Origin: Aquibaculum arenosum
GTDB lineage: Bacteria; Pseudomonadota; Alphaproteobacteria; Kiloniellales; DSM-21159
Length of the DNA: 64,000 bases
Assembly: GCF_029222965.1 (NCBI RefSeq)
Contig: NZ_JARHUD010000005.1
Span: 186,001 to 250,000 of the forward strand
Direction: 5' to 3'
A model generated the notes under the pieces. It ran no database searches and was not told where the DNA came from. It saw nothing but the letters and a program-made list of their open reading frames with translations. A program made the position numbers and the translations under genes. This document shows, piece by piece, positions 1 through 64,000 of this stretch (the stretch's first letter is position 1; each line of letters opens with the position of its first letter).

Positions 1-799
1 GTCGGGCTATCTCGAAATGTGGCGCGAGGACCGCTCGATCGAGGCGCCCGGCCGACTGGAAAACCTCAAAGCCCTCATCGAAGCCTTGGCAGAGTTCGAG
101 ACCCTGGCCGGTTTTCTGGAGCATGTCTCACTTGTGATGGAGAACCTGGAAGAGCCTGAGAGCGCGCAGGTCACTCTCATGACTCTGCATGCCGCCAAGG
201 GCCTGGAGTTCGATACGGTCTTCTTGCCGGGCTGGGAGGAGGGTCTCTTTCCCAACCAGAGGGCGCTGGACGAACAAGGTAACCGCGGCTTGGAAGAGGA
301 GCGCCGCCTCGCCTATGTGGGCTTAACGCGCGCGCGCAAACGGGCCATCGTGAGCTTCGCTGCCAATCGGCGGCTCTACGGCTCCTGGGCAGCGGCAATT
401 CCCTCACGCTTTGTTGACGAACTGCCGGAAGAGCACTGCGAACAGGAAAGCGACAAAGGGATCTACGGAGCAGCGCATCAGGCCTGGGGCGGGGGAAACT
501 TCGGTGGCTTCCAGTCCTGGGGCGACACGCGTTACTCCCCGGGCATGGAGCGCGCCCGCGCGCGACGCGAGCGCACGGGCACAACCACAGCGCCTGTCAT
601 TGATGCCAAGGCCCAAGTGGTGGAAAGCACACCCCGGCGCGACTCACGCTACCGCCCGGGAAGTCGGGTGTTTCATCAGAAATTTGGCTACGGTACGGTA
701 TCGCTCGTTGAAGGGGAGCGCCTTACCATCGCCTTCGACCATAGCGGTGAGAAAAAGGTTGTCGCCGGCTTCGTGACCGCTGCTGAAGACGCGAACTGA
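1..799 (+). CDS. uvrD: UvrD/PcrA-type ATP-dependent DNA helicase, C-terminal part
   Basis: The 5' end of the gene lies outside the window; about 265 C-terminal codons are present, in frame from base 2. The fragment carries superfamily I helicase motif V (TLHAAKGLEFDTVFLPG) and motif VI (ERRLAYVGLTRARKR, with the arginine finger). It ends in a small SH3/tudor-like domain (HQKFGYGTVSLVEGERLTIAF) typical of UvrD and PcrA C-termini. Family members unwind DNA 3' to 5' in nucleotide-excision and mismatch repair and displace proteins from DNA. The tudor-like end argues against RecB or AddA. The stop is at 797-799, and an MFS gene follows after about 30 bp on the same strand. Confidence 0.93.
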   Translation, partial: SGYLEMWREDRSIEAPGRLENLKALIEALAEFETLAGFLEHVSLVMENLEEPESAQVTLMTLHAAKGLEFDTVFLPGWEEGLFPNQRALDEQGNRGLEEERRLAYVGLTRARKRAIVSFAANRRLYGSWAAAIPSRFVDELPEEHCEQESDKGIYGAAHQAWGGGNFGGFQSWGDTRYSPGMERARARRERTGTTTAPVIDAKAQVVESTPRRDSRYRPGSRVFHQKFGYGTVSLVEGERLTIAFDHSGEKKVVAGFVTAAEDAN

Positions 800-828
800 T
801 CGCCATTTCGAGGGGAGGGTCTGGCGCC

Positions 829-2238
829 TTGCGAATGCTGGCTCCCGTTGCGGCACTGCTGCTGAGTGCGACCATTCTGCTCGCGGGCAACGGCCTGCAG
901 ACAACGCTTCTGCCTGTCCGTGCCGAGATGGAGATCTTTCCCGCTTTCTCCATCGGTGTGATGGGCTCGGCCTACTTCCTGGGCTTTGTCGCCGGCTGCC
1001 TGCTGACCAGCAATCTCGTGCGGCGCGTTGGTCACATCCGCGTGTTCACTGCCATGGTGGCGGGTGCGTCGGCCATGCCACTGGTCCACATCCTTGTGAT
1101 CGATCCCGTGGCCTGGTGGGTGCTTCGTGCGGTTACCGGCTTCTGTATTGCCGCGCTTTTCCTGGTGATCGAGAGCTGGCTCAACGAGCGCGCAGACAAT
1201 CATACCCGCGGGGCAATCTTTTCGATCTATACCACGTTGAACTATGCGGCGATCACTGTCGGACAGCTGATGATCATGTTCTACGATCCAGCGCTGTTCC
1301 CGCTCTTTGCCATTGCATCGGTGCTGGTCTCGGTTGCGGCGATCCCCGTGGCACTAACCACTTCGGCGGCGCCTGCGCCTTTATCCGACGTGCGCATGCG
1401 CCCCCTCCACCTCCTGCGGATCTCACCAGTAGGTGTGGTGGGCTGCGCAGCCATTGGCATGTGCAACGGTGCCTTCTGGTCTCTCGGGCCAGCCTATGCA
1501 GTGGGCATTGGCTTCAACACCACCCAGATCGCACTTTTCATGAGTGTAACGGTTATCGGCGGCGCGCTGTCGCAGTGGCCCTTCGGCCGACTGTCCGACC
1601 GGCTCGACCGTCGTGTGGTGATCATTGGGGTCGGCCTGCTCTCGGCGATAAGCGGGCTGGGGCTATTCTTGGTAACCGGACGTTGGCCCATTGCCATTGC
1701 GCCACTGGCTTTTGCTTTCGGCGCCTTTTCCTTCCCAGTCTACGCGCTCTCGGTCGCCCATGTGAACGACTTGATCACCAATGAGAGCTTCGTCGAGGTG
1801 TCCGGCGGCCTGCTCCTGGTCAATGGCATTGCTGCAGTGATCGGTCCGCTGCTGGCGGCGGCTGCTATGGGCTACGCGGGACCGGCCGCCCTCTTCCTCT
1901 TCATTGCGATTATCTATCTGGTGCTGTGCGCCTTCGCCTTCCTGCGCATGCGTATCCGCCCGCTACCGGCCGAAACCCACGGCGCAGAGTTCGTTGTGGT
2001 GGCGGAAACCGTTGCCACCAACCCGGTCGCGCTCGACCCGCGCGCGGACGAAGAAAGCAGCGACGGGGGAGTGCCTGAAGACGTGCAGGCCGAGCCGGCC
2101 GATCTACCGGAACCGGAAGCCGCATCGGAAGCCCAAACGCGCCCCGAGGGCGCGACAGAACAACAGATGGACGACGGCGCCGACCTGCACGAAGAACAGC
2201 CTGAGCAAGCAGTCCCGCCTCGGAAAGCCGACGACTGA
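829..2238 (+). CDS. MFS transporter, YcaD-like, with long acidic C-terminal tail
   Basis: The 469-residue protein has about twelve hydrophobic segments between residues 1 and 380, typical of the major facilitator superfamily. An MFS signature-like cytoplasmic loop (GRLSDRLDRR) sits in the second half. The overall pattern resembles the YcaD-like branch; the substrate is unknown. The chosen start is TTG at 829 because a good ribosome site (GGGGAGGG) lies about 10 bases upstream; ATG at 835 is the alternative. Unusually, the last roughly 90 residues form a low-complexity tail rich in Glu, Asp, Ala and Pro, probably cytoplasmic. Function is inferred only at family level. Confidence 0.8.
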   Translation: MRMLAPVAALLLSATILLAGNGLQTTLLPVRAEMEIFPAFSIGVMGSAYFLGFVAGCLLTSNLVRRVGHIRVFTAMVAGASAMPLVHILVIDPVAWWVLRAVTGFCIAALFLVIESWLNERADNHTRGAIFSIYTTLNYAAITVGQLMIMFYDPALFPLFAIASVLVSVAAIPVALTTSAAPAPLSDVRMRPLHLLRISPVGVVGCAAIGMCNGAFWSLGPAYAVGIGFNTTQIALFMSVTVIGGALSQWPFGRLSDRLDRRVVIIGVGLLSAISGLGLFLVTGRWPIAIAPLAFAFGAFSFPVYALSVAHVNDLITNESFVEVSGGLLLVNGIAAVIGPLLAAAAMGYAGPAALFLFIAIIYLVLCAFAFLRMRIRPLPAETHGAEFVVVAETVATNPVALDPRADEESSDGGVPEDVQAEPADLPEPEAASEAQTRPEGATEQQMDDGADLHEEQPEQAVPPRKADD

Positions 2239-2257
2239 GACCGGCCTCCTTACGGCA

Positions 2258-2848
2258 TTACAGCACGCCGGCCAGACGCAACTCCTCATCGCGGCCGAGC
2301 CGACCGATGGCCTCGGCAAGATCCGGGCGCTCGGCAGCCTGGAAGCGATAGTGCTCGGCCAGGGCCTTTTCGAGGCGCCCCTCGCGGCCCATCAGCCCAT
2401 CGGCGTAGCGGATCATCAGCAGGTTGGGCCACGCCTGCGGGCGCACCTGGCGAACGAAGTCGAAGAGCTCTGCCTCCGGTCCGCGGTGCCGCGCGGCGAG
2501 CATGATGGTCAGTGCCGCGGTTGAGCGGGAAATGCCCATGTAGCAGTGGATCAACAAACAGCCAGAGCCGGTCTCGAGGGCACGGGCATCGGGGAACGCG
2601 CGCTCACCAATGCCCAGCAGTTCTTCGACATCGGCCTCGGTCGGCGGTCGATCCACGCGTGTGGGGTCGATCACATCGTGAAAATCGAACTGATGGATCT
2701 CCGTCGTGGCGAAGCCATCGAGATGCGGACTGCGTTCTGTGCCGGGGTCGAGGATGGAGACCAGATGCGAGGGTCGGTCGGCGCAATGGCCTTCCAGTTC
2801 ATGTAATCCACAAACCCGCAGCAAACGGCCGGCAATCAAATCTTCCAT
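2258..2848 (-). CDS. dual-specificity/tyrosine phosphatase-like protein
   Basis: The 196-residue protein carries the cysteine-phosphatase signature HCYMGISRST (C102, R108), i.e. the C-X5-R loop of the protein tyrosine/dual-specificity phosphatase fold. Asp61, in the segment FHDVIDPT, could be the general acid. The family hydrolyses phosphate monoesters through a cysteinyl-phosphate intermediate; the substrate cannot be read from sequence. There is no signal peptide, so it is probably cytosolic. It converges on the MFS gene with about 20 bp between stops, and lies downstream of the TRAP binding protein gene on the same strand but behind a hairpin. Confidence 0.78.
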   Translation of the reverse strand: MEDLIAGRLLRVCGLHELEGHCADRPSHLVSILDPGTERSPHLDGFATTEIHQFDFHDVIDPTRVDRPPTEADVEELLGIGERAFPDARALETGSGCLLIHCYMGISRSTAALTIMLAARHRGPEAELFDFVRQVRPQAWPNLLMIRYADGLMGREGRLEKALAEHYRFQAAERPDLAEAIGRLGRDEELRLAGVL

Positions 2849-2968
2849 ACCTGCACATCCGATCTCAACTGTTCCTGAACCGCTTCAGGATGCCACGACG
2901 GACCCGCGGGGTCATGGGCCATGTGAGCTGTCAGATGGCAACCAGAGCCGGCGCCACGGCGACAGGGC

Positions 2969-2996
2969 GTCCAGGCCGGTAACAGCCGGCCTGGAC
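2969..2996 (-). terminator. hairpin after the TRAP binding protein gene
   Basis: An 11-bp perfect inverted repeat (GTCCAGGCCGG / CCGGCCTGGAC) with a 6-base loop lies 25 bases past the stop at 3021. There is no obvious U tract after it, so it may end transcription inefficiently or simply stabilise the 3' end. Confidence 0.5.
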
Positions 2997-3020
2997 CACA
3001 GCTGTCACGAAAGAGATGAG

Positions 3021-4142
3021 TTAGCCGCGCCCCAGAGTCTTGGCACGAGCCTGCAGCACACCGCCCTCGGCCTGCGGCGAGTAGGCCAGGGATTTTCGCA
3101 GGAAGGCATCATGGGACTCCCGAACACGAGCGAACACCTCATCCTCGGCAGAGAAGCCGTCCAGCACGTTCTCGAGTTCGCGCGCGATCGCCTCGTTCAC
3201 GTCATCAGGGAAGGAGCGCATCTCCACGTCGGTCTCCGCTAGCATATCTGCGAAGCTCTCTGTGTTGTGGTAGATGAAATCTGCATAGGTTTCATAGGCC
3301 GTGGCATGAGCGGCGCTGCGGACCGCTTCCTGCAGATCTTCCGGCAGCGAGTCCCAGGTGCTCTGGTTGATCATGATCTCCAGGCCCGGACCTGGCTCCA
3401 TAACACCGGGCGCATAGTAGTAACGTGCCATGCGCTCTAGCCCGAAGGCCATATCGTTCCAGGGGCCGATCCACTCCACCGCATCCACCGCACCGGATGC
3501 AAGGGCCACGGGGATCTCGCCAGGAGGCGTCATGACTGGGGAGACGCCCAGTCGCCGCATGACTTCACCGCCAAGGCCGGCAATGCGGAAGCGCAGGCCG
3601 TGCAAATCGTCCAGGCTGTTGATCTCCTTGTTGAACCAACCGCCGAACTGCGTACCACTCGACCCTGCATAGAAGGCCTTGACGCCGAAGGGGGCATAGA
3701 CCTCGTCCCATAGCGCCTGCCCACCGCCAAACTCGAGCCAGGCAGCGCACTCGGTGGCCGTCAGGCCGAAGGGAATGCCAGTGAAAAAGTGCAGAGCCTG
3801 CGAACTGCCTGCCCAGTAGTAGGGGCTCGAGTGCGCCAAGTCAGCGGTTCCTCCACTGACCGCGTCCAGGACTTCGAAGGGCGGCACCAGTTCACCGGCA
3901 CCGAAGAAGCGTACGACAAGACGACCGCCCGAGAGTCTCTCCAAGCGTCGCGCGAAACGTTCCGCATTCACGCCCACGCCTGGCGCGCCTTTCGGCCAGG
4001 AGGTAACCATGTTCAGTTCGCGCACGTCCTGGGCGATGGCCGGTGTCGACAAACTGCTTGAAGCCACCGCTGCGGCGCCGACAAGCGCGCCGCCGCCGGC
4101 AGCTATGAAGCGCCGACGATTCCGGCTGATATCCTGGCTCAT
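3021..4142 (-). CDS. TRAP transporter solute-binding protein, TakP-like (DctP family)
   Basis: This is a periplasmic receptor of a tripartite ATP-independent transporter. The N-terminus has a twin-arginine signal (RNRRRFIAAGG) and a likely cleavage site after TPAIA. The mature part shows DctP-family features: a GELVPPFEVLDAVSGGTAD segment, an IAGLGGEVMRRLG segment with the conserved Arg, and VEWIGPWND. The last resembles the alpha-keto acid receptor TakP. The start at 4142 is chosen over an upstream in-frame codon because GGAGAGGGAG precedes this ATG and the signal peptide starts there. No membrane subunits (DctQ, DctM) are in the window, so the receptor is orphan here. The 2-oxo-acid ligand is an inference from similarity. 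Confidence 0.87.
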   Translation of the reverse strand: MSQDISRNRRRFIAAGGGALVGAAAVASSSLSTPAIAQDVRELNMVTSWPKGAPGVGVNAERFARRLERLSGGRLVVRFFGAGELVPPFEVLDAVSGGTADLAHSSPYYWAGSSQALHFFTGIPFGLTATECAAWLEFGGGQALWDEVYAPFGVKAFYAGSSGTQFGGWFNKEINSLDDLHGLRFRIAGLGGEVMRRLGVSPVMTPPGEIPVALASGAVDAVEWIGPWNDMAFGLERMARYYYAPGVMEPGPGLEIMINQSTWDSLPEDLQEAVRSAAHATAYETYADFIYHNTESFADMLAETDVEMRSFPDDVNEAIARELENVLDGFSAEDEVFARVRESHDAFLRKSLAYSPQAEGGVLQARAKTLGRG

Positions 4143-4241
4143 AGATTTCACTCCCTCTCCTTTTAGATCAGCCCGCGCCAGACGCAGGCGGATATGGCGC
4201 GGCGCTTCGAGGACATTGCCCCTGACGCAGCCACCGCGCAA

Positions 4242-5189
4242 TCAGCCGGTGAACGTCACCGAAGTGGTGTTGGCGCCACAGAGCAGTACCGCCACGCGCT
4301 CCCCTACCTTCGGTTGGTAAGCGCCGGACAGCAAGGCAGCCATTGCCGCAGCGCCGCCCGGCTCGGCAACGACGCGCAGCACTTGCCAAAGCACATTCTG
4401 GGTCTGCCGGATGGCGTCATCGCTCACGAGCACTGTCTGGGCGACGAACTGCTGCGCCAGGGAAAAGCCTAGGGACCCGATCCGCTTCGGTGCCAGGGAA
4501 TCCGCCGCCAAGCCCTCGGCCGGCGCGTCCACAGGCTCACCCGCTTCCAAAGCCCGAGTTAAGGTGGGCGCCCCTTCCGGCTCGACACCGACCAGTTTCG
4601 CCGCGCCGCGATACCAGCCGGCCAGACCGCCGATCAGCCCCCCTCCCCCAACGGCAACCAAGAGCGTATCTATGTCCGGCGCCTGTTGTTCGAGCTCGCA
4701 GCCCACAGTGCCCTGCCCCAGGAGCGTTTCCACCTGATCGTAGGCATGGATTGCCAGTGCACCGCTCTGTGCTTGCCAGTCTTCGCTGGCGCTGAGCGCA
4801 TCGGCGTAGCGCCCGCCTCCCACGACGAGTCTGGCGCCAAAACTGCGGATAAGCGCCAACTTGGCCTCTGATGCGATGGTGGGTACGAAGATGCTGGCTG
4901 GCACCTGCAGTGCCTGTGCAGCACAGGCCACCGCGGCACCGTGGTTGCCGCCGGAAGCGGCAACGACGCCTGCCTCGGGAAGTGTACGCAGGAGCAGACT
5001 GGCAAAGGCGCCGCGCGCCTTGAAGGCGCCAGAGCGTTGCAGGAACTCGAGCTTGAAGCAGAGCCTTTCCGTCTTGAGGCCGAAATCCGCGCCGCTGACC
5101 TCAATCACCGGTGTTCGGCGCAGGTATGGCGCAACACGCTCGGCTGCATCGGCGATGGCATCTCGTGTAACGGCGCTGCTATCGGCCAC
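4242..5189 (-). CDS. PLP-dependent threonine/serine dehydratase family protein
   Basis: The 315-residue enzyme has fold-type II features: the lysine motif SGAFKARGA that binds pyridoxal phosphate, the SGGNHG loop that holds the substrate carboxylate, and the phosphate-binding glycine loop VGGGGLIGG. The family deaminates threonine or serine to 2-oxo acids, or racemises serine. There is no C-terminal ACT regulatory domain, so it resembles catabolic rather than biosynthetic threonine dehydratase. The GTG start has an AGGGTG site six bases upstream. The gene lies about 100 bp upstream of the TakP-like receptor on the same strand. A shared 2-oxo-acid theme is suggestive but unproven. Confidence 0.83.
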   Translation of the reverse strand: MADSSAVTRDAIADAAERVAPYLRRTPVIEVSGADFGLKTERLCFKLEFLQRSGAFKARGAFASLLLRTLPEAGVVAASGGNHGAAVACAAQALQVPASIFVPTIASEAKLALIRSFGARLVVGGGRYADALSASEDWQAQSGALAIHAYDQVETLLGQGTVGCELEQQAPDIDTLLVAVGGGGLIGGLAGWYRGAAKLVGVEPEGAPTLTRALEAGEPVDAPAEGLAADSLAPKRIGSLGFSLAQQFVAQTVLVSDDAIRQTQNVLWQVLRVVAEPGGAAAMAALLSGAYQPKVGERVAVLLCGANTTSVTFTG

Positions 5190-5239
5190 GTTGTCACCCT
5201 GTCGCTGCTTTTGAGAACGGCGAGCGCAGGGTAAGGCGG

Positions 5240-5267
5240 TTCAACGAGTCCCGAAAGTCTCTATAAG
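5240..5267 (+). promoter_or_regulatory. candidate sigma-70 promoter for the DUF2254 gene
   Basis: TTCAAC at 5240-5245 and TATAAG at 5262-5267 are separated by 16 bases. The -10 lies about 40 bases before the ATG at 5308. It was recognised by eye only. Confidence 0.4.
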
Positions 5268-5307
5268 GGGGCGAGCAGAGACTGTCCCTCACCAGGAGAC
5301 CGCGCGC

Positions 5308-6624
5308 ATGTTTGCTCGTTTACAGGCGTTATGGGAGCAGATCAACACAGGCCTCTGGTTTGTTCCGGGATTGATGCTGCTCGGCGCACTGCTGCTGGCG
5401 TGGTTGAGCATGGCCGTGTCGCTCGCAGGCTTCGATCCGGACAGCCTTTGGTGGCTGAGCAGTGGCGATCGCGAGTCGGTGGCGGCATTGCTGTCCACCT
5501 TACTCACTTCGATGATCACGCTTGCGACGCTTGCGATCTCCATCACCATGGTCGTGTTGACGCTGGCCGCCGGCCAACTGGGCCCGCGCCTGATTCGCAG
5601 CTTCATGGCCGACAAAAGCACGCAGTTCATGCTGGGATTCTTCCTGGCCACCATCGTCTATCTCGTTGTGGTTCTGCGCGGCGTGAACGCCGATTTGGGC
5701 AGGGAAGAGAGTCATCACGTTGTTGCGACCGTCGGCGCTGCTTTGTCGCTGGGCTGCGTCGTTCTGCTGCTGTTTTTCGTGCACCACCTGGGGCGCTCAA
5801 TCGTTGCGGACACGGTGATCGAACGGGTCGGACGGCAACTCGACGCCACCATTGAGGAGATGTTGCCCAAGTCCGAAAACACTCCGTCCGAGCCCGCTTC
5901 CCACTCCTCTTCCCACGACGACGGCGCAGTCTTTAGCCTGGTGCGCGGCGGCTATGTTCAGGCGGTCGATCATGACGCCCTTGTGGAATGTGCCAAAGAT
6001 TTCCAGTGCCAAGTTCTGCTCGACTTTCGACCCGGCCACTTTCTTATTCCTCACGGCGCGCACGGCAGGGTCTACCCTGCATCGAACTGCTCTGAAAAAC
6101 TAATTCAGGGGGTCCGCAACGCCATCGCCGTGGGCGGTCAACGCAGCGCGGCCCAGGATCTTGAATACGCCATTCGCCAGCTCGTCGAGGTGGCTCTGCG
6201 CGCGCTGTCGCCCGGCATCAACGATCCCTTCACGGCCATCGTGGTGATCGATCGTCTGGGCTTGTGTCTGGCCGAGATCATGCGGCGGGATCCACCCAAG
6301 GCGATCTGGCAGGATGATGAGGGCTGCACCCGGGTCGTCGGCCAGCCCATTACCTTTGCCGGTCTGACTGATGCAGCGTTCAATCAGATTCGCCAGTCAG
6401 GGGGGCGACCGGCGATCCTGATCCAGATGATGGCCATCCTCAAACAGCTGGCCGAACAGGCGCGCACCGAGGAACATCGACAGGCGCTTGATGAGCAGGT
6501 AGGGCTGGTGCTCGACGCTGGAGAACGCTGCATCGCGGCCGCTTACGACCGCAGGCCGCTGGAAACGCGCGCCGCCGAGGCGAGACGGCACCTGGCTGCC
6601 ATGGAGCACGCTGCACGGTCTTGA
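5308..6624 (+). CDS. DUF2254 family membrane protein
   Basis: The 438-residue protein has four strongly hydrophobic segments in its first 170 residues, then a long soluble C-terminal part. The segment ALRALSPGINDPFTAIVVIDRL is characteristic of DUF2254 proteins. The family is widespread in bacteria and has no established function. The ATG at 5308 follows an AGGAG site at a spacing of about 10 bases. The gene stands alone, divergent from the dehydratase gene and with its own candidate promoter. An ion-handling or envelope role would be a guess. Confidence 0.83.
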   Translation: MFARLQALWEQINTGLWFVPGLMLLGALLLAWLSMAVSLAGFDPDSLWWLSSGDRESVAALLSTLLTSMITLATLAISITMVVLTLAAGQLGPRLIRSFMADKSTQFMLGFFLATIVYLVVVLRGVNADLGREESHHVVATVGAALSLGCVVLLLFFVHHLGRSIVADTVIERVGRQLDATIEEMLPKSENTPSEPASHSSSHDDGAVFSLVRGGYVQAVDHDALVECAKDFQCQVLLDFRPGHFLIPHGAHGRVYPASNCSEKLIQGVRNAIAVGGQRSAAQDLEYAIRQLVEVALRALSPGINDPFTAIVVIDRLGLCLAEIMRRDPPKAIWQDDEGCTRVVGQPITFAGLTDAAFNQIRQSGGRPAILIQMMAILKQLAEQARTEEHRQALDEQVGLVLDAGERCIAAAYDRRPLETRAAEARRHLAAMEHAARS

Positions 6625-6683
6625 TGGACTGCGACCACCGGGCTATTGTTCTCTTTATGTTCCGGGTGACAGACGGTCATTCT

Positions 6684-6699
6684 CTGCTAGATTTGGTCG
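6684..6699 (+). promoter_or_regulatory. candidate NrdR box 1 upstream of nrdA
   Basis: The 16-mer CTGCTAGATTTGGTCG contains the core CTAGATTTGG, matching seven of eight fixed positions of the NrdR core CWANATNTWG. Its centre is exactly 31 bp from that of the second box, three helical turns, as is usual for paired NrdR sites. Confidence 0.65.
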
Positions 6700-6714
6700 G
6701 CGCACCGTTCGCAC

Positions 6715-6730
6715 CCGCTATATTTAGTGC
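6715..6730 (+). promoter_or_regulatory. candidate NrdR box 2 upstream of nrdA
   Basis: The 16-mer CCGCTATATTTAGTGC has the core CTATATTTAG, matching all eight fixed positions of the NrdR core CWANATNTWG. It lies about 45 bases before the preferred ATG and probably overlaps the promoter, as expected for repression. Confidence 0.72.
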
Positions 6731-6773
6731 ACAGCGCGAATAATCCACAGCCTTGGGAAAAATGGAGACAGTC

Positions 6774-8735
6774 ATGGATGGCTCGACGATTCTGCAGGAA
6801 AACGGCCCTGCCCGCGCCTATCCGGAGGCTGTGGATAAGGCTGTGGACAGCAAGCGGACACATGAATCTGCCATGGGCGATCTGCTGCCGACCGGGGAGT
6901 TCCGGGACCGATTCCAAAACGAGCGAGGCATCACGGTGCATATGCACCGGGAGCGCGACGGCCTGTTGACTCGCTTCGGCAAAGCAACGCTCGACGACCG
7001 CTACCTTCTGGAAGGCGAGTCTTATCAGGACCTCTTTGCGCGCGTGGCTGCCCACTTTGCGGACGACAGCGCGCATGCGCAGCGGCTCTACGACTACATC
7101 TCCAAGCTCTGGTTCATGCCCGCCACGCCTGTCCTGTCCAATGGCGGCACAAAGCGAGGTTTGCCGATCTCCTGTTTCCTGAACGAAGCCAACGACAGCC
7201 TGGAGGGCATCGTCGATCTCTGGAACGAGAATGTCTGGTTGGCGGCCCGCGGTGGGGGCATCGGCAGCTACTGGGGCAATCTCCGCTCGATCGGCGAGAA
7301 GGTGGGGATGAATGGCAAGACGAGCGGCGTCATCCCTTTCATCCGGGTGATGGATTCGCTGACGCTCGCTATCAGCCAGGGTTCATTGCGCCGCGGGTCA
7401 GCCGCCGTCTACCTGCCCATAGATCATCCTGAGATCGAGGAGTTCATCGAACTGCGCCGGCCCACCGGCGGTGACCCCAACCGCAAGGCACTGAACCTGC
7501 ACCATGGTGTTGTGGTTTCCGATGCCTTCATGCGTGCCGTGGCGGACGATGAGGAGTGGGCGCTGAAGAGCCCGAAGGACCAATCAGTGGTGCGCAAGGT
7601 TACCGCACGCAGCCTGTGGATTCGCCTGCTCACCTCGCGCATCGAGACGGGCGAGCCCTATATCATCTTCGGCGACCACGTGAACCGGGCGATGCCCGAG
7701 CATCACAAGCTCTCCGGTCTCACGGTGAAGATGTCCAATCTCTGCAGCGAGATCACCTTGCCCACGGGCATCGACCACCGCGGGCGCGATCGCACGGCGG
7801 TCTGCTGCCTCTCCTCGCTCAATCTCGAGACCTGGGAGGAGTGGCACGACCATCCCGACTTCGTCGAAGATGTCATGCGCTTCCTCGACAATGTGCTCTC
7901 GGACTTCGTCGCCAACGCGCCGGAATCCATGGACCGCGCCAAGTATGCCGCCATGCGCGAACGCTCGGTTGGTCTGGGGGTCATGGGCTTCCACTCCTTC
8001 CTGCAGAAGCAACGCATTCCCTTCGAAAGCGTCATGGCGAAGGTCTGGAACAACCGCATGTTCAAGCAAATCCGCGAGCAAGCGGATGCCGCGTCGCGGG
8101 TTTTGGCAGAAGAGCGTGGCCCCTGCCCAGATGCGGCAGAGCACGGCATCATGGAACGCTTTTCCCACAAACTGGCGATCGCTCCGACCGCGTCCATCTC
8201 CATCATCTGCGGTGGTACCTCGCCGGGCATTGAGCCCTTGGCCGGCAACGCCTTTACCCACAAGACGCTGTCCGGCTCCTTCGCGGTGCGTAATCCTTAT
8301 CTTGAGAAACTACTCGAGGAGAAGGGCCGAAACGACGAAGACACTTGGACTTCTATCACCATCAATGAAGGCTCGGTGCAGCACCTTGAGTGTCTGGACG
8401 AGGACGAGAAGGCTGTCTTCAAGACGGCATTCGAACTCGATCAGCGCTGGCTGATCGAACACGCCGGCGATCGCAGCCCGCACATCTGCCAGGCACAGTC
8501 GCTCAACCTCTTCCTGCCGGCCAATGTGCATAAGCGCGATCTGCATCAGATTCATTTGCTGGCATGGAAGAAAGGTGTGAAGAGCCTCTACTACTGCCGT
8601 TCTCGCTCCTTGCAGCGGGCGGAATCGGTGCTGGCCGCCGGGCTCGGCGTCGTGCCGATGCTGGGGAAGGTGAACGGCCAGGATGAGCCCGCGGCTTCCA
8701 CACTGGATTACGAGGAATGCCTCGCCTGCCAGTGA
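6774..8735 (+). CDS. nrdA: class Ia ribonucleoside-diphosphate reductase, large subunit
   Basis: This is the catalytic subunit that reduces ribonucleoside diphosphates to deoxyribonucleotides, with a radical supplied by NrdB. Visible class I motifs are PATPVLSNGGTKRGLPISCF (first redox Cys), NLCSEITL (second site), CCLSSLN, the phosphate-binding loop TASISIICGGTSPGIEP, the radical-path tyrosine pair in KSLYYCRSRSLQRAE, and the C-terminal CLACQ thiol pair. No full N-terminal ATP-cone is evident, and 653 residues is short for the family. ATG 6774 is preferred because GGAGA lies just upstream; in-frame TTG 6753 and ATG 6762 lack such a site. It is followed by nrdB after 62 bp. Tandem NrdR-like boxes and a DnaA box lie around the start. 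Confidence 0.95.
   Translation: MDGSTILQENGPARAYPEAVDKAVDSKRTHESAMGDLLPTGEFRDRFQNERGITVHMHRERDGLLTRFGKATLDDRYLLEGESYQDLFARVAAHFADDSAHAQRLYDYISKLWFMPATPVLSNGGTKRGLPISCFLNEANDSLEGIVDLWNENVWLAARGGGIGSYWGNLRSIGEKVGMNGKTSGVIPFIRVMDSLTLAISQGSLRRGSAAVYLPIDHPEIEEFIELRRPTGGDPNRKALNLHHGVVVSDAFMRAVADDEEWALKSPKDQSVVRKVTARSLWIRLLTSRIETGEPYIIFGDHVNRAMPEHHKLSGLTVKMSNLCSEITLPTGIDHRGRDRTAVCCLSSLNLETWEEWHDHPDFVEDVMRFLDNVLSDFVANAPESMDRAKYAAMRERSVGLGVMGFHSFLQKQRIPFESVMAKVWNNRMFKQIREQADAASRVLAEERGPCPDAAEHGIMERFSHKLAIAPTASISIICGGTSPGIEPLAGNAFTHKTLSGSFAVRNPYLEKLLEEKGRNDEDTWTSITINEGSVQHLECLDEDEKAVFKTAFELDQRWLIEHAGDRSPHICQAQSLNLFLPANVHKRDLHQIHLLAWKKGVKSLYYCRSRSLQRAESVLAAGLGVVPMLGKVNGQDEPAASTLDYEECLACQ
6830..6838 (-). 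promoter_or_regulatory. perfect 9-mer DnaA box inside the start of nrdA
   Basis: The minus strand reads TTATCCACA, the consensus high-affinity DnaA box. A single-mismatch copy (TAATCCACA) lies at 6741-6749 and a weaker one near 6842. DnaA is known to control nrdAB in Escherichia coli; a role here is inferred. Confidence 0.45.
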
Positions 8736-8797
8736 ACCGCCGGCACGACGCTCGGGCCGCCATCAAGACACATTCGTTTCAGTGAAAGTCTCTGTTC

Positions 8798-9757
8798 ATG
8801 TCCCTTCTTGAGTCCGACCCCATCTACAAGCCCTTCCGCTATCCCTGGGCCTACGATGCCTGGCTGCAGCAGCAGCGCATCCACTGGCTGCCGGAAGAGG
8901 TTCCCTTGGCAGACGACGTGAAGGACTGGCAGCGCGTGCTCAGCGAAGGCGAGCGCAATCTGCTGACCCAGATCTTTCGCTTCTTCACCCAGTCGGACGT
9001 GGAAGTGAACAACTGCTACATGAAGCACTATTCGCGGGTCTTCAAACCCACGGAAGTGCAGATGATGCTGGCCGCTTTCTCCAATATGGAAACGGTGCAC
9101 ATCGCCGCCTACAGTCACCTGCTCGACACGCTAGGCATGCCGGAAGCCGAGTACAGCGCCTTCCTCCACTACAAGGAGATGAAGGACAAGTATGACTATA
9201 TGCAGGCCTTCGGCGTCGAAACGAAGCGCGATATTGCCATTACCATGGCGGTCTTCGGAGCCTTTACAGAAGGGCTTCAGCTTTTCGCCAGCTTCGCGAT
9301 CCTGCTGAACTTCCCGCGCTTCAACAAGATGAAGGGGATGGGGCAGATCATTTCCTGGTCGGTGCGCGATGAAAGCCTACACACCGCCTCGATCATCCGG
9401 CTGTTCCGCACCTTCATGGACGAGAACCCCGAAGTCTGGAGCGAGGAATTGGAGCGCGAGCTCTACCGCGCCTGCGAGACCATCGTGACCCATGAAGACG
9501 CCTTCATCGACCTCGCCTTCGAGATGGACGGCGTTCAGGGTCTCACAGCCGAGGATGTGAAGCGCTACATCCGCTACATCGCCGACCGACGTCTGACGCA
9601 GCTTGGCCTACAGCCGATCTATCGCAGCGAGCGCAATCCCCTGCCCTGGCTCGACGCCATGCTCAACGGCATGGAGCACACCAACTTCTTCGAGAATCGC
9701 TCGACCGAGTATTCGAAGGCGGCAACCCAGGGGAGCTGGGAAGAAGCCTTCGAATAA
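8798..9757 (+). CDS. nrdB: class Ia ribonucleoside-diphosphate reductase, small (radical) subunit
   Basis: This ferritin-like subunit makes and stores the tyrosyl radical used by NrdA. All expected metal ligands are found at family spacing: Asp67, Glu98 and His101 (METVHIAAY), Glu158 (AFTEGL), and Glu192 and His195 (DESLHTAS). Tyr105, seven residues after Glu98, is the radical tyrosine, so this is not a Phe-type class Ic protein. The C-terminal tail (STEYSKAATQGSWEEAFE) is the flexible peptide that docks on NrdA. At 319 residues it is within family range. It lies 62 bp behind nrdA and is probably cotranscribed. The small gap before argG on the other strand holds no gene. Confidence 0.95.
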   Translation: MSLLESDPIYKPFRYPWAYDAWLQQQRIHWLPEEVPLADDVKDWQRVLSEGERNLLTQIFRFFTQSDVEVNNCYMKHYSRVFKPTEVQMMLAAFSNMETVHIAAYSHLLDTLGMPEAEYSAFLHYKEMKDKYDYMQAFGVETKRDIAITMAVFGAFTEGLQLFASFAILLNFPRFNKMKGMGQIISWSVRDESLHTASIIRLFRTFMDENPEVWSEELERELYRACETIVTHEDAFIDLAFEMDGVQGLTAEDVKRYIRYIADRRLTQLGLQPIYRSERNPLPWLDAMLNGMEHTNFFENRSTEYSKAATQGSWEEAFE

Positions 9758-9877
9758 GGGGGCGACCGAAAGGCTTCCGGTTTCGCGTACAGAACGCGGA
9801 GTTCGCCTTCCCGCAGCGCCACCGCACTACGTTCCCGCAAGGCCCCTCTCGGTGGACGGAACCGCCGCAGCCCTAAA

Positions 9878-11089
<1,212 letters not shown>

Positions 11090-11247
11090 GGGGAAGTCCG
11101 TGAGGCTGGTGTAAGCGAGGATCGTGTTTGGCGCGGCAGTATAGGGCAAAGGCTCCGGCCCGCAAGCAGTGCGGGAAGCGGATGTCGGCCTTGGCAGCAC
11201 CGCCTCCGTCGGGCTAGAAGCGCCTCTGCTGCACGGTGACGGAACGC

Positions 11248-13311
11248 ATGCGCACACTGATCATCGACAATCACGATTCCTTCACGTTCAACCTCTTCCA
11301 CCTGCTGGGAGAGGTGAATGGCGAAGCGCCACTGGTGGTGTCGCAGGATGCCTGTACCTGGGCGGAGATCCAGGCTTTGTCCTTCGACAACATCCTCATA
11401 TCGCCTGGACCCGGCACGCCGGCGCGCGCGCAGGATCTGGGACTCTCGGCAGAGGCAGTGCACCATGCCCAGGTGCCCTTGCTGGGCGTGTGCCTGGGGC
11501 ATCAGGCAATGGTGCAACTCGCCGGCGGCACTGTCCGGCACGCGCCCGAGCCGATGCATGGACGTCTCGACCGGATAAGGCATGAAGAATTGGGGCTCTT
11601 CGCCGGCCTGCCCAACCCTCTGCAGGTCGTGCGCTATCACTCGCTGTTGGCCTATGACCCCTTGCCGGCCGGCCTGCGCGTGACGGCCCGCAACGCCAGT
11701 GGCCTGATCATGGCGCTGGCGGATGAGCGGCAGGCACGCTGGGGTGTGCAGTTTCACCCTGAGTCGATCTGCTCTGAGTCAGGCAGCGCGCTGCTCCAGA
11801 ATTTTCGCGACCTCAGCCGAGATGCCCTGGCGCGCACCCAAATGGGCTACCGCAAGCCGCCCGTACCCGAAGCGCCCAAGGCAGTCAGGCAGGAGGTCGG
11901 GCACCCTCCAGGCCGCTGCCGCCTGCATCTGCGTGAACTGCCCGCAGTGCCTGAGGCAGAAATGGCTTACCTCTCCTGTTTCGCTGAGGAGCCAAATGCC
12001 TTCTGGCTGGACAGCGCGAAGGTGGTCCCGGGCCTGTCGCGCTGGTCCTTCCTAGGCACGGGCCGGCCTGGCCCCGGCAGTCTGGACGAACTGGACAACG
12101 CTCTCGCATCGGTCAGCCTCGAGGGCGGAGAGGCGCCTTTTCCATTCCGTGGCGGATGGGTTGGCTGGATCGGCTATGAAGCGAAGGAGCAATGCGGCTA
12201 CCCGCGCCGCTTCGCATCCACCTTGCCGGAGACGGGCTTCCTCTTCGTTGATCGCTTTCTTGCCATCGATCACTGCGACGGGCGGGCCTGGCTGGCTTTC
12301 GCTGCGTGCGACGGCACCCCTGCCACCGAAATCGAGGCTTGGTTTGACCAGGTGCAGGAACAGCTCTCGGCCCAGTCTCAAGTTGCGCCCTTGGCGACGC
12401 AGCCACCGGGGCCGGGCGCCACCTCCCTGCTCGTGCAGGCAAGGCACGAGGCTGATGCCTATCTGGCTCGGATCAGGCAAGCCCAAGCCGCGATCCGGGA
12501 TGGTGAATCCTATGAGGTCTGTCTCACCAATCGCTTGGAAGTTTGGGCCGCGGTCGATCCCCTTACGGTTTACCGCAACCTGCGCCGGCTCAATCCCGCC
12601 CCCCACGCAGCCTATCTGCGTCTAGGCGAACTTACGCTGGTCAGTTCTTCGCCGGAACGCTTCCTCTCAGCGACGGCCGAGGGCCAACTGCAGGCCAAGC
12701 CAATCAAGGGAACGGTCCGGCGTGATGCTGATCCCGCGCGTGATGCCGCTCTGGCCGACACCTTGCGCAGCGGCGAGAAGGATCGGGCAGAGAACCTGAT
12801 GATCGTCGACCTCTTGCGTCACGACCTTGGACGGGTGGCGCAGCTGGGAAGTGTGCGGGTGCCCGCCCTGATGCAGGTGGAAAGCTATGCGACGGTCCAC
12901 CAGCTGGTCTCCACCATCGAGGCACAGCTGGCTCCCGATCATACGCTGGTAGACGCGATCCGAGCCGCCTTCCCGCCCGGTTCCATGACCGGGGCCCCGA
13001 AGCGTCGGACCCTGGAGATCATCGACAGCCTCGAAGAGGGGCCGCGCGGAGCCTATTCCGGTGCGCTGGGCTGGATCGGCATGGATGGTGCGGCGGATCT
13101 CTCCGTGGTGATTCGCACCTTGGTGCAGGAGACGCCCGATCACTGGAGCCTGGGTGCAGGCGGGGCCATCACTGCGCTCTCAGACCCTGAGGCCGAATTG
13201 GAAGAAATGTTTCTGAAAGCCCAGGCGCCGTTAGCTGCGCTGGCCCTTGCCGTCACCGGCGACCCCTCGGCTTGGCGCTACCACACGCACAACGGCGAGG
13301 CTGCTGAGTAA
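11248..13311 (+). CDS. pabAB: fused aminodeoxychorismate synthase (PabA-PabB)
   Basis: The 687-residue protein has two domains. Residues 1-190 form a class I glutamine amidotransferase with the nucleophile in LLGVCLGHQ (C82) and the His-Glu pair in GVQFHPES. Residues about 215-670 form a chorismate-binding domain with [24 protein letters not shown] and [11 protein letters not shown]. Lysine in PIKGT marks aminodeoxychorismate synthase; anthranilate synthase has alanine there. The product feeds 4-aminobenzoate and folate synthesis. Domain order (amidotransferase first) also differs from the usual TrpE-TrpG fusion. ATG 11248 is preferred over GTG 11236 because it gives the canonical PabA start. 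No pabC is adjacent. Confidence 0.9.
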
Positions 13312-13342
13312 CGCGCTTGGGAAGGTGAAGCTGCCTCGCAGC

Positions 13343-13849
13343 TCAGGTCTTTTTTCGGAACCGGTCGAGGGTGACCACCTTCTCCCCTTCGTCGACTGGC
13401 GCCGAATCAGGCTGCTCCGCCTCGGTCTCGCCCTCATCCGGACTGGCAGTCGTTTCGGTGCCGTCACCCTCTTCAACGCTATCCTGCAGCATTGACAGCG
13501 CACCGAACTGCAAGCCGAACCGCACACTGGGGTCGGCAAAGCCCGTAAGGGCGTCGAAGGGAATGACCAGGTTCTCGGCGATGTCGCCAAAGGTCAGGGT
13601 TACCTCGAAGTGCTCTTCCTCGACCTTGAGGTCCCAGAAACGGTGCTGCAGCACAATGGTCATCTCATCCGGATAGCGCGCACGCAGGCGATCGGCGATC
13701 TGCACGCCCGGGTGCGTCGTCCGGAAGGTGATATAGAAATGGTGCTCGCCCGGAAGGCCTTCTGCCACCACCTGTTGCAACGCCACGCGAACGACACCGC
13801 GCAGGGCGTCCTCAACCATCAGGTCGTAGCGCAAGACCTCATCACTCAT
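13343..13849 (-). CDS. sspB: SspB, ClpXP adaptor for ssrA-tagged proteins (alpha type)
   Basis: SspB binds the ssrA tag and delivers tagged proteins to ClpXP. The 168-residue protein has the alpha-type SspB core (residues 1-120) with HHFYITFRTTHPGV, MTIVLQHRFWDL and VPFDALTGFADPSVRFGLQF-like blocks. An acidic, disordered linker (about 125-155) follows. It ends in VVTLDRFRKKT, the short ClpX-binding motif that tethers the adaptor. The start has a GGA-type site about nine bases upstream. It lies directly downstream of the tmRNA gene on the same strand, which puts tag maker and tag reader side by side. The tmRNA terminator lies between them. Confidence 0.93.
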   Translation of the reverse strand: MSDEVLRYDLMVEDALRGVVRVALQQVVAEGLPGEHHFYITFRTTHPGVQIADRLRARYPDEMTIVLQHRFWDLKVEEEHFEVTLTFGDIAENLVIPFDALTGFADPSVRFGLQFGALSMLQDSVEEGDGTETTASPDEGETEAEQPDSAPVDEGEKVVTLDRFRKKT

Positions 13850-13930
13850 AAGAACCGTTCCTTGTCAGCCACTGAGATAGCAGCGCGGCACCCATATTGC
13901 GCGCTTGGCCGAAGCGATCAAGCAATGCGT

Positions 13931-13969
13931 GGAAAGAAAGCGGGGCGCTTCTGTTGCCAGGTGCGCCCC
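13931..13969 (-). terminator. intrinsic terminator of ssrA
   Basis: On the minus strand, GGGGCGC pairs with GCGCCCC across a 14-base loop and is followed by a T-rich run (GCTTTCTTT). It ends the tmRNA coding piece before sspB. Confidence 0.7.
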
Positions 13970-14250
13970 AAACCCCGCCTCAGGGGCTGAACCCTGAGGA
14001 CTTAGATCGGTTCACCCGACCGCTTACGCGGCGAGGCGAGCCTCAGCATAGTTGTCATTCGCAACTATATTTCGGCCCGATAACGGCGGTACCATGCCGA
14101 GCGCCCAACACTTCTTTACCACGCGTGTCGATCCTGTTTCGCCCCCATGAAGCCGCCACGCCTTGAGCTGCGGCGGCGAAATTGGTGGAGGCGCCGGGTA
14201 CTGCCCCCGGGTCCACTGCGCTTATGCCAAGTGCCAGTTTAGCGCCATAA
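13935..14250 (-). ncRNA. ssrA: tmRNA (ssrA), circularly permuted two-piece form
   Basis: Read on the minus strand, the acceptor piece comes first. It has a T-arm of CCGGG / CCCGG around loop GGCAGTA (14210-14194), the 3' acceptor strand CGCCTCC (14193-14187) and ACCA (14186-14183). After a spacer the coding piece begins GGGGGCGAAACAGGATCGAC (from 14146). The two acceptor strands pair perfectly, with a G-U at the third position, the alanine identity element. The tag frame starts at the resume codon GCG (14062) and reads ANDNYAEARLAA before TAA (14026-14024). The inverted order of pieces is the alphaproteobacterial permutation; the spacer is removed to give two RNAs. It rescues stalled ribosomes with SmpB. 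The outer ends are approximate. Confidence 0.94.
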
Positions 14251-14448
14251 CCGGTTGCCCGGTACGCAATGATATAGGACGTCTGCGCGCCCCATGGAAG
14301 GGGGCAAATGTACCGCAAGGCTCACTGATGAGCGCGTGAGCGGCCGTGCACCCCACTTGGCGGCACTTCCTGTGCAGTGGACTTTGCGCGAGCAGACTCG
14401 GGGTATATGCGCTAGGCTCCTCCATCCCTTTCCGGAGGAGTGTGGAGC

Positions 14449-15390
14449 ATGCCGCTGACGCCCGAGCAGCAGGCCGAGGTCGAACGCCTGCGCGACGAAA
14501 CGCAAGCCACCCGCCGCGCAACGGTGCCGGCGCTCGAAGAGATTCTGTACCAGGCGCTGCCGGTGCTCGATCACGGGTTTGTGCGCATCATAGACTACAT
14601 GGGTGACGATGCCGCGGTGGTTCAGGCGGCCAGGGTTTCTTATGGCCGCGGCACGAAGCGGGTGCAGGAGGATCGAGGGCTGATCCGCTATCTGCTGCGT
14701 CACCGCCACACCACGCCTTTCGAGATGTGCGAGATCAAGCTGCACGTGAAGCTGCCAATCTTTGTCGCTCGGCAGTGGATCCGGCACCGCACGGCGAATG
14801 TGAACGAGTACTCCGGCCGCTATTCCATCATGGACCGGGAGTTTTACATCCCGGCCCCGGAGCATCTGGCCGCGCAGTCACGCAGCAACCGGCAAGGCCG
14901 CGGCAATCTGCTCGAAGGCGAGGAAGCTGCCGAGGTTCTGGAGCTGCTCAAGCGCGATGCCGCGCAGAGCTATGCCGACTATCAGTCTATGCTGAACGAG
15001 ACCGATTCCGGGGAGATCATCGACCCCGGTCGTAAGGGGCTAGCGCGCGAGCTGGCGCGCATGAACCTGCCGGTGAACTTCTACACTCAGTGGTACTGGA
15101 AGACCGACCTGCACAATCTGCTGCACTTCCTCTCCCTGCGCGCCGACCCCCACGCACAGTACGAGATTCGGGCCTACGCCGAAGCCATGCTGGAGGCAGC
15201 CAAGCGCTGGGTGCCGCTCACTTTTGAGGCATACGAGGACTATATTGCCGGCGGGGCACAGCTCTCGCGCCAGGGGCTGGAGGTGACGCGACGCCTTCTC
15301 GCCGGCGAACAGGTCGAACAGGAAGACAGCGGGTTGTCTCCACGTGAGTGGCGTGAGCTCATGGGGCTGCTGGGGCGCGGCCAGTCCTGA
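14449..15390 (+). CDS. thyX: flavin-dependent thymidylate synthase
   Basis: ThyX makes dTMP from dUMP with methylenetetrahydrofolate and FAD/NADPH, and does not yield dihydrofolate as ThyA does. The signature [15 protein letters not shown] fits the ThyX motif RHRxxSxNExSxRY with alanine and valine substitutions common in alphaproteobacteria. The segment [20 protein letters not shown] precedes it, and the dUMP-binding C-terminal part ([19 protein letters not shown]) follows. The start ATG 14449 has a GGAGGAG site eight bases upstream; an in-frame GTG at 14440 lies inside that site. The 313-residue length is normal. It is divergent from ssrA, and close to nrdAB and pabAB, which also serve DNA-precursor and folate supply. 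Confidence 0.95.
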
Positions 15391-15407
15391 CCTGTCGCGC
15401 TGGTCGA

Positions 15408-16547
15408 TCAGATCTGCATGACCTTGTGGACCGTTGAACGTGCCGACCGACGCAACGACAGGGGCGTGCGAGCATAGAGCCGCCTCAAAAGGGGCATGAC
15501 CCCTCTGACGATCAAATCGGCGTAGAGCATACCGCGGAAAGTGCAAGCATGGATCCACTCGTTCTCGGTTGCGAAATGCGTGGCCCAGGCGCGCTTGTAT
15601 GCGCTGTCGGAGGGAAGCAGGTCGAAGACCGTGATGTCTGTGTCGAAACACCATCGCAGTGTCTCCAGAAGCTGAAGGTGCCCCGGGCTATAACGCGCAT
15701 AGTCAGCGTCCATCGCGCCAAGGAACGAATAGTAGTGATCCTTGCTGATGAACCCGATTTCCAGGGCAATCGGATGACCGTCCAGGTTCAGCTCCGAGAC
15801 GAAGCCACCGGATTCCTCGCATTCAAGAAAGTCGAGTAACGCGGCCAAGCAGCCGGCATCCGCGAAGACGCGGCTGATCTTGCCGTGCGTTTCCATCCAT
15901 TCGACCTTCAGATCGATCGCACGCCGGCCCAGGTCCCGGGCCCGGGTGCCGCCCTTATGGACAGCGAAGCATAGGGTGCCGCTTTCTTCCAGGCGGCGGC
16001 GTTTACGGCGATAGCTCTTAAGAGCGCTTTTGCTGAGCGTGGCAAGGTAATCCTCGAAGGAGTCGAAGGATGCCAAATCGACATAGGGTCCCCGTTTCTC
16101 AGCCAGGGGCACGGCCTTGAAATCCCTAATGAAGGGCATCACCGCAGCGTCTGTGCGTGTCTTGGGTAGGTAGATGACATCGATCTGGTCGCCATCACGC
16201 CGCAGGTGGTCGACGATCCGGTTCATGAGCGCCCGGACATCGCATTCGTCCTGGGCCACCACATCACCGTAAGCGGAAAGCGGTTCCCCGAGCCATTGCA
16301 GCACTCCAACGCCATTGCGCTCCACGAAAGCCATGGGCGCTATCACCAAGAGCTCTCCCTGATCAAAGGCAGCGACCACGCGTGCCCTCTCCTGGCCGCG
16401 ATGCTGCTGGCGCAACAGCGCCAGTATCCACTCAGGCGTTTGAAATGTGCTCACATGGCGTTCCTGGCTGCCCACGAGTGCGCGCCAAGCCGGCACTAAG
16501 GCCTCGGCCTCAGCCGAGGTCTTGAGCACTTTAATGTGCGGCTCCAT
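15408..16547 (-). CDS. CelD/BcsL-type GNAT acyltransferase
   Basis: The 379-residue protein resembles the CelD/BcsL (Acetyltransf_6) branch of GNAT acyltransferases. It has a first half with PAWRALVG and TPEWILALLRQ-type segments and a second GNAT-like half around FDSFEDYLATLSKSALKSYRRKRRRLEE and YYSFLGAMDADYARYSPGHL. Members are often linked to polysaccharide or cell-surface modification, but the substrate is unknown here. No signal peptide or membrane segment is evident. The ATG at 16547 has a purine-rich GGTGGGGGA site upstream. It converges on thyX. The roughly 200 bp to the next gene hold only short open frames with no recognisable content. Confidence 0.72.
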   Translation of the reverse strand: MEPHIKVLKTSAEAEALVPAWRALVGSQERHVSTFQTPEWILALLRQQHRGQERARVVAAFDQGELLVIAPMAFVERNGVGVLQWLGEPLSAYGDVVAQDECDVRALMNRIVDHLRRDGDQIDVIYLPKTRTDAAVMPFIRDFKAVPLAEKRGPYVDLASFDSFEDYLATLSKSALKSYRRKRRRLEESGTLCFAVHKGGTRARDLGRRAIDLKVEWMETHGKISRVFADAGCLAALLDFLECEESGGFVSELNLDGHPIALEIGFISKDHYYSFLGAMDADYARYSPGHLQLLETLRWCFDTDITVFDLLPSDSAYKRAWATHFATENEWIHACTFRGMLYADLIVRGVMPLLRRLYARTPLSLRRSARSTVHKVMQI

Positions 16548-16751
16548 CGTATCCCCCACCCGTGAAGACTGCACCTATCAGCGTAACAAGCTCTGGTCCG
16601 AGCTACTCAAAGTTTAGGTGAAGGGCCTGCTGAGCTGGGTCACTTTTCGGTCCGTTACGCGGGGGAATGGCGGTAGGCAGGATCAATGGGCGATCTGTAC
16701 TGCCACTTTGAGGAGTGACCAAAGGGAGAACGACAGCCTCTTGCTGCGTCA

Positions 16752-17213
16752 CTATCTTCTTTTCGCGTGGAAGAAGTCTCGCAACAGCCTGGCCGCGGCA
16801 GCTTCCATCACTCCACCGATTACCTCCGGCTTGTGATGACAGGTGGTTCGTTCGAACACTCTGGCACCGTGCTCCACGCCACCGCCTTTGGGATCATAGG
16901 CACCAAAGATCAAACGGCGAATGCGTGCAAAGGCAATGGCCTGAGCGCACATGGCGCAGGGCTCCAGCGTGACATAGAGATCGCACTCCACCAGCCTCGG
17001 ACTATGAAGCGCTGCAGCAGCGGCGCGGATTGCCAGAAGCTCGGCATGGGCGGTTGGATCACAATCCCGCTCCACCAGATTGTGCGCCGCAGTAAGAATG
17101 CGCCCGCTTCGGCTTTCAACCACAACCGCACCAACCGGCACCTCTCCGGCCCTGGCTGCCTGTTCAGCCTGCGCCAGGGCAAACTGCATAGGGGAGCTGT
17201 CGTTTACATGCAT
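16752..17213 (-). CDS. tadA: tRNA adenosine(34) deaminase / nucleoside deaminase
   Basis: The 153-residue protein is a zinc-dependent deaminase with H56-A-E58 and P85-C-A-M-C89, the full metal and catalytic set. The context AHAELLAIR and LEPCAMCAQAI matches TadA, which converts adenosine to inosine at the wobble position of tRNA-Arg(ACG). A guanine deaminase-like role cannot be excluded. ATG 17213 is used; an in-frame GTG at 17228 would add five residues, and neither has a strong ribosome site. It is divergent from the DUF3775 gene. Confidence 0.87.
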   Translation of the reverse strand: MHVNDSSPMQFALAQAEQAARAGEVPVGAVVVESRSGRILTAAHNLVERDCDPTAHAELLAIRAAAAALHSPRLVECDLYVTLEPCAMCAQAIAFARIRRLIFGAYDPKGGGVEHGARVFERTTCHHKPEVIGGVMEAAAARLLRDFFHAKRR

Positions 17214-17322
17214 GGCTTGAGACTGCACCGCCGTTGCGCTGGGTCAAGGATCACGCTACCCCTTTTCCGCTAATCGTCGGTAACCCTTAGCACCAACCAC
17301 AAGCATCCATTCGGGAGCGGCC

Positions 17323-17748
17323 ATGCTTCAGATGAACCCCGACAAGGTCTGCTTCATCGTCCTGCGCGCGCGCGAACTGCAGGAAGAAGATCTGATCGAG
17401 AATCCGGAACAGGACGACGACGAGGATTTCGATCTTGCCCATGAGGAGGCCTTCGACGAGCTGGATGGGCATGACCCGCAGGAAGCCAATCCTTTGCATG
17501 AGGAACTGGAAGGCTTCATCGACGCCATGAGCGAGGACGAGCAGGTCGAGTTGGTGGCGCTGGCCTGGCTCGGGCGAGGCGACTACGACAAGACTGAATG
17601 GGGCGACGCTCTGGAGGCGGCTGCGGACCGGAGCAATCAACGCACGGCCGAGTACCTATTGGGGATGCCCATGGTGGCCGACTACCTTGAGGAAGGGCTG
17701 GACACCTTCGGCCTGTCCTGTGCCGAATTTGACGAAGCGAGGATGTAA
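17323..17748 (+). CDS. DUF3775 domain protein
   Basis: The 141-residue acidic protein matches DUF3775 in its second half: IDAMSEDEQVELVALAWLGRG followed by a region ending ADYLEEGLDTFG. A stretch near residues 25-45 is very rich in Asp and Glu. There is no signal or membrane segment. The function of the family is unknown. The ATG has a GGGAGCGG site six bases upstream. It is followed after only 7 bp by the amidotransferase-type hydrolase, so the two are probably cotranscribed. Confidence 0.78.
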   Translation: MLQMNPDKVCFIVLRARELQEEDLIENPEQDDDEDFDLAHEEAFDELDGHDPQEANPLHEELEGFIDAMSEDEQVELVALAWLGRGDYDKTEWGDALEAAADRSNQRTAEYLLGMPMVADYLEEGLDTFGLSCAEFDEARM

Positions 17749-17755
17749 CCCAGCC

Positions 17756-18472
17756 ATGGCGCGACGCCCAGTCATCGGCCTGACACTCGATTCGGAGGAA
17801 GCCGGCGGTTACTCAGCGATGCCCTGGTACGCTTTGCGACGGAACTACTTCTCCGCCGTCGTACGTGCCGGCGGCCTGCCCTTGGCCCTGCCCCACGAGG
17901 CGGAGCTTGCGGCGGCCTACCTTCATCTGCTGGATGGTCTCATCGTCACCGGCGGTGCGTTCGACATCGACCCTGCCCTCTTCGGGGAAGAAGAACGCCA
18001 TCCCAGCGTCACCATGAAGCAGGCGCGCACAGCCTTCGAGTTGGAAGCCGCACGCCTTGCAGTCAAACGCGACCTGCCGCTGTTCGGCATCTGCGGCGGC
18101 GCCCAGCTTCTCAACGTGGTCTTCGGCGGCACCCTGATCCAGCACATCCCCGACAGTGTCGAAGCGGCTCTGGCGCACGAGCAGCCCGGACCGCGCGACC
18201 GCCCGGGCCATGCCGTTTCCATCGTCGCCGGCACCCGCCTGGAACGCGTCTGCGGTGCCGGCGAACTGCAGGTCAATTCGGCCCATCATCAGGCGGTGGC
18301 CGACCTGGGCACCGGGCTGGTCATCAACGCCCGGGCCCCGGACGGGGTAATCGAGGGCATCGAGCACCCTGATCTGGCTTTCTGTATCGGGGTGCAATGG
18401 CATCCTGAGTATGAGATCTCGGCTGCCGACCACGCCCTTTTTCATTCCTTTGTCGAGGCAGCACGTGGCTGA
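17756..18472 (+). CDS. gamma-glutamyl-gamma-aminobutyrate hydrolase family protein (peptidase C26)
   Basis: The 238-residue enzyme has a class I glutamine amidotransferase fold with its nucleophile in FGICGGAQLLNVVFGG (C113) and the catalytic His-Glu in GVQWHPEYE. These are the PuuD-type features; PuuD releases GABA from gamma-glutamyl-GABA in putrescine breakdown. Other C26 members hydrolyse different gamma-glutamyl amides, so the substrate is open. The start ATG 17756 follows the DUF3775 stop by 7 bp, and the stop overlaps the next gene by 8 bp. This implies a tight DUF3775 - hydrolase - pseudouridine synthase - rsmD transcript. Confidence 0.85.
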   Translation: MARRPVIGLTLDSEEAGGYSAMPWYALRRNYFSAVVRAGGLPLALPHEAELAAAYLHLLDGLIVTGGAFDIDPALFGEEERHPSVTMKQARTAFELEAARLAVKRDLPLFGICGGAQLLNVVFGGTLIQHIPDSVEAALAHEQPGPRDRPGHAVSIVAGTRLERVCGAGELQVNSAHHQAVADLGTGLVINARAPDGVIEGIEHPDLAFCIGVQWHPEYEISAADHALFHSFVEAARG

Positions 18473-19247
18473 AATTGAAACCGGCGAGCGTATTGCCAAG
18501 GTCATCGCCCGCTCCGGCCTCTGTTCGCGGCGGGAAGCGGAGGCGCTGATCGAACAGGGGCGCGTCGACCTCGACGGACAGACGGTGCAGGAACCGGGAA
18601 CCAAGGTGCTGCCCGGTCAGCGGGTCACGGTCGATGGCGAAGCCCTGGCCGCGGCCGAACCCGCGGGCCTCTGGCGTTTCCACAAACCGAAGGGCCTGCT
18701 GACCACCGAGCGTGACCCACAGGGGCGTCCGACGATCTACGACCGCCTGCCGGCGGGATTGCCGCGAATCATGCCCGTGGGGCGCCTGGACCTGAACTCC
18801 GAGGGCCTGCTGCTGCTCACCAATGACGGTGGGCTCAAACGGCGTCTCGAACTGCCCGCCACCGGCTGGCTGCGGCGCTACCGGGTGCGGGTCTATGGCC
18901 GGGTGCAGCAAAGCGATCTCGATCGGCTGTCCCACGGCGTGACGATCGATGGCGTCGTCTATGGCGCGGTGCAGGCGCGGCTCGACTCGCAGAGCGGCAG
19001 CAACGCCTGGCTCACCTTCCGGCTGCGCGAAGGCAAGAATCGCGAAGTCCGCAAGCTCTGCGACCACCTCGGCTACCGGGTGAACCGACTATTGAGGGTC
19101 GCCTACGGACCCTTCCAGCTCGGCGCCTTGCCCGAGGGCGAGCTGGAGGAAGTGCCGGCCAAGGTCCTACGCGAACAGCTGGGGACGGCTGCGACACCTG
19201 CTCCAGGCAAGATCGACAGCGGCGGGCATGCGCGTCGTCGCCGGTAG
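18465..19247 (+). CDS. rRNA pseudouridine synthase, RsuA/RluB family
   Basis: An N-terminal S4 RNA-binding domain (residues about 7-65, AKVIARSGLCSRREAEALIE) precedes the catalytic domain. That domain has the aspartate motif VGRLDLNSEGLLLL and the C-terminal block REGKNREVRKLCDHLGY. The family isomerises uridine in rRNA; RluB acts on 23S and RsuA on 16S, and the length of 260 residues does not decide between them. GTG 18465 is chosen because it starts the S4 domain directly and is translationally coupled to the preceding stop. Its 3' end overlaps rsmD by 20 bp. Confidence 0.88.
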   Translation: MAEIETGERIAKVIARSGLCSRREAEALIEQGRVDLDGQTVQEPGTKVLPGQRVTVDGEALAAAEPAGLWRFHKPKGLLTTERDPQGRPTIYDRLPAGLPRIMPVGRLDLNSEGLLLLTNDGGLKRRLELPATGWLRRYRVRVYGRVQQSDLDRLSHGVTIDGVVYGAVQARLDSQSGSNAWLTFRLREGKNREVRKLCDHLGYRVNRLLRVAYGPFQLGALPEGELEEVPAKVLREQLGTAATPAPGKIDSGGHARRRR

Positions 19248-19806
19248 ATACGGGGGCCGTCGGCTCGAGGCGCCACAGGGCCGCAATCTTCGCCCCACCT
19301 CGGAACGCAGCCGGGAAGCGCTTTTCAGCATCCTGGAGTCCGGTCGCCGCAGCGAAGGTCGTCGGTTGCCGCAGGGCGCCCGAGTGCTCGACGCCTTTGC
19401 CGGTACGGGGGCGCTTGGCATCGAAGCCTTCTCCCGGGGGGCAGCGAGTGTCTGCTTCCTGGAGAACGCCCAGGAATCCCTGACTTTCCTGCGCCGCAAT
19501 CTCAGGGGCCTAGAACCTTCCGACGCCTTGCAGGTCAAAGGTGCGGATGTCCTGAAACCGCCCGTCGCGCCAGCACCCAGCGATCTGGTTCTGATGGACC
19601 CCCCCTATGACCGCAGCCTCGCAGCCCCTGCTCTAACGGCGCTGGCGGATGCCGGTTGGATCGGTCCCGAGACCCTGGTTGTCGTGGAGACATCAAACCG
19701 GGAACTGGAGCACGCCCCGGAAGGCTTTATCCTGCTGGATCAGCGGCGCTACGGGCGCGCGCGCCTGTCCTTCCTGCGTCAAGACCCTGTCAGCCTTCAG
19801 GATTGA
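19228..19806 (+). CDS. rsmD: 16S rRNA (guanine(966)-N(2))-methyltransferase
   Basis: The 192-residue protein has the RsmD start MRVVAGRYGGRRLEAP, the RPTSERSREALFSIL block, the SAM-binding loop VLDAFAGTGALGIEAFSRG and the catalytic LMDPPYD. It methylates G966 of 16S rRNA during 30S assembly. It overlaps the pseudouridine synthase gene by 20 bp, so two rRNA modification enzymes are coupled. It converges on the dioxygenase gene with only 15 bp between stops. Confidence 0.94.
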   Translation: MRVVAGRYGGRRLEAPQGRNLRPTSERSREALFSILESGRRSEGRRLPQGARVLDAFAGTGALGIEAFSRGAASVCFLENAQESLTFLRRNLRGLEPSDALQVKGADVLKPPVAPAPSDLVLMDPPYDRSLAAPALTALADAGWIGPETLVVVETSNRELEHAPEGFILLDQRRYGRARLSFLRQDPVSLQD

Positions 19807-19821
19807 TCCGGCCGGTGCGTG

Positions 19822-20592
19822 TCACTGGTCCCAGGCAAAGGCCGCCATAGAGAGGTTGCCGTAGGTGAAGCCGCGGTGCAGCAGGCGTCCGGCGCCCTGC
19901 CCCGCTCCCATGGCGAAGAAGAGCGGCAAGAAATGCTCGTCCGTCGGCTGGGCCTGCCGGGCATCGCCGCGATCCTGCCAGGCCAGCAAAGAGTCGCGCC
20001 GGTCTTCCGTCACGCTCTCCACCAGCCAGTCCTCGAAGGCTTGAGCCCAGGCCGCAGGGCGATCGCTGTGGCTCAGGGCGCGCAGATTGTGCACGGCGCC
20101 GCCGGAGCCGACCAGCAGCACGCCTTCCTCACGCAACGGCGCAAGCAGGCGTCCGATCTCATGGTGATGGGCCGCGCCCTGCCCGCGGGTCAGCGAAAGC
20201 TGCACCACCGGAATGTCCGCCTCGGGGTACATCAACAGCAAGGGCACCCAGGCGCCGTGATCCAGGCCCTGGTCCGCGACTGCTTTCGGTGGAAGTCCGC
20301 CATCGCCGAGCAGCGCCGCTGCTTGCTCGGCCAGGTCTCGGCTGCCCGGTGCCGGATAGCGCAGCCGGTAGAGCGCATCGGGAAAGCCGTAGAAGTCGTG
20401 AATGGTCTCGGGCCGCTCCGCCGTGCCGAGAGAGGGGACGGTCGCTTCCCAGTGTGCGGACACGATCAGAATGGCCTTCGGTCGCGGCAGGTTCTGCCCG
20501 AGCGTTCGCAGGAAGGCAGGCGTCGCGCCTTCCTCAAGCGGCAGCGTCGGCGCGCCGTGAGAAAGGAAAAGGCTGGGAAGCTTGCGAGTCAT
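19822..20592 (-). CDS. LigB-family extradiol ring-cleavage dioxygenase (DODA/YgiD type)
   Basis: The 256-residue protein has conserved LigB-fold blocks: LFLSHGAPTLPLE (metal His), ILIVSAHWEA (metal His), GLDHGAWVPL and TDEHFLPLFFAMGA. E. coli YgiD, of the same family, cleaves L-DOPA at the 4,5 position. A physiological aromatic substrate here is not known. The usual GSGSxxHNL segment reads GSGGAVHNL, a mild variation. ATG 20592 is preferred over a GTG three codons upstream because of the AGGTG spacing. It shares no operon with neighbours. Confidence 0.83.
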   Translation of the reverse strand: MTRKLPSLFLSHGAPTLPLEEGATPAFLRTLGQNLPRPKAILIVSAHWEATVPSLGTAERPETIHDFYGFPDALYRLRYPAPGSRDLAEQAAALLGDGGLPPKAVADQGLDHGAWVPLLLMYPEADIPVVQLSLTRGQGAAHHHEIGRLLAPLREEGVLLVGSGGAVHNLRALSHSDRPAAWAQAFEDWLVESVTEDRRDSLLAWQDRGDARQAQPTDEHFLPLFFAMGAGQGAGRLLHRGFTYGNLSMAAFAWDQ

Positions 20593-20689
20593 CTCGGGCA
20601 CCTATCGTCTCTGGAGTGCGGCGTCACCGACCGGGCGGCAACACCTCCTGGACGTCAAGATAACCCTTTACCGGCGGCCGAATAAGAAA

Positions 20690-20722
20690 CACCCGTGGCG
20701 AATGACTGTTTCGCCACGGGTG
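20690..20722 (-). terminator. rho-independent terminator of rpsD
   Basis: A 13-bp perfect inverted repeat (CACCCGTGGCGAA / TTCGCCACGGGTG) lies 55 bases beyond the rpsD stop and is followed on the minus strand by TTTCTTATT. Confidence 0.85.
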
Positions 20723-20777
20723 ACAATCTTGTCGTTTCGCGCAGCGGGCCAGAGCAGAAGCCCCGGCCCGCGTCGCG

Positions 20778-21395
20778 TTAGCGGGAGTAGAACTCGATGA
20801 CCAGGTTCGGTTCCATCTGCACCGGATAGGGCACGTCGGCCAGCTTCGGGCCGCGCAGATAGGTGGCCTTCAGGCCGTTGTCTTCGATGTCGATGTAGTC
20901 CGGCACGTCGCGCTCGGCGGAACTCACGGCCTCCAGCACCAGAACAAGCTCGCGGCTCTTCTGCTTCACTTCCACCACATCGCCGTCGCGCAGCTGATAG
21001 GAGGGAATGTTCACCCGCTTGCCGTTGACCAGCACATGGCCGTGGTTCACGAACTGGCGGGCAGCGAAGACGGTCGGCACGAACTTGGAGCGATAGACCA
21101 CCGCGTCCAGGCGGCGCTCCAACAGCTCAATGAGGTTCTCGCCCGTGTCGCCGCGGCGACGGGTGGCTTCCTCGTAGTACTTGCGGAACTGCTTCTCGCC
21201 GATGTTGCCGTAGTAGCCCTTCAGCTTCTGCTTCGCAGAGAGCTGGGTGCCGAAGTCGGAAGGCTTGCGCCGGCGGCTCTGGCCATGCTGGCCCGGGCCA
21301 TACTGGCGGCGATTGACGGGGCTTTTCGGCCGGCCCCAGAGGTTTTCGCCAAGACGGCGATTGATCTTGTACTTAGACTGAAGGCGCTTTGACAT
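20778..21395 (-). CDS. rpsD: 30S ribosomal protein S4
   Basis: S4 is a primary 16S rRNA-binding protein of the 30S body. The 205-residue protein shows the S4 N-terminal domain ([19 protein letters not shown]) and the S4 RNA-binding domain around [20 protein letters not shown] and [22 protein letters not shown]. The ATG at 21395 gives the usual MSKRLQSKY start and has an AAGGA site upstream; the longer frame is discounted. It is monocistronic, with a strong terminator downstream. Confidence 0.97.
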
Positions 21396-21530
21396 GCGCT
21401 GATCCTTCGCTTGAGCGGTTGCCTTTGTCCCGGTAGTCCAAAGCCGAAAGGCAATGGCGGGACGCACAACAAGGTGCACGCCCGCGTTCCCAGGAGTGAG
21501 GCCGGCACTTTATCCGGCGGCGGGCAAAGG

Positions 21531-24101
21531 TCAAGGGCCAGCGTCGGTCCAGGCAACCGCCACCGGAAAGTCGCGCCACAGCCGATCCAAGGCTATACGG
21601 CCGTCCGGCACGCGGCGGCCACTGAGCATGCGCAAGACCGAACCGCTGGACAAGCACAGGAAGGTCCGGGCAAACGCGCCGGGGCTCCAGGCCAGTTGGC
21701 CGGGCAAAAGATGCCGCAGCACCAGGCGGGGAACCGCCACGATAAGCCTGCTGTCGGGCAGGCTGCGCGAGAAGGCCAGCACGTGCTGCGCTTCGTCACC
21801 CTCGACTCTGAGCGGCTCGTAGTGACCGTCCTGAAACAGCGCCCGCCTCGCCTGGCGCAGGCCCAGCAGGTGGGTGAGCAACCAAAGCTTCGGCAAGCCT
21901 TCGCGCCAGCGCTCGAGAACCTGCGTCGCCGTGAGGGCCTTCGCCTCTTCCAGCAATTGCATACGCCGGACGAAGTCGATGGGCCGGCGATTGTCCGGAT
22001 CGACCATGCTGAAATCATAGAGTTCCGAGCCCTGATAGATATCGGGCACGCCCGGCAGGGTCAGCTTCAGGGTGAGTTGCGACAGGGAGTTCACCGCCCC
22101 GGCCGTTTCAGTCTGTGCGATGGTTGCGCGAATGTCGCGCAGCAGCGGCCGTTGTGCCGGCTCGAACAGCCCCCTGACGAAGGTTTCCAAGCCCTGTTCA
22201 TAAGCCCGGTTCGGTGCGGTCCAGCTCGTTCGCTCCTTGGCTTCGCGCACCGCCTTGATCAAGAAACCGGCAGTCCGCTCTGCCAGCTCCTGCAGCCCGT
22301 CCTCATTGTCCAGCGCAAGTTCCGGCGGCCAGGCGCCCAGCAAGGCTTGGTAGAGCAGCCACTCGACCGATCGGTCCGGCAGTCCCGATACGTCCGGAGC
22401 CGGCCAGAGAGGCGCGGCTGCAGCCCGCCAGCGCTCCACCGCCTCGGCCCAGGCAGACGGCATTTCGCTCAACACGGCAAGGCGGGCGCGGGCATCCTCT
22501 CCACGTTTGGTGTCATGGGTTGCAGTGGCCGAAAGCGCGCCGGATCCCTGTGCTTGGCGTCGGCCCATGGCGTCATGGAAGTGCTCGCTTTCCAGCCCGA
22601 AGCGCGCCGGCTCCGCCCCAACCTCATTGAGGGCGATGAGGCGATTGAAACGATAGAAGAGTGTATCCTCCATGGCCTTCGCCATCAGAGGGCCGCTGGT
22701 CTGCTGAAAGCGTTGAATGAAGGTCCGGCGAACACCGCCATGCCAGGGGTCCTCTTTCACCGGCTGCAGCAGCAGATCTATGATGAATCCCAGCGCGCGT
22801 CTGTCTTCTATCCGGCGATCGGACACCACCTCTTGGGCAGCCTGGAGCAGGAGCAAGCGATCGCGCCGCGAGGGGCCGCCGGTGTCGATATAGGTTCGGT
22901 AAACGGGGAGCGCGATCAGCAATTCGATGATCGCCTTCCTTAGGGAATCCGCAGGAAGGTCCCGGCTTGCCGTGTCCTCGGCTGCAATCTGCGTCATCAT
23001 TTCGACGAGCGCCGTCAACTCGGCTGCAAGATTGTCGCTCAGGACCTGCCGCTTGGCGGCCCGAAGCGCCGCAGCATAATCGGCCCCGGCTCCGGTGAAA
23101 CGACACCAGGCCTCGGTGAAAGCAGGTTCAGCCTCCGGATCGACCTGCAGGGCCGTTAGCATCGCACCCAGTTCATAGCCCGTGGTGCCGGCACAGGCCC
23201 AGTCTTCCGGAAGGCTTTCATCCGGCCCAAGGATCTTCTCGACGAGGGCGGAACTGCGCCCACTCGCCTCGCGGAGACGAAAGAGATAGGTCTTCGGATC
23301 TGCCAGCCCGTCGATGTGGTCGATCCGCAAACGATCGACCGAGCCTTCCCGGAGCAGCCGCAACGGCAGGGCATGAACGGCTGCAAAAACACGCGGGTCC
23401 TCAACGCGCACCCCAACCAGATCCGTGATCTCGAAGAAGCGACGATAGCTGAGTGCGGCCCTGGCCAATCGCCAATGAGCCAGGCGCCAGACCTGCGCTT
23501 CGTGCAGAGCGTGGAGCAGTTCAGGGTTGCGATTGACCCGTTCCACTACGCTGCGCTTGTCCAGCGTTGCGCCGCACACCACATCCAGCGAAGCCGGATG
23601 CAAAGGCAGGTGCAGGTCCCTGTAGCGAAACTGGAACTCATCACTTTCTTGATGCCACACCACGGAAAAGTGACCCGCCGCCAGTGCCTCACCATAGGGC
23701 TCCGCCAGCAGAGGCAGAAGCAGGCGCGGTGCCCCCCAGTCGATATCGAAACAGTGCGCGTAAGTGCTGTCCTGTCCATGGATCAGCAGGTCATGCCACC
23801 AGGGGTTCGCGGTGCGGGCAGCCATGTGATTGGGCACGATATCCAACAGCATCGCCAGGCCGTGATCGCGTAGTGTTTCCGAAAGCAGCCGGAATCCCTC
23901 CTCTCCTCCCAGGCCGGGATCGAACCGCTGGTGATCGATGACATCGTAGCCGTGAGTCGAGCCGGGCACGGCGGCAAAGATCGGCGACGCGTAGAGGTGG
24001 CTGACCCCCAACTCGGCCAGATAAGGCACCAGCTCCGCTGCCTTCGCGAAGGTCATGCCGTTGCGAAACTGCAGGCGATAGCTAGCAAGAAACTCAGTCA
24101 T
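21531..24101 (-). CDS. treY: maltooligosyl trehalose synthase
   Basis: TreY turns the reducing-end maltosyl unit of an alpha-1,4-glucan into a trehalosyl unit by intramolecular transglycosylation. The 856-residue GH13 enzyme shows the family start YRLQFRNGMTFAKAAELVPYLAELGVSHLY in pieces, then the catalytic Asp in VDRLRIDHIDGLADP, the acid Glu near ILGPDESLPEDW, and the third Asp in ATHDTKRGED. The position next to malQ and treZ supports the call. It overlaps malQ by 4 bp and is the last gene of the seven-gene trehalose/glucan operon. TreZ then releases free trehalose. Confidence 0.95.
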   Translation of the reverse strand: MTEFLASYRLQFRNGMTFAKAAELVPYLAELGVSHLYASPIFAAVPGSTHGYDVIDHQRFDPGLGGEEGFRLLSETLRDHGLAMLLDIVPNHMAARTANPWWHDLLIHGQDSTYAHCFDIDWGAPRLLLPLLAEPYGEALAAGHFSVVWHQESDEFQFRYRDLHLPLHPASLDVVCGATLDKRSVVERVNRNPELLHALHEAQVWRLAHWRLARAALSYRRFFEITDLVGVRVEDPRVFAAVHALPLRLLREGSVDRLRIDHIDGLADPKTYLFRLREASGRSSALVEKILGPDESLPEDWACAGTTGYELGAMLTALQVDPEAEPAFTEAWCRFTGAGADYAAALRAAKRQVLSDNLAAELTALVEMMTQIAAEDTASRDLPADSLRKAIIELLIALPVYRTYIDTGGPSRRDRLLLLQAAQEVVSDRRIEDRRALGFIIDLLLQPVKEDPWHGGVRRTFIQRFQQTSGPLMAKAMEDTLFYRFNRLIALNEVGAEPARFGLESEHFHDAMGRRQAQGSGALSATATHDTKRGEDARARLAVLSEMPSAWAEAVERWRAAAAPLWPAPDVSGLPDRSVEWLLYQALLGAWPPELALDNEDGLQELAERTAGFLIKAVREAKERTSWTAPNRAYEQGLETFVRGLFEPAQRPLLRDIRATIAQTETAGAVNSLSQLTLKLTLPGVPDIYQGSELYDFSMVDPDNRRPIDFVRRMQLLEEAKALTATQVLERWREGLPKLWLLTHLLGLRQARRALFQDGHYEPLRVEGDEAQHVLAFSRSLPDSRLIVAVPRLVLRHLLPGQLAWSPGAFARTFLCLSSGSVLRMLSGRRVPDGRIALDRLWRDFPVAVAWTDAGP

Positions 24102-25936
24102 GGCAGCCTGCTCGCCCCCTGCGCGTTAGGTCGCGGCCGCTCCGCCGCCACCGCTGCCAGCGTGGCGTTGAAAAGCGGCTCGGCGTCCAGTGCCTCGAGA
24201 CTGCAGGAGAGCCGTTGTCGCCAGTTGGGGTACTCCGCGCGCGTTCCAGGGAGATTGACCTGCCTGCGCTCTCCCAGAAGGTCTTCGATCTGCACGGCCA
24301 TCAGGCGGCTGGGCGTCCGGGCGAGGAAGCGATGCACGCCAATGACTGGCGGCTCGCCCGCAGCGATCTCACCACTGTCGATGTCCTCCGCAGCCAGAGC
24401 CTTCAAGACTTCCTGTTTCTCGCTCGCTCGCGCATTGCTGAGCCCTTCGGCGGCGTCTGCCGAAAGCAGCTCGAGAGATCGTCGCATTAGGACATCCTCG
24501 CCCCGCCACCAGCCGGCGAATGTGGGGGTGTCGTGACTGCCAAGACAGGCCAGGGCTGACCGCGGCCAGCGTGCCGGCGGCTTAAAGCCGCCGGTCCTGC
24601 TGCGCTCAAGATAGAACAGGCGATAGCCGGCCATGCCCACCGTCGCCATGGCATCGCGGAAGCCTGCGGGCACCACTCCCAAGTCCTCTCCGATGATGAG
24701 CGCCCGGGCCTCCTGCGATGCCGCAGCAAGGGCGCGCAGAATCCTATCCATCGGATAAAGCACATAGGCGCCTTCCGCCGGCGTGGCACCTTCCGGGATC
24801 CAGAACAGGCGATAGACGCTCATGGCGTGGTCGATCCGCAAGGCGCCAGCCTGGCTCAGTATCGCGTCATAGGAACGTCGCAGCGGCATCAGCTCGCTCT
24901 TGAACAGTGCGGCCGGCGAGAGGGGCGCCAACCCCCAATCCTGACCCAACGGGTTGAAGCTGTCCGGTGGCGCGCCGATGGTCGCCCCCACGACCGTCAG
25001 GCTGCGGTCGCTCCAAGTGGCCGCGCCGTCCGGAGCGGTGCCGACCGCAAGATCGAGGTAGAGCCCAATGCGCATACCGGCCTGCTTCAGGCGCTGCTTC
25101 GCCGCTGCGAGCTGCTCCTGGGCGAGCCATTGCAGCCAGAGATGAAAGTCCACCTCGCCGTCGTACTCATGCGCAAAGAGTGCCACCGCCTGGCTCTCGG
25201 AATGTTCATAGGCGGCGGGCCAACTGGTCCATCCAGCGCCGAAGCCCTCGGACACCATGAAACAGCTCAGCGCCTCGAAGAGGGCGTAGCGCTGCAGCTC
25301 CGCTCCGCCCTGCTCCAGGAAGGCTTGCGGCACGCTCGGCCGTCGACGTTGCCACACGTGACGCAGGGCGCGCAGCTTGGCCGCACCGACGGCGGCATAA
25401 TCAAGCGTCTCTACCGAACGGAGCCCGGAAAGTGCAGCCGCATCAACGTCCGCTGGAATGAAGCCTTCTACGCAGTCGACCGCGATATAGAGCGGGTTGA
25501 GGAAGCTGCGGTGGCTTGGAAAAAAAGGGCTGCTGCGCTCCGGAGCGGCCATGAAAAGGGCGTGCAGCGGATTGATCCCGAGAAAATCCGCCCCCCTGCC
25601 GGCAAGCATTTCGCCCAGGCGGGCCAGATCCTCGAAATCACCCATTCCCCAGTTGCGCTGCGAACGCAGGGCATAGAGTTGACAGGTCACGCCCCAGACG
25701 CGACCACGCGTGAGAAAGCTGGGTAGATGACACGTGACGCCCTCCGGTGCCTCGGGCGGCGGGGGCCAGGGTTCTTGGGGAACCGGGAAACCTTCGGCTG
25801 GCACCGCGCCATGGCCGAGCACCTCGAGCAGAGCCGCCACACTCGTTTCCGGCACCTGGAACAGCCTTCCATCAGCACCGCGATAGCGGGTCACGAGGCC
25901 ATAGGCCATGGCCAGACGGTCCAGTTCAGGTGCCAT
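24098..25936 (-). CDS. malQ: 4-alpha-glucanotransferase (amylomaltase)
   Basis: MalQ transfers maltooligosaccharide segments between alpha-1,4-glucans and releases glucose. This GH77 protein of 612 residues has SQRNWGMGDFEDL, the catalytic Asp in ALRIDHAMSVYRLFWIP, the acid/base Glu in IIGEDLGVVP and the stabiliser Asp in GSHDTPTFAGWW. A roughly 85-residue N-terminal segment precedes the barrel, as in proteobacterial MalQ. It starts 4 bp after the treZ stop and overlaps treY by 4 bp. In this operon it probably recycles short malto-oligosaccharides left by GlgX and TreZ into chains that TreY or GlgE can use. Confidence 0.93.
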   Translation of the reverse strand: MAPELDRLAMAYGLVTRYRGADGRLFQVPETSVAALLEVLGHGAVPAEGFPVPQEPWPPPPEAPEGVTCHLPSFLTRGRVWGVTCQLYALRSQRNWGMGDFEDLARLGEMLAGRGADFLGINPLHALFMAAPERSSPFFPSHRSFLNPLYIAVDCVEGFIPADVDAAALSGLRSVETLDYAAVGAAKLRALRHVWQRRRPSVPQAFLEQGGAELQRYALFEALSCFMVSEGFGAGWTSWPAAYEHSESQAVALFAHEYDGEVDFHLWLQWLAQEQLAAAKQRLKQAGMRIGLYLDLAVGTAPDGAATWSDRSLTVVGATIGAPPDSFNPLGQDWGLAPLSPAALFKSELMPLRRSYDAILSQAGALRIDHAMSVYRLFWIPEGATPAEGAYVLYPMDRILRALAAASQEARALIIGEDLGVVPAGFRDAMATVGMAGYRLFYLERSRTGGFKPPARWPRSALACLGSHDTPTFAGWWRGEDVLMRRSLELLSADAAEGLSNARASEKQEVLKALAAEDIDSGEIAAGEPPVIGVHRFLARTPSRLMAVQIEDLLGERRQVNLPGTRAEYPNWRQRLSCSLEALDAEPLFNATLAAVAAERPRPNAQGASRLP

Positions 25937-25940
25937 GCCC

Positions 25941-27761
25941 CTAGCCTCCGGCCGGTCCCAGGGTCGTCACCAGACTATGCGCGAAGAGGCTGCCCTGGCG
26001 CAGGGCCGCACCGCTGCCCTGGTCGCTCTCGTATAGCAGGCGCCCCGTGCCGGCGCCGGGCATGGCCTGGCAGTCCGTTGTCCCCAGGTTCAGGTGCAGC
26101 ATCAGTTGCTCGTCCAGCACTTGCCAGCACACGAAGAGCGCATCGGGAGCCAGCCGAGCCGCCCGCCCCTGAAAGGAGCGCATGTGCGGCAGCAGCGGGC
26201 TGATCTCCCGCTTTCGAATGGCAAGCAGGTCTCGAATAAGGTTCTGGCGCGCTTCGCCTTGCGGCGTGACGGCCTCAGCCCAATCAAGTTGACTGGCCTC
26301 GAAGGTCGAAAGCTCGTTGGGATCGGGAATGGCTGCTGCCTTTGCGGCGCTGAATGCCGGAAAGGCGCGAAATTCGTGGCGACGCCCCTCCCGAACCGCC
26401 CGGGCCAACGCGCCGTGAAAGTCGGTGAAGAAGAGAAAGGGACGGGTTTCGCCATACTCCTCGCCCATGAAAAGCAGCGGAACCTGCGGGTTGAGCAGCA
26501 GCATGGCCAGCAAGAGCTCGTAGCTCTTCGGGTCGCTGAGCCGGCTCAACCTTTCGCCAAAGGCCCGGTTGCCGATCTGGTCATGGTTTTGCAGGAAGGC
26601 GATGAAGGACTGCGGCGGCTGCTTCCCACTGGCCACGCCTCGGGGTTGGCCGTTCCAGGGCGCATAGGCCTCGCCCTGATAGACGAAGCCCTTGGCCAGG
26701 GCCTTGCTCAGATGCTCAAGCGGATCGTCGGCGAAAGCTGCGTAGTAGCCGCTGCTCTCGCCGGTGGCGATGCAATGGGCGGCATGATGGAGGTCGTCGT
26801 TCCACTCAGCTGTGAAGAGCCGAGGCTGATTCCGCTCATCATAGGGATGCAGCGTGACGATGTTCCGCTCGTCCTCGGTCATAAGATGGATGTGTCGATC
26901 CGGCCAATGCTCCCGGATGCGTGCGGCCATCTGCTCCAGTAGGTGCGGCGCACCGTCATCGATCACATGGTCGATGGCATCGAAGCGCAGGCCGTCGAGG
27001 CGAAACTCGTCGAGCCAATAGAGTGCGTTATCGACGAAGAAGTCCCGGACTGCGGGCTCAGCATAGCGAATGGCGGCACCCCAGGGGGTTTGCCGGTCCG
27101 GATCGAAGAAATCCGGGGCGTAGTCGGCCAGGTGGTTTCCCTCGGGGCCGAAGTGATTATAGACCACGTCGAGGAAGACCATCAGGCCGCGCTGGTGCGC
27201 CGCATCCACCAGCCGCTTGAGTCCCCGGACGCCGCCATAGGCCCGATGGGGGCAGTAGAGCAGCACGCCGTCATAGCCCCAGCCCCGCTCCCCGGCGAAC
27301 TGGGCCACCGGCATCAACTCGATGGCCGTGACGCCCAGGTCGGCGAGATGGTCCAATTTGCCGATGACGCCGTCAAAGCTTCCCTCGGGCGTGAAGGTTC
27401 CGGGATGCAGTTCGTAGATTACGGTTTCTTCCCAGGGTCGCCCCTTCCAGTCGCTGCACTGCCAATCGAAGGCGCTGGAGGTCAGCAGACTGGGTCCGTT
27501 CACGTCCGATTTCTGCGCCCGGGCCGCGGGATCTGGCACGTTTCTGCCCGTGGGCAGCCGATAGCGATAGAGCTGCCCTTCCGCGAGGCCGTCGTGGCTG
27601 GTTTCGAACCAACCGTCCCCTACTGCGGTCATCGCCACTGGCGTGTCGGACAGCAGATCCAACTCAAGCGCCTCGACAGCCGGTGCCCAGAGGCGGAAGC
27701 AGGCCGTGCCGTCGCCACGCAGATGGGCACCCCAGCGGGGCTCGAAAGCCGGCCTGCTCAT
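25941..27761 (-). CDS. treZ: malto-oligosyltrehalose trehalohydrolase
   Basis: TreZ cuts the alpha-1,4 bond next to the trehalosyl end made by TreY and so frees trehalose. The 606-residue protein has an N-terminal CBM48-like domain (GAHLRGDGTACFRLWAP), then a GH13 barrel with catalytic Asp in LDGLRFDAIDHV, Glu in HLMTEDERNIVT and the third Asp in LQNHDQIGNRAFGERL. GERL and the FTPEGSFDGVIGKLDHL region match TreZ rather than GlgB. It overlaps the glgX stop by 4 bp and precedes malQ by 4 bp, giving tight translational coupling. Confidence 0.94.
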   Translation of the reverse strand: MSRPAFEPRWGAHLRGDGTACFRLWAPAVEALELDLLSDTPVAMTAVGDGWFETSHDGLAEGQLYRYRLPTGRNVPDPAARAQKSDVNGPSLLTSSAFDWQCSDWKGRPWEETVIYELHPGTFTPEGSFDGVIGKLDHLADLGVTAIELMPVAQFAGERGWGYDGVLLYCPHRAYGGVRGLKRLVDAAHQRGLMVFLDVVYNHFGPEGNHLADYAPDFFDPDRQTPWGAAIRYAEPAVRDFFVDNALYWLDEFRLDGLRFDAIDHVIDDGAPHLLEQMAARIREHWPDRHIHLMTEDERNIVTLHPYDERNQPRLFTAEWNDDLHHAAHCIATGESSGYYAAFADDPLEHLSKALAKGFVYQGEAYAPWNGQPRGVASGKQPPQSFIAFLQNHDQIGNRAFGERLSRLSDPKSYELLLAMLLLNPQVPLLFMGEEYGETRPFLFFTDFHGALARAVREGRRHEFRAFPAFSAAKAAAIPDPNELSTFEASQLDWAEAVTPQGEARQNLIRDLLAIRKREISPLLPHMRSFQGRAARLAPDALFVCWQVLDEQLMLHLNLGTTDCQAMPGAGTGRLLYESDQGSGAALRQGSLFAHSLVTTLGPAGG

Positions 27762-29833
27762 TGTGGGTCTCTCTCCAACAGGGTGAGCGAGCGTGCGGTG
27801 ACAACCACATGGCCGCTATGGTGTCTTTCCTCCCAGCCACCCCAGGTGTCGCAGTCGGTGTGCATCACAAGGTGCCACTCTTGCTGCTCGTCGAGTACAG
27901 GCAGGTGAAAGTTCACATCGTCTGGCGCTGCGTTGATCAGCAGGAGAAGGCAGTCGCCATCGCGCGTGCAGTGCATCAGCGCGAGGCTGCGCAGGTCCTG
28001 ATCGTCCCACTGCTCCGGCGTCAACTCTTCGCCGGAGGGCGCAAGCCAGGTGACGTCACGGAAGCGTTCGTCAACCGGACGGCCATGCAGGAAATGCGGA
28101 ATGCGCAGGCGTTCATGGGTGTGACGTAGCGCAACAAGGCGGGCAACGAACTCGCAGAAGGCCAGCGACTCTTCGTCCAGGTCGTCCCAGGCAAGCCAGT
28201 TGATGTCCGTGTCCTGGCAGTAGGCATTGTTGTTGCCCTGCTGCGAGCGGCCGACTTCATCGCCCATGAGCAGCATCGGCGTTCCCTGAGAGAGCAGCAG
28301 GGTACTGATGAGATTCCGCCGCATCCGCGCCCGCAGGTGCGAAACCTCCGGGTCGTCGCTTGGGCCTTCCACCCCGCAGTCCCAACTGCGGTTGTCGCTG
28401 TGCCCGTCGCGATTGTCTTCGAGGTTCGCTTCGTTGTGGCGCTCGTTGTAGGCATAGAGGTCGGCAAGCGTAAAACCGTCGTGCGCCGTGATGAAGTTGA
28501 CGCTGGCCCAAGGCTTGCGCCCCCGGCGATCAAAGGTCTCAGCGCTGCCGAGCAGGCAAGACGCCAGCCCCGAGGCAAGGTGTTCATCGCCCCGCCAGAA
28601 AGAGCGCACCTGGTCGCGATAAGCCCCATTCCACTCGGCCCAACCCGGCGGGAAGTTGCCCAACTGATAGCCGTCCGGCCCCAAATCCCAGGGCTCGGCG
28701 ATCAGCTTAACGCGCGAAAGCACCGGGTCCTGGTGCACCGTGTCGAAGAAGATCGAAGAGGGTTCAAAGTTATCCCTCTCCCGCCCCAGAGCGGTTGCCA
28801 GATCGAAGCGGAAGCCATCCACATGGCATTCCTCGACCCAATAGCGCAGGGAATCCATCACCATTTGCAGCACCCGTGGGTGCTTCAAATACAGCGTGTT
28901 GCCGCAGCCCGTGGTGTCATAATAGTAGCGTGGGTCATCGCCGAGGATGTAGTAGCTGGCGTTGTCCAGCCCGCGGAAGGACAGTGTCGGGCCGAGTTGA
29001 TTTCCCTCGGCGGTGTGGTTGTAGACCACATCGAGGATCACCTCGATGCCCGCTGCGTGCAGCTTGCGCACCATGCGCTTGAATTCGTGCACACCTCCGT
29101 GAGGAGAGACATAGCGTGGGGCGGCGGCAAAAAAGCCGATGGTGTTGTAGCCCCAGTAGTTCACCAGGCGCTTCTCCACCAGATAGCGATCATCGAAGAA
29201 GGCCTGTATCGGCAGCAATTCGATGGCGGTCACCCCAAGCTTGACCAGATGGTCGATCACGCGGGGATGAGCCAGCCCGGCAAAGGTGCCGCGCAGCTGG
29301 TCAGGAAGGTCGTCCAGCCGTGCGGTCATGCCTTTCACATGCGCTTCATAGATCACCGTATTCGACCAGGAATGCTGGGGTCTCACGTCCTCGCCCCAGG
29401 TCATGGCCGTGTCACTGATCACGCATTTCGGCATGACGAATGCGGAATCGCGCCGATCGATAGATAGGTCCTGTCGTGACGAGCCCACGCGATACCCAAA
29501 ACAGGCGTCGTGCCAGCGTAGGTTACCCATCAGCAGCTTCGCATGAGGGTCGATCAGCAGCTTTGCCGGATTGAAACGATGCCCCTGCCCCGGGTCATAC
29601 GGACCATGGGCCCTCAGGCCGTAAACCTGACCCGGAAAAAGGTCGGGAAAGTAGCCGTGCCAGACTTCATGGGTGTGCTCCGGCAGCGCGATCCTCTGAA
29701 GCTCGCGATTGCCCTTTTGATCGAAGAGGCAAAGCTCGAGCTTCTCAGCATGGGCTGAGAAGACAGCGACGTTGACCCCGGCCCCGTCCCAGGTCGCTCC
29801 GAGAGGGTAAGGCAGCCCAGGTTCCACGCGCAT
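27758..29833 (-). CDS. glgX: glycogen debranching enzyme (isoamylase type)
   Basis: GlgX hydrolyses alpha-1,6 branches of glycogen, mainly short outer chains. The 691-residue GH13 protein begins MRVEPGLPYPLGATWDG (CBM48-like domain). It shows the catalytic Asp in VDGFRFDLATALGRE, Glu in VKLIAEPWDLGPDGY and the third Asp in FITAHDGFTLADLYAYNE. ATG 29833 is chosen because GAGGAAT lies just upstream and the similarity starts there; 39 upstream codons are discarded. It starts 10 bp beyond the glgB stop. In the operon it should turn branched glucan into linear chains for TreY/TreZ. Confidence 0.95.
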   Translation of the reverse strand: MRVEPGLPYPLGATWDGAGVNVAVFSAHAEKLELCLFDQKGNRELQRIALPEHTHEVWHGYFPDLFPGQVYGLRAHGPYDPGQGHRFNPAKLLIDPHAKLLMGNLRWHDACFGYRVGSSRQDLSIDRRDSAFVMPKCVISDTAMTWGEDVRPQHSWSNTVIYEAHVKGMTARLDDLPDQLRGTFAGLAHPRVIDHLVKLGVTAIELLPIQAFFDDRYLVEKRLVNYWGYNTIGFFAAAPRYVSPHGGVHEFKRMVRKLHAAGIEVILDVVYNHTAEGNQLGPTLSFRGLDNASYYILGDDPRYYYDTTGCGNTLYLKHPRVLQMVMDSLRYWVEECHVDGFRFDLATALGRERDNFEPSSIFFDTVHQDPVLSRVKLIAEPWDLGPDGYQLGNFPPGWAEWNGAYRDQVRSFWRGDEHLASGLASCLLGSAETFDRRGRKPWASVNFITAHDGFTLADLYAYNERHNEANLEDNRDGHSDNRSWDCGVEGPSDDPEVSHLRARMRRNLISTLLLSQGTPMLLMGDEVGRSQQGNNNAYCQDTDINWLAWDDLDEESLAFCEFVARLVALRHTHERLRIPHFLHGRPVDERFRDVTWLAPSGEELTPEQWDDQDLRSLALMHCTRDGDCLLLLINAAPDDVNFHLPVLDEQQEWHLVMHTDCDTWGGWEERHHSGHVVVTARSLTLLERDPQ

Positions 29834-29843
29834 GTTGGATTCC

Positions 29844-32051
29844 TCATGTCGGTGCCAGAACCAAGCCGCCCAGCGGCGGCAGTCGGAGAACGAGCGATTC
29901 GGGCCGGCCGTGCCACGGCTGCTCCTCTGCGCGCAGCCCGCGATTGACAACGCCCGAGCCGCCGTAACGGCTGTCGTCGCTGTTCAAGAGCTCCTCCCAG
30001 CCGCCATTACGCGGCACGCCGAGCCGGAAGTTCTCATGTACCAGCGGCGTGAAATTGCAGGCCACGATCAGCGGCCGCCTGCCGTCCCTGGCCTTGCGTA
30101 AGAAGATGAAGGTGCCGAGGTCGGGTGCGGAGGCATCGATCCACTCGAATCCCTCAGGCTCGCAATCCAGTTCGTGCAGCGCGGGTTCCTGGCGATACAG
30201 GTGATTGAGATCCCTTATGAGGTCCTGCATGCCCCGGTGCAGCGGTTGCTCGAGTAGGTGCCAATCGAGTTCGCTGTCATGATCCCATTCGCGGATCTGG
30301 GCGAACTCGCCACCCATGAACAGCAGCTTCTTTCCCGGATGGGTCCACATGAAGGTGAAATAAGCCCGCAAGTTCGCAAAGCGCTGCCAGGTATCGCCCG
30401 GCATCCGCCCCAGCAGCGAGCCCTTGCCGTGCACCACCTCGTCATGGCTCAGCGGCAGGACGAAGTTCTCCGAAAAGGCGTAGTGCAGGCCGAAGGTCAT
30501 CCGGTCGTGGTGGTGATGACGGTACAGCGGATCCCGGCCAACGTAGTCCAGGGTGTCGTGCATCCAACCCATGTTCCACTTGAAGCCGAAGCCTAGCCCG
30601 CCGGCATAGACCGGTCGAGAGACGCCAGGATAGGCAGTGGACTCTTCTGCGATAGAGGTGGCCCCAGGATGCTCGGCGAAAAGTGCGCTGTTCGTTTCCT
30701 GGAGAAAGGCAATGGCTTCAAGGTTCTCCCGTCCGCCATGGACATTGGGCAGCCACTCGTCGGGGCCGCGACTGTAGTCCAGGTAGAGCATGGAGGCGAC
30801 TGCATCGACCCGAAGAGCGTCGATGTGAAAGCGGTCAAGCCAATAAAGCGCGTTGGCCAGCAAGAAGTTTGCCACCTCCTGCCGGCCGAAGTTGTAGATC
30901 AACGTGTTCCAGTCGCGATGGAAGCCCAGGCGTGGGTCGGCATGCTCATAGAGCGCCGTGCCATCGAAGGTTGCGAGACCATGGGCATCGGCCGGGAAGT
31001 GAGCCGGAACCCAGTCGAGGATCACACCGATCCCTTCACGGTGGGCCCGATCCACGAAAGCAGCGAAGTCCTCCGGTGTACCGAACCGGCTTGTCGGCGC
31101 GTAAAGCCCGATGGGTTGATAGCCCCAGGAGCCTGAAAAGGGGTGTTCGCTGATCGGCAGGCACTCGATGTGCGTGAAACCGAGGTCCTTCACGTAGGGG
31201 AGCAGGCTGTCGGCCAGTTCATCATAGCTGAGATAGTTCCCGTCGCTCTGCCGGCGCCAGGATGCGAGATGCACTTCATAGACGGAGATCGGCGCCTTGC
31301 AGTCCTGTAGTCCATGGCGCTGCTCCATCCAGGCCTCGTCGCGCCACTGCCGCTCGGGCAGACCGGCAACGATGGAGGCCGTGGCCGGCGGCACCTCACT
31401 GCGGAAGGCGCAGGGATCGGCCTTGAGCGGAAGCATCTCACCCTGGCTGCCGAGGAGTTCAAACTTGTAGAGCGCGCCCGGTGCCACGGTCGGCACAAAA
31501 AGCTCCCAAAGGCCCTGCGCCGGATGGCGTCGCATGGGATGGCGCCGACCGTCCCACTGATTGAAGTTGCCGACCACGCTGACCCGGCTCGCATTGGGCG
31601 CCCAAACGGCAAAGCGGGTGCCCGCGACCCCCTCATACACGAGTGGGTGAGCGCCCAAGACTTTGTAGAGTTGATGATGGCGGCCCTCACCCAGGAGATG
31701 CAGATCTAGCTCTCCGAAGGTCGAAGGAAAGCGGTAGCAGTCCTCTTCCTCCCAGACCGCCCCCTTTTGCTCGCACCGCAATCGATAGCCTTGACTGGCG
31801 GGCGTATCGGCAAGCAATCCCTCGAAGAAACCGCGGGCGTGACGCCGATCCAGTTCCGCAAGGACGTCACCCTCGCCCGGTTCGATCGCGAAGACCTTTT
31901 CGACATCGGGCCGCAACACACGGATCACCAGGCCCTCCGCCACGGCATGCGGGCCAAGCAATGCGAAAGGGTCGCCGTGTCGCCCTGCAACGAGCGCTGC
32001 CACCGCGTGGGTGTCGGACAGTCGCCAGGGCTCCGCTGCCGCCGACATCAT
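29844..32051 (-). CDS. glgB: 1,4-alpha-glucan branching enzyme
   Basis: GlgB introduces alpha-1,6 branches by cutting and transferring glucan segments. The 735-residue protein has two N-terminal beta-sandwich domains (the second at about 120-225, with [20 protein letters not shown]). The GH13 barrel follows, with the catalytic Asp in [17 protein letters not shown], Glu in [12 protein letters not shown] and the third Asp in [20 protein letters not shown]. The length is typical. It overlaps treS by 4 bp. In GlgE-type systems GlgB branches the linear glucan made by GlgE, consistent with its place in this operon. Confidence 0.96.
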
Positions 32052-35000
32052 TCTGGTGTGCCTTCGATCAGTTCAAGCAGGCCCATGATCGGAATGCCCA
32101 CCCAGTCGGGACGGTTGGAAAGATCATAGCGAACCTCATAGGAACCTTTCTGCAGGAGGAAGAGTTCCAAGAGACCGGCGCGCAAATCGTCACTTTCCGG
32201 CTGGTTCGCTGCGCCCTGAACCGCCGGACCGTAGCCGGCAAGAAACCGCTCGATCATGAGTTCCCGCCAGTGGCGGGCCAAGGGAGCCATCTCACCGATC
32301 TGGTCAGGCAGACGCGCTGCGATCTGCCGCACCGCGGTCCAGGCAGCATAGTCGAAGGATCGGAGCATGCCGGCGACATCGCGCAGCGGCAGGGTTTTTT
32401 GCCGCCGCTCCTCCAGCGGGCGCTGAGGTTCACCCTCGAAATCGATGATGACGAAGTCCTGCTTCGAGACCAGCACCTGGCCCAGGTGAAAATCACCGTG
32501 AATGCGCGATTTCATACCCGATGGCGCCAATCCTGCGAGGCTGTCCAGCCTGCCCTTCACGACCTCCTCCGCACCAAGCAGTCTCTCCAGGGCAGGTTGG
32601 AACTGATCGGGCAAATGGCTTTGGGCGCGCTTCAGCGCGGCCAGCGCCTGATGGAACTCCTGGCCCGCCTCCTTGGCCCAGCGGCGGCAATCCTGAGCTG
32701 TCACGGCTTCGCAGAGAAAGGCCGGATCATGAGTGTCGACCGCCAGTGCGCAATGCAACTCGCCGCTGCGCTGCCCCAGCCGCTCCAGCAGATCGAGTGG
32801 GTATTGCAGAGGCGGTGCCGCCTCCCCTTGCGCCTCGTCGCTGCCTGCCCGCAGGATCGTGTCCTCGATGATGCGCTCCAAGGCGTGGACGAAAACGCCC
32901 CAGGCATCACCCTGGTTCTCGACGAAAGCTGAAAGGCTGGCCAGCACCGTCCTTGCGCCGCCATTCTCCTCCAGTTCCACCATGCCAAAATGGGCCGGCG
33001 TGGAGCGGAAGTTCGCCACTTCTGTCAGGAAACGCGGCACCTCGACATCCGGCTGCTCGCCGGTGCGCAGACGGCGATAGAGCTTCAAGAGGGCCTGTCG
33101 GCCGAAGGCGATTGAGACATTGCTCTGTTCTACGGCCAGCGGCTTGGGTGGTTCGTCCAGCACCATCTCGCTCAGCGCCGACGTGCCGTGAAAGCGCAGC
33201 AGGCCAGAAGCCACCGTTTGCTGCTTTTGCTGGCGCATTGCTTCCACCAGATGCCAAGCAAAGCGCTCGTCGAACGCTGAGTCGACGAGCGCTCCCAGCA
33301 GACTGCCCTTGCGCACTCTGGCCAGGGTTACGGGGAGCAGTGGCGCGCCCGGCTGCACCTGCTCTTCGCCCCAATGGCTGTTCAAGGGAAGCAGGTAGGA
33401 CTGCTTGTCCGCCTCCTTGAAGGCCACCTCCACCACGCTGAGCAGCCCCGCCTCTTCGCCAAGCGTGGCAATGGACTGCAGGCGCGCGCTCAGAACGCTT
33501 TCCCCTTTCGCAGCAAACCAACGCTGGCGCGGCAGAAAGGCGGGCAGCACCTCCTGCTCCAGCAGCTGCTTCTCCCTGCCTTCGAGCAGACGCTCCAGCC
33601 GTCCGCCGCGCAAGGCGAGCGTGAACAGCTCCGGCAAGGCTTCTACCGGGGCATAGCCTTCCGGAAGCTGGGCAGGTTGGGCGAGCAGGAACCAGTAGGT
33701 GCCATAGCCAGCCAACGTCAGCATGTAGGGCAGATCGCCCACCGGCGGAAAGGCGGATTGCCCGATCATCTCGATGGGCACCGTGCCGCGGAAGGCCGAG
33801 AGATCGAGTTCCACTGCCTGGGCCGAGCGGGAGAGGTTGGCGACGCAGAGAATGGTCGTTTCGCCCAAGCTGCGCGTGTAGACCAGGACCCGGCGGTTCG
33901 CCGGATAGTGCAGCCTGAAGTCCCCATGGCCGAAGGCGGCGTGCTGCTTGCGCACCCCGATCATCCGCCGCATCCAATTTAGCAGCGACGAAGGATCGGC
34001 CTCCTGCGCCTCGACGTTGATGGTCTGGTAGCCGTAGACCGGGTCCATGATCGGCGGCAGGTAGAGGGCTTGCGGGTTGGCGCGGGAGAAGCCGCCGTTG
34101 CGGTCCATGGACCACTGCATTGGCGTGCGCACGCCATCGCGGTCCCCCAGAAAAATGTTGTCGCCCATCCCCAGTTCGTCGCCGTAGTAGATCACCGGCG
34201 TTCCTGGCATGGAGAGCAGCAGGCTGTTCATCAGTTCCATCTTGCGCCGGTCGTTTTGCATGAGAGGCGCAAGCCGACGCCGGATGCCGAGATTGATTCG
34301 GGCCCGCTGGTCCTCGGCGTAGACCCGCCAGAGATAGTCCCGCTCCCGGTCGGTCACCATCTCAAGGGTCAGTTCATCGTGGTTGCGCAGGAAGATCGCC
34401 CACTGGCAGCCGTCGGGAATATCGGGCGTCTGGCGCATGATGTCGGTGATCGGGTGCCGGTCCTCCTGGGCCAGGGCCATGTAGATGCGCGGCATCAGCG
34501 GGAAGTGGAAGGCCATGTGGCACTCGTCGCCCTCGCCGAAGTAGGGCCGGGTGTCCTCGGGCCACTGGTTGGCTTCGGCCAGCAGCATGCGATCGGGATA
34601 GGCGGCATCCAGCGCAGCGCGGATACGTTTCAGGACGGCGTGGGTTTCCGGCAGGTTCTCATTGTTGGTGCCCTCGCGCTCGACAAGGTAGGGAATGGCA
34701 TCAAGGCGCAGGCCATCCACACCCAGGGACAGCCAGAATTGCATCACCCGGATGACCTCCTTGAGAACGCGCGGATTATCGAAATTCAGGTCAGGCTGGT
34801 GTGAGTAGAAACGGTGCCAAAAGAATTGGCCGGCCACCGGATCCCAGGTCCAGTTGGAGGTTTCGGTATCGAGGAATATGATGCGCGTTCCGGTATAGCT
34901 CTCATCGTCATCGCTCCAGACGTAAAAGCCCCGCGCCGCAGACCCGCGCTTAGCTCGGCGGGCACGCTGGAACCAGGGATGCTGGTCGGAGGTGTGATTG

Positions 35001-35326
35001 ATCACCAGTTCGGTGATGACTCTCAAACCACGCCGGTGCGCCTGGGCGACGAAGTTGCGGAAGTCCCGCATGGTGCCGTAGGAGGGGTTGATCGCACGGT
35101 AGTCGGCGATGTCGTAGCCGTCGTCGCGCAACGGCGAGGGATAGAAGGGCAGCACCCAAATCGTCGTCACGCCCAGGCGCTCGATGTAGTCCAGGCGCTC
35201 GATCAGGCCTTGGAAATCGCCGATGCCGTCGCCATTGGCATCGCAGAAGGCCTTGATGTGGAGCTGATAGATCAGCGCGTCCTTGTACCACGCCGCCTCC
35301 GGCTCGACCTGGTCCACGGCCGGCAT
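32048..35326 (-). CDS. treS: trehalose synthase fused to maltokinase (TreS-Mak)
   Basis: This 1092-residue fusion interconverts trehalose and maltose (TreS) and phosphorylates maltose to maltose 1-phosphate (maltokinase), the donor for GlgE. Residues 1-550 are the GH13 TreS barrel: catalytic Asp in [12 protein letters not shown], Glu in [12 protein letters not shown], third Asp in [12 protein letters not shown]. Residues about 590-1090 are the kinase, with a phosphotransferase loop [12 protein letters not shown] and the metal-binding [10 protein letters not shown]. The ATG at 35326 shares one base with the glgE stop (TGATG); the codons upstream belong to the glgE end. Fusion of both activities is common in proteobacteria and channels maltose to the kinase. 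Confidence 0.95.
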
Positions 35327-37320
35327 CACTGCCTGACCTCGGGCGCAAATAAGCGCCAAGCCATGTAGGGACGCTGCTTGGGGTCGAGGAGCATGTGCTG
35401 GACTTTGCCGCTCCAGCGGAAGGGCTGTTCGAGCACCAGGTCCTCAGCCTCAATGGACGCATCGTCGGGCAGACCGAACTCCCATAGCGGGACCTCGAAA
35501 TGTGCGGACTGATCGTTGTGGGGGTCGAGGTTGACGGCAAAGAGTAGGAAATCGCTCAGGTCGTCGGTGAAGCGGCCGTAGTAGAGGATGGCGTCATTCC
35601 AGGCGTTGTAGAAACGCAGATTGGTGAAGCACTTGAGCGCCGGATGGTCCCGGCGCAGCCGGTTCACGAAAGCGATGTCGTCCTTGATGTGTCCTGGCCT
35701 GTCCCAGTCCCAGGCGCGAATCTCGTACTTCTCCGAATGAAGGTACTCTTCCTTGCCCGGGATTGCCTGAGCCTCGCAGAGTTCGTAGCCGCTGTAGATC
35801 CCGTAGTTGCCGGCAAGCGTGGCGGCCAGGACCAGGCGCGCCTGAAAGCCCGCCCGGCCGCTGCTCTGCAGGTAGTAGGGATTGATATCCGGCGTGTTGT
35901 CGAAGAAGTTCGGCCGCATGTAGTGGCGGCAGTCTTCCCTCGTGAGCTCCGTGAGGTAGTCCGTCAGCTCCTGCTTGCTGTTGCGCCAGGTGAAATAGGA
36001 GTAGGACTGAGTGAAGCCGATCTTCGCCAGCCGCTTCATCATCTTCGGCCGCGTGAAGGCTTCCGAAAGAAAGATCACGCCCGGATCGACGGCGCGCACT
36101 TCCTCAATCACCCATTCCCAGAATGGCAGGGGCTTGGTGTGCGGATTGTCGACCCGGAATATCCGCACGCCCCTGGCGTGCCAGAACAGCAGAATGTCCC
36201 GCAGCCCATACCAGACGCCGGGAAAGGCATCCCGGTAGAAGTGCAGGTTGACGATATCCTCGTACTTCTTGGGCGGGTTCTCCGCGTACTTGATGGTGCC
36301 GTCCGGCCGCCAGTCGAACCATTCGGGGTGCTGCTTGATCCAGGGATGATCCGGCGAGCACTGGATCGCGAAATCGAGCGCGATCTCCAGTCCATGTTCG
36401 CGAGCCGCTTTCAACAGCCGCGCGAAGTCCTCGAAGCTGCCCAGCTCCGGATGGATGGCGTCGTGGCCGCCCTCCTCCGAGCCGATGGCATAGGGGCTGC
36501 CGGGATCGTTCGGCGCGGCCACCAGCGCGTTGTTCCGCCCCTTCCTGTGCGTTCTTCCGATCGGGTGGATTGGCGGGAAGTAGAGCACATCGAAGCCTAG
36601 TTCGCGGACGTAGGGCAGTCGTTCGATCACATCGTCGAAGGTGCCGTGCCGATCGACCCGCCCGGACTGGGAGCGCGGCATGAGTTCATACCAAGCGCTG
36701 AAGGCCGCCTTGGGCCGGTCCACGAAAAGCGGGAAGCTGCAGTCGCTGATAGTCAGGTTGATCCGGGCGGCTGAGTGGGCCATCGCAACCGCCGTCTGCT
36801 CGCTCAGCAATGCTCTCGCCAGCAGATCGGGGTGGCGGGCCTCGGCCAACTCCTCCAGTGTCGCGCCCAGCCCTTGCCGGTCGGCCGGGGCGGCCGCGCG
36901 TGGGCTGCGTACCGCGGATTCGATCAGTCGGCGCCCTTCCTCCAGTTCGAGCGCGATGTCCTGACCGGCGGCTTGCTTCTTCAGCGTGTCGGCGCGCCAG
37001 GTGGCGAAGAGGTCGCGCCAGGCAAGGATGCGGAAGACATGATGTCCGGCTTCGGTGAAGGTCACCCGGGTGCGCCAGCGGTCATTGACCAGCAGGCGCA
37101 TCGGCTGCTCCAGCCATTTCTTGGCGTCGCGCGGGCGATGCTCCACCGCCACCGCGATGACTTCATGCCCATCGCAGAAGACATCCGCTTCGATGCCAAC
37201 TGGTTCGTTGACGATTGCCTTGGCTGCAAAGCGGCCACGATCCACGGCCGGCGAAACCGCTTCGATGGCAATGCGCCGGCTCGCCATCCCTTTTAGCCGC
37301 GCATCGCCTGCCGCATCCAT
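35326..37320 (-). CDS. glgE: maltose-1-phosphate maltosyltransferase
   Basis: GlgE extends alpha-1,4-glucan by two glucose units using alpha-maltose 1-phosphate. The 664-residue protein has an N-terminal beta-sandwich and helical domain, then YFPPIHPIGRTHRKGRNN. The catalytic nucleophile Asp (near residue 391) lies in VRIFRVDNPHTKP and the acid Glu (near 420) in IFLSEAFTRPKMM. The EYLHSEKYEIR-W segment toward the C-terminus is also GlgE-like. ATG 37320 is used; GTG 37329 is a close alternative. It is the first gene of the trehalose/glucan operon. The gap before map on the other strand carries a 7-bp inverted repeat that could be an operator. Confidence 0.96.
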   Translation of the reverse strand: MDAAGDARLKGMASRRIAIEAVSPAVDRGRFAAKAIVNEPVGIEADVFCDGHEVIAVAVEHRPRDAKKWLEQPMRLLVNDRWRTRVTFTEAGHHVFRILAWRDLFATWRADTLKKQAAGQDIALELEEGRRLIESAVRSPRAAAPADRQGLGATLEELAEARHPDLLARALLSEQTAVAMAHSAARINLTISDCSFPLFVDRPKAAFSAWYELMPRSQSGRVDRHGTFDDVIERLPYVRELGFDVLYFPPIHPIGRTHRKGRNNALVAAPNDPGSPYAIGSEEGGHDAIHPELGSFEDFARLLKAAREHGLEIALDFAIQCSPDHPWIKQHPEWFDWRPDGTIKYAENPPKKYEDIVNLHFYRDAFPGVWYGLRDILLFWHARGVRIFRVDNPHTKPLPFWEWVIEEVRAVDPGVIFLSEAFTRPKMMKRLAKIGFTQSYSYFTWRNSKQELTDYLTELTREDCRHYMRPNFFDNTPDINPYYLQSSGRAGFQARLVLAATLAGNYGIYSGYELCEAQAIPGKEEYLHSEKYEIRAWDWDRPGHIKDDIAFVNRLRRDHPALKCFTNLRFYNAWNDAILYYGRFTDDLSDFLLFAVNLDPHNDQSAHFEVPLWEFGLPDDASIEAEDLVLEQPFRWSGKVQHMLLDPKQRPYMAWRLFAPEVRQ

Positions 37321-37418
37321 GCCTGCCACCCTGTCGCGTCGTCTTGTCCATCAGAACGCAGCCGCCGTAAGCCGGTTCCCGTACCGGGATAGCTCGACAG
37401 TCCCGGGCCAGGGGTTGC

Positions 37419-37441
37419 GATTGCGGGGCAAAGTCGCAATC
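37419..37441. promoter_or_regulatory. inverted repeat in the glgE-map divergent region
   Basis: GATTGCG and CGCAATC are separated by 9 bases in the 172-bp gap between glgE and map. The position suits an operator for the trehalose/glucan operon. No regulator gene is adjacent and no known family consensus is recognised. Confidence 0.3.
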
Positions 37442-37492
37442 TTCTGAACATCAGACCCCGACCAAGCGTGGGGTGTTCAATCGAGAAGGCAG

Positions 37493-38320
37493 ATGCAGGA
37501 CGAACTCAGCAGCTTTGCGGGACGCGAACGCGACCAGATCACGTTACATGGCCCCGACGACTTCGAAGGGATGCGCCGGGCCGGCCGCTTGGCTGCGGAA
37601 ACCCTGGATTTCATCACGCCTTACGTGAAGCCCGGCGTGACGACAGGCGAACTGGACAAGCTCTGTCACGATTTCATTCTGGAGCATGGCGCGACACCCG
37701 CGCCGCTCAACTATCGGGGCTTCCCGCGCTCGATCTGCACCTCGATCAATCATGTCGTCTGCCATGGCATCCCCAGCGAGCAGAAGAAGCTCGCCAACGG
37801 CGACATCATGAACATCGACATCACGGTCATCCTCGACGGCTGGCATGGCGACACCAGCCGCATGTTCCTGCTCGGCGACAAGGTGCCGGTGAAGGCGCGG
37901 CGCCTGGTGGAAGTGACCTACGAAGCTATGATGCGCGGCATCGAGGCGGTGCGGCCCGGCGCAACGCTGGGCGATATCGGTCACGCCATTCAGTCCTACG
38001 TGGAAGCGCAGCGCTTTTCCGTGGTGCGCGACTTCTGCGGACATGGTCTGGGGCGCATTTTCCATGAGCCACCTTCCGTCCTGCACTACGGCAAGCCGGG
38101 CACCGGCGTGGAGCTGCGCGAGGGCATGTTCTTTACGATCGAGCCGATGGTGAATGCGGGGCGCTACGACGTGAAGATCCTCGAAGACGGCTGGACTGCT
38201 GTGACGCGCGATCGGTCGCTTTCGGCCCAGTTCGAGCATTCGCTCGCCGTGACGGCCGAGGGCTACGAGATATTCACCCAGTCGCCCAAGGGCTGGCGCT
38301 TCCCTCCCTACAACGAATAG
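37493..38320 (+). CDS. map: type I methionine aminopeptidase
   Basis: This enzyme removes the N-terminal methionine from new proteins. The 275-residue protein has the five metal ligands of the pita-bread fold: Asp109 and Asp120 in NIDITVILDGWHGDTSRMF, His in CGHGLGRIFHEPP, Glu in TIEPMVN and Glu in QFEHSLAVT. There is no N-terminal extension beyond about 15 residues. Upstream is the glgE divergent region; radC follows after 37 bp on the same strand, a pairing seen in many alphaproteobacteria. Confidence 0.96.
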   Translation: MQDELSSFAGRERDQITLHGPDDFEGMRRAGRLAAETLDFITPYVKPGVTTGELDKLCHDFILEHGATPAPLNYRGFPRSICTSINHVVCHGIPSEQKKLANGDIMNIDITVILDGWHGDTSRMFLLGDKVPVKARRLVEVTYEAMMRGIEAVRPGATLGDIGHAIQSYVEAQRFSVVRDFCGHGLGRIFHEPPSVLHYGKPGTGVELREGMFFTIEPMVNAGRYDVKILEDGWTAVTRDRSLSAQFEHSLAVTAEGYEIFTQSPKGWRFPPYNE

Positions 38321-38357
38321 GGTAATCTCCGAGGCGTTTTTACGCTAGGAGATTGCA

Positions 38358-39044
38358 GTGCCGGAAGACGCCCCGGCGCCTCACCGAGGCCATCGCAGCC
38401 GTTTGCGCGCCCGCCTGCTCAGCGGCGGGCCCCAGGCGCTCGGCGATCACGAGATCGTGGAGATGCTGCTGTTCGCCGGTAAGCCCCGGGTCGACACCAA
38501 GCCGCTTGCGCGCGAGTTGCTGCTGCGCTTCGGCAGCCTCGGAAGCCTTTTCAAGGCCAGCCCGGAACAACTGGCAGCGATCCCCGGCATGGGCGAGACC
38601 GCCGCTGCCTCCATCAAGGTCGTCCAGGCCGCGCTGGAACGCACCACCCGCGAAGCCCTGCTCGAGGCACCCGTGATCACCTCGTGGGACCGCCTGCTCG
38701 ACTATTGCCGGGTGCACCTGGGGCACGATTCCGTGGAGAACTTTCACCTGCTCTTCCTGGACCGGAAGAACCGCCTCATTGCCGATGAACGCCAGCAAAG
38801 GGGTACAGTGGACCACACGCCGGTCTATCCCAGGGAAGTGGTCAAACGCGCCCTGGAACTGAGCGCTTCGGCCCTGATCCTGGTCCACAACCACCCCAGC
38901 GGCGACCCCACACCCTCACGCGCCGACATCGACATGACCAAGGCCATCGCCCAGGCCGCGGGCCATCTCGGGATCACGGTGCACGATCACGTTGTCATCG
39001 GCCGCAGTGGGCACTACTCCTTCCGCAGCCATGGCTTGCTGTAG
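38358..39044 (+). CDS. radC: RadC family JAB-domain protein
   Basis: The 228-residue protein has a helix-hairpin-helix region (about 60-95, AAIPGMGETAAASIK) and a C-terminal JAB/MPN metalloprotease-like domain with H177-N-H179-P-S-G-D and D190. The role of RadC is unresolved; the original repair phenotype was assigned to another gene. The GTG start has AGGAG seven bases upstream. It is likely cotranscribed with map and converges on the oxidoreductase gene with a 14-bp gap. Confidence 0.92.
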   Translation: MPEDAPAPHRGHRSRLRARLLSGGPQALGDHEIVEMLLFAGKPRVDTKPLARELLLRFGSLGSLFKASPEQLAAIPGMGETAAASIKVVQAALERTTREALLEAPVITSWDRLLDYCRVHLGHDSVENFHLLFLDRKNRLIADERQQRGTVDHTPVYPREVVKRALELSASALILVHNHPSGDPTPSRADIDMTKAIAQAAGHLGITVHDHVVIGRSGHYSFRSHGLL

Positions 39045-39058
39045 ACGATCTCCGCCCT

Positions 39059-40396
39059 TCACAGCAATTCATCGCGCAGACGCAGCCCAAAATAGGCGCT
39101 GCGGAGATAAAGCTTCCGCAGGGCTGGTACGGGGAAGGCCGCGGCGGCCTGGCGCAGCGGGGCCGGCAGGTGCGGAGCGCGACCGGCGATCTGTTCGGCC
39201 ACGGCTTTCCCGGCCCAGGTGGCCAGAGCCACGCCATTGCCGTGATAGGCGAAAGCCTGATGGGCGCCGGGCAGCCCCTCGATCGGCCCAATGTGCGGCA
39301 AGCGATCGGCGGCCAGGCAGGCGAGGCCGTTCCAGAAGTGGGTGAAGGGCACCGCACGCCAGGCCGGAAAGAAGCTGCGGAAGCGAGCCTCCATCCAGCG
39401 GCGCTGCCGGGCCGTTTCCCCCGGCCTGCCGCTGACCCCACCCCGCCCTCCGAAAAGAAAACGGCCGTCCGGCAATAGACGGAAGTAGTGCAGCAGATCG
39501 CGGCTGTCGTAGGCGAGTGTCGTGGCCTGCCAGCCCTGCTCCCGGCGCTCCTCCGCGCTCAGCAGTCGGGTGACGATAATGCTGGAGAGCACCGGCAAGC
39601 GCTGCCGTTCCTGCGCTGGCAAAAGCGTGCCATGCTCATAGCCATTGGTGGCGAGCAGGACCTGCGCGGCACGAAGGCTTCCCCGATCCGTGGCCAGGCG
39701 ATGCACCCTCCCCTCACGCGCCCAGCCGATGACTTGGCTGTGGCCGTGAATCACAGCGCCATGCGCCAAGGCCGCGCGGGCCAGACCCCGCGCATAGTTC
39801 AGGGGGTGTAGCCCGAATCCCTGCGGCAGGAAGAGACCGCCGTGCAGGCTGCTGCGCAGGCCCGCCTCGGCCAAGGCCTCGCGGGAAAGCCAGCGGGCCT
39901 CGACGCCAAAATTGCGCGCAAGAAAGGCGCCCTCCTCCTGCAGCTCCTTCGCACGATTGGGCCGGTGGGCCAGACAGACCTCGCCCTGCGCGTCGCCTGC
40001 AGCCAAGTCAATCCCTTCGTCCTGGGCCATGGCGCGTACCAGATCGACGGCGGCGCGCTGCACGCCGAAGAAGGCCCGGGTCTCCTCCAGGCCGAAGCGG
40101 CGGATCATTGCCTGGTACGAGAGCTTGGCACCACCGATACAGCAAAAGCCGCCGTTGCGGCCCGAGGCACCCCAGCCCGGATAGCCGGCCTCGAGCACCC
40201 GAACGGACAGCCCGTGATCGCGCGCCAGATGCAGGGCGGCCGAGAGGCCGGTGTAGCCCGCACCGATAACCGCCACGTCACAAGTCTCATCCCCCTCCAG
40301 GGCGGGACAGAGCGGTGCAGGCTCGCTGGCGCTGGCCTGCCACCAGGAGGGCGTGGGCTGCGCTGTGTTGTAATAGCTGGGAGGGTACAGGGGCAT
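39059..40396 (-). CDS. FAD-dependent oxidoreductase, DadA/PuuB-like
   Basis: The 445-residue flavoprotein has the N-terminal dinucleotide-binding motif VAVIGAGYTGLSAALHLA and the downstream WGASGRNGGF segment of the DAO fold. The C-terminal half has FAYHGNGVALATWAGKAVAEQI. N-terminal PLYPPSYYN and this C-terminus recall gamma-glutamylputrescine oxidase (PuuB) and related amine oxidases. The substrate is unproven. The PuuD-like hydrolase at 17.8 kb is a possible functional partner but is far away. It is divergent from purS with about 80 bp between starts. Confidence 0.82.
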   Translation of the reverse strand: MPLYPPSYYNTAQPTPSWWQASASEPAPLCPALEGDETCDVAVIGAGYTGLSAALHLARDHGLSVRVLEAGYPGWGASGRNGGFCCIGGAKLSYQAMIRRFGLEETRAFFGVQRAAVDLVRAMAQDEGIDLAAGDAQGEVCLAHRPNRAKELQEEGAFLARNFGVEARWLSREALAEAGLRSSLHGGLFLPQGFGLHPLNYARGLARAALAHGAVIHGHSQVIGWAREGRVHRLATDRGSLRAAQVLLATNGYEHGTLLPAQERQRLPVLSSIIVTRLLSAEERREQGWQATTLAYDSRDLLHYFRLLPDGRFLFGGRGGVSGRPGETARQRRWMEARFRSFFPAWRAVPFTHFWNGLACLAADRLPHIGPIEGLPGAHQAFAYHGNGVALATWAGKAVAEQIAGRAPHLPAPLRQAAAAFPVPALRKLYLRSAYFGLRLRDELL

Positions 40397-40477
40397 GGCG
40401 GTCGTCGTTGAATGAGGCGGCGGCGAAGGCTAGTGTCCGCCCATCTTTCCAGCCGACAGCCGAAGGTACCAGCCTCC

Positions 40478-40720
40478 ATGAAAGCGCGCGTGCACGTCAC
40501 CCTCAAAAACGGTGTGCTCGACCCCCAGGGCAAAGCCATCCAGCACGCGCTGGGCGCCCTGGGCTTCTCCGGCGTCGATGACGTGCGCCAGGGTAAGTAC
40601 ATCGAGCTCGACCTTGCGGAAAGCGACCCCGACAAGGCGCGGGCCGCGGTCGAAGAGATGTGCCGAAAGCTGCTCGCAAACACGGTGATCGAGAACTATT
40701 CGGTCGAGGTCGAAGACTGA
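40478..40720 (+). CDS. purS: phosphoribosylformylglycinamidine synthase, PurS subunit
   Basis: The 80-residue protein is the small subunit that links PurQ to PurL and shuttles ammonia in the fourth step of purine synthesis. It has the family pattern [20 protein letters not shown] and [11 protein letters not shown]. The ATG 40478 gives the canonical start; the frame upstream is unrelated. The stop overlaps the purQ start (TGATG). Confidence 0.95.
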
Positions 40721-41409
40721 TGCGCACGGCTGTCATCCGCTTTCCCGGTACGAACCGGGAGAAGGATGCGGTCGTTGCCCTTGAACGGGCCTGCGGCCGC
40801 AAACCGGAAATCATTTGGCACAAGGAAAGCGGCCTGCCGGCCGTGGACCTGATCCTCTTGCCGGGTGGCTTCGCTTTCGGCGATTACCTGCGCGCCGGCG
40901 CCATGGCCGCGCAGTCACCGATCATGCAGGCCGTGCGTCAGGCGGCGGAGCGCGGTGTTCCCGTGATCGGGATATGCAACGGCTTCCAGGTGCTGACCGA
41001 GGCCGGCCTGCTGCCCGGCGCTCTGATGCGCAATGCGGGCCTGCGTTTCGTTTGCCGAGACGTGCACCTGCGGGTAGAGAGCGATCGCTCACCCTTCACC
41101 GAGGGCTATCGTCTCGGCCAGGTCGTGCGGGTTCCGGTCGCGCATCACGATGGCAACTACTTTGCCGACGAGGCAACGCTCGACCGCCTGGAGGGCGAAG
41201 GGCGCGTCGCCTTCCGCTATGTAGCTGGTCCGGGCGAACCTGAGAGCCGCGCCAATCCCAACGGATCGCGTCGCGACATCGCCGGCATTCTCAGCGAGAA
41301 TCGCCGCATTCTTGGCATGATGCCGCATCCCGAGGACGCCACGGACCCGCTGCAGGGCGGCACTGACGGCTGCGGCCTTTTCGATAGTATGGCCCGGGCG
41401 CTGGCCTGA
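40720..41409 (+). CDS. purQ: phosphoribosylformylglycinamidine synthase, PurQ glutaminase subunit
   Basis: PurQ releases ammonia from glutamine for PurL. The 229-residue class I amidotransferase has its nucleophile in [15 protein letters not shown] (C86) and the catalytic His-Glu in GMMPHPED. The N-terminal [16 protein letters not shown] is typical. It overlaps purS by one base and is followed by purL after 22 bp. Confidence 0.96.
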
Positions 41410-41431
41410 GCGCCCCGAGGGAGTAAGCAAC

Positions 41432-43621
41432 GTGAGTGAGATAACTCCGGAGCTGGTCGCCGAACACGGCCTCACGCCCCAAGAGTACGAGAAGGTCCTG
41501 GATATCCTGGGTCGCGCGCCGAACCTGGTGGAGTTGGGCATCTTTTCAGTGATGTGGTCGGAGCACTGCTCCTACAAGTCGTCCAAGAAGTGGCTCAAGA
41601 CCCTGCCCACCGAAGGGCCACAAGTCATTCAGGGGCCGGGCGAGAATGCCGGGGTGATCGCTCTCGGCGAGGGCCTTGCCGCGATCTTCAAGATCGAAAG
41701 CCACAATCATCCCAGCTTCATCGAGCCCTACCAGGGCGCGGCCACGGGCGTCGGCGGCATCCTGCGTGACGTCTTCACCATGGGTGCGCGGCCGGTGATG
41801 AACCTCAACGCCCTGCGCTTCGGCAGCCCCGACCACCCCAAGACACGCCATCTGGTCTCCGGTGTGGTGGCTGGCATCGGCGGCTATGGCAATTGTGTCG
41901 GCATCCCCACCGTGGGAGGTGAGGTGAACTTCCACCCCGCCTACAACGGGAACATCCTGGTCAATGCCATGACGGTGGGGCTGGCGCCGGCCGATCGCAT
42001 CTTCTATTCCGCGGCCGCCGGTCCGGGAAACCCGGTGGTCTACGTTGGGTCCAAGACCGGGCGCGACGGCATCCATGGCGCCACCATGGCCTCGGCCGAG
42101 TTCGACGCCAATAGTGAGGAGAAGCGTCCCACTGTGCAGGTGGGCGACCCCTTCACGGAGAAGCTGCTGATCGAGGCCTGCCTGGAGTTGATGGAGACCG
42201 ACGCCATTGTCGCCATCCAGGACATGGGCGCGGCCGGCCTTACCTCCTCCTCCTTCGAGATGGCCTCCAAGGGCGGCGTCGGCGTTGAACTGGATCTGGA
42301 CCGGGTGCCCATGCGCGAAGAAGGCATGACGCCTTACGAGCTGATGCTCTCGGAAAGCCAGGAGCGTATGCTCATGGTGCTCAAGCCCGGCCGCGAGGAC
42401 CGGGCGCGCCGCATCTTCGAGAAGTGGGACCTGGACTTCGCCATCATCGGTCGCCTGACCGAGAGCGGCCGCATGGTTCTGCGCTGGCACGGCGAGACGG
42501 TGGGCGACCTGCCGATCGACCCGCTGGCCCTTGCCTCGCCCGAGTACGATCGCCCCTGGGAACCCACGCCGGCCGCAGAGGCCGTCGCGGTGACATCCCA
42601 GGGCGACCCGTTGGAGGCGCTGCGGACACTGATCGGCAGTCCTGACCTGGCGTCGCGTCGCTGGATCTGGGAGCAGTACGATCATCTGATCGGCGGCGAT
42701 ACCATCCGCCGCCCCGGTGCCGATGCTGCGGTGGTGCGCCTGGCGGATGGTAAGAGGGCACTGGCAGCGACCACCGACTGCACCCCGCGCTACTGCTACG
42801 CCGATCCGGTCGAGGGCGGCCGGCAGGCCGTGGCCGAGTCCTGGCGCAACCTGACCGCTGTCGGCGCCAGGCCGCTGGCGGTGACCAACAACCTCAACTT
42901 CGGCAATCCCGAGCGCCCGCGCGTGATGGGGCAGCTCGTGGGCTGCGTCCAGGGCATGGGCGAGGCCTGCCGCGCCTTCGACTACCCCGTCGTCTCCGGC
43001 AATGTCTCGCTCTACAATGAAACGGAAGGCCAGGCCATTCTTCCAACCCCGGTGATTGGTGGTGTCGGCCTGATTGATGACATTGCCCACCTTCCGGCCG
43101 CAGGCCTGGAACAGGCGGGTCTGGCACTCGTCCTCATCGGAGAGACCGAGGGCCACCTCGGTCAGTCGCTCTACCTCAGGGACATCGAGGGCCGCGAAGA
43201 GGGTTCCCCGCCTCCGGTCAATCTTGAGGCGGAGAAGCGCAACGGCGATTTCCTGCGGGAGCAGATCAAGCAGGGTGCTCTCGCCGCATGCCACGATCTT
43301 TCCGACGGCGGCCTGATCGTGGCTCTGGCGGAAATGGCATTGGCCGGCGGTTGCGGTGCGACCCTGCGCGTGCCGGACATTGCCCGAGACAAGATGACGC
43401 AATGGTTGTTTGGCGAAGATCAGGCACGCTATCTTGTCGCCACGCAGGATGCCGAGACGCTGCTGGCCAGTGCCCGGGCTGCTGGCGTGCCGGCGGCACA
43501 CATTGGTGAGAGCGGCGGCGATGCCTTGACGCTGGAGGCCATCGGCCGCATCTCACTGGAGGACTTGCGGGCAACGCACGAAGGCTGGTTGCCGGACTAC
43601 ATGAGCGCGGGCGTGGCCTGA
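41432..43621 (+). CDS. purL: phosphoribosylformylglycinamidine synthase, PurL subunit
   Basis: The ATP-dependent subunit forms formylglycinamidine ribonucleotide from FGAR and ammonia. The 729-residue protein is the small (Bacillus-type) PurL, needing PurS and PurQ. It has the N-terminal [19 protein letters not shown], then the glycine-rich [20 protein letters not shown] and ESHNHPS blocks, and a second AIR-synthase-like half with [14 protein letters not shown]. The GTG start has a GAGGGAG site. The full purSQL set is contiguous; bolA and grxD follow. Confidence 0.96.
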
Positions 43622-43680
43622 CTGAACGACAGCCACGCCCGGGGAACACTGACGAGACAGCGGACAGGAGTGGCCGGCAT

Positions 43681-43917
43681 ATGGCAATGGACCCGCGGGA
43701 GATAGAAAGCTTGATCAAGGAGGGCGTGCCCCACGCGCAGGTGACGATAGAGGATCTGCGTGGCGACGGCGACCACTATGCCGCCTACGTCGTGTCCCCT
43801 GCTTTCAAGGGAAAGACCCGGGTGCAGCAGCACCAGATGGTGTATGCTGCGTTGCAAGGTCGAATGGGTAACGAACTGCACGCCCTGGCGCTGCAGACAT
43901 CAGCACCGGCCGATTGA
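43681..43917 (+). CDS. bolA: BolA family protein
   Basis: The 78-residue protein has the BolA fold pattern, including HYAAYVVSPAFKGKTRVQQHQMVYAAL, with the conserved His near residue 58. BolA proteins bind [2Fe-2S] clusters together with monothiol glutaredoxins and take part in iron sensing or iron-sulfur delivery. A CGFS glutaredoxin gene follows after 28 bp, which strongly supports this partnership. The ATG at 43681 is used; a second in-frame ATG is two codons in. Confidence 0.92.
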   Translation: MAMDPREIESLIKEGVPHAQVTIEDLRGDGDHYAAYVVSPAFKGKTRVQQHQMVYAALQGRMGNELHALALQTSAPAD

Positions 43918-43945
43918 GTCGGTACGGCGTTAAAGGAAAGAGGCT

Positions 43946-44287
43946 ATGACTGACAATCCGGTTTTTGACCGCATTCGCCAGGATATCACCGAGAACGACG
44001 TGGTGGTCTTCATGAAAGGCACCCCGGTGTTCCCGCAGTGCGGCTTTTCCGCAGTGGTGGTTCAGGTGATGAGTCACCTGGGCGTGAAGTTCAAGGGCAT
44101 CAATGTCCTGGAAGACCCCGGCCTGCGCCAGGGGATCAAGGACTTCTCGAACTGGCCCACCATCCCACAGCTTTATGTGAAGGGTGAGTTCGTGGGTGGC
44201 TGCGACATCATCCGCGAGATGTACCAGTCCGGCGAACTGACGGATCTTCTGAGCACCCGCGGCATTGAGGTACGCCCGGCCGCTTAA
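43946..44287 (+). CDS. grxD: monothiol glutaredoxin (CGFS type)
   Basis: The 113-residue protein has the monothiol active site FPQCGFS (C32), the cis-proline region [16 protein letters not shown] and the glutathione-binding GGCDI segment. These proteins carry bridging [2Fe-2S] clusters with glutathione and pair with BolA. AAAGGAAAGAGG lies before the ATG. It is followed by a strong hairpin at 44296-44323 that probably ends the purSQL-bolA-grxD transcript. Confidence 0.95.
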
Positions 44288-44295
44288 TTATAGAG

Positions 44296-44323
44296 AACGG
44301 GGCAGGTCTGCGCCTGCCCCGTT
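44296..44323 (+). terminator. hairpin after grxD
   Basis: An 11-bp perfect inverted repeat (AACGGGGCAGG / CCTGCCCCGTT) with a 6-base loop begins 9 bases past the grxD stop. There is no U run, but the position fits the end of the purine/iron-sulfur transcript. Confidence 0.65.
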
Positions 44324-44439
44324 ACAGCCGTTGTCGCGGACCTCAGCACCTCCCCATGACCTTGCAATCTGCTTTCTGACGGTCTTTTGCCCGCCTTACG
44401 GCACACGCTCGCCGTTGTGTTGACTCCGACGCTCGTGGC

Positions 44440-45810
44440 ATGAAGAGCGCCATGAGGGCCACATCTTCGGGAAGGGCGCCACAGGCGCCACACGCACCGC
44501 ACCTTCGCCTTACGGGCCGACTGGCGGCTGCAGCCATTGCCACCTTCGTTCTTGCCGGCTGCGCAACAGGGCACGCCGAGGGGCGTTCCGTAAACGCCAT
44601 CGAGGCAGAGCAGAATGCGCCCGAGCAATCCGCACCCGGTGACAACCAGTTTGCGCAGGCGTCGCAGGCGGATTTCGATACATGGCTTCGGGATCTGCGC
44701 AGCGATGCAATGGCACAAGGTGTCTCTTCGACCACCCTTGACCGCGCCTTTTCAGGGATTCGTCCCATCCCCCGGGTGATCGAGTTGGACCGCCGCCAGC
44801 CGGAATTCACGCTCACCTTCTGGCGCTATTTCGGCAACGCCATTTCCGAGGAGCGCGTGCAGCGCGGGCGGGCGTTGCTGCGCGAGCATCGTGACCTCCT
44901 GGCCGATGTCGAGGCGCGCTATGGTGTTCAGCCGCGCTATCTCGTGGCTTTCTGGGGTCTCGAGACAAATTTCGGCGATACCTTCGGAAACTTCCCGGTG
45001 GTCGGCGCCCTGGCAACCTTGGCGCATGACACCCGGCGCAGCGCCTTTTTCCGCGAGGAGTTGATCACTGCGCTGAAGATCATTGAATCCGGCGATATCG
45101 CGCCTGAACGCATGGAAGGCTCCTGGGCTGGCGCAATGGGACACCTGCAGTTCATGCCCTCGACTTTCGCGGCCTATGCCGTAGACGCCACCGGCGACGG
45201 GCGTCGGGATATCTGGGGCAGCCTGCCGGACGTTTTCGCCTCGGCCGCCAATTTCCTCTCGCAGGTCGGCTGGCGCGGCGATGAGGATTGGGGTCGGGAG
45301 GTAAGTCTGCCCCAAGGCTTCGATCATAGCCTCGCCTCGATCGACACGCGGCCGGAGAACTGGAGGACTTTGCGCGAATGGGCAGCCCTGGGCTTGCGCG
45401 CGGCCAGCGGCTACGAGTTGCCGAACAGCGAACAATCGGCCGCTCTCATTCTTCCGGCTGGCCACAGTGGCCCCGCTTTTCTGGTCCATCACAACTATGA
45501 GCGCATCTTGCGGTGGAACCGCTCCATCTTTTATGCGATCGCCGTCGGGCATCTGGCGGATCGGCTGGCCGGAGGCGCGGCACTATCGGCCCAACCCCCG
45601 CAAGGTGATCAGCGCCTGACCAACGATCAGGTGCGCGAGGTGCAGCGCCTCTTGATGAATCTGGGTTATGATGCCGGTGGCGTTGACGGCCGGCTTGGTC
45701 CGCGCACTAGGACCGCCATCCGAAGTTTCCAACGCGGCCAGGGGTTGCCGCAGGATGCATTTGCCGATCCAAAGCTGCTCGCGCTGCTGCGAAACGCTGC
45801 AGGGCAGTAA
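44440..45810 (+). CDS. lytic murein transglycosylase, MltB type, with peptidoglycan-binding domain
   Basis: The 456-residue lipoprotein has a signal peptide ending in the lipobox LAGC. The SLT_2 catalytic domain follows at about 80-360, with the catalytic Glu in FWGLETNFGDTFGNFPV and the GAMGHLQFMPSTFAAYAVDATGDG block. The last 65 residues are a peptidoglycan-binding domain (VREVQRLLMNLGYDAGGVDG, GPRTRTAI). It cleaves peptidoglycan to 1,6-anhydro products at the outer membrane. No clear ribosome site decides the start; ATG 44452 is an alternative. It begins an envelope cluster with rlpA and dacC. Confidence 0.92.
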   Translation: MKSAMRATSSGRAPQAPHAPHLRLTGRLAAAAIATFVLAGCATGHAEGRSVNAIEAEQNAPEQSAPGDNQFAQASQADFDTWLRDLRSDAMAQGVSSTTLDRAFSGIRPIPRVIELDRRQPEFTLTFWRYFGNAISEERVQRGRALLREHRDLLADVEARYGVQPRYLVAFWGLETNFGDTFGNFPVVGALATLAHDTRRSAFFREELITALKIIESGDIAPERMEGSWAGAMGHLQFMPSTFAAYAVDATGDGRRDIWGSLPDVFASAANFLSQVGWRGDEDWGREVSLPQGFDHSLASIDTRPENWRTLREWAALGLRAASGYELPNSEQSAALILPAGHSGPAFLVHHNYERILRWNRSIFYAIAVGHLADRLAGGAALSAQPPQGDQRLTNDQVREVQRLLMNLGYDAGGVDGRLGPRTRTAIRSFQRGQGLPQDAFADPKLLALLRNAAGQ

Positions 45811-45846
45811 CGTGAGCCTGGTAGGAAGCGTAGGGGGAGAGTGATC

Positions 45847-46758
45847 ATGGCAGGGGAATGTTGGTGGAGGGGCACCGCATTGGCCGCTTTGGCAACCATG
45901 GCCCTGGCGCTGGCTGGCTGCGGTTCGACACAGACCGCATCGACACCGGGTGCCTCCAAAGGAGGCAGCCCGGCGCAGGTCGGCAGCTACAAGGTGGGTC
46001 GCCCCTACCGCATCAACGGCGTCTGGTATCATCCGGCCGAGGATCCGGCCTACGACCAGACCGGCGTTGCCTCCTGGTATGGGCCGGGCTTTCACGGCCG
46101 ACGCACCGCCAATGGCGAGCGCTACAATCAGAATGACCTGACCGCTGCACACCCCACCCTTCCAATGCCGAGCATGGTCCAGGTGACCAACCTCGACAAC
46201 GGCCGCTCCATCAAGTTGCGGATCAACGACCGCGGCCCCTTCTCCAACAGCCGCATCATCGACGTTTCCCACCGCGCCGCACAGCTGCTGGGATTCGAGC
46301 GGCAGGGCACAGCAAAAGTCCGAGTGAGAGTGGTTCCGGAGGAAAGCCAGCAACTGGCCGCATTGGCCCGCGGCGAAGCGGTGCCGCCGCTGCAGGAAAG
46401 CAAGCCGCCGCCGGCAGCCCCAGCCGAACCGCAACCGGTGCAAGTCGCCGAGCAGTCACAGCCGGATCCGGCACCTGCCCAGACCGTGGAGATGCCCGAC
46501 GGGCTGATTCATTTCGAGGAGACGGAGCCAAGCAACCTTTTCATTCAGGCTGGCGCCTTTACCGACTACTCGAACGCCACCCAGCTTGCGGCACGGCTTG
46601 AGCCGCTCGGCTATGTGCAGATCGAACCCGCCGCCGTATCGGGCCAGAGTTTCTATCGCGTGCGCATCGGCCCCGTGGAGAGTGTCGACGAAGCCGATGG
46701 TTTGCTGGCGCGGCTGATCTCAGACGGCTATACCGAGTCCCGTGTCATTGTGCAGTGA
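45847..46758 (+). CDS. rlpA: RlpA-like septal lipoprotein with SPOR domain
   Basis: The 303-residue lipoprotein has the lipobox LAGC, a double-psi beta-barrel at about 70-170 (GVASWYGPGFHGRRTANGE, RINDRGPF) and a Pro/Ala/Gln-rich linker. A C-terminal SPOR domain (about 225-303, FIQAGAFTDYSNATQLAARL) binds denuded septal glycan strands. In Pseudomonas, RlpA is a transglycosylase active on denuded strands. ATG 45847 follows GGGGGAGAG at good spacing; GTG 45841 is the alternative. It lies between MltB and DacC genes, consistent with cell-separation work. Confidence 0.92.
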   Translation: MAGECWWRGTALAALATMALALAGCGSTQTASTPGASKGGSPAQVGSYKVGRPYRINGVWYHPAEDPAYDQTGVASWYGPGFHGRRTANGERYNQNDLTAAHPTLPMPSMVQVTNLDNGRSIKLRINDRGPFSNSRIIDVSHRAAQLLGFERQGTAKVRVRVVPEESQQLAALARGEAVPPLQESKPPPAAPAEPQPVQVAEQSQPDPAPAQTVEMPDGLIHFEETEPSNLFIQAGAFTDYSNATQLAARLEPLGYVQIEPAAVSGQSFYRVRIGPVESVDEADGLLARLISDGYTESRVIVQ

Positions 46759-46867
46759 TGAAGCCACAGATTCCGCCCATTTGCACGATAGAGGGCCTCG
46801 CACTGGCGGGTGGCTGACCGCCGTGAGCAGGCATCGACCCAGCGATGAATCGGGAGTTGTTCCGACC

Positions 46868-48001
46868 ATGAATGTGATCCTCCGTCGGCTCGGCATGGCA
46901 TTGCTGATCCTGTTCCTTGCCGGCCCGGCCTACGCCCAGATCGACACAGCAGCCCGAGAGGCCTACCTGGTCGATGCGACAACCGGGACCGTCTTGTTGG
47001 ACAAGGACGGCGAACGGGCAATGCCACCGGCCTCGATGAGCAAGATCATGACGGTCTATGCTGTGCTCGATCGCATCCGCCAGGGCCGTCTGTCGTTGGA
47101 GTACACCCTGCCGGTCAGTGAGCGGGCCTGGCGCATGGGCGGCTCCAAAATGTTCGTTGAGATTGGTGACGATATCCGCGTCGAAGACTTGCTGCGCGGC
47201 GTCATCGTCCAGTCCGGCAATGATGCCTGTGTGGTGCTGGCGGAGGGCCTGTCCGGAAGTGAAGAGGCTTTCGCCAACGAACTCAACCGCCTGGCTGACG
47301 ACATCGGCCTGCGCGACAGCGCCTTTCGCAATGCAACGGGCTGGCCAGCGGAGGGCCATGTGATGTCGGCACGCGATCTGGCGCATCTCGCCCATCGCCT
47401 GATCACCGACTTCCCCGATCACTATCACTATTATTCTGAGCTCGAGTTCACCTGGAACGACATTCGCCAGTCCAACCGCAATCCCCTGCTCTACCGCAAC
47501 GTCGGCGCCGATGGGCTCAAGACCGGCCACACTGAGGAGGCCGGTTACGGGCTGACAGCCTCGGCGGTGCAGAACGACCGCCGGCTGATCCTGGTGGTCA
47601 CGGGGCTGGAAAGCCAGCGCCAGCGCGCCGAAGAAGCCGAGCGGCTGATGCGCTGGGGCTTTCGAGAATTCGAGAACTTCGAACTGTTCGAAGCCGGGGC
47701 AATGATCGAGGAGGCCGATGTTTGGCTGGGTGCATCCTCTACCGTGCCGCTGGTGGCGCAGAACGATGTGCTGGTCACCATGCGTCATGCAGCCCGCGAG
47801 GAGATGACGGCAAAGGTCGTCTACGACGGCCCGATAGCGGCGCCGCTGCAGGCCGGGCAGCAGATCGCGACGCTGCGCATCGAGGGGCCGGGCATCGCCG
47901 GGCACGAGGTGCCCCTCGTCGCCGGGGTGGACGTCCCACCCGCCGGCTACTTCCAGCGGATCTATCAGAAGGCGCGCTACCTGCTGTTGGAACGGCAGTA
48001 G
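46868..48001 (+). CDS. dacC: D-alanyl-D-alanine carboxypeptidase (penicillin-binding protein 5/6 family)
   Basis: The 377-residue secreted enzyme trims the terminal D-Ala of peptidoglycan stem peptides. It has a signal peptide ending near AYA, and the three penicillin-binding motifs: S56-M-S-K59, SGN in QSGNDA and KTG in LKTGHTEEAG. A C-terminal beta domain and a tail with hydrophobic and basic residues (FQRIYQKARYLLLERQ) may attach it to the inner membrane. A GGGAG site lies upstream of the ATG. Sequence does not separate DacA, DacC and DacD; the symbol is a family label. Confidence 0.9.
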   Translation: MNVILRRLGMALLILFLAGPAYAQIDTAAREAYLVDATTGTVLLDKDGERAMPPASMSKIMTVYAVLDRIRQGRLSLEYTLPVSERAWRMGGSKMFVEIGDDIRVEDLLRGVIVQSGNDACVVLAEGLSGSEEAFANELNRLADDIGLRDSAFRNATGWPAEGHVMSARDLAHLAHRLITDFPDHYHYYSELEFTWNDIRQSNRNPLLYRNVGADGLKTGHTEEAGYGLTASAVQNDRRLILVVTGLESQRQRAEEAERLMRWGFREFENFELFEAGAMIEEADVWLGASSTVPLVAQNDVLVTMRHAAREEMTAKVVYDGPIAAPLQAGQQIATLRIEGPGIAGHEVPLVAGVDVPPAGYFQRIYQKARYLLLERQ

Positions 48002-48096
48002 GCCCCCGCAACCCGCCTGTTCGATTCGAATTGACCTGCGCGTTATGGCGAGTCACGATGCGCCTCACGTGGCCGGTTCTCCGGTGACGCTTTCGC

Positions 48097-48207
48097 CGCC
48101 GCAATGCCCGTGCGGCGACGCGCCCCGAGCTCTCATTCCCGGGATGGGATCAAGCGGGAGCATCGAGACGGCAATCGACGAAGCCCTCCTTTTAGCGGGA
48201 GGGCTTC
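48097..48207. other. structured intergenic region between dacC and the Sua5 gene
   Basis: The 269-bp gap from 48002 holds no credible gene. It contains a 7-bp hairpin (CGCCGCA / TGCGGCG at 48097-48117), a partly paired stretch near 48128-48162 and a 10-bp perfect hairpin (48180-48207). An unannotated small RNA or leader is possible. I recognise no Rfam family. Confidence 0.3.
48180..48207 (+). terminator. hairpin, probable terminator after dacC
   Basis: A 10-bp perfect stem (GAAGCCCTCC / GGAGGGCTTC) with an 8-base loop lies about 180 bp beyond the dacC stop and before the Sua5-type gene. The 3' side reads GTTGCT, so the U tract is weak. It may instead end a small RNA. Confidence 0.5.
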
Positions 48208-48270
48208 GTTGCTATGTCTGCTCAGCTAATCTCCCCCTGCGGCATCCCTGACGTAAGCCAAGCAGCATTC

Positions 48271-49239
48271 ATGATCAACGAGATCGCAACTGAGTTCCTG
48301 CCTGCCGGCCAGGCAGCCATCGCGCGCGCCGCCGAACTGCTGCGCCAGGGCGCCCTCGTCGCCTTCCCAACCGAGACTGTCTATGGGCTGGGAGCCGATG
48401 CGACGGACGACAAGGCCGTAGCGCGCATCTTCGAGGCCAAGGGACGTCCTCGCTTCAATCCGCTGATCTGCCACTACCCCGACGCTGCGAGCGCGAAAGA
48501 ATATGTGCATTTTGACGCGCGGGCGGAGCGCCTGGCCGAACGTTTCTGGCCCGGTGCGCTGACCCTGGTGCTGCCGCGACGCGACGGCTGCTCGGTATCG
48601 CTGCTCTGCTCGGCAGGCCTGGACAGCCTTGCGGTGCGGGTTCCGGCGCCGCCGCTGGCGTGCGCAATTCTGGAAGCTGTGGGGCGGCCGGTGGCAGCTC
48701 CCAGCGCCAATCGCTCCGGTCGGGTTAGCCCCACGTCCGCCGCGCATGTGGCAGAAGAACTCAAGGGTCGCATCGAGTTGATCGTCGATGGCGGCCCCTG
48801 CCCCGTCGGGGTGGAGTCCACTGTCGTGTCCCTGCTCGGAGACACTCCCCTGCTGCTGCGCCCCGGTGGCATTGCCGCGGAAGCGATTGCCGAAGCCCTG
48901 GGCGAGCCACTGCGGTTACCTGAGGCCGAAGCCCCCCTGGCCTCCCCCGGCATGCTGGCAAGCCACTATGCGCCGGAGCGGCCCCTACGACTGTCTGCGC
49001 AGTCCGTTGAGACGGATGAGGCCCTGCTGTCCTTCGGCCCCCAACCGCTCCCTGGCGCGGCCCTGGAGATCAACCTGAGCGAAAGCGGTGACCTCCAGGA
49101 GGCGGCGGCCCGCCTCTTCGCCAGCCTGCGCGCGCTCGATCGGGCAAACGTGCGTGCCATCGCCGTGATGCCGATCCCGGATCACGGCCTAGGCCAGGCG
49201 ATCAATGACCGCCTGCGCCGCGCCGCCGCGCCCCGCTGA
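48271..49239 (+). CDS. L-threonylcarbamoyladenylate synthase, Sua5/YwlC type
   Basis: The 322-residue protein has the YrdC-like domain (residues 1-200) with GALVAFPTETVYGLGADA, RPRFNPLICHY and RPVAAPSANRSGRVSPTS. A C-terminal Sua5 domain (about 225-322) follows, after the linker APLASPGMLASHYAPERPLRL. It makes threonylcarbamoyl-AMP for the t6A37 modification of tRNA. The long two-domain form is Sua5 rather than TsaC. ATG 48271 is preferred; an upstream in-frame ATG at 48214 lies right after the hairpin and would add 19 unrelated residues. It converges on nrdJ. Confidence 0.91.
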   Translation: MINEIATEFLPAGQAAIARAAELLRQGALVAFPTETVYGLGADATDDKAVARIFEAKGRPRFNPLICHYPDAASAKEYVHFDARAERLAERFWPGALTLVLPRRDGCSVSLLCSAGLDSLAVRVPAPPLACAILEAVGRPVAAPSANRSGRVSPTSAAHVAEELKGRIELIVDGGPCPVGVESTVVSLLGDTPLLLRPGGIAAEAIAEALGEPLRLPEAEAPLASPGMLASHYAPERPLRLSAQSVETDEALLSFGPQPLPGAALEINLSESGDLQEAAARLFASLRALDRANVRAIAVMPIPDHGLGQAINDRLRRAAAPR

Positions 49240-49245
49240 GCCTCA

Positions 49246-49271
49246 GGGAGGGGACTTGGGCCCCTCCCTTT
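49246..49271 (+). terminator. terminator between the convergent Sua5 and nrdJ genes
   Basis: An 8-bp stem (GGGAGGGG / CCCCTCCC) with a 7-base loop is followed on the plus strand by TTT. It begins 6 bases after the Sua5 gene stop and touches the nrdJ stop. Confidence 0.6.
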
Positions 49272-52200
49272 AGCTGCAGCCGCTGGTGCTGCCGCAGGTG
49301 TCGCACTTCATGCAGGTGCCGTTGCGCACCAGCGTGAAGTTGCCGCACTCGCCGCAGGGGTCACCCTCGTAGCCCTTCATGCGGGCCAGGCGGGATTGCT
49401 GGACGCGGGTCTCGATGTCACGGGTCACGCTCTGCGCCACGACGGTCTGGCTTTCGCCGCTGGCAAAGGCCGTTACCCGGCTCTCAGCCTGAGGCTCCTC
49501 GACCGCAGCGGTGGCTGCGCCGCCGGCGAGCACGGTCAGGCGGTTGCGCACGAAGCCGCGCGAGGTCACCCGCTCCACCGTCTTGCGCACTGCATCGGCA
49601 GCCTGTCCTGCCATAGCGGTTTGGTCAACCTGTGACTGGCCCTCGCCCTTGCCCGTAGTATCCGGAGCCAGATCGTCCGGCGACACATGGGCGAGATCGG
49701 TCCGGCCGAGGTAGGAAATCGCCAGTTCGCGGAACATGTAGTCGATGACCGAAGTGGCCATCTTGATGGTGTCGTTGCCTTCCACCAAGCCCGAGGGCTC
49801 GAAGCGGGTGAAGGTGAAGGCCTCCACATACTCCTCCAGCGGCACGCCGTACTGCAGACCGATGGAAATGGCGATGGCGAAGTTGTTCATCAGACTGCGG
49901 AAGGCCGCGCCTTCCTTGTGCATGTCGACGAAAATCTCGCCGAGCCGGCCATCCTCATACTCGCCGGTGCGCAGATAGACCTTGTGCCCGCCGACCACCG
50001 CCTTCTGGGTATAGCCCTTGCGGCGCTGCGGCAGGCGCTCGCGTTGAACCACCCGCTCGACGACACGCTCGACCACGCGTTCCGCCACCATTGCCGCCTT
50101 CGCGTTTTGGGGCGCCTCCGCGATCTGCTCGACCAAGCTCTCCGCCTCGTCGGACTCCACATCATCCTCGAGCAGCGAGGCCGACAAGGGCTGCGAGAGC
50201 TTGGAGCCATCGCGGTAGAGGGCATTGGCTTTCAGCCCCAGCTTCCAGGACAGCAGGTAGGCATCCTTGCAGTCATCCACCGACGCGCTGTTCGGCATGT
50301 TGATGGTCTTGGAAATCGCGCCTGAGATGAAGGGCTGCGCCGCCGCCATCATGCGGATGTGGCTCTCCACCGACAGGAAGCGCTTGCCGATGCGTCCGCA
50401 GGGATTGGCGCAGTCGAAGACCGGCAGGTGCTCGTCCTTGAGATGTGGCGCGCCTTCCAGAGTCATGGCGCCGCAGACGTAGGTGTTGGCCGCCTCGATC
50501 TCCGCTTTGTCGAAACCCAAGGCCGCAAGCATGTCGAAGCTGAGATCATTCAACTGCGCTTCGGTGAAGCCCAGGGTATCGCGGCAGAAGGCGTCACCCA
50601 GCGTCCACTTGTTGAAGACGAACTTAATATCGAAGGCGCTCGCCAGCGATTGCTCGAGGGTCTGCAGAACTTCGTCGGTAAAGCCCAGTGCACGCAGTCG
50701 CTCGGAATTGATGGCCGGCGCACCGGCCAGGGTGCCGTGACCGACCGCATAGTGCACGATGTCCTGCACTTCGGCATCGCTGTAGCCCAACTCCGACAGC
50801 GCAGCCGGAACGGTGCGGTTGATGATCTTGAAGTAGCCGCCGCCGGCCAGCTTCTTGAACTTGACCAGCGCGAAGTCCGGCTCGATGCCCGTGGTGTCGC
50901 AATCCATGACCAGGCCGATGGTCCCCGTCGGCGCGATCACTGAGACCTGAGCGTTGCGGAAGCCATTGGCTTCACCGAGCTTCAGTGCCGCGTCCCAGCT
51001 TGCCTTGGCTGCCTCAGCCACATCGGCGTCCGGGCAGCGGGCGTGATCGAGCGCCACAGGCTGGACTGAGAGGCCTTCATAGCCGCGGTTCTCGCCAAGA
51101 GCGGCACGGCGGTGATTTCGGATGACCCGCAGCATGGCATCGCGATTGACATCATAGCTCGGGAAGGGCCCGAGCGCCGCGGCCATTTCGGCCGAGGTCG
51201 CATAGGCCGTGCCGGTCATGAGAGCCGTCAAGGCGCCACTGAGCGCGCGGGCCTCGACGCTGTCATAGGGCAGCCCCATGGACATGAGCAGGCCGCCGAG
51301 GTTGGCATAGCCCAGTCCGAGGGTGCGGAAATCGTAGGAGAGCTGCGCGATCTTCGGCGAGGGGTACTGCGCCATCATGACCGAGATCTCGAGCACGATG
51401 GTCCAAAGCCGCACGGCGTGGCGGAAGGCCTCCACATCGAAGGTGCCACCCTCCGGCCGGAAGGTCATGAGGTTGAGTGAGGCCAGATTACAGGCCGTGT
51501 CATCGAGGAACATATACTCCGAACAGGGGTTCGACGCATTGATGCGCCCCGAGGCCGGGCAGGTGTGCCACTCGTTGATCGTGGTGTCGTACTGCACGCC
51601 CGGATCCGCCGATGACCAGGCCGCATGGCCAATCTTCTCCCAGAGGTCCCTGGCCTTGAGCGTGCGCACCACCGTGCCGTCGGTGCGGGCAGTCAGGTGC
51701 CAGTCGCCGTCGCGCAGAACCGCATCGATGAAGTCGCGCGAAATGCGCACCGAGTTGTTGGAGTTCTGGCCGCTGACGGTCAGGTAGGCTTCGGAGTCCC
51801 AGTCGGTGTCGTAGATCTTGAACTCGATCCCCTTGTAGCCCTGCCCGGCGAGCTGGATTACCCGCTGCACGTAATTCTCGGGGATCATCGCTTTGCGCGC
51901 CGCCTTGATGGCGGCCTTGAGCGCAGGGTTCTGCTTGGGATCGAGGCGCTCTTCCCCCTCGGCCGCGTGGCAGGCTTCCATGACGGCGTTAAGGTGCAGG
52001 TTGCAGAGCTTGGAGCCGGAGACCAGCGCGGCCACCTTCTGCTCTTCGCGCACCTTCCAGTCGATGTAGTCCTCGATGTCCGGGTGATCGAGATCGACGG
52101 TCACCATCTTGGCGGCGCGGCGAGTCGTGCCCCCCGACTTGATCGCACCGGCTGCCCGGTCGCCGATCTTCAGGAAGGACATGAGGCCGGAGGACTTGCC

Positions 52201-52944
52201 GCCACCGGACAGCGGCTCCTTTTCGCCGCGAATGCGCGAGAAGTTGGTGCCGGTGCCCGAGCCGTACTTGAAGAGGCGGGCCTCGCGGACCCAGAGGTCC
52301 ATGATGCCGTTGTCGTTCACCAGGTCGTCATCGACGGACTGGATGAAGCAAGCATGCGGCTGCGGATGCTCGTAGGCCGACTCGGAGCGCTTCAGCTCAC
52401 CTGTCTGGTGATCGACGTAATGGTGACCCTGGCTGGGGCCATCGATGCCATAGGCCCAGTGCAGGCCGGTGTTGAACCACTGCGGGGAGTTGGGGGCCGC
52501 CATCTGAGTTGCGAGCATGAAACGCACTTCGTCAAAGAAGACCTGTGCGTCGTTCTCCGAGTCGAAGTAACCACCCTTCCAGCCCCAGTAAGTCCAGGTC
52601 CCGGCGAGGCGATCGAAAACCTGCTTGGCACTGGTCTCGCCGACATTGCGCCGCTCGGCCGGCAGGGTGGCCAGGGCCGTCTCGTCAGCCACGGAGCGCC
52701 ACAGGAAAGAGGGAACGCTCGTCTCCTCAACACGCTTGAGCGCACCGGGGAGGCCGCGCTTGCGGAAATACTTCTGCGCAAGGATATCGCAGGCGACCTG
52801 GCTCCAATCGGCCGGCACCTCGATGTGGTCCGCCGCAAACACCGTCGAACCGTCCGGGTTGCGAATCTCGCTGCTTGTGGTGCGGAAGGGAATGTCCTCG
52901 TAGACATCCCGCCCTTCGTCGGTGAACAGCCGCGAAATCCTCAT
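49270..52944 (-). CDS. nrdJ: B12-dependent class II ribonucleotide reductase
   Basis: NrdJ makes deoxyribonucleotides with a radical generated from adenosylcobalamin, independent of oxygen. The 1224-residue protein has the catalytic barrel with the loops [28 protein letters not shown], the radical-loop Cys in [21 protein letters not shown], and [22 protein letters not shown] repeated V-V-E-R segment near residue 945 precedes a TSCPD-type domain. The C-terminus is a cysteine-rich region ([21 protein letters not shown]) likely to act as redox-active thiols or a metal site. ATG 52944 follows AGGGGGC. The 1.2-kb-residue size is typical for alphaproteobacteria. Tandem NrdR-like boxes lie upstream. 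Confidence 0.96.
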
Positions 52945-53024
52945 AACCAAGCCCCCTGCAAGCTAAGAAACAGTCGCCACTCACGGGCTCCGCAGCAGCA
53001 CCAGCGTGCGCTCCCGAGCGTATC

Positions 53025-53040
53025 CGCCTACATATTGTGA
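53025..53040 (-). promoter_or_regulatory. candidate NrdR box, proximal, upstream of nrdJ
   Basis: The 16-mer CGCCTACATATTGTGA has core CTACATATTG, matching all eight fixed positions of CWANATNTWG. It lies about 80 bases before the nrdJ ATG. Confidence 0.7.
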
Positions 53041-53055
53041 CGAAGCTTTAGTGAA

Positions 53056-53071
53056 CCACACAATGCGGTGT
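53056..53071 (-). promoter_or_regulatory. candidate NrdR box, distal, upstream of nrdJ
   Basis: CCACACAATGCGGTGT is a weaker core, but within 53056-53073 the flanks CCACAC and GTGTGG form a perfect inverted repeat. Its centre is exactly 31 bp from the proximal box, repeating the geometry seen at nrdA. Confidence 0.55.
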
Positions 53072-53136
53072 GGGTCACCCAGATTTGGGACCCGAAGCGA
53101 AATTTAGCGCCTTGACGCATGCCCCGACAGAGTCGC

Positions 53137-54003
53137 TCACAGCGCCCGCTGCTTGCGGCCGGCAAGATAGATCGCCAGGACGACCAGAAACACGCCGGTC
53201 GCCTGCAATGCGGTCAGACGCTCGCCCAGCAAAAGCATGGCCAAAAGGATCGCCATGACCGGTTCGAGGTTGAGAAACATCGCCGTTTCCGCTGGCCCAC
53301 CCGCCTTGACCGCGAGGAAGCTCAAGCCGATTCCGGCCAGATAGAGCAGCGCGGCCACGGTCAGCATGCTGAGGCCGAAGGTCGTGTCGCTGATCACCGG
53401 CCCCTCGGTCACGAGCAGCAAGCTCATGAAGAGCAGGCCCATGAGGTTGCCGTTGAACAGCACGGTCAGCGGGTCGTGCCTGCGGGTCAGATGCCGCACC
53501 AGGAAGAGCAGTGTGGCCATGGAGCAGGCTGCCATCAGCGCCAGTGCCACGCCTCGCGGGTCCAGCGCGCCCAGGTCCGGCCCAAGCGCCCCGGCCAGGC
53601 CGACAAATGCCAAGAGGAAGGCGAGCCACTGGGCCCCCGTTAGGCGCACCCCGTCGATAAACGGCGTCGCTGCCGCCACGAGCAGGGGAAAGGTGTACAG
53701 CAGCAGGGCCGCGAGCCCCACGGGTATGTAGGCGATCGACAGCAGGTAGCCGATCGTGAGCCCGCTAAGGGCCAGCCCCGCCGCTATAAAAGCCGGAACG
53801 TCGCTGCGGGTGGGCCAAAGAGGCCGCCCGAGCAGCCGCAGCGCCACACCGAAAACCAGGATGGCGACGATGAAGCGCACTGCCAGCAGCGTCTTGGGCG
53901 TGGTGCCGGCGTCATAGGCGAGTCGGGCAAAGGGTGTGGTCCCCCCGAGCGCCGCGGCCGCTGCCAGAGCTAACAACCGCCCCGTTGTCGCCGTATCGCG
54001 CAT
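53137..54003 (-). CDS. EamA-family (DMT) permease
   Basis: The 288-residue protein has about ten transmembrane segments arranged as two EamA repeats (about 1-135 and 145-285), the drug/metabolite transporter pattern. The end of the second repeat reads ETAMFLNLEPVMAILLAMLLLGERLT, typical of the family. The substrate is unknown. The ATG has a GGGAGAGGG site upstream. It sits downstream of the TAXI receptor gene on the same strand but behind a terminator hairpin. Confidence 0.85.
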   Translation of the reverse strand: MRDTATTGRLLALAAAAALGGTTPFARLAYDAGTTPKTLLAVRFIVAILVFGVALRLLGRPLWPTRSDVPAFIAAGLALSGLTIGYLLSIAYIPVGLAALLLYTFPLLVAAATPFIDGVRLTGAQWLAFLLAFVGLAGALGPDLGALDPRGVALALMAACSMATLLFLVRHLTRRHDPLTVLFNGNLMGLLFMSLLLVTEGPVISDTTFGLSMLTVAALLYLAGIGLSFLAVKAGGPAETAMFLNLEPVMAILLAMLLLGERLTALQATGVFLVVLAIYLAGRKQRAL

Positions 54004-54027
54004 GGCACCCTCTCCCCCAAAACAGCA

Positions 54028-54053
54028 GCATCCCGGCGCAAGCGCCGGGATGC
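54028..54053 (-). terminator. terminator after the TAXI receptor gene
   Basis: An 11-bp perfect inverted repeat (GCATCCCGGCG / CGCCGGGATGC) with a 4-base loop is followed on the minus strand by TGCTGTTTTGG. Confidence 0.75.
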
Positions 54054-54120
54054 CTCAAGGCTCACTCTGATCGACGGAGGTTCACGACTCGCAACGCAAG
54101 CGCCCCGCCGGAGCAATCAT

Positions 54121-55110
54121 TCACTTCATCGAGTCGGGAACGGCGATGCCTTCCTCTTCGTAATAGCGCAGTGCCCCCGGGTGCAGCTGGACGGCCATCT
54201 GGTCGAGCAGTTCCGGTCCAACGCCAGCCCACCAGGGATTTTCTTCCGCCAGTGCTTCCCGCTGTTCCCAGAAGGCCTTCACGATGGTGTAGGCCGTCTC
54301 CTCGTCCATCTCCGTGGTGCCATAAGCACCGACCGGCAGTCCGACGGTGTGAACGTCTTCCTCCTGTCCGGAGTAGGTACCGGCGGCAATCACCACCGGG
54401 CCGGTTGCCGGATCTTCCTCGGCAAGGATGGCGCGCTGCTCATCGGTGAAGCTGAGCACGCGCACCGGCACCGTGGTTGCCAGCTCCACCAGGCCTGGCA
54501 CGGGATGCGACGAACAGGTGGCATAGCCGGCGACACGCTTGTTACGCATGGCGTTCGGCGCGTTGTTCAGTTCCACATCGACGATCTCGACCTCGTCGAG
54601 AATGCCCAGTGCCTCGAAGATCGCGCGTGTGCGCCCTTCGCAGAAAGTGCCCGTCCCACCGGCGATGAAGGATTCGCCCGCAAGATCCGTTGCATCCTGG
54701 ATGTCGCTTTCCGCATCGACCACAAGATGCACCGTGACGAAGGGCATCACGAAGAGGGTGCGAATCGGATCATACATGGCGCCCTCATCGCCTTCGAATG
54801 GGCCGGCGGAATCGCGGGCCGATGCGATCAGGCTGGGCGGTGTGGTGAAGAGGAAGGCGCCAGGCCGGCGACCGGCTTCCTTAACGTTCTGCACCGAGCC
54901 TTGGCTTTCCTCCACCGTCGGCTGGATGGCGCCGTCACTGACCTCGCGCAGCAACTCCGCCAATTGCACCATCATCACGTAGTAGGATGAGGTGGAGGCT
55001 GCGGATTTGAGCGTCAGCCGGGTCTGCGCCTCGGCTGTGTTGGCTGCACCCACCAGTGCCGCACCAACGCCCAGCGCCAACGCGGCGCTCGCAAAAAGAG
55101 TCTTCTTCAT
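54121..55110 (-). CDS. TAXI-family TRAP transporter solute receptor
   Basis: The 329-residue periplasmic protein has a signal peptide ending near AEA. The TAXI pattern includes AASTSSYYVMMVQLAELLREVSDG and SFIAGGTGTFCEGRTRAIFEALG, where the family carries its ligand-binding loop. TAXI receptors work with fused DctQM (FUM) membrane proteins to import organic acids or amino acids. None is visible in the window, so this receptor is orphan here. ATG 55110 gives the signal peptide and has AGGGGAC upstream. A terminator lies 70 bases past its stop. Confidence 0.87.
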   Translation of the reverse strand: MKKTLFASAALALGVGAALVGAANTAEAQTRLTLKSAASTSSYYVMMVQLAELLREVSDGAIQPTVEESQGSVQNVKEAGRRPGAFLFTTPPSLIASARDSAGPFEGDEGAMYDPIRTLFVMPFVTVHLVVDAESDIQDATDLAGESFIAGGTGTFCEGRTRAIFEALGILDEVEIVDVELNNAPNAMRNKRVAGYATCSSHPVPGLVELATTVPVRVLSFTDEQRAILAEEDPATGPVVIAAGTYSGQEEDVHTVGLPVGAYGTTEMDEETAYTIVKAFWEQREALAEENPWWAGVGPELLDQMAVQLHPGALRYYEEEGIAVPDSMK

Positions 55111-55260
55111 GGGCTGTCCCCTTCTCTGCCGGCCCGTGCGTTCGAGCCGTCGTTGCATTGCGGGACACTATAGCCCACCGCTGCCCGATGGAACCACTGG
55201 GGTGAGCGCCTGTGATGGAAAAGACCGATGCGGGCGCCGGGCATAACCCAGGGCGCAAGC

Positions 55261-56064
55261 TCAGCTCGGACCGCTGCGCTCGCGCCAGAAGGTGCGGGAA
55301 ACGAGCTCGATCTCTCGGGCCAGAGCCGCCGCGACTCTTCGCCGGGCGCTGGGGTCGGCCAGCAGCCGCTCGTCATCCGGGTTGGTCAGGAAGCCGGTTT
55401 CCACCAGGACGGAGGGCACTTCACCTGATCGCAGCACAGCAAAGTTTGCGGAGCGCCGGGGGTTGTCCAGCAGATGCCAGTCCCCTGCCACGCCTTCCAC
55501 GATCTTTCTTTGCGCCCGGTGACTGTCTTCGCGTGCGATGCGCAGCGCCAGATCGAGCAGAATGGCGGCGGTGCTTGCATCCGTGTCGCTGAAGTCCATG
55601 CCGTAGAGGTCGTCCACAGCATTCTCCTGCTCTGCCACCGCCTTGGCCAGGGAATCGGAGGCCTCTTCGGACAGGGTGTAGGCCGAGAGGCCGCGGGCGC
55701 GCGTATTAGGTGCAGCGTCGGCGTGAATGGAGACGAAAAGGTCGGCGTGATGGCGTTGGGCAATCTCGACGCGCTCAGCCAGCGACATGGAGGTGTCACG
55801 CTCCCGGGTGAGGATTACGGCATGGGGTGTGCCCGCCAAGTGGTCGCGGATGGCATGGCATACAGCCAGAGTGACATCCTTTTCGCGGGTGCCACTGCGT
55901 CCGATCGCGCCGGGATCACGCCCGCCATGGCCCGCATCGAGGACGATGATTCCGCCACCGGGCTTGCGTGGCACCAAGGGTGGCAGATCAGCCATGGCCC
56001 GGCCGGTCAGGCTGCCAAGCAGCAGCCCGGAGACCATTCCTCCCAACAGGTCTCTACGGCGCAC
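55261..56064 (-). CDS. N-acetylmuramoyl-L-alanine amidase (Amidase_3)
   Basis: This zinc amidase splits stem peptides from glycan at the septum. The 267-residue protein has a Tat-like N-terminus (RRRDLLGG then a hydrophobic run). The Amidase_3 ligands are His in VLDAGHGGRDPG, Glu in GTREKDVTL and His in FVSIHADAAPN, with the catalytic Glu in VLVETGFLTNP. GTG 56064 is chosen because GGAGGAG lies six bases upstream; GTG 56079 would place that site inside the gene. There is no AMIN domain, which differs from AmiC. It precedes no cognate NlpD/EnvC gene here. Confidence 0.88.
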   Translation of the reverse strand: MRRRDLLGGMVSGLLLGSLTGRAMADLPPLVPRKPGGGIIVLDAGHGGRDPGAIGRSGTREKDVTLAVCHAIRDHLAGTPHAVILTRERDTSMSLAERVEIAQRHHADLFVSIHADAAPNTRARGLSAYTLSEEASDSLAKAVAEQENAVDDLYGMDFSDTDASTAAILLDLALRIAREDSHRAQRKIVEGVAGDWHLLDNPRRSANFAVLRSGEVPSVLVETGFLTNPDDERLLADPSARRRVAAALAREIELVSRTFWRERSGPS

Positions 56065-56161
56065 GAACGGCTCCTCCACGACTCGATGTGATACAGGCCC
56101 ATAAGCGATAACAAATCGCGACTCGGCGTCAAGCAGGCGACGCGTTACTCACCGGCGACCG

Positions 56162-57145
56162 TCAGTCGCCTTCCCCGTCACGGATGCGCCGCCAGTTGGC
56201 CACGTTGCGGTTATGCTCGTCGAGGGTGCGGGCAAAGGCATGGCCGCCGCTGCCATCCGCAACGAAGTAGAAATAGTCGCTGTCCAGCGGATCGAGCACG
56301 GCGGCGATCGCCGCGCGGCCCGGGTTCGCGATGGGACCGGGCGGCAGGCCGTCGATCTGATAGGTGTTGTAGGGATCCTCCACCTGCCAGTCGGCGCGGG
56401 TCAAGGCACGCCCCAGGGGCTCCTCACCCTTGGTCAGCGCATAGATGACCGTAGGGTCCGACTGCAGGCGCATGCCGCGGTTCAAGCGATTGACGAAGAC
56501 ACTCGCAACGAGCGGGCGCTCGTCGGCAATGCCCGTCTCCTTCTCCACAATCGACGCCAGAGTGACCGCTTCTTCCGGGCTCGCCACCGGCAGCCCCTCC
56601 ACCCGCACTTCCCAGAGCCGTTCCAGGGTCTCGCTCATTGCGCTCTGCATCCGGCGCAACAGCTGCGCCCGATCGTCGCCCCAGGAGTAGTGATAGGTTT
56701 CAGGCAGGAGCGCGCCTTCGGGAGGCACCTCCTCGATCTCCCCCGCCAAGCCTTCCGTCGCGTCCAGCAGTGCCACGATCTCGGTAGAGGTCAGGCCTTC
56801 CGGCACAGTGAAGCGGCGAATGACCGTCTTGCCGCTTTCCAGCAACTCGAGCACGCCCCGCAGGGAGATGCCCGGTTCGAAGGCGTATTCGCCCGCACGC
56901 AGCCTCCGGTTCTTGCCGGTGGCCACGGCAGCAGCATGAAAGACGCGTGGATCGGAGATGACGCCAGCATCGGCCAGCCGCTCGGCAACAGCGCCGGTGC
57001 TGCTGCCGCGCGGAATGACGACCTGGCGCGGCTCATCCAGGGGACCGGCGCCCTCATAGAAGCTCTGAGCCACCAGCAAGGCGATGCCAGCGGCCAGTGC
57101 AAGACCGACGAGGAGACTAAGGCCGACGCGAAGAACGCGTCTCAT
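56162..57145 (-). CDS. mltG: endolytic transglycosylase MltG
   Basis: MltG cuts nascent glycan strands at the inner membrane and sets chain length. The 327-residue protein has one N-terminal membrane helix (about 8-28), a LysM-like region, and the YceG catalytic domain with the key Glu in ASIVEKETG (E201) and NRLNRGMRLQSDPTVIYAL, DPYNTYQIDGLPPGPIANPG. It starts 18 bp after the fabF stop with a GGAGGC site, so it is cotranscribed with the fatty-acid genes. This adjacency is common in alphaproteobacteria. Confidence 0.94.
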   Translation of the reverse strand: MRRVLRVGLSLLVGLALAAGIALLVAQSFYEGAGPLDEPRQVVIPRGSSTGAVAERLADAGVISDPRVFHAAAVATGKNRRLRAGEYAFEPGISLRGVLELLESGKTVIRRFTVPEGLTSTEIVALLDATEGLAGEIEEVPPEGALLPETYHYSWGDDRAQLLRRMQSAMSETLERLWEVRVEGLPVASPEEAVTLASIVEKETGIADERPLVASVFVNRLNRGMRLQSDPTVIYALTKGEEPLGRALTRADWQVEDPYNTYQIDGLPPGPIANPGRAAIAAVLDPLDSDYFYFVADGSGGHAFARTLDEHNRNVANWRRIRDGEGD

Positions 57146-57163
57146 GGCGCCTCCGTCTCCGCC

Positions 57164-58429
57164 TCAGTCCAGGGCCGAGAGAATAAGGCTGGCATTGGTT
57201 CCGCCAAAACCAAAGGAATTGGAAAGGGCACAACGCACCTTCTTTTCCTTGGCCTCGTGCGGCACCAGGTCAACGCCCTCGGCAACCGGGTCCGGTTCGT
57301 TCAGGTTTAGGGTCGGCGGCACAACACCGTCGCGGATCGCCAAGACGCAGAAGATGGCTTCCACGGCGCCGGCTGCGCCCAGAAGGTGACCGATGGCCGA
57401 CTTGGTCGAGGACATGGCGAGGTCCTTCACCTCGTCCCCGAACAGACGTTTCACAGCGCCCAACTCAATGGCATCGCCGAGAGGGGTCGAAGTGCCATGG
57501 GCGTTGATGTAATCGATGTCGCCGGGCTGCAGACCGGCGCGCTTCAAGGCCGCCTGCATGGCCCGATAGCCACCATTGCCGTCTTCCGGCGGAGCGGTGA
57601 CGTGATGGGCGTCCCCTGACATGCCGTAGCCCGTGACTTCGGCGTAGATCGGGGCGCCACGTTGGAGCGCGTGCTCATACTCCTCGAGCACCACGACCCC
57701 TGCACCCTCCCCCATGACGAAGCCGTCGCGGCCCTTGTCCCAGGGGCGGGAGGCGGATTGAGGATCGTCGTTGTAGCTGGTGCTGAGCGCCCGGCTGGCG
57801 CAGAAGCCGGCCAGTCCGATCCGCGACACCGCAGCCTCGGCCCCGCCGGCAATCATCACATCCGCGTCGTCGAGCATGATCATGCGGGCTGCATCACCGA
57901 TGGCGTGAGCACCAGTGGAACAGGCCGTCACCACCGCATGATTCGGCCCCTTGAAGCCATATCGGATCGATACCTGTCCCGAGACGAGATTGATCAAGAC
58001 AGCCGGGATGAAGAAGGGGGACAGCTTCCGCGGTCCACGAGTGGCCACCGTGATCGCACCGTCGTAGATCGTCTCGAGCCCACCGATGCCCGAGCCGATC
58101 ATCACGCCGGTGCGCTCAAGCGACTCAGTATCCTTGGGCTGCCAACCCGCATCCTCGATCGCCTGCTGGGCTGCGGCCATGCCATAGAGGATGAAGCGGT
58201 CATTCTTCCGCTGATCCTTGGCTTCCATCCAGTCCGTGGGGTTGAAGCCCCCGTCGGCCAGATCGCCCAACGGCGGCTGGCCGCCAATCTTGGAGGGAAG
58301 GTCTGATATGTCAAAGTTCTGGATAGGACGAATACCGGATCGCCCCGCCAGCAACTGCTGCCAAACATGATCCACGCCGGTACCCAGCGGCGTGACCAAC
58401 CCCAGACCGGTGACGACTACGCGTCTCAT
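57164..58429 (-). CDS. fabF: 3-oxoacyl-ACP synthase II
   Basis: FabF elongates acyl-ACP with malonyl-ACP. The 421-residue enzyme has the catalytic Cys170 in VTACSTG, His in INAHGTSTPLG and His in SAIGHLLGAAGA, and the C-terminal SNSFGFGGTNA. ATG 58429 gives the canonical MRRVVVTGLG start; two upstream codons from GTG are dropped. acpP lies 76 bp upstream and mltG 18 bp downstream. Confidence 0.96.
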   Translation of the reverse strand: MRRVVVTGLGLVTPLGTGVDHVWQQLLAGRSGIRPIQNFDISDLPSKIGGQPPLGDLADGGFNPTDWMEAKDQRKNDRFILYGMAAAQQAIEDAGWQPKDTESLERTGVMIGSGIGGLETIYDGAITVATRGPRKLSPFFIPAVLINLVSGQVSIRYGFKGPNHAVVTACSTGAHAIGDAARMIMLDDADVMIAGGAEAAVSRIGLAGFCASRALSTSYNDDPQSASRPWDKGRDGFVMGEGAGVVVLEEYEHALQRGAPIYAEVTGYGMSGDAHHVTAPPEDGNGGYRAMQAALKRAGLQPGDIDYINAHGTSTPLGDAIELGAVKRLFGDEVKDLAMSSTKSAIGHLLGAAGAVEAIFCVLAIRDGVVPPTLNLNEPDPVAEGVDLVPHEAKEKKVRCALSNSFGFGGTNASLILSALD

Positions 58430-58505
58430 CTTCACTCTTCGGGAAACGGTGCCCTGATGCCGGCGGCCGCGACTTCGCTGTGCGACGTCGCCACCGCCTA
58501 GCGGA

Positions 58506-58739
58506 TCAGGCGTTCTCTTGGATGAAGGCGATCGCGTCCTTGACGGTCACGATCTTCTCAGCCGCATCGTCGGGAATCTCGCAGCCGAACTCTTCCTCGA
58601 AAGCCATGACGAGCTCGACTGTGTCGAGGCTGTCGGCACCGAGATCGTCAATGAAGCTTGCGTCTTCCGTGACTTTCGCTTCCTCGACGCCGAGGTGCTC
58701 CACCACGATCTTCTTCACGCGCTCCGCCACATCGCTCAT
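58506..58739 (-). CDS. acpP: acyl carrier protein
   Basis: The 77-residue acidic protein carries growing acyl chains on phosphopantetheine attached at Ser37 in [21 protein letters not shown] 58739 follows a GAGGA site at good spacing; the ATG two codons upstream is too close to it. It lies between fabG and fabF, the usual order. The 180-bp gap upstream of it carries a good promoter and a palindrome, so it probably has its own start site. Confidence 0.96.
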
Positions 58740-58863
58740 CGTCATTCATTCCTCAAGCTGAATACTTATTATCTGTCGTTCTCGGGAAACCGCTGCCCCT
58801 CATTTGGGTCGGAGCCCGTCCGAACGGACCATGACCTTCTCGGTCACTCACAGGCGCGGGCTG

Positions 58864-58891
58864 CTTATCACAGTGGAAAAGCCTTTTCCAA
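58864..58891 (-). promoter_or_regulatory. candidate acpP promoter with overlapping palindrome
   Basis: On the minus strand, TTGGAA (58891-58886) and GATAAG (58869-58864) are 16 bases apart. Between and over them lies the 15-base perfect palindrome GGAAAAGCCTTTTCC (58875-58889), which could be an operator. It is a by-eye call. Confidence 0.45.
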
Positions 58892-58920
58892 TGTAAAGAC
58901 ACCCGCAGGAAACCAGTCGG

Positions 58921-59658
58921 TCAGATCATCGCCATCCCGCCGTTAACATGCAAGGTCTGCCCGGTCACATACGCAGCTTCCTCACTGGCAAGATAGACAC
59001 AGGCAGTGCCGATGTCTTCTGGTCGGCCCAGGCGCTGTGCCGGGATGGAGGTCAGTAGTTTTTCGCGCTGTGCTTCAGGCAACACATCGGTCATCGCCGT
59101 TTCGATGAAGCCGGGGGCGATACAGTTCACGGTGATCCCGCGCGCTGCAACCTCGCCAGCAAGCGATTTCGAGTAGCCGATCATACCGGCCTTGGAAGCA
59201 GCATAGTTCGTCTGGCCTGGATTGCCCGTCACACCCACAATCGAGGTGATGCCGATGATCCGCCCCCAACGGCGCTTCATCATGCCGCGCAGGACGGCGC
59301 GAGACAGGCGGAAAGAGGCCGTCAGGTTGATGTCCAGAACCTGCTGCCAGTCCTCGTCCTTCATCCGCATCGCCAGCTGGTCACGAGTCAGGCCCGCGTT
59401 GTTAACCAAGATGTCGAGGCCGCCCATGGCCTCTTCGGCTTGCCCCGGGAGGGCGGCAGTGGCTTCGGCGTCGGCCAGGCTGCAGGGAACCACGAAGGCC
59501 CGCTCCCCCAACTCGCCAGCCAGTGCCTCCAGGGGCTCCACGCGCGTGCCGGAGAGCGCTACCTGCGCCCCGGCAGTGTGCAGGGCACGCGCGATGGCGC
59601 CACCGATTCCGCCGGACGCGCCGGTGACCAAGGCCGATTTACCGGAAAGATCGAACAT
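58921..59658 (-). CDS. fabG: 3-oxoacyl-ACP reductase
   Basis: FabG reduces 3-oxoacyl-ACP with NADPH. The 245-residue short-chain dehydrogenase has the cofactor loop VTGASGGIGGAIARAL, NNAG, and the catalytic Ser139, Tyr152 and Lys156 (TNYAASKAG). The C-terminal YVTGQTLHVNGGMAMI is typical of FabG. The ATG has a GGGAGAAGAG site. It follows fabD by 36 bp on the same strand. Confidence 0.95.
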   Translation of the reverse strand: MFDLSGKSALVTGASGGIGGAIARALHTAGAQVALSGTRVEPLEALAGELGERAFVVPCSLADAEATAALPGQAEEAMGGLDILVNNAGLTRDQLAMRMKDEDWQQVLDINLTASFRLSRAVLRGMMKRRWGRIIGITSIVGVTGNPGQTNYAASKAGMIGYSKSLAGEVAARGITVNCIAPGFIETAMTDVLPEAQREKLLTSIPAQRLGRPEDIGTACVYLASEEAAYVTGQTLHVNGGMAMI

Positions 59659-59694
59659 TGCTCTTCTCCCTGGGCGTCCCGCAGCCTTTCGGCT

Positions 59695-60651
59695 TCACAG
59701 GGACTGCAAGAAACTCTCGATATCGGCGGGTTCATTGAGGGCCGTGCCCTTTAGGTCCCGATCGATGCGCCGGGTCAAGCCGGAGAGGACCTTGCCCGCT
59801 CCCAGTTCGACCAACTGCTCGACACCTTGCGCCTTCATGGCCTCCACGCTTTCACGCCAGCGCACCATCGCCGTTACCTGCTCCACCAGCAGGCGACGGA
59901 TGCGTTCCGGCTCCTGCACCGCTGCTGCAGTGACGTTGGCGATGAGGGGAATCGAGGGCGGCGCCAGAGTGGTCTCGGCCAGGGCTTCGGCCATCGCATC
60001 GGCTGCCGGCGCCATGAGCAAACAATGGAAAGGGGCAGAGACCGGAAGCATCACGGCCCGCTTCGCGCCGCGCTCCCCGGCGAGCGTGACCGCACGCTCA
60101 ACCGCCGTACGGTGCCCGCTGACGACGACCTGGCCCGGCGCATTGTCATTGGCAGCAGCACAGACCTCGCTTTGGCCTTCCAGACCCAGGCTTGCCGCCT
60201 GCGCCACCTCTTTGGCCGCATCGAGGTCGAGGCCCAGGAGCGCGGCCATGGCGCCCTCGCCCACCGGCACGGCGGTCTGCATTGCCTGACCGCGGCGCTT
60301 GAGGAGCCGGGCGGAATCCGCCAGGGCGAGACTGCCGGCCGCTGCCAATGCAGAGTATTCTCCAAGCGAGTGGCCGGCCACGCACTGCGCCTTTTCGGCA
60401 AGCGTAAAATTGCCTTCGCTTTCCAGGGTGCGCGCGACGGCGAGACTGGTGGCCATAAGGGCCGGCTGCGCGTTCTCAGTGAGCGTCAGTTCGCTTTCGG
60501 GACCTTCGAACATGAGCTTGGACAAATGCTGACCCAGCGCATCATCCACTTCCTCGAAGACCAGACGAGCGGCCGGAAAGGCCTCTGCCAAGCCTCGGCC
60601 CATACCAACCGCCTGACTGCCTTGTCCTGGGAAGACGAATGCGCGCTGCAT
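59695..60651 (-). CDS. fabD: malonyl-CoA:ACP transacylase
   Basis: FabD loads malonyl groups onto ACP. The 318-residue protein has VFPGQGSQAVGMG, the nucleophile Ser95 in GHSLGEYSALAA, and His in LPVSAPFHCLLM. AGGAG precedes the ATG at 11 bases. It is the first gene of the fabD-fabG-acpP-fabF-mltG block. The promoter region is shared divergently with the oxygenase gene. Confidence 0.95.
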   Translation of the reverse strand: MQRAFVFPGQGSQAVGMGRGLAEAFPAARLVFEEVDDALGQHLSKLMFEGPESELTLTENAQPALMATSLAVARTLESEGNFTLAEKAQCVAGHSLGEYSALAAAGSLALADSARLLKRRGQAMQTAVPVGEGAMAALLGLDLDAAKEVAQAASLGLEGQSEVCAAANDNAPGQVVVSGHRTAVERAVTLAGERGAKRAVMLPVSAPFHCLLMAPAADAMAEALAETTLAPPSIPLIANVTAAAVQEPERIRRLLVEQVTAMVRWRESVEAMKAQGVEQLVELGAGKVLSGLTRRIDRDLKGTALNEPADIESFLQSL

Positions 60652-60883
60652 CGACGAAAGGTCTCCTGCTCAGCTGTCCTGTAGATGATTGTCGAAAGCG
60701 CTGTCCCGACGTGGGCGGCACAGTTACCGCAGCACTTCCGGGTGTCAAGCAAAGCAAGGCGCCGCGGCAAGCCGTTCGCACTCCCTCTCACTTGCCGCAC
60801 CCTACGGCTGCCTTGCGTTCCAGCTTGGGACAGGAAACTCTGCGTAAAGGTTCCCTTCGGAGCTGAATGGAGGAGGAAAGGCG

Positions 60884-62071
60884 ATGACGGCCAGGCCATT
60901 GGTTGATATGGGAGAACTCGCCCCTTACGCCGGTCCGGATCGGATCGCCGCCCTTCACCCAGAGGAACGCGCCCTGCGCGTGATCTGGGACGATGGTCGT
61001 GAGAGTCGGTTTCATTGGACCTGGCTGCGCGACCACTGTGCCTGCCCCGAGTGCCGGCATCCTCAAACCCGCGAGCGGCTGTTCGAACTGCGTGACCTGC
61101 CCCTGCCCATCGGCCCGGCAAGCGCTGAGTTGGAGGAGAACGGGACCCTGTGCCTGAACTGGCCGGCCAGAGACTCCGCTTCGGCCCATCAATCTCGATT
61201 TGATCCTGGCTGGCTGCGGTGGCGCGCCTACGATTCGGCAAGCCGCAGCGAACGCGTCCGCCCGCGGCAACCCTGGTCGGTTAAAACCTTGGGACAGGTG
61301 CCGGAATACAGTTACGAGCGCTTCAAGGAGGCTGCAGAGATACAACGCGCCTGGATCGAAAGCTTGCAGCAATACGGTGCGGTTTTGCTGCGCGGGGCGC
61401 CGGCACAGGCAGGAGAACTGGAACGTTTCGCAAGCGCCGTGGCGCCAATTCATGAGACCCATTTCGGGCGGATTTTCGATGTCCAGACGAAACCCGATCC
61501 CAACAATGCAGCCTACACCTCACTAGCGCTTGAGCCGCACGTCGACTTGCCAAACCATCCTCACCCGCCGGATATCCAACTGCTTTTCTGCATCGCCAAC
61601 GAAGCAGACGGTGGAGACTCCACACTGGTGGACGGCCTCCAGGTGGCCGAAAGCCTGCGCAAGGATCACCCCGAGAGCTTCCATGTCCTCACCACGCAGG
61701 CCATCGACTTTCGCTTTCAGGACGCGAAAGTCGACATCTGTCACCGCGTGCCGCTCATCGAACTGGACAGCCAGGGGGCTGTGACGGGCCTGCGCTTCAA
61801 TAACTGGATCCGCGACAGTCTCGATCTGCCCGAGGACGAGGTTGAGCGCTACTATTCGGCCTACCAGCAGCTGTGGCGCGCCTTGTGCCACCCTGATAAT
61901 CAGTTGGGCCTGCGGCTGGCTGCGGGGGACATCCTGGCCTTCGATAATCGGCGTGTCCTGCATGGGCGCACCGCGTTCACCGCAAACGGCCGACGCCACT
62001 TGCAGGGCTGTTACCTGCCCAGATCGATGGTCGAAAGCCGGCTGCGCCTGCTGGAACGTCAAGGCTCTTGA
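60884..62071 (+). CDS. gamma-butyrobetaine hydroxylase-like 2-oxoglutarate/Fe(II) dioxygenase
   Basis: The 395-residue protein has two parts. Residues 10-100 form a DUF971-like domain with a probable zinc site (C52, C54 and C57 in HCACPECRH). Residues 140-390 form a TauD/TfdA-type oxygenase with the iron-binding H219 and D221 in EPHVDLPN and the distal His in RRVLHGRTAF. This architecture is that of gamma-butyrobetaine dioxygenase, which makes carnitine; trimethyllysine dioxygenase is a close relative. The substrate is an inference. GGAGGAAAGG lies before the ATG. No other carnitine gene is near; it sits between fabD and rpsF. Confidence 0.82.
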   Translation: MTARPLVDMGELAPYAGPDRIAALHPEERALRVIWDDGRESRFHWTWLRDHCACPECRHPQTRERLFELRDLPLPIGPASAELEENGTLCLNWPARDSASAHQSRFDPGWLRWRAYDSASRSERVRPRQPWSVKTLGQVPEYSYERFKEAAEIQRAWIESLQQYGAVLLRGAPAQAGELERFASAVAPIHETHFGRIFDVQTKPDPNNAAYTSLALEPHVDLPNHPHPPDIQLLFCIANEADGGDSTLVDGLQVAESLRKDHPESFHVLTTQAIDFRFQDAKVDICHRVPLIELDSQGAVTGLRFNNWIRDSLDLPEDEVERYYSAYQQLWRALCHPDNQLGLRLAAGDILAFDNRRVLHGRTAFTANGRRHLQGCYLPRSMVESRLRLLERQGS

Positions 62072-62111
62072 TACGCTCAGCGGGCGCAATCATCAGCGCC
62101 TGCAGAAGACC

Positions 62112-62139
62112 TTGCGCCTTCGACCGTCGGCGCTATAGT
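62112..62139 (+). promoter_or_regulatory. candidate promoter of the rpsF operon
   Basis: TTGCGC at 62112-62117 and TATAGT at 62134-62139 are 16 bases apart. They lie about 155 bases before the rpsF ATG, leaving room for a long leader. Confidence 0.45.
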
Positions 62140-62294
62140 CCGCGCTTCACTGCCCCGGGCCTCCGCTCGCGGCAGCGAAACTCCTTGCCGGCTCCCGCTC
62201 GTGCCGTGTTTGCGGATGATGGGGTCGGCTGGGGCCGATCGGCCTCCGGCGTCTGCTGGGGCTCCGGCCCATTACGAGCCATAAGGAGCAAAAG

Positions 62295-62696
62295 ATGGCC
62301 TATTACGAGAGCGTGTTCATCGCACGCCAGGACATTTCTGCGTCCCAGGTCGAGCAGCTCGGCGACGAACTCGCCCAGGTCCTTCAGGATCAGGGTGGCG
62401 CCATCGCCAAGCGCGAGTACTGGGGCCTGAAAAACCTCGCCTATCGCATGAAGAAGAACCGCAAGGGGCACTACGTCCTCTTCAGCGTTGAAGCCCCGGC
62501 ACCGGCGATCGCCGAGTTCGAGCGCGTGATGCGCTACAACGAAGATGTACTGCGCTATCTGACGGTCCGGGTTCCGGAACTGGACCCCGAGCCGTCCGCC
62601 ATGATGCAGAGCAAGCACGGCCGCGATGATCGCGGTGGCCGTGGCGGCCGCGGTGACGGTCCGCGCCGCGATCGTGGTCCGCGCAGGGAGGGTTAA
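62295..62696 (+). CDS. rpsF: 30S ribosomal protein S6
   Basis: S6 binds the 30S platform with S18. The 133-residue protein begins MAYYESVFIARQDISASQVEQ and includes WGLKNLAYRMKKNRKGHYVLF, both typical. The last 25 residues are Gly/Arg/Asp-rich (DDRGGRGGRGDGPRRDRG), a low-complexity tail often seen in alphaproteobacterial S6. An AAGGAG site precedes the ATG. It is followed by rpsR after 3 bp. Confidence 0.97.
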   Translation: MAYYESVFIARQDISASQVEQLGDELAQVLQDQGGAIAKREYWGLKNLAYRMKKNRKGHYVLFSVEAPAPAIAEFERVMRYNEDVLRYLTVRVPELDPEPSAMMQSKHGRDDRGGRGGRGDGPRRDRGPRREG

Positions 62697-62699
62697 AGC

Positions 62700-62957
62700 A
62701 TGAGTGTCGAAATCGTCAGCAAGGGTGGTACGCCGCGTCGGCCGTTCTTCCGTCGCCGCAAGTCCTGCCCCTTCTCCGGCCCGAACGCGCCGAAGATCGA
62801 CTACAAGGACGTGAAGCTGCTTGGCCGCTTCGTTTCCGAGCGCGGCAAGATCGTGCCGAGTCGGATTACGGCGGTATCCGCCAAGAAGCAGCGTGAGTTG
62901 GCCCGCGCCATCAAGCGCGCGCGCTACCTCGGTCTCTTGCCCTACGTCATCAAGTAA
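62700..62957 (+). CDS. rpsR: 30S ribosomal protein S18
   Basis: The 85-residue basic protein has the S18 blocks [39 protein letters not shown] and [19 protein letters not shown]. It pairs with S6 on the small subunit. It lies between rpsF and rplI, the standard order. No DUF2232 gene separates it from rplI, unlike some alphaproteobacteria. Confidence 0.97.
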
Positions 62958-62977
62958 TCCACGGGAAGGATCGAACC

Positions 62978-63586
62978 ATGGAAGTGATCCTGCTCGAGCG
63001 GATCGAAAACCTCGGCCAGATGGGCGATGTGGTGCGGGTCAAGCCCGGCTTCGCGCGCAACTATCTGCTGCCGCAGCACAAGGCCCTGCGCTCCAACAAG
63101 GAAAATCTCGCGATTTTCGAACAGCGTCGGGCACAGCTTGAGGCCGAGAACCTCAAGCGTCGTCAGGAAGCCGAAGCGGTTGCCAAGAAGATCGACGGCA
63201 TGAGCGTCGTCATCATCCGCCAGGCTGGCGACTCGGGTCAGCTCTATGGCTCCGTCGCCTCTCGCGACATCGCCGAGGCGGTGACCGCAGCCGGCACGAG
63301 CGTCAACCGCAATCAGGTTGTGCTCGATCGTCCGATCAAAATGCTGGGTCTGCATGACCTCCGCTTGCGTCTGCATCCGGAAGTCTCCGTACCCATCAGC
63401 ATCAACGTCGCGCGCTCGGAGGCTGAAGCCGAGATGCAGGCCGAAAGCGGCCGTTACATCAGCGCCGACGAAATGATCGATGCCGAGGAAGCAGCCGAGG
63501 CGGAAGCCCTGGCTGCCGCCGAAGCGGCTGAGGCAGCCGAGGCGGAAGCTGAGGCTGGTGGCGAATCCGACGAGGAAACGGCCTGA
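62978..63586 (+). CDS. rplI: 50S ribosomal protein L9 with extended acidic tail
   Basis: The 202-residue protein has the L9 N-domain ([29 protein letters not shown]), the long connecting helix (residues about 42-75) and the C-domain ending near residue 148. A further 54 residues made mostly of Ala and Glu follow. Standard L9 is about 150 residues; such tails occur in alphaproteobacteria. GGAAGGATCG precedes the ATG. A strong terminator follows. Confidence 0.96.
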
Positions 63587-63659
63587 CGGCTGCATTTGCT
63601 GAGCCAAGACTGGCGCGTTGCCTTCACATGAAGTGAACGTGCACAGGACTGGTCGAAAG

Positions 63660-63693
63660 AAAAAGGGCGGTGCCGAAAGGTGCCGCCCTTTTT
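63660..63693 (+). terminator. rho-independent terminator of the rpsF-rpsR-rplI operon
   Basis: An AAAAAGGGCGG / CCGCCCTTTTT stem, with a partly paired upper part and a GAAA loop, ends in a T run. The 200 bases that follow (63694-63900) hold no gene that I can support. Confidence 0.88.
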
Positions 63694-63900
63694 GCTGTCA
63701 TTTTTACTACGCGAGTTGCCGGAACCTGAGCAGGCGCAACCGGTTGTGGTCCCGGGGGTTGAACTGTCCCGCAGGATGGGGAAAGATTCTTCCCGACTTG
63801 CTGGGGAGCGTTCGTGGTCGGCCTGGATTTATCGGGGCAGGGAAACGCGACTTCAGCGCAGTATGGCGGTGCCTGCTTCGCCACTGGCGGGGATCGCTTT

Positions 63901-64000
63901 ATGAAGCTGGACCACTTTTCCGAAAGCGATCCTGAGCCAACCCCTCAAGCAGTATCGGAGCCATACGATGCTACTTTCAAGCCTCCTCCAGCGGATGATC
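63901..64000 (+). CDS. N-terminal start of an unidentified gene, possibly dnaB
   Basis: An open frame starts at ATG 63901 with GGGGA eight bases upstream and runs open for 33 codons to the window edge. It begins MKLDHFSESDPEPTPQ and is rich in Pro, Asp and Glu, as in the disordered leader of some alphaproteobacterial replicative helicases. No helicase motif is visible yet. The dnaB guess rests on the common rplI-dnaB order only. Confidence 0.4.
   Translation, partial: MKLDHFSESDPEPTPQAVSEPYDATFKPPPADD

Follow-up and report, generated by a model that had tools for sequence, protein, structure and literature searches.

A probable NrdR operator upstream of the class II ribonucleotide reductase gene nrdJ in Aquibaculum arenosum, and NrdR-type boxes before gcrA

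Results

NrdR-type boxes upstream of nrdJ and nrdAB

The window, by which we mean the whole 64,000-nucleotide stretch of DNA analysed, holds genes for a class I and a class II ribonucleotide reductase, each preceded by boxes of the type recognised by the repressor NrdR:

6684..6730, plus strand: NrdR box pair of nrdAB, made up of 6684-6699 and 6715-6730, whose centres are 31 bp apart
6774..8735, plus strand: nrdA, class I reductase alpha subunit (PRK09102)
8798..9757, plus strand: nrdB, class I reductase beta subunit
49270..52950, minus strand: nrdJ, class II (B12-dependent) ribonucleotide reductase (PRK07562, 2211 bits; likely start ATG 52944)
53025..53040, minus strand: box C, canonical NrdR box, TCACAATATGTAGGCG in the nrdJ sense, with core CAATATGTAG at 53028-53037
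53056..53073, minus strand: box B, degenerate NrdR box, CCACACCGCATTGTGTGG in the nrdJ sense
53076..53091, minus strand: box A, third box, with core CCAAATCTGG at 53079-53088
53098..53107, minus strand: candidate fourth core CTAAATTTCG, lying 19 bp farther upstream than A, recognised by the published box expression alone

A first-pass annotation of this DNA had proposed that a perfect palindromic core and a second palindrome with the inverted arms CCACAC/GTGTGG lie upstream of nrdJ, repeating an arrangement found before nrdAB. A check of the letters finds both elements where they were claimed, the core CTACATATTG at 53028-53037 and the arms at 53056-53061 and 53068-53073; the pair before nrdAB is likewise real, its boxes standing 31 bp apart. 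The nrdJ boxes lie in a gap of 186 bp that separates the longest nrdJ frame, which runs from 52950 on the minus strand, from the frame of an EamA-family transporter. Because the transporter gene beyond the gap runs in the same direction as nrdJ, nrdJ is most likely the gene served by this promoter region, and the boxes stand, as expected of an NrdR operator, upstream of a ribonucleotide reductase gene. No match to a sigma-70-like promoter was found in 52900-53200, so the overlap with promoter elements is our own reading: from its position, box C possibly lies over the -10 region, and the right half of box B, TTGTGTGG, may double as a -35 element. A B12 riboswitch was considered as an alternative form of control and rejected, the 64-kb window containing no match at the Rfam gathering score. 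Elsewhere, the window also carries a permuted alphaproteobacterial tmRNA gene (13939-14303, minus strand), adjoined by an ORF (14440-15390) that reads, by a motif, like thyX.

The boxes are of unequal quality. Box C, box A and the fourth core match the published box expression C.[AT].A[AT].[AT].G, in which the C and G stand ten bases apart; box B fails it and is accordingly a weak box. Box A lies 18-20 bp upstream of B and 51 bp from C, and its flanks are weak in this genome. The distance between B and C, given as 31 bp centre to centre in the first-pass annotation, depends on what is measured: the centre of the perfect palindrome CCACAC/GTGTGG lies 32 bp from that of the core, 1 bp beyond the reported figure, whereas the spacing as NrdR boxes, by the C and G ten bases apart, is 31 or 33 bp. 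A matrix trained on sites from other genera gives 31 the higher score (22.1 versus 20.0 bits), and the flank TTGTGTGGTT, which also stands after box 1 of an E. coli nrdHIEF oligonucleotide (PMC12176259), would favour register 33. A separation of 31-33 bp corresponds to a spacer of 15-17 bp, and so every register, with B a weak box, falls inside the 14-17 bp over which NrdR is reported to bind (PMC12051234). Under an integral-turn rule (spacers of 14-17 or 24-27 bp), B and C fit, and the strict-expression boxes A and C, 51 bp apart, do not.

Paired boxes exceed chance and rank highest at the two reductase genes

The 16-base consensus and its weights were set by hand, and were checked against the published expression, the trained matrix and a two-box profile, R1, built from 41 sites in other genera with our own genus left out. 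That the palindromes are chance features of a promoter might be argued from how common short palindromes are and from the single-box scans, in which the pattern with 3 mismatches occurred 3 times in the window against 1.77 expected, no clear excess, and 62 and 60 times genome-wide, fewer than the 108 and 107 of the reversed control. As single boxes showed no clear excess over chance, pairs are needed, and these stand against a chance origin. In 3000 dinucleotide shuffles of the 186-bp gap, the observed pair score was never reached, and the best single-box score was reached by 7; three published-type cores appeared in 5 shuffles and two in 48. On both strands of the 64 kb, pairs scoring at least 27 at 30-33 bp occur in only two places, before nrdA and before nrdJ. 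Conservation in relatives (see below) already contradicts chance palindromes, which we hold to be extremely improbable.

Scored with the matrix trained without our own genus, nrdA reached 30.7 and nrdJ 22.1 bits, against 10.6 bits for the best unrelated place. The genome-wide search for an NrdR regulon suggested by the first-pass annotation was carried out with R1, which returned three matches (E up to 10) from 71 candidates in the 3.49-Mb genome and placed nrdA first (E 0.003), nrdJ second (E 0.4) and a half-site before gcrA third (E 0.67). Taken alone, the value for nrdJ is weak and not significant; its weight comes from its rank and from conservation. Sites before non-reductase genes, gcrA and other loci among them, could point to another regulator with a similar palindrome, such as a CRP/FNR-like or cell-cycle factor, with NrdR uninvolved. 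However, the 10-bp core with its conserved C and G, its AT-rich middle and the spacing of 31 bp within pairs all match what is described for NrdR (PMC9110341, PMC12051234), and the strongest match in the genome is nrdA; we consider a different regulator highly unlikely.

The pair is conserved at nrdA and in many nrdJ promoters

For nrdJ, we joined 30 loci from relatives, our own genome included, to an 80-locus named set; our own genus was kept, and 3 of 110 nrdJ and 4 of 30 nrdA upstreams were dropped as near-copies or too short. With the fixed, hand-set consensus, the best pair over spacings of 18-45 was sought in each upstream. It had a spacing of 31/32 bp in 60 of the 107 nrdJ upstreams, against a mean of 7.25 and a maximum of 14 in shuffles, and in 25 of the 26 nrdA upstreams, against a mean of 2.05 and a maximum of 5. 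These counts weigh less than independent samples owing to kinship among the relatives. The best pair had another spacing in 47 of the 107 nrdJ upstreams, and at the single-box threshold many nrdJ promoters of the order have just one strong box. Within the family, the conserved footprint consists of AAATCTGG-TGAC, TTGTGGTTCACT and CACAATAT. Individual boxes turn over within the genus: the same-genus genome G001 keeps the right half of box B (TTTTGTGGTTCACT) and has a good box A, while the left arm of box B is not conserved there and box C is unrecognisable. For the second palindrome, whose lack of conservation the first-pass annotation had named as a refutation, G001 thus shows conservation of the right half and not of the left arm.

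This turnover bears on a narrower reading, in which only box C, or A and C about five turns apart, contacts NrdR, and CCACAC/GTGTGG is a coincidence or belongs to some other factor. Such an operator would fit the failure of B against the published expression, which A and C match at 51 bp, the unconserved left arm of B in G001, and the spacing of 50, by the published expression, in 8 of 48 nrdJ promoters of the order. Against it, the homologous position in relatives often holds good boxes 31 from C, the trained matrix scores B positively (7.5 bits), the right half of B and the flank TTGTGGTTCACT are conserved, and a 50-bp pair lies outside the bound spacings reported in PMC12051234. We regard an operator without box B as unlikely, and favour B and C together as the NrdR-bound pair.

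A third box is often present at nrdJ in the order

Box spacings in the nrdJ promoters of the order peak at 31 (z 36.4), 19 (z 34.6) and 50 (z 27.8), with a median of 16.0; spacings of 29, 17 and 22 also reach z 27-28, 29 and 17 being two bases off a main peak. For nrdA promoters and the named-set nrdJ promoters, the peak is at 31. By hand, the layout A-19-B-31-C was found in relatives that include G002, G005, G007, G008 and G011 of our own family. When a threshold was applied and the search anchored on the B-C pair, a box A at -19/-20 was present in 15 of 39 nrdJ promoters of the order, representing 8 genera and 4 families, our own family and genome not among them. The same box was found in 0 of 30 nrdA promoters of the order and 3 of 51 named-set nrdJ promoters, one of which (L061, Kiloniellaceae) may itself belong to the order (Fisher p 5e-5 and 2e-4, respectively, with relatives treated as independent). 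Promoters below the pair threshold had been dropped (9 of 48 order nrdJ, 3 of 33 order nrdA and 28 of 79 in the named set). The nrdJ promoters of this order thus frequently have a third box, placed 19-20 bp upstream of the B-C pair. The counts at order nrdA and named-set nrdJ give no support for box A as a feature of Alphaproteobacteria in general.

The sole ATP-cone detected in the genome belongs to NrdR

The genome has one copy of nrdR (L001:1501-1965), flanked, as judged by eye, by glyA before it and ribD on the other side. Its product consists of a Zn-ribbon (PF22811) followed by an ATP-cone (PF03477), scores 186.8 bits with TIGR00244, and keeps D15, R17 and RRRR 26-29 (read in L001 and aligned to solved NrdRs), the residues reported to contact DNA (PMC9110341). 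No other ATP-cone was detected in the genome, and NrdA, NrdB, NrdJ and a third reductase gave no match; the nrdAB and nrdJ reductases therefore lack that dATP switch. Among our own genome and 57 relatives, an ATP-cone match occurs in 56 of 58 and exactly one in 53 of those 56; the NrdR Zn-ribbon is found in the same 56 genomes and adjoins the cone in those compared by eye. Across the class sample, 271 of 290 genomes have an ATP-cone match, and 247, counted by hand from the table, have just one, some of these single cones lying in long frames that are not NrdR. Judged from these domain matches, dATP sensing by an ATP-cone seems here to act via transcription alone, although dATP may also inhibit by other routes. 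With no cone found on any reductase, overall-activity control by dATP may depend mainly on the NrdR brake.

About 9 kb from nrdR lies the gene for the third reductase, a class II-like protein of 751 aa (TIGR02504; L143:12669-14924, minus strand). The idea that it is another NrdR target was rejected: upstream of this gene in our own genome and 20 relatives, one of the 21 stretches being shortened by a contig end, neither the best single box (mean 12.33 versus 12.20 shuffled) nor the pair (20.48 versus 20.13) exceeded shuffles. It serves as a negative control and is a possible escape from NrdR and dATP control.

NrdR-type boxes precede gcrA

The gene gcrA is a cell-cycle master gene, and GcrA is a co-regulator of sigma-70. 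The third R1 match in the genome consists of one perfect box, CCACAAGATATTGTGC, located 94 bp ahead of gcrA (PF07750), and belongs to the following feature:

G000:C27, near 211048-211143 (L205:2550-2644; L206-L265): NrdR-type box arrays of gcrA

In our own genome, gcrA has three boxes, two of them weak, at spacings of 39 and 32; its best-scoring 31-bp pair combines the perfect box with a poor one and was reached by 0 of 3000 shuffles. In the order, among the best-scoring 30 of 56 genomes with a GcrA match (our own included; 6 families, 14 genera), all 30 loci examined have a 31/32-bp pair scoring at least 27 within 300 bp of gcrA, against 0 of 28 and 0 of 29 neighbouring control stretches and 0.05 per shuffled set. 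Counting boxes of at least 13 within 120 bp, a spacing of 31/32 is found in 28 of the 30 and 31/32 together with 19/20 in 21. A motif-free alignment of these upstreams yields conserved blocks that coincide with the boxes. The first block lies over TATAT, 16-18 bp after CTnGAC, which is present in most loci, though not all; on our promoter reading, TATAT would be the -10 element.

Outside the order, among the best-scoring 30 of 96 genomes of the class with GcrA, 17 have a 31/32-bp pair at gcrA and the other 13 lack one; the two sets of control stretches gave 0 of 30 each. One locus, L245, has boxes spaced 31, 31 and 42 and encodes a GcrA close to the solved structure 7ye1 (E 5e-53), which we take to be Caulobacter GcrA. 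R1, trained on no gcrA site, matches gcrA upstreams in 6 of 58 genomes (E 0.3 or lower) and has no match at all in 9 of the 58; it also matches places that are neither reductase genes nor gcrA.

Other matches of the two-box profile

Several such places were noted in relatives. A promoter-like element, CCACAAAATTTAGTTGAC, is conserved in a two-box match at 11 loci (near position 1500 of L291, L295, L296, L297, L313, L298, L300, L314, L278, L280 and L307) and is followed by a close GANTC site in 10 of them. The region after the element has no clear ORF and looks like small RNAs with terminators; among 16 loci of such profile matches Rfam returned no gathering-score match other than tRNAs, and for one of these loci none that was convincing. 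An NrdR-like pair lies just upstream of a YbjN-family gene and then a proC-like gene near 1500 of L303, L310 and L312, the YbjN identity being shown for L310 and proC read by eye. Finally, a box pair sits inside an mnmE-like reading frame near 1500 of L268 and L301, loci from two genomes that belong to a single genus (E 5e-5 and 0.02).

Discussion

The stretch upstream of nrdJ is very probably an NrdR operator, with NrdR also acting on the nrdAB pair, so that one dATP brake would be shared. We infer binding, repression and promoter position, and take the mechanism from work on other species. When dATP is plentiful, an NrdR tetramer loaded with dATP and ATP (or ADP) would grip boxes B and C, three DNA turns apart, bending the promoter and keeping RNA polymerase off; when dATP falls, NrdR would become ATP-loaded and release the DNA, and nrdJ would be made. 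The same NrdR on the nrdAB pair would place the oxygen- and B12-dependent alternatives under one dATP brake, and box A presumably strengthens or tunes the grip. The first-pass proposal, one repressor for both reductases rather than oxygen or B12 level alone, is partly supported: shared predicted NrdR sites at nrdAB and nrdJ are backed by motif, spacing, conservation, genome rank and the presence of nrdR. Its picture was incomplete, missing the third reductase with no box excess, the three-box arrangement at nrdJ and the sites at gcrA.

For the NrdR of Streptomyces coelicolor, Grinberg 2006 is reportedly the work cited. As proposed here, one NrdR in that species acts through pairs three turns apart on class I nrdAB and class II nrdRJ (PMC9110341). 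Unlike in S. coelicolor, where nrdR is inside the nrdJ operon, nrdR here lies elsewhere, between glyA-like and ribD-like genes; in addition, neither reductase here has a detectable ATP-cone, and nrdJ seems to have the extra box A. The boxes also resemble those of E. coli nrdHIEF, nrdDG and nrdAB, which are 16 bp long with 15-16 bp spacers, share the flank TGTGGTT after box 1, and in nrdAB number three (PMC12176259). The E. coli targets described in that source, however, are class I and III operons only, and its three nrdAB boxes stand 31-32 bp apart rather than 19 plus 31 as here. More than two boxes per promoter are likewise reported for Streptococcus pneumoniae nrdHEF (three) and Listeria nrdAB (four), with spacers of 24-26 or 15-16 bp (PMC12051234), unlike the 3-bp A-B spacer here. 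That 3-bp spacer, 19 bp centre to centre, is outside the 12-27 bp range tested in the same work. Operators of the nrdJ kind are already known, and the novelty lies in the three-box layout and in the gcrA sites.

Going by the conserved box arrays, we lean towards the view that in Alphaproteobacteria NrdR also acts on the gcrA promoter. High dATP would then damp gcrA and S-phase gene expression, and NrdR would be a dATP hub for both supply and cell cycle, no ATP-cone having been found on either NrdR-controlled reductase. In this order it would use operators of several boxes, spaced 31 plus 19 bp, at both nrdJ and gcrA. In Caulobacter, raised dNTPs delay S-phase entry independently of CtrA, by a mechanism stated in 2025 to be undefined (PMC12186491); the term GcrA is absent from the main text of that paper. 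Its authors also found that deletion of nrdR in C. crescentus gave 10% more spread in soft agar, which they attributed to a swarmer phase prolonged by raised dNTPs; the deletion was also synergistic with loss of fssC, a change that gives high dNTPs (PMC12186491). A simple NrdR brake on gcrA predicts neither effect, which counts against that reading. In the titles and abstract openings of the open-licence literature, a scope outside which the target tables of PMC5343134 fall, we found no report connecting GcrA with NrdR, NrdR with CtrA, GcrA with dNTPs, or gcrA with ribonucleotide reductase. NrdR control of gcrA would be a novel reading, unreported as far as the literature searched goes.

NrdR is among the most widespread proteobacterial regulons, with 186 regulons in 20 taxon groups (PMC5343134). 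Because joint NrdR control of class I and class II reductases is known in Streptomyces, the nrdJ operator alone is ordinary, and any wider importance would lie in the reach of the NrdR regulon. If NrdR does act at gcrA, the boxes there would connect dNTP level to a cell-cycle master gene through a named link that is open to direct test.
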